From Candidatus Iainarchaeum sp. (GTDB lineage: Archaea; Iainarchaeota; Iainarchaeia; Iainarchaeales; JAXPJC01), in assembly GCA_018304445.1 (NCBI GenBank), contig JAGVWD010000047.1:1-9100 (forward strand): DNA of 9,100 nucleotides, written 5' to 3'. The translations under genes were made by a program, and so were the position numbers. Positions within the stretch are counted from its first letter, which is position 1; the number at the start of each line of letters is the position of its first letter. Below, piece after piece: positions 1 through 9,100 of the stretch. Below the pieces are notes generated by a model, which made no database searches, was not told where the DNA came from, and saw nothing but the letters and a program-made list of their open reading frames with translations.

Positions 1-140
1 GGCATTGTCCACGTTCCTTCGCCATGAAGCGCGGAATCCGCTTTCTTCGCATCAGAGTGCCTCAGCCCAAGCAGCACTTTCCCAGAGCGCAGCAGCATTA
101 TGCCAACGCCAACACCAGAAACCCCCTTTTCACTTCCCAT
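1..140 (-). CDS. NUDIX hydrolase, N-terminal part (cut by window edge)
   Basis: Reading the minus strand from the ATG at 140-138 gives 46 codons without a stop up to the window edge. The peptide contains VGVGIMLLRSGKVLLGLRH and, near the edge, HGEGTWTMP. This is the usual opening of a MutT/NUDIX domain: a first beta strand with a conserved hydrophobic run, then the G-x-W-x-x-P segment that directly precedes the GG of the NUDIX box. The box itself (G-x5-E-x7-REUxEExGU), with its metal-binding glutamates, would lie beyond base 1 and cannot be checked. NUDIX enzymes cleave nucleoside diphosphates linked to another group; the substrate cannot be told from this fragment. A TAA lies in frame seven codons upstream, so this ATG is the first possible one. 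A GGATGAT just before it may be a weak ribosome site. The gene starts 40 bases after the 3' end of tRNA-Gly(TCC), on the same strand. Confidence 0.82.
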   Translation of the reverse strand, partial: MGSEKGVSGVGVGIMLLRSGKVLLGLRHSDAKKADSALHGEGTWTM

Positions 141-180
141 ATCATCCGCCGCCTTTTATTTGATTAAATTCTGCCATAAA

Positions 181-297
181 TGCGTCCGGTGGGATTCGAA
201 CCCACGTATGGAGCTCGCCTTTTCTTTTCCGAGGTTTTCTTTTTTCAAAAGAAAAGCTCGTGGAGGGCTCCAGTCCTAACCACTAGACCACGGACGC
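181..297 (-). tRNA. tRNA-Gly(TCC) with a 45-nt intron
   Basis: The minus strand folds as a tRNA. The acceptor stem GCGTCCG/CGGACGC has discriminator A (base 181), the D arm is GTCT-AGTGGTTA-GGAC, the anticodon stem is GGAGC/GCTCC, and the T arm is GTGGG-TTCGAAT-CCCAC with a 4-base variable loop. Exon 1 is 297-261 and exon 2 is 215-181. The mature 72-nt tRNA has loop CCTCCAA, giving anticodon TCC at 264-262 with A37. The GCG...CGC acceptor end with A73 matches the other tRNA-Gly in this window and archaeal tRNA-Gly in general. Position 33 is C instead of the near-universal U, which is odd. A tRNA-Glu(CTC) reading is possible only by shifting the anticodon stem one base, which removes position 26, shortens the variable loop to 3 and puts C at 37, so Gly is preferred. 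CCA is not encoded. A box A lies 26-35 bases upstream. Confidence 0.85.
216..260 (-). other. tRNA-Gly(TCC) intron, with pyrimidine/purine hairpin
   Basis: This intron sits between tRNA positions 37 and 38. Loop bases 32-35 (CCTC) can pair at three of four positions with AAGG near the intron's 3' end. That leaves three-base bulges CAC and CGA, a relaxed bulge-helix-bulge for the archaeal splicing endonuclease. Intron bases 1-31 (260-230) form a hairpin of CGAG, a C/C mismatch, then TTTTCTTTT paired with AAAAGAAAA around a GAA loop, closed by CTCG. The same pyrimidine arm can instead pair with a second AAAAGAAAAG near the 3' end of the intron, so two exclusive folds are possible. Confidence 0.8.
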
Positions 298-321
298 CTC
301 CTGAAGTAATTATTTCAGAAA

Positions 322-332
322 GCTTTTTATAC
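322..332. promoter_or_regulatory. Box A shared by tRNA-Gly(TCC) and the divergent membrane-protein gene
   Basis: On the minus strand the bases read GTATAAAAAGC, a good archaeal TATA element 26-35 bases before the tRNA 5' end at 297. On the plus strand the same bases read CTTTTTATAC and lie 23-32 bases before the ATG at 355, the spacing of a leaderless transcript. A near-palindrome (CTGAA ... TTCAG with TAATTA at its centre, 301-318) lies between the element and the tRNA. The tRNA assignment is firmer than the plus-strand use. Confidence 0.6.
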
Positions 333-354
333 TACTTTGCTTATTGTTTAGCAC

Positions 355-1290
355 ATGGGCTGGGCAGTTGATTCCGCAATAGAGGTTTTCAAAAAGAGTT
401 TTGACTACAAAAACATATGGTTTTCATACTTCCTCCTGCTTATAATATCATTAATTGTGGCCGGAATAATACTGATAGTTGTAGTGGGCATTCCGGCAGT
501 GATAATTTTCTCAAAATACCTTGTGCTTTATTCCCAATATGCTTCAGCAACAGGCTCTCCGGAACTGGCAGCATTAGGGACAATCGCCGCATTGCTGCAG
601 GCCCTGCCGCAGATTATGATTGCACTTGTTGCAATAGCAATAGCATATTTTATTGTTTATTCCCTATGGGACGCATTCCTTTCAGGATTGCAGCTGAATA
701 TTGCGCTTGATTACCTCAAAAAAGGCAAATTCTCAATCGGGAGCGCATCCACAAAAACAAAGCCAAGGTTTATTACTTTATTTGCCCTTAGCATCATATT
801 CAGCATTCTGGTTTTCATTCTTGCATTGGTATTGTTCCTGCCATTGCTGTCCTCAGTGCTGGGAGTTATAAATCAGCTTTCAGCAGGGGCAGTTTCAGGG
901 CTTCCGGCACCTCAGGACACTGCCCTTTGGGTTAACATAGTGCTTCAGACGGCATTTGCAATATTCGTATTTGGCATTGTGATGTTCCTTGCGGCGCCAT
1001 TCCTTGCGATGATTGCGCCAGTTGCATTGTTTGAGAAGCGCGGCATCGGCGCATCAATCAGGAGAATTATAGAGCTTGGCAAGAAAGGCTATCTCTCAAC
1101 ATTAGGATACGTTATTCTGATTGGCCTGGTAATGCTTGTTGTTTCCTGGGTGCTGGGGCTTGTGCAGGTAGCGCTGATGCCAATTCCTTTTGCAGGCCTT
1201 GTTATAACCGCGGTGCTCAGCATATGGTCCATGGCATATATAAGCCTTGCGCTCGCAAAGCTGTATCAGGTAAAAGCCTCAATGAGATAA
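355..1290 (+). CDS. Multi-pass membrane protein, function unknown
   Basis: This is a 311-residue, strongly hydrophobic protein with about six predicted membrane segments, near residues 22-54, 82-106, 138-170, 192-224, 246-272 and 276-300. A short amphipathic N-terminus (residues 1-20) precedes the first segment, and no signal-peptide cleavage site is evident. The stretch PVALFEKRGIGASIRRIIEL (about 222-241) just before a membrane segment resembles archaeal and bacterial integral-membrane families in which a cytoplasmic 'E-x-x-G-x-x-x-A-hydrophobic-R/K' loop recurs, such as DUF7847-like or GDPD-membrane-domain-like proteins. That likeness is from memory and is weak. No catalytic motif is visible. 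An in-frame TAG two codons upstream makes 355 the first possible ATG. There is no Shine-Dalgarno sequence, and the box A 23-32 bases upstream fits a leaderless mRNA. Thymidylate kinase follows after 37 bases on the same strand, but no functional link is implied. Confidence 0.8.
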   Translation: MGWAVDSAIEVFKKSFDYKNIWFSYFLLLIISLIVAGIILIVVVGIPAVIIFSKYLVLYSQYASATGSPELAALGTIAALLQALPQIMIALVAIAIAYFIVYSLWDAFLSGLQLNIALDYLKKGKFSIGSASTKTKPRFITLFALSIIFSILVFILALVLFLPLLSSVLGVINQLSAGAVSGLPAPQDTALWVNIVLQTAFAIFVFGIVMFLAAPFLAMIAPVALFEKRGIGASIRRIIELGKKGYLSTLGYVILIGLVMLVVSWVLGLVQVALMPIPFAGLVITAVLSIWSMAYISLALAKLYQVKASMR

Positions 1291-1327
1291 ATCACTCTTT
1301 TATTCCTTTTGCATCCTGATTGTTCTG

Positions 1328-1984
1328 ATGAACGGCAAAATTATCGTTATTGAGGGCGCTGATGCTTCAGGCAAATCAACGCAGGCGGAAATCCTTTCAG
1401 CGCGCCTGAAGAAAATTGGAAAAAATGCAAGGGTGATTTCCTTTCCGCGCCACAATGAGTTTTTCGGCTCGCTTGTTGAAAGGCATCTGCGCGGGAAATT
1501 CGGGAATCCGCACGAGCTTCCTGCGGAATTCTGCGCACTGCTCTATTCCGTTGACAGGTACAACATGCTCAATGAAATTAAAAATGCGCTGAAAGAGGGC
1601 AAAATCCTCATAATGGACCGCTATGTGCAGTCGAATTTCGCCTTCCAGACCGCGAAATTTTCAAATCTTTCAGAGCAGGATTCCTTCCTCCAGTGGATGC
1701 AGACTGTGGAAAGCAGGATGCCGAAAGCGGACGCAGTAATACTCCTTGAAATGCCGGCTGAATTTTCCCAGAGGCTCCTGAAAAAGGAAGGGAAGAAAAA
1801 AGACCTGCATGAATCAAATGTTCTCTACCAAAAGCGCGTCCTTGCGGTTTATGAAAGACTGGCGCGCTCAGGGAACTGGCTGCAGATAAAATGCGCATTC
1901 GGGCAGCAGAACGGCAAATGGAAATTAAAATCAAAAAAGCAGATTGCGGAGGAGATTTGGAACGGAATAAAGAATAGAATATAA
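1328..1984 (+). CDS. tmk: Thymidylate kinase (dTMP kinase)
   Basis: This cytoplasmic enzyme phosphorylates dTMP to dTDP with ATP, the step common to the de novo and salvage routes to dTTP. The 218-residue length is normal for the family. The Walker A loop GADASGKST is at residues 10-18. The FPR segment that helps bind dTMP is at 39-41, SVDRYN at 74-79 occupies the nucleotide-binding helix, and DRYVQSNFAFQ at 97-107 is the family's conserved DR(Y/W) motif. A basic LID-like region with R149 and several lysines covers about 149-160. All key parts are present and nothing looks broken. The ATG at 1328 is the first possible start that keeps the P-loop about ten residues from the N-terminus. No Shine-Dalgarno sequence precedes it. 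A weak T-rich CTTTTATTCC 22-31 bases upstream could be a box A for a leaderless message; read-through from the membrane-protein gene is the alternative. Confidence 0.95.
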   Translation: MNGKIIVIEGADASGKSTQAEILSARLKKIGKNARVISFPRHNEFFGSLVERHLRGKFGNPHELPAEFCALLYSVDRYNMLNEIKNALKEGKILIMDRYVQSNFAFQTAKFSNLSEQDSFLQWMQTVESRMPKADAVILLEMPAEFSQRLLKKEGKKKDLHESNVLYQKRVLAVYERLARSGNWLQIKCAFGQQNGKWKLKSKKQIAEEIWNGIKNRI

Positions 1985-2033
1985 TCTTTAAACTAACAAT
2001 AGATTAAAATTCTCTATTCAACACAATATCTTT

Positions 2034-3020
2034 ATGAAATCTGCCATAAAGCCCATTAGAGGGCTTCCTGTAAGGTTTGGACAACTTATTCAATTAGGCA
2101 CTGCAGAGAGAACATACAACAATGCCAACAACAAACAAAGGACAAAAGAAGCATTGCAAAAATGGAAGGACTGGATCGAAAAGGAAAGTAAAAAAACACA
2201 GCAGCCAGAAGGATTGATCCGGCTGAAAAGATGGCGCAATTTGCTTAATATCCTTGCAAAAATAGGAGAGAGGCAACCAACAATATATGAGGTTGCAGCA
2301 ATTTTGGCACGCAACAGCGGCTTAAAGAAGGAAAAACTTATAATTCCACTAAGAATGCTTTCTGCGATTGAGAATAGGCGCCCTCAATTCAAGACTTGGG
2401 AAGGCTCAGTGCGCAGCCTCTATATAGCAGTACGCCAGAATTTGCCATACGAAATTAATAAGGTTCTTGAACAAAATAAAAAAATACTCAATAGCAGAGA
2501 AATAGCAGAAAAACTTGCTATCTCTTGGGATACAAAAAATCAGACCAACATCAATACTGCATTGCAGCTGCTTAATCAGATGGGATGGGCAGAAAAAGGG
2601 CTTATGCAGCCGTCATTTTCGGCGGCAGGTGGCGGAGCAATGTCCACATGGTCATACAAAAAACATGGCCCATTGACGATCAGACATCCAAATTCCGCAC
2701 TGTATTTGCTTGAATCAATTTACAAAAACAAAGACAAAAGGACAACAACAAACTCAATCCTTAAACCTTGGTTTAATTTTAGGGGGAACCCCAAGGCAAT
2801 GCTTTCATACAGGCGAGGTCTTCAGTTAATAAAGAAACTAGAAGAAAAAGGACTCATCAAAACAGAAAGGAAAACAAAACCCAGCCATGGGACATTAGGA
2901 AAAGTAGAATATATTGAAATTTCTTTTACCAAGGAAGGATTAAGAATTATGGAAAAATTCTATAGGCTTGACAGGAAGAGTTTCCATGACCTCAGGGCAT
3001 ATCTGCTCGGGATAAAATAA
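2034..3020 (+). CDS. Orphan protein with winged-helix-like segments, possible DNA-binding regulator
   Basis: I do not recognise the family of this 328-residue, lysine- and arginine-rich protein. Residues 152-188 (NSREIAEKLAISW ... ALQLLNQMGWAEK) look like a helix-turn-helix. Residues about 222-307 look like a complete winged helix: a first helix, a recognition-like helix RRGLQLIKKLEEKGL, a charged wing with KTERK, then EISFTKEGLRIMEKF, a shape common in PadR/MarR-like proteins. A third, weaker helix-turn-helix candidate is at about 80-110. There is no signal peptide, membrane segment or nuclease motif. Codons are markedly A-rich (AAA, AAT, ACA) compared with the GC-richer flanking genes, which suggests recent acquisition. 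It begins 49 bases after tmk and stops 13 bases before the 3' end of tRNA-Gly(GCC). No integrase is seen. ATTAAAAT at 2003-2010 is well placed as a box A for a leaderless start; no ribosome site is visible. Confidence 0.75.
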   Translation: MKSAIKPIRGLPVRFGQLIQLGTAERTYNNANNKQRTKEALQKWKDWIEKESKKTQQPEGLIRLKRWRNLLNILAKIGERQPTIYEVAAILARNSGLKKEKLIIPLRMLSAIENRRPQFKTWEGSVRSLYIAVRQNLPYEINKVLEQNKKILNSREIAEKLAISWDTKNQTNINTALQLLNQMGWAEKGLMQPSFSAAGGGAMSTWSYKKHGPLTIRHPNSALYLLESIYKNKDKRTTTNSILKPWFNFRGNPKAMLSYRRGLQLIKKLEEKGLIKTERKTKPSHGTLGKVEYIEISFTKEGLRIMEKFYRLDRKSFHDLRAYLLGIK

Positions 3021-3033
3021 TAAAAGTCAATAA
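3013..3033 (-). terminator. T-rich tract after tRNA-Gly(GCC)
   Basis: On the minus strand the bases just after the tRNA 3' end are T-rich (GACTTTTATTATTTTATC), the kind of tract at which archaeal RNA polymerase stops. It overlaps the end of the opposing orphan gene. This is inference from composition only. Confidence 0.35.
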
Positions 3034-3186
3034 TGCGACCGCCGGGATTCGGACCCGGGTCCTAACCTAATAGCAAAACCTTCAAAAGCTTTTTTGATTT
3101 TTCTTTTGAACCCAAGGGCCTTTTCTTTTTCTTAAAAAGAAAAGGGGCTTTGGCAAGGTCAGATCCTACCACTAGACTACAGTCGC
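3034..3186 (-). tRNA. tRNA-Gly(GCC) with an 82-nt intron
   Basis: The minus strand gives acceptor GCGACTG/CGGTCGC (one T-G pair) with discriminator A, D arm GTCT-AGTGGTA-GGAT, anticodon stem TGACC/GGTTA, loop TTGCCAA with anticodon GCC at 3154-3152, and T arm CCGGG-TCCGAAT-CCCGG with a 4-base variable loop. Exon 1 is 3186-3151 and exon 2 is 3068-3034; the mature tRNA is 71 nt and CCA is not encoded. The T loop reads TCC where TTC is nearly universal, so base 55, normally pseudouridine, is C. With G18 and G19 present in the D loop, this would disturb the usual 18-55 contact. A sequencing error or a weakened gene are alternatives. This is the GCC isoacceptor of the tRNA-Gly(TCC) at the left of the window. 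A box A lies 25-34 bases upstream, over the end of the transglutaminase-like gene on the same strand. Confidence 0.9.
3069..3150 (-). other. tRNA-Gly(GCC) intron with two hairpins
   Basis: This intron lies between tRNA positions 37 and 38. Loop bases TTGC can pair with GCTA near the 3' splice site with one mismatch, giving a relaxed bulge-helix-bulge with bulges CAA and TTA. Near the 5' end (3145-3119) is a perfect 12-bp hairpin, CCTTTTCTTTTT against AAAAAGAAAAGG with loop AAG. A second perfect 8-bp hairpin, TTCAAAAG against CTTTTGAA with a 14-base A-rich loop, covers 3110-3081. No open reading frame for a homing endonuclease is present. Confidence 0.85.
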
Positions 3187-3210
3187 TTATAATAGAACTA
3201 AATATGGGAG

Positions 3211-3220
3211 CCTTTTTATC
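3211..3220 (-). promoter_or_regulatory. Box A of tRNA-Gly(GCC)
   Basis: The minus strand reads GATAAAAAGG, 25-34 bases before the tRNA 5' end, closely matching the element before tRNA-Gly(TCC). It overlaps the stop codon (3218-3216) of the upstream transglutaminase-like gene, so the tRNA can be transcribed independently of that gene. Confidence 0.6.
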
Positions 3221-4835
3221 TTTTGCGCAAAAGCAGTATTGCGAGCGCAATGGCGATTACTGCAAGAACAGCGATTGCTACAATCAGCATCAGATCAGCA
3301 TTCCCCAGAACAGCGGGAATTCCCCCGGCGCCTTCCCCATTTCCCACGCCTGCTGCATTTCCTTCTCCCCCGCCGTAATTCCAGTCCGCAAAGGAGTATG
3401 AAAGCGTTTTCTGCGTGCTTGAAGGAATCTGCTCAGCAGCATTTTCTGAAATTCCAACTCCGCTGATGTTTATGCCCGCAATCCCGTCCTGCATTCCCGA
3501 ATTCTTCAGGATTATTTTTATTGTGAGCTTTCCGCCTGAAATTTCAGGCACTATTGCAACCAGTTTTATGTTTGCGGCATCTGAAACTTCCCCCTCTGCA
3601 GCATAAACTGAAACATTTCCTTCCACCTCCTGGTCAAAACCCCTTATTGCATATCCATAAATGTAATTCAATCCCGCAGTATCTGGCGCATCCGCATTCC
3701 AGTAAAGCGTTTTCCGCTCCTCAGGATTCAGCAGAACAAGCCTTTCCGGGCTTTCATAAACAAACAGCTCATGCAGCCTCATTTCAATTGGCGCAATGAA
3801 TTTTCCCTGCGTAAGGTTCGCAACTTCAAGATTGAAATCAAAGTTCTGCCTGCTTTTCAGATTTTCAGGAAATAGCACATCAAGCCCTGTGTATCTCTGG
3901 AAATTGCTGAAATCATTTACAATTACATCCTCATCCTTCCCGATTTTGACGCTTATCCCCTGCGTTGTGGTTATTGAATCAACGGCCTGGCTCTGGTCAA
4001 GCAGCTTTGCAAGCACCAAATGCGTCCCATCGACAAACCCGGCCTCAAGGTAAGTGGAATCAAGCGCAACCCATCCCATTCCCGGAACAAAGAACTCAAG
4101 CCATGCGTGCGTATCCCATTTCTTTCCGCTGTAAACATACCCGACAACATATCTTGTTGGAATGCCCCTTGCGCGGAGCAGCGCCGCGGTCAGATTTGAA
4201 AACTCATCGCAAGTGCCTTTCCTCACATCCAGGACTTCCTTTGACGAAAGGACAGTAGTGAAATAATCCAAATCATAGGTTATGTACCCGTGCGCAAATT
4301 CCGCTGCCTTTATTGCATTCTCAAGCAATGAATTTGAATCCAGTGTGGAAAACGCAAGGCTCCTTATCCCTGCATCATTTGACTGTATGTATGTGCTTTC
4401 CTGAAGGAACCGCGTTTCCGCATTTATGGGTGCGCTTAAATCATAGTCCTTCAGGTCAAAAACCGAGGAACTGGTCCTTATGCGCGCATTTATTGTGTAT
4501 TCGAAATTCGCGCTTTCAATATTTGAAATTTTGAATATCGCATATTTGTTCCCGAATTCATCGCTCTCATGCGCCGCATTTATTGTCCTGTTCCCTATTT
4601 GAAGGATTTCCGTAATCCCTGCAATTTCCTGGGTTTCATTCCCGGAAAAAGTCTGCAGCTTTATTTCAACCGTGTCATTCGCGCCTATGCTTCCTGAAAT
4701 TGTCCCATTCCCTATGATAATTACATTAACATCCGCGCTCTTTACTCTTATAGGATTTCCCATCTCAAGCGCATATGCGCCTGAAAGAACAATTGCAGAA
4801 ATAGCCAAAATCAAAAAAATCCTGATTGCGCTCAT
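3216..4835 (-). CDS. Secreted, membrane-anchored transglutaminase-like protein
   Basis: This 539-residue protein has a signal peptide at residues 1-22 (hydrophobic run, then GAYALE). Its transglutaminase-like core at about 170-265 carries the papain-fold triad: C209 in KGTCDEFSN, H243 in WDTHAWLEF and D259 in GWVALDSTY. Beta-rich segments follow, then a glycine-rich linker (about 487-511). The C-terminal membrane helix (514-535) ends in RKR, so the bulk should sit outside the cell. In the family this core can act as a protease, amidase or cross-linker, and many archaeal members are uncharacterised. All three catalytic residues are present; the substrate cannot be inferred. Several N-x-S/T sites lie in the exported part. 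The start overlaps the upstream gene's stop (ATGA at 4835-4832), with GGAG six bases before the ATG, inside that gene's last codons, a strong case for translational coupling. Confidence 0.9.
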   Translation of the reverse strand: MSAIRIFLILAISAIVLSGAYALEMGNPIRVKSADVNVIIIGNGTISGSIGANDTVEIKLQTFSGNETQEIAGITEILQIGNRTINAAHESDEFGNKYAIFKISNIESANFEYTINARIRTSSSVFDLKDYDLSAPINAETRFLQESTYIQSNDAGIRSLAFSTLDSNSLLENAIKAAEFAHGYITYDLDYFTTVLSSKEVLDVRKGTCDEFSNLTAALLRARGIPTRYVVGYVYSGKKWDTHAWLEFFVPGMGWVALDSTYLEAGFVDGTHLVLAKLLDQSQAVDSITTTQGISVKIGKDEDVIVNDFSNFQRYTGLDVLFPENLKSRQNFDFNLEVANLTQGKFIAPIEMRLHELFVYESPERLVLLNPEERKTLYWNADAPDTAGLNYIYGYAIRGFDQEVEGNVSVYAAEGEVSDAANIKLVAIVPEISGGKLTIKIILKNSGMQDGIAGINISGVGISENAAEQIPSSTQKTLSYSFADWNYGGGEGNAAGVGNGEGAGGIPAVLGNADLMLIVAIAVLAVIAIALAILLLRKR

Positions 4836-5368
4836 TTTTTCTCCTTTTTCCTCTCAATCCCTATTCCAAGTTTTACAGTTTTTTCAGCATCTCTGACCTT
4901 GGAGTTCAGCGTTTCCACTTCCTCATCGTTCAATTCAATTTTATCCATGAATCCCGATAATCTTTCCAGCGAATGGGAGGATTCCCTTTCGGCTATTTCA
5001 AGCTTCTTTGCAAAAAAGCCCATATTTTCAAAATCCCTGACCATATTGATCGGGGAGTTATGTATTTCAAGCATGCGAAATTTATTCTCAAGATAGATTT
5101 TGTTTGCCAGAAGGCGCTCCAATCCCCTCTTTTGTTTTGGATTGAGCAATTTGAAATTGCTTCTCCTGACTGCCTCATTTGCAATGACCTTTGCAAAAAC
5201 CCCATATCTAAATGCATTGATGCCAAAATCAGCCTTTGTGGACTTTTTTCCCCTATAAATTCCGGGAATTCTCTTTGCAGTTTCTCTCCATATCCTTATT
5301 GTGGCATCAGGAGTAAGTTTTCCGCGCCTCAAGCGGTAAAACGGGCGCTTTGAAGATTTTGGAGCCAT
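4832..5368 (-). CDS. Small basic coiled-coil protein, function unknown
   Basis: I do not recognise the family of this 178-residue protein. The first ~45 residues are very basic (KSSKRPFYRLRRGKL, then IYRGKKSTK) and could bind nucleic acid. Residues about 75-165 are mostly helical and charged with heptad-like spacing, suggesting a coiled coil. The tail ERKKEKK is basic and its codons double as the ribosome site of the next gene. No signal peptide, membrane helix or enzyme motif is seen. It starts 18 bases after the 3' end of tRNA-Val on the same strand, and those 18 bases hold AGGGAAG, a possible weak ribosome site, but no room for a promoter. It overlaps the transglutaminase-like gene by 4 bases and is probably co-transcribed with it. 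The N-terminal basic patch is reminiscent of a ribosome-associated protein, but nothing identifies it as one. Confidence 0.75.
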   Translation of the reverse strand: MAPKSSKRPFYRLRRGKLTPDATIRIWRETAKRIPGIYRGKKSTKADFGINAFRYGVFAKVIANEAVRRSNFKLLNPKQKRGLERLLANKIYLENKFRMLEIHNSPINMVRDFENMGFFAKKLEIAERESSHSLERLSGFMDKIELNDEEVETLNSKVRDAEKTVKLGIGIERKKEKK

Positions 5369-5386
5369 TTTGTTCTTCCCTGAAAT

Positions 5387-5539
5387 TGGGCCCGGGCGGG
5401 ATCGAACCGCCGACCTTCGGCTTGTTTATTTTCCCCTGAAGATTATTTTCTCTTTGGGTAACACCTAGACTTTCTCTTTTTCTAAAAGAGAAAGGATTGG
5501 TTTGTAAAGCCGACGTCATAGCCGCTAGACGACGAGCCC
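5387..5539 (-). tRNA. tRNA-Val(TAC) with an 80-nt intron
   Basis: The minus strand gives acceptor GGGCTCG/CGGGCCC (one T-G pair) with discriminator A, D arm GTCT-AGCGGCTA-TGAC (one T-T mismatch), anticodon stem TCGGC/GCCGA, loop TTTACAA with anticodon TAC at 5506-5504, variable loop AGGTC and T arm GGCGG-TTCGATC-CCGCC. Exon 1 is 5539-5503 and exon 2 is 5422-5387, giving a 73-nt mature tRNA without encoded CCA. Loop bases TTTA pair perfectly with TAAA upstream of the 3' splice site, leaving three-base bulges CAA and CAA, a strict central bulge-helix-bulge that fixes both splice sites. A protein gene begins 18 bases downstream on the same strand. The box A lies 29-38 bases upstream and abuts an inserted tnpB element. 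Confidence 0.95.
5423..5502 (-). other. tRNA-Val(TAC) intron, with pyrimidine/purine hairpin
   Basis: This intron is at tRNA position 37/38. Near its 5' end (5494-5470) is an 11-bp perfect hairpin, CTTTCTCTTTT against AAAAGAGAAAG with loop AGA, very like the hairpins in the two tRNA-Gly introns. The remainder is A-rich with no clear second helix and no open reading frame. Confidence 0.9.
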
Positions 5540-5567
5540 TTTTTCCGTATTAATGAACTAATGCAAA

Positions 5568-5577
5568 ATATATTTAA
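5568..5577 (-). promoter_or_regulatory. Box A of tRNA-Val(TAC), at the edge of the inserted element
   Basis: The minus strand reads TTAAATATAT, 29-38 bases before the tRNA 5' end. On the plus strand the same bases end in TTTAA, directly before the inferred left end of the IS200/IS605-type element. Any factor-B recognition bases upstream of box A would therefore be supplied by the element. Confidence 0.65.
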
Positions 5578-5594
5578 CTCCGTTGCCAAGAAGC

Positions 5595-5622
5595 CTATAA
5601 CCATAACTTTGTTAGGTTATAG
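5595..5622 (+). repeat. Left-end hairpin of the IS200/IS605-type element
   Basis: CTATAACC pairs with GGTTATAG, and inside, after one bulged A, TAAC pairs with GTTA around a TTT loop. The build is nearly the same as the right-end hairpin. A short second hairpin (AGATG/CATCT, 5621-5636) follows it. Confidence 0.85.
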
Positions 5623-5668
5623 ATGAATTAGCATCTTTGCAGTTCAGTGGCGAAGTGCTCCCAAAAAC

Positions 5669-5678
5669 ATTTAAAAAC
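5669..5678 (+). promoter_or_regulatory. Candidate box A for tnpB
   Basis: ATTTAAAAAC lies about 50 bases before the tnpB start, leaving room for a short leader with the ribosome site GAGGAG at 5712-5717, eight bases before the ATG. Confidence 0.45.
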
Positions 5679-5725
5679 ACCTTAAAGGCAAAATATACTG
5701 AAAGCAATGAAGAGGAGAAATAACT

Positions 5726-6871
5726 ATGATGGCATACAAATTCAAATTATATCCCTCAAAACAGCAGGAGCAGGCACTATTCAAAACATTTGATTTGTGC
5801 AGATTTACTTACAATCAACTCTTGGAAAAACTGGGCAAACAAGAGAAAATTAACAGAAAAGAAATACAGCACAGCCTTGTTGAAATGAAGCAGAACTATC
5901 CTGAACTTCAAGATGTCTATTCAAAAACTTTGCAATATGAATGCCATAGGCTGTTTGGAAATTTGAGGGCATTGGCACAATTAAAAAAGAAGGGTATAAA
6001 AGTTGGAAAGCTGCGCTTCAGGGGAAAAGACTGGTTCAAGACAATAAATTATAATCAGAGTGGTTATGAATTAGAGCAAACAGGGAAAAGATATGGAAAA
6101 CTCAAACTTTCAAAGATTGGAAATATAAATATCAGGTGCCACAGGATAGCGCATGGAGCAATCAAGCAGATAACAATCAAGAAAACAGCAGGAAGATGGT
6201 ATGCAATTCTCATTACTGATGAAGAATACAAGAAACAAAAAGGAGAAGGGCAGATAGGGCTTGATTTTGGAATTATAAATTTTGTTGCAGACAACAATGG
6301 CAACAGAATAAAATCCCCTCTGTTTCTGAAAAGAAGTCTGAAAAAAATAGAAAAAGCACATCAGGATTTATCAAGGAAAAAGAAAGGAAGCAACAACAGG
6401 AAAAGGGCAAAGCAAAGGTTGGGAAAACTATATGAGAAAGTGGAAAACCAGAGAAATGATTTTTTGCATAAACTCTCAACACAAATAGTTTCAGAAAACA
6501 AATTGATTTGCATTGAAGATTTGGACATAAAAGAAATGATTAGCAAAAAGAAAAACAGGTTTTGGAACAGGCGTAATTTTTTGGATTGCTCTTGGGCAAC
6601 ATTTGCTTCTATGCTTAAGCACAAGGCTGAAAGTGCTGGTGCGGACGTGATAGAAGTAAATCCAAAGAATACAAGTAAAATATGCAGTGGTTGCGGAACT
6701 ATGCAGGAAATGTCATTATCGCAGAGAACATATTCCTGTGATTGCGGTTTGGAAATAGATAGGGATGTAAATTCCGCTAAAAATATATTGGCTCAGGGAT
6801 TGGGCTTTGTGGAGAACGAAACAGCAAGTAGTTCTATGAAGCAAGAAGCCATAACCTCAAACAATGTTTAG
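5726..6871 (+). CDS. tnpB: TnpB, RNA-guided nuclease of an IS200/IS605-type element
   Basis: This 381-residue, full-length OrfB/TnpB is the ancestor-type relative of Cas12. Family members use an RNA from the element's right end to cut DNA next to a short motif, helping the element persist. The N-terminal YKFKLYPSKQQEQAL is typical. The split RuvC site appears intact: D180 in IGLDFG, E264 in ICIEDLD, and D347 (or D345) in EIDRDVNSAKNIL. A zinc finger is formed by C320, C323, C338 and C340. The conserved basic segment KKKGSNNRKRAKQRL (about 218-232) is present. Two ATGs stand in tandem; GAGGAG at 5712-5717 fits the first at 5726. The stop codon (TAG) lies inside the right-end hairpin, as is usual where the guide RNA overlaps the end of tnpB. 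Codons are A-rich compared with neighbouring housekeeping genes. Confidence 0.95.
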   Translation: MMAYKFKLYPSKQQEQALFKTFDLCRFTYNQLLEKLGKQEKINRKEIQHSLVEMKQNYPELQDVYSKTLQYECHRLFGNLRALAQLKKKGIKVGKLRFRGKDWFKTINYNQSGYELEQTGKRYGKLKLSKIGNINIRCHRIAHGAIKQITIKKTAGRWYAILITDEEYKKQKGEGQIGLDFGIINFVADNNGNRIKSPLFLKRSLKKIEKAHQDLSRKKKGSNNRKRAKQRLGKLYEKVENQRNDFLHKLSTQIVSENKLICIEDLDIKEMISKKKNRFWNRRNFLDCSWATFASMLKHKAESAGADVIEVNPKNTSKICSGCGTMQEMSLSQRTYSCDCGLEIDRDVNSAKNILAQGLGFVENETASSSMKQEAITSNNV

Positions 6872-6886
6872 GTTATGGTAATTCAC
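6740..6886 (+). ncRNA. Candidate right-end guide RNA (omegaRNA/reRNA) scaffold of TnpB
   Basis: Known TnpB guide RNAs overlap the 3' end of tnpB, end at the element's right border, and take their guide from the flanking DNA. By that rule the scaffold here would cover the last ~130 bases of tnpB plus the hairpin at 6849-6878, and the guide would start near 6887 (ACAGAGCAAGCCAATG). The 5' limit is nominal, and the 3' limit depends on the inferred right end. No direct sequence proof is available. Confidence 0.4.
6849..6878 (+). repeat. Right-end hairpin of the IS200/IS605-type element
   Basis: CCATAACC pairs with GGTTATGG. Inside, after a TC/A internal loop, AAAC pairs with GTTT around loop AAT. 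The tnpB stop codon (6869-6871) is within it. With its upstream CAAGAAG it mirrors the left-end hairpin in direct orientation. Confidence 0.85.
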
Positions 6887-6923
6887 ACAGAGCAAGCCAA
6901 TGCCCAAAACCCAATGCGAAACG

Positions 6924-6933
6924 CTTATAAATA
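6924..6933 (+). promoter_or_regulatory. Box A for the small membrane-protein gene
   Basis: CTTATAAATA lies 48-57 bases before the ATG at 6981. Initiation about 25 bases downstream would leave a leader holding AAAGGAG (6961-6967) and GAGGA (6971-6975), two possible ribosome sites. Confidence 0.6.
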
Positions 6934-6980
6934 ACATCAGCATAATTTAATCACATTTCAAAAGGAGAAAGAGGATAAAA

Positions 6981-7379
6981 ATGTTTTATGGCAGGATTTT
7001 CGGGATGCGCCTTCCTAATTTAGTCGGAGCTTTCATAATAATAATTGCGCTTATAATGTTCTTCACTTCGGCTGCAAAACTCTATGGGATTGGAAGTGCT
7101 GTTGTAGATGCAAAGGATTGTTTGGGAAAAATTGAATTCAACCAGGAAGACTGCAGGGCAGCGATAAAGGAAGCTACAGGGATAACTCTTTTGCAGGGAC
7201 AGTCAAAACTGGCAATAAGGCAGATTTTTGTTGCTGTTGCACCTTCAATAGCTGAGCTTTTGCTTTGGGCCTTGATTTTCATTATTGGAACTGCGCTCTA
7301 CAGAACAGGCAGGCTTGTTGTTGCTTCTTCAATTAAGGGAAAGCTTGCAAGGGTGGCAAAGCGCAGGAAAAGAAGATAA
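6981..7379 (+). CDS. Small two-helix membrane protein, function unknown
   Basis: This is a 132-residue protein. Membrane helices are at about residues 13-33 and 83-106, joined by a ~50-residue loop with two cysteines (C47, C58) that could form a disulphide if the loop faces outside. The C-terminus is a strongly basic cytoplasmic tail (KGKLARVAKRRKRR). The positive-inside rule puts both ends in the cytoplasm, fitting an external loop. The family is not recognised. The start at 6981 has good ribosome sites and a box A at 6924-6933; a second Met at residue 9 is less likely because of the spacing. It converges on dnaG, with only three bases between the two stop codons. Confidence 0.75.
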   Translation: MFYGRIFGMRLPNLVGAFIIIIALIMFFTSAAKLYGIGSAVVDAKDCLGKIEFNQEDCRAAIKEATGITLLQGQSKLAIRQIFVAVAPSIAELLLWALIFIIGTALYRTGRLVVASSIKGKLARVAKRRKRR

Positions 7380-7382
7380 GCC

Positions 7383-8729
7383 CTAAAATACAAGGAGCTT
7401 TATTCCTGAGGTTCCGGCTACTTTCCCCTTTCTTATTCCTACAATGTATTTGCAGGAATGCTTTGCGCTCTCATCCACAAGCCTCTTTGTTATGATTCCA
7501 TCAAACACTATCGCATGCACATTTTCAATTCCGGAAAGGCCCTCAACAAGCCCCTTCACATCCATTGAGGCGATTTCCTTAATTTCCTCATTGTAGAGCT
7601 TTGCCTGCAGGCTTCCCTTCAGGCTTTGCAGCAAGGGCTCGAACTTTGCCTTTTCATCAATGCTTGCAACTGCAGGCCTTTCCTCAGTTGGAAAGCCCAT
7701 TCCTTCCTGCCTCGGATACCCGAAGCCCCTTCCCCTTGGAGGAAAGCGCCTTTCCCCGAAGCCTCTCCCCCCGCCTGATGAAAACCTGCCAGGGCCTCTT
7801 GAAAATCTCGGCCTTTCCCTTGAGAATTCCCTTCTTTCACTGAAGCCGGCGCTTGGCCTTTCGGAATGCCTGTAGGTTCCTTCAGAACTTGGCGCAAAGG
7901 ATTTCGGCTCGGAATAAACCTCATTCGCGGGCTTCTTGTTGCGGAGCGCCGCCAAAATTTCCTTTCTTGCGAGCTCCTCAACTTCCTTTCCATCCGGCGC
8001 CTTTGCGATGTATTTTACGCTTGCGACCTGCACCAGCTTCCTTGCGTTCAGCTCCCCGCCCCTGTCACCATCAATGAAGAGCGTTATGTCCTTGCGCCTG
8101 CTCAGCTCAATTATCTCTTCCGCTATTTTTGCGCCGCCCATGCCGATTACATTTTTTATGTGGTTCCTCAATAAATTTATCACATCCGCGCGCCCCTCAA
8201 CAACAATCGTTTCTTTTTCGGAATCAATGTCCGGCCCCGCAGGAAGCTTCTCCTTCCCATATTCCTGGATTTCGGCAATCCTCGCATCTTCCTTTAGCTC
8301 TGTTGCAAGCTCTTTCGCTTCCGGCAGCTGCCCTGAAAGCTGCTTGAGGATTTCCTTTGCCCTTTCTGTAAGGATTTTGCGCTTGTCCTCGCGCACATCC
8401 TCAATCCTTGTGGTCTTGAATTTCGCCTCGCACGGCCCGACCTTGTCAACCGTTTCTACCGCAGCAGCAAGCAGGCTTGTTGATGCAGTATCGGTGCTGC
8501 TTGGAATCAACACTTCCCCCTTCGTAACTCCCAGTTTTGATTCCAGATTAACCTCAATCCTGCCGAGCTTTCCCGCATCCTGCAGCTCCTTCAGGTCCAT
8601 TTCCTCCCCCAAAAGGCCCTCGCACTGGCCGAAAATCGCGCCAATGATGTCGTGCTTCTCCACAACCCCCTTTATCTCAAACTCCACATGTATAATGTAT
8701 TTTGAAACATCAACATAAGTTTTAGCCAT
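7383..8729 (-). CDS. dnaG: Archaeal DnaG (Toprim primase / exosome subunit)
   Basis: This 448-residue protein opens with the conserved archaeal DnaG N-terminal region, including YIIHVEFEIKGVVEKHDIIG, GQCEGLLG and a conserved STDTASTSLLAAA segment. The Toprim domain spans about 172-245: E179 in IVVEGRADV and the acidic pair D220-x-D222 in FIDGDRGG, the metal-binding residues. In archaea, DnaG has primase activity in vitro and is also a subunit of the RNA exosome, where it favours A-rich RNA. Residues about 285-345 form a low-complexity stretch rich in R, G, F and S (GRGFGERRFPPRGRGFG) ahead of a C-terminal alpha/beta domain (358-448). The start at 8729 is supported by GGAG at 8743-8740 and by the conserved N-terminus. 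Upstream are a box A and a palindrome. The gene ends three bases from a convergent membrane-protein gene. Confidence 0.96.
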   Translation of the reverse strand: MAKTYVDVSKYIIHVEFEIKGVVEKHDIIGAIFGQCEGLLGEEMDLKELQDAGKLGRIEVNLESKLGVTKGEVLIPSSTDTASTSLLAAAVETVDKVGPCEAKFKTTRIEDVREDKRKILTERAKEILKQLSGQLPEAKELATELKEDARIAEIQEYGKEKLPAGPDIDSEKETIVVEGRADVINLLRNHIKNVIGMGGAKIAEEIIELSRRKDITLFIDGDRGGELNARKLVQVASVKYIAKAPDGKEVEELARKEILAALRNKKPANEVYSEPKSFAPSSEGTYRHSERPSAGFSERREFSRERPRFSRGPGRFSSGGGRGFGERRFPPRGRGFGYPRQEGMGFPTEERPAVASIDEKAKFEPLLQSLKGSLQAKLYNEEIKEIASMDVKGLVEGLSGIENVHAIVFDGIITKRLVDESAKHSCKYIVGIRKGKVAGTSGIKLLVF

Positions 8730-8745
8730 ATTATATCATCTCCGT

Positions 8746-8768
8746 TATCAGAAACTGCGTTTCCGATA
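8746..8768. promoter_or_regulatory. Palindrome in the dnaG initiation region (candidate operator)
   Basis: TATC-a-GAAAC-tgc-GTTTC-c-GATA is an inverted repeat with 9 of 10 arm positions paired around a 3-base centre. It lies between the dnaG box A and ribosome site, where transcription should begin. It could be a repressor site on DNA or a hairpin in the leader RNA. Confidence 0.45.
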
Positions 8769-8770
8769 CA

Positions 8771-8786
8771 TTTATTTTTTAAAATT
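8771..8786 (-). promoter_or_regulatory. Box A region of dnaG
   Basis: The minus strand reads AATTTTAAAAAATAAA, a TATA-like tract 42-57 bases before the dnaG ATG. Initiation about 25 bases downstream leaves a short leader with the ribosome site GGAG. The T/A-rich tract may also end transcription from the DUF167 gene upstream. Confidence 0.5.
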
Positions 8787-8808
8787 AGGACGCATTATTA
8801 ATACAAAT

Positions 8809-9078
8809 TCAGAATTTGGAGCTTAGAAGCTTCTGCAGGCTTTCTGCGCCGCCTTCAACAGCAACAGTTTTATTCCTGCTCTTGAAACCTTTCAAAATCT
8901 TGACACTTGAATTAAAAATCTTTGACAAGTTTTTAAGCAACTCCAAATTCGCGGCGTTATTTTCCGGCTTTGATTTCACTTTTATCCTGAGCGTGTTTGT
9001 TTCTTTTGCATAAGAGCAAATTTCGAATTTCCCCGAATTTGTTCTAACCTGCAAATTCAGAATAATGCCGCTTTGCAT
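8809..9078 (-). CDS. DUF167 (YggU-like) protein
   Basis: This 89-residue protein has the two hallmarks of the DUF167/YggU family: KPENNAANLELLKNLSKIF (about 37-55, family pattern K-P-x-x-G/N-x-A-N-x-x-L) and KILKGFKSRNKTVAV (about 60-74, family pattern G-x-K-S-R-x-K-x-V/I). The length is normal for the family. The fold is a small alpha/beta domain found in bacteria, archaea and eukaryotes; no biochemical role is firmly established. The ATG at 9078 gives the family's usual N-terminus, with the first strand LNLQVRTNSG. No clear ribosome site is visible; the promoter would be at or beyond the window edge. It lies upstream of dnaG on the same strand, 79 bases away, with dnaG having its own box A, so co-regulation is not implied. 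Confidence 0.92.
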   Translation of the reverse strand: MQSGIILNLQVRTNSGKFEICSYAKETNTLRIKVKSKPENNAANLELLKNLSKIFNSSVKILKGFKSRNKTVAVEGGAESLQKLLSSKF

Positions 9079-9100
9079 TAAAAATCAAATTACATCCTAA

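Follow-up and report, generated by a model that had tools for sequence, protein, structure and literature searches.

According to excerpts of PMC4090602, the tRNA introns of archaea are 11–129 nt long, and most isodecoder medians fall at 12–25 nt. The same excerpts, drawing on work from 2010, report that different tRNAs can carry similar introns, and at different positions, through a mechanism called unknown and presumed to operate at the level of DNA; how introns pass from one archaeal tRNA gene to another is likewise described there as unknown. In Caldiarchaeum, a tRNA-Thr gene is disrupted by an integrating element of ∼1.8 kb with a predicted recombinase gene (PMC3293823, in excerpt). REP/BIME sequences are extragenic palindromes of 20–40 bp that may be mobile and frequently lie near one another in inverse orientation; they are linked to RAYT transposases, and REPs are marked by a GTAG or CGTC tag and found chiefly downstream of coding regions (excerpts of PMC3733652). 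Palindromic elements of organelle genomes, for example those of Volvox, are short palindromes regarded as selfish (PMC2670323, in excerpt).

The window analysed here, a 9,100 nt stretch of DNA from a member of the Diapherotrites, contains three tRNA genes with long introns, all on the minus strand. These genes, and the central helices of the bulge–helix–bulge (BHB) motif found at two of them, are as follows.

181–297, minus strand: tRNA-Gly(TCC) gene, intron 216–260; RF00005 match (52.3 bits) and ARAGORN with introns allowed
3034–3186, minus strand: tRNA-Gly(GCC) gene, intron 3069–3150; RF00005 match (40.8 bits) and ARAGORN with introns allowed
5387–5539, minus strand: tRNA-Val(TAC) gene, intron 5423–5502; RF00005 match (45.7 bits) and exon match to the intron-free Val-TAC of the relative G015
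256–259, minus strand: BHB central helix of Gly-TCC (intron positions 2–5, GAGC), pairing with 211–214 (exon 39–42); four standard pairs, canonical BHB
3146–3149, minus strand: BHB central helix of Gly-GCC (intron positions 2–5, AGCC), pairing with 3064–3067 (exon 39–42); four pairs, one of them G–U

ARAGORN reported none of these tRNAs in the window with its intron option off and all three with it on, calling the third Cys(aca), one register off. Against this call we retain the Val-TAC identity given in the preliminary description, because the spliced exons are identical to G015 Val-TAC at 58 of 73 aligned columns. The Gly-TCC and Gly-GCC introns show the BHB arrangement of a 4 bp central helix with 3 nt bulges, the bulges being deduced from positions and unscored. 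The splice register of the Val-TAC intron is ambiguous, falling within a repeated ACAA; no central-helix pair formed in the register scored, neighbouring registers being inspected by eye only. A cmscan of the window at gathering scores returned RF00005 only, with no C/D box sRNA, group I or group II catalytic intron or other Rfam family.

Each intron contains a perfect triloop hairpin with a pyrimidine 5′ arm (Y) and a purine 3′ arm (R), and the arms, loops and stem lengths of the preliminary description were all borne out. On the tRNA strand the hairpins read TTTTCTTTT-GAA-AAAAGAAAA in Gly-TCC (9 bp), CCTTTTCTTTTT-AAG-AAAAAGAAAAGG in Gly-GCC (12 bp) and CTTTCTCTTTT-AGA-AAAAGAGAAAG in Val (11 bp). 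No inverted repeat listed for the window is longer than these three, and apart from them it has no Y-first hairpin of at least 8 bp with a loop of 3–6 nt; no purine-first hairpin of this kind occurs either. A third part had been overlooked: the purine arm recurs as a direct repeat (R′) 6–14 nt past every hairpin, giving the layout Y-loop-R-linker-R′.

247–255, minus strand: Y arm of the Gly-TCC element, beginning at intron position 6
235–243, minus strand: R arm of the Gly-TCC element; loop 244–246, GAA
220–228, minus strand: R′ of the Gly-TCC element, AAAAGAAAA, complementary to the Y arm; linker 229–234, CCTCGG
3134–3145, minus strand: Y arm of the Gly-GCC element, beginning at intron position 6
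3119–3130, minus strand: R arm of the Gly-GCC element; loop 3131–3133, AAG
3099–3107, minus strand: R′ of the Gly-GCC element, AAAAGAAAA; linker 3108–3118, CCCTTGGGTTC
5484–5494, minus strand: Y arm of the Val element, beginning at intron position 9
5470–5480, minus strand: R arm of the Val element; loop 5481–5483, AGA
5447–5455, minus strand: R′ of the Val element, AAAGAGAAA, complementary to the Y arm; linker 5456–5469, TCTAGGTGTTACCC

In Gly-TCC the end of R′ lies 4 nt from the 3′ splice site. The Gly-GCC unit nearly coincides with one in a tRNA-Pro intron of G015, including the linker CCCTTGGGTTC, and the whole introns are not shared. A triple helix was discarded as a general explanation, since R′ directly repeats R even with a non-mirror-symmetric arm (AAAAGAAAAAAG); complementarity to Y fits all cases.

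In 100 dinucleotide shuffles of the whole window no Y-first hairpin (at least 8 bp, loop 3–6 nt) appeared. Dinucleotide shuffles of the introns (5000 each) reproduced the hairpin alone 90 times for Gly-TCC, four times for Gly-GCC and never for Val, and the hairpin together with a repeated purine arm of at least 9 nt once, once and never, respectively. Whole-intron folding energies gave z values of −1.12, −0.42 and −2.59, two of the three being unexceptional.

The unit is shared by different tRNAs and by related genomes, and its arms co-vary, which upholds the earlier suggestion of a repeated extra element. In 790 kb examined of G015, a distant relative (DnaG 53%) whose Gly-GCC and Val-TAC genes, unlike their window counterparts, are free of introns, 25 Y-first hairpins of at least 9 bp stand against one purine-first control, and 24 against none at 10 bp or more; R′ accompanies 22 of the 25, with a spacing of 14 nt in 14 of these 22. 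Across 80 Diapherotrites genomes the element pattern gave 771 matches versus 191 for its mirror control, and 20 genomes had none. Element-rich genomes gave 68 versus 2 (G010), 69 versus 4 (G047) and 52 versus 4 (G015), and in some genomes control matches were as many as test matches (G016, 7 versus 9). A membrane-protein query matched no relatives.

The preliminary description had named absence of the hairpin from other introns as a finding that would count against it, and in relatives this is partly what was seen. Ten of the 18 intron-bearing tRNAs in the 790 kb of G015 carry the element inside the intron; a hairpin of at least 9 bp occurs in eight of 40 long-span tRNA matches from G049, G001, G015 and G004, the genomes for which RF00005 matches were listed singly (over the 80 genomes the matches listed were the best ones, free of introns), and G004 has no match to the element pattern. 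Six element-bearing G015 tRNAs were missing among the listed RF00005 matches and were recovered with the ARAGORN intron option, starting at the following positions.

G015 contig C1: 18603, 393957 and 394505
G015 contig C2: 12090, 14140 and 28294

Over the whole of G015 contig C2 and the first 120 kb of C4, stretches not picked for tRNA content, nine of 11 hairpins are inside a tRNA or at most 10 nt away from one, and another is found 6 nt past the RNase P RNA. The hairpins of tRNA-associated copies stand 3–14 nt from the mature tRNA or exon edge. In 46 of 47 R′-bearing copies within 60 nt of a tRNA the tail points away from the mature RNA (16 in sense after the 3′ end, seven in antisense before the 5′ end, 18 in sense at the 5′ splice site and five in antisense at the 3′ splice site), a rule that is partly forced because a tail cannot point inward beside a tRNA. 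In the Diapherotrites set, 18 of 77 hairpins lie away from tRNAs, seven of them with R′. Some Micrarchaeota and Aenigmatarchaeota and a few other archaea also have the unit; there the tie to tRNAs is less well measured and appears weak: seven of 38 hairpins outside the Diapherotrites lie in or within 14 nt of ARAGORN tRNAs. In the micrarchaeote G257 the count in or beside such tRNAs is six of 35, and of these only two, both in introns, are no more than 14 nt from a called splice site. Many of the remaining copies outside the Diapherotrites may be explained by T-loop introns, as judged by motif and by eye only. In the aenigmatarchaeote G137, near-identical intron ends occur on different contigs in apparent tRNA T-loops, the tRNAs being assigned by eye.

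After the purine arm the linker is often TGTAG, TGTAA or TCTAG, not obviously a REP tag. A linker motif common to different genomes stands on the strand of the element itself in 25 of 40 sense, seven of 13 antisense and four of eight other copies, and on the opposite strand in none of them. As this motif is fixed to the element strand in either orientation, the unit behaves like directional DNA and not like a signal for splicing. The arms vary from copy to copy within one genome, unlike those of a freshly copied transposon, with coordinated changes in Y, R and R′ next to unaltered linkers. Co-variation of R and R′ is clear in two genomes: the longest shared run averages 9.04 nt with the own tail and 7.57 nt once tails are shuffled in G015, the corresponding values in G010 being 7.67 and 6.12 (none of 2000 shuffles reaching the own-tail value in either genome), taking as tail the better-matching side, which favours a positive result. 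It is weak in G011 (72 of 2000 shuffles) and in a mixed set (97 of 2000). Full-arm identity of R and R′, a less clear test than the shared run, was reached by 11 of 2000 shuffles in G015, none of 2000 in G010, none of 1000 in the Diapherotrites set and 46 of 2000 in G137.

Our best explanation, held with an evenly balanced degree of confidence, is that the window hairpins are copies of a dispersed, directional DNA repeat of DPANN archaea that spreads or turns over at the DNA level and is tolerated in discarded precursor sequence. The element is probably a mobile palindromic repeat of tRNA boundaries that can form part or nearly all of an intron. The unit comprises a pyrimidine arm, a loop of 3–6 nt, a purine arm, a linker and one or more repeats of the outer arm. 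Most Diapherotrites copies occupy boundaries of structured-RNA genes with the tail outward: within introns at the 5′ splice site or, less often, mirrored at the 3′ splice site, and elsewhere past tRNA 3′ ends, in antisense ahead of tRNA 5′ ends and once after RNase P RNA. Such copies may be tolerated because they would lie, self-folding, in sequence cut off the precursor; in introns the pyrimidine arm is predicted by folding to be able to pair with either the near purine arm or R′. In two of the three window introns the BHB central helix is followed immediately by the hairpin, so splicing should still be possible. Among the meanings proposed earlier, a spreading family is the one we keep; an intron feature or splicing aid in general is not supported, since the linker motif keeps the element strand and, in the Diapherotrites, the unit is also found outside both tRNA ends and past RNase P RNA.

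Tentatively, and with rather little confidence, we extend the dispersed-repeat reading to a minimal mobile element that makes tRNA introns. The unit would insert beside structured RNA genes on either strand, and the long DPANN introns would be built from such units and further palindromic modules. A unit that came to lie within a tRNA together with a few closing bases, such as the ACC…GGT around the unit in G257, would then be a nearly complete intron of ∼60–70 nt, in which the pyrimidine arm might switch between the local hairpin and an intron-closing stem.

The strongest rival, a possible reading that we nevertheless think improbable, makes the unit an RNA module that acts in cis on precursor processing. 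A hairpin at each cut of RNase P, RNase Z and the splicing endonuclease would insulate the mature RNA or hold the splice sites together, with R′ as a second partner for the inner arm that lets the intron switch between the local hairpin and a long closing stem. It agrees with the location of the tRNA-associated copies in discarded precursor parts 3–14 nt from cut sites and with the start of the hairpin at position 6 in two of the three window introns. In sense introns, moreover, complementarity between the stretch ahead of Y and the one behind R′ is more frequent than with shuffled partners (at least 4 nt in 12 of 26; two of 2000 shuffles reach the mean), and of 12 copies that follow a T-loop motif in G257, seven pair Y with R′ and five pair Y with R in their lowest-energy fold, as read by eye from dot-brackets. 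However, 3′ flanks, antisense and other copies have no excess of closing complementarity (855, 1178 and 1587 of 2000 shuffles reach the mean), the linker motif keeps the element strand even where the transcript carries the complement, and the element is absent from many introns and whole genomes. Nor did the idea that the structure protects the tRNA fold find support: acceptor and T stems had a mean pair probability of 0.829 with native and 0.817 with shuffled introns, higher in nine of the 15 rows retained after filtering, among which a single locus (G015 Lys and L132) is counted twice.

An unlikely alternative is a by-product of replication error, in which polymerase stalls at a folded tRNA sequence and the 3′ end, bent back, serves as its own template; slippage would duplicate the outer arm and repair of the hairpin would keep the arms equal, with neither selection nor mobility. 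Addition to a stalled 3′ end would be expected to leave the tail outward on either strand, and joint change of Y, R and R′ with the linkers left intact is compatible with templated correction; blind slippage, however, predicts neither the 25:1 excess of Y-first hairpins in G015, nor a linker motif common to genomes, nor the recurring 14 nt spacing. Very improbable is a transcription terminator or insulator, with the T-rich pyrimidine arm as an oligo-T terminator and the tail as its double facing incoming transcription. Oligo-T tracts are termination signals in archaea, and T-rich runs do follow tRNA 3′ ends directly in sense and face the incoming polymerase at 5′ ends, but the intron copies contradict this role, as an efficient terminator in mid-gene would abolish the ten G015 tRNAs concerned. 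Plain A/T-rich low complexity without meaning, foreseen in the preliminary description, is scarcely credible: the arms do carry little information beyond their G positions and controls equal the test in genomes such as G016, but the shuffles, mirror controls, tRNA placement and linker motif refute it for element-rich genomes.

A short recognisable unit that occurs in introns as well as on the outer borders of those same genes is a marker for intron gain that can be traced between strains, and it gives a concrete lead on the spread of such introns among tiny archaea. It also raises a testable RNA question, namely which purine arm pairs with the pyrimidine arm in the precursor, and cautions that, in these genomes, tRNAs with long introns escape tRNA finders. 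Among the open-access literature matches listed, in the excerpts they offered, no description of a Y-R-linker-R′ element was found.

The window introns resemble archaeal BHB tRNA introns in their position (37/38) and, in two of three, in the canonical 4 bp central helix; they differ in their length of 45–82 nt and in the added Y-R-linker-R′ unit, which also lies outside introns. Rickettsia palindromic elements are again short palindromes regarded as selfish, and hosts and sequences differ for these and for the organelle elements; to our knowledge neither has a tripartite layout. From REP/BIME the present unit is distinguished by homopyrimidine and homopurine arms, a repeated outer arm and its place at tRNA boundaries. 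A REP/RAYT system was rejected, as the Y1 transposase (PF01797) was not found in 12 of 23 element-rich genomes, despite a mild association with element richness (11 of 23 versus 13 of 57 other genomes, Fisher p 0.034; genomes may be incomplete). In the transposed tRNA introns described in excerpts of PMC4090602 whole introns are alike, whereas here a short directional hairpin repeat recurs in introns and outer tRNA flanks. The Caldiarchaeum element, as excerpted in PMC3293823, similarly ties tRNA intron gain to a DNA element; the present unit, in contrast, is ∼40–60 nt long and non-coding.

The window carries three intron-bearing tRNA genes:

181-297, minus strand, tRNA Gly-TCC, intron-bearing
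3034-3186, minus strand, tRNA Gly-GCC, intron-bearing
5387-5539, minus strand, tRNA Val-TAC, intron-bearing

In each intron a perfect hairpin joins a 5' arm of pyrimidines (Y) to a 3' arm of purines (R) through a loop of three purines, with stems of 9, 12 and 11 bp, respectively, confirming the preliminary description. These are the only pyrimidine-first hairpins of at least 8 bp (loop 3-6) in the window; none arose in 100 dinucleotide shuffles of it, and the window has no purine-first hairpin of this size. To that description can be added a second purine tract (R') in every intron, repeating the purine arm after 6, 11 and 14 nt; when the introns were shuffled 5000 times each, hairpin and R' appeared together in 1, 1 and 0 cases. 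In both Gly introns the hairpin directly follows the central helix of the bulge-helix-bulge (BHB); the Val-TAC intron gave no BHB in the register scored.

A DnaG-type primase (7383-8729) shares 94% identity with a protein named Candidatus Diapherotrites archaeon. In the nearest comparison genomes DnaG reaches at most 54% over its full length (higher over short parts), and all comparisons are therefore with distant relatives. An IS605-type TnpB gene (5726-6871, plus strand; PF01385 and PF07282) has a palindrome on either side, CTATAACC...GGTTATAG and the similar CCATAACC...GGTTATGG (5595-5622 and about 6849-6878), the whole lying about 55 bp upstream of tRNA-Val; no TnpA was found among the nine window ORFs scanned. 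A transglutaminase-like protein (3216-4835, minus strand; PF01841) has hydrophobic stretches at both ends, as judged by eye. ORFs 355-1290, 2034-3020, 4832-5368 and 6981-7379 gave no Pfam match at E 0.001, and the first is likely, from its composition, to encode a multi-pass membrane protein.

The Y-loop-R-linker-R' unit is real and recurrent. The pattern TTTYYYTTTN{3,9}AAARRRAAA, counted per genome with overlapping matches counted apart and its mirror as control, matches in 60 of 80 Diapherotrites genomes (771 matches against 191 for the control) and is absent from the other 20; 23 genomes are rich, with at least seven matches and at least three times the control. Over 790 kb of one relative, G015, a minimum of 9 bp gives 25 pyrimidine-first hairpins and 1 purine-first; a minimum of 10 bp leaves 24 and 0, and one of 12 bp leaves 18 and 0. 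R' (at least 7 nt, within 25 nt) stands behind 22 of the 25, in 14 cases after a linker of 14 nt. Arm sequence varies from copy to copy and R' changes along with R: the mean longest run that R shares with a copy's own tail, in a test where orientation was picked by the better match, which favours the observed value, is 9.04 against 7.57 for shuffled tails in G015 and 7.67 against 6.12 in G010 (0 of 2000 shuffles each), and is weaker in G011 (9.2 against 7.99; 72 of 2000) and in a mixed set (7.58 against 7.01; 97 of 2000). The window Gly-GCC unit is nearly identical, linker included, to that in a G015 tRNA-Pro intron. Among 40 long-span tRNA matches from four relatives (G049, G001, G015 and G004), not all clean introns and some with intron positions misassigned in parsing, 8 hold a pyrimidine-first hairpin of at least 9 bp, one of them (L112) with a G at the innermost 5' arm position. 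Something similar on a smaller scale, CCTTTTT...AAAAAG...AAAAAGG, is present in the tRNA-Gly(TCC) intron of G004 (L092), a genome without a pattern match; it may be an abbreviated version of this layout.

Position relative to tRNAs, called by ARAGORN with its intron option, was tallied for the 790 kb of G015, for 20 stretches surrounding pattern matches in G010 and G011, and for one locus, that of the first match, in each of 27 further genomes (30 such loci, from which L127 and L128, repeats of L197 and L208, and L132, which lies in G015, were dropped). Of the 77 hairpins of at least 9 bp in this set, 47 have both R' and a tRNA within 60 nt: 16 lie in sense directly 3' of the tRNA end, 7 in antisense directly 5' of its start, 18 in sense at the 5' splice site and 5 in antisense at the 3' splice site, all 46 being 3-14 nt from the boundary; the single exception (L153) is 34 nt from its tRNA. 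Another 12 are associated with a tRNA and show no clear R'; the other 18, 7 of them with R', lie away from tRNAs. The orientation rule is partly forced, because the tail of a flank copy cannot point into the tRNA; the choice of the outer arm for repetition, on both sides, is not forced. On G015 contig C2 and the first 120 kb of C4, stretches picked irrespective of tRNAs, 9 of 11 hairpins lie within or adjoin a tRNA and one is elsewhere; the remaining one (L175, C4:96743) lies 6 nt 3' of an archaeal RNase P RNA (RF00373, 119.9 bits), so that a structured RNA besides tRNA carries the unit. A G015 intron of about 150 nt (L158), in a tRNA that is Ser(aga) according to ARAGORN and Asp-like by sequence, has two inverted units, one per end (C2:28339 and C2:28445).

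The unit occurs in 14 of 36 ARAGORN tRNAs in the 790 kb and inside the intron of 10 of the 18 that are intron-bearing; many introns lack it. Many linkers contain a motif (A-R-GTT, TAGGT or a variant) that was defined after inspection of the linkers and is informative in its strand contrast: within the Diapherotrites set, 25 of 40 sense copies, 7 of 13 antisense copies and 4 of 8 others show it on the element strand, and no copy shows it on the opposite one. This favours a directional DNA unit, since an RNA signal of the tRNA transcript is not expected to persist in reverse complement, and the suggested role as a splicing aid is not borne out. Of the reading as a spreading intron family, the spreading remains the favoured view and the confinement to introns fails on the flank and RNase P RNA copies. 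In sense introns the sequence before Y is complementary to that after R' to an extent reached by 2 of 2000 shuffles; this was not seen for 3' flanks (855 of 2000), antisense (1178) or other copies (1587). Introns are therefore under some constraint to enclose the unit in a stem, a requirement expected of BHB splicing.

Outside the Diapherotrites, 61 of 115 Aenigmatarchaeota genomes have a match, many only one or two and few rich (G199, 35 against 1 for the control; G137, 24 against 0), as do 51 of 196 Micrarchaeota, some rich (G257, 56 against 3; G289, 52 against 3), and 15 of 50 archaeal genomes reached via DnaG matches, about six prominently. At the loci read, 7 of 38 hairpins lie inside an ARAGORN tRNA or no more than 14 nt away from one; T-loop introns lie outside the search of ARAGORN as run. 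Apparent tRNA T-loops in G137, recognized by reading the sequence rather than with a tRNA program, are interrupted by stretches of about 200-500 nt that have units at their borders and near-identical ends on different contigs. Between their end hairpins, these insertions (L233-L240) contain several different palindromic modules (GTTCACCAATTACAAATAATATAAAAGTGAAC-like), whose combination varies by locus. Of 35 hairpins in G257, 6 lie within an ARAGORN tRNA or next to one, with two of five intron copies within 14 nt of the called splice site, and a T-loop motif precedes 12 of the 35. Four bases matching the T-stem strand follow downstream in 8 of these 12, in seven at a distance of 61-65 nt, counted from where the Y arm starts; such stretches, of about 60-70 nt, are little more than the unit itself. 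Rfam found partial tRNAs in 3 of 20 G257 stretches scanned.

The unit is probably a dispersed directional repeat, spread at the DNA level, that would accumulate at structured-RNA gene boundaries since it gets cut away there. Turnover is supported by two G015 tRNA-Ser paralogues (83% over the searched stretch), with units at the same two positions and differing linkers, and by the intron-free Gly-GCC and Val-TAC genes of G015, whose window counterparts bear introns. A Y1 transposase is not an obvious partner. The consulted parts of the open-access matches listed contain no description of the Y-R-linker-R' unit; in them are found general background (PMC12558985, PMC6125680, PMC11782384), accounts of the BHB, of typical introns as short and of intron transposition by an unknown mechanism (PMC4090602), one tRNA disruption tied to a DNA element (PMC3293823) and REPs (PMC3733652).
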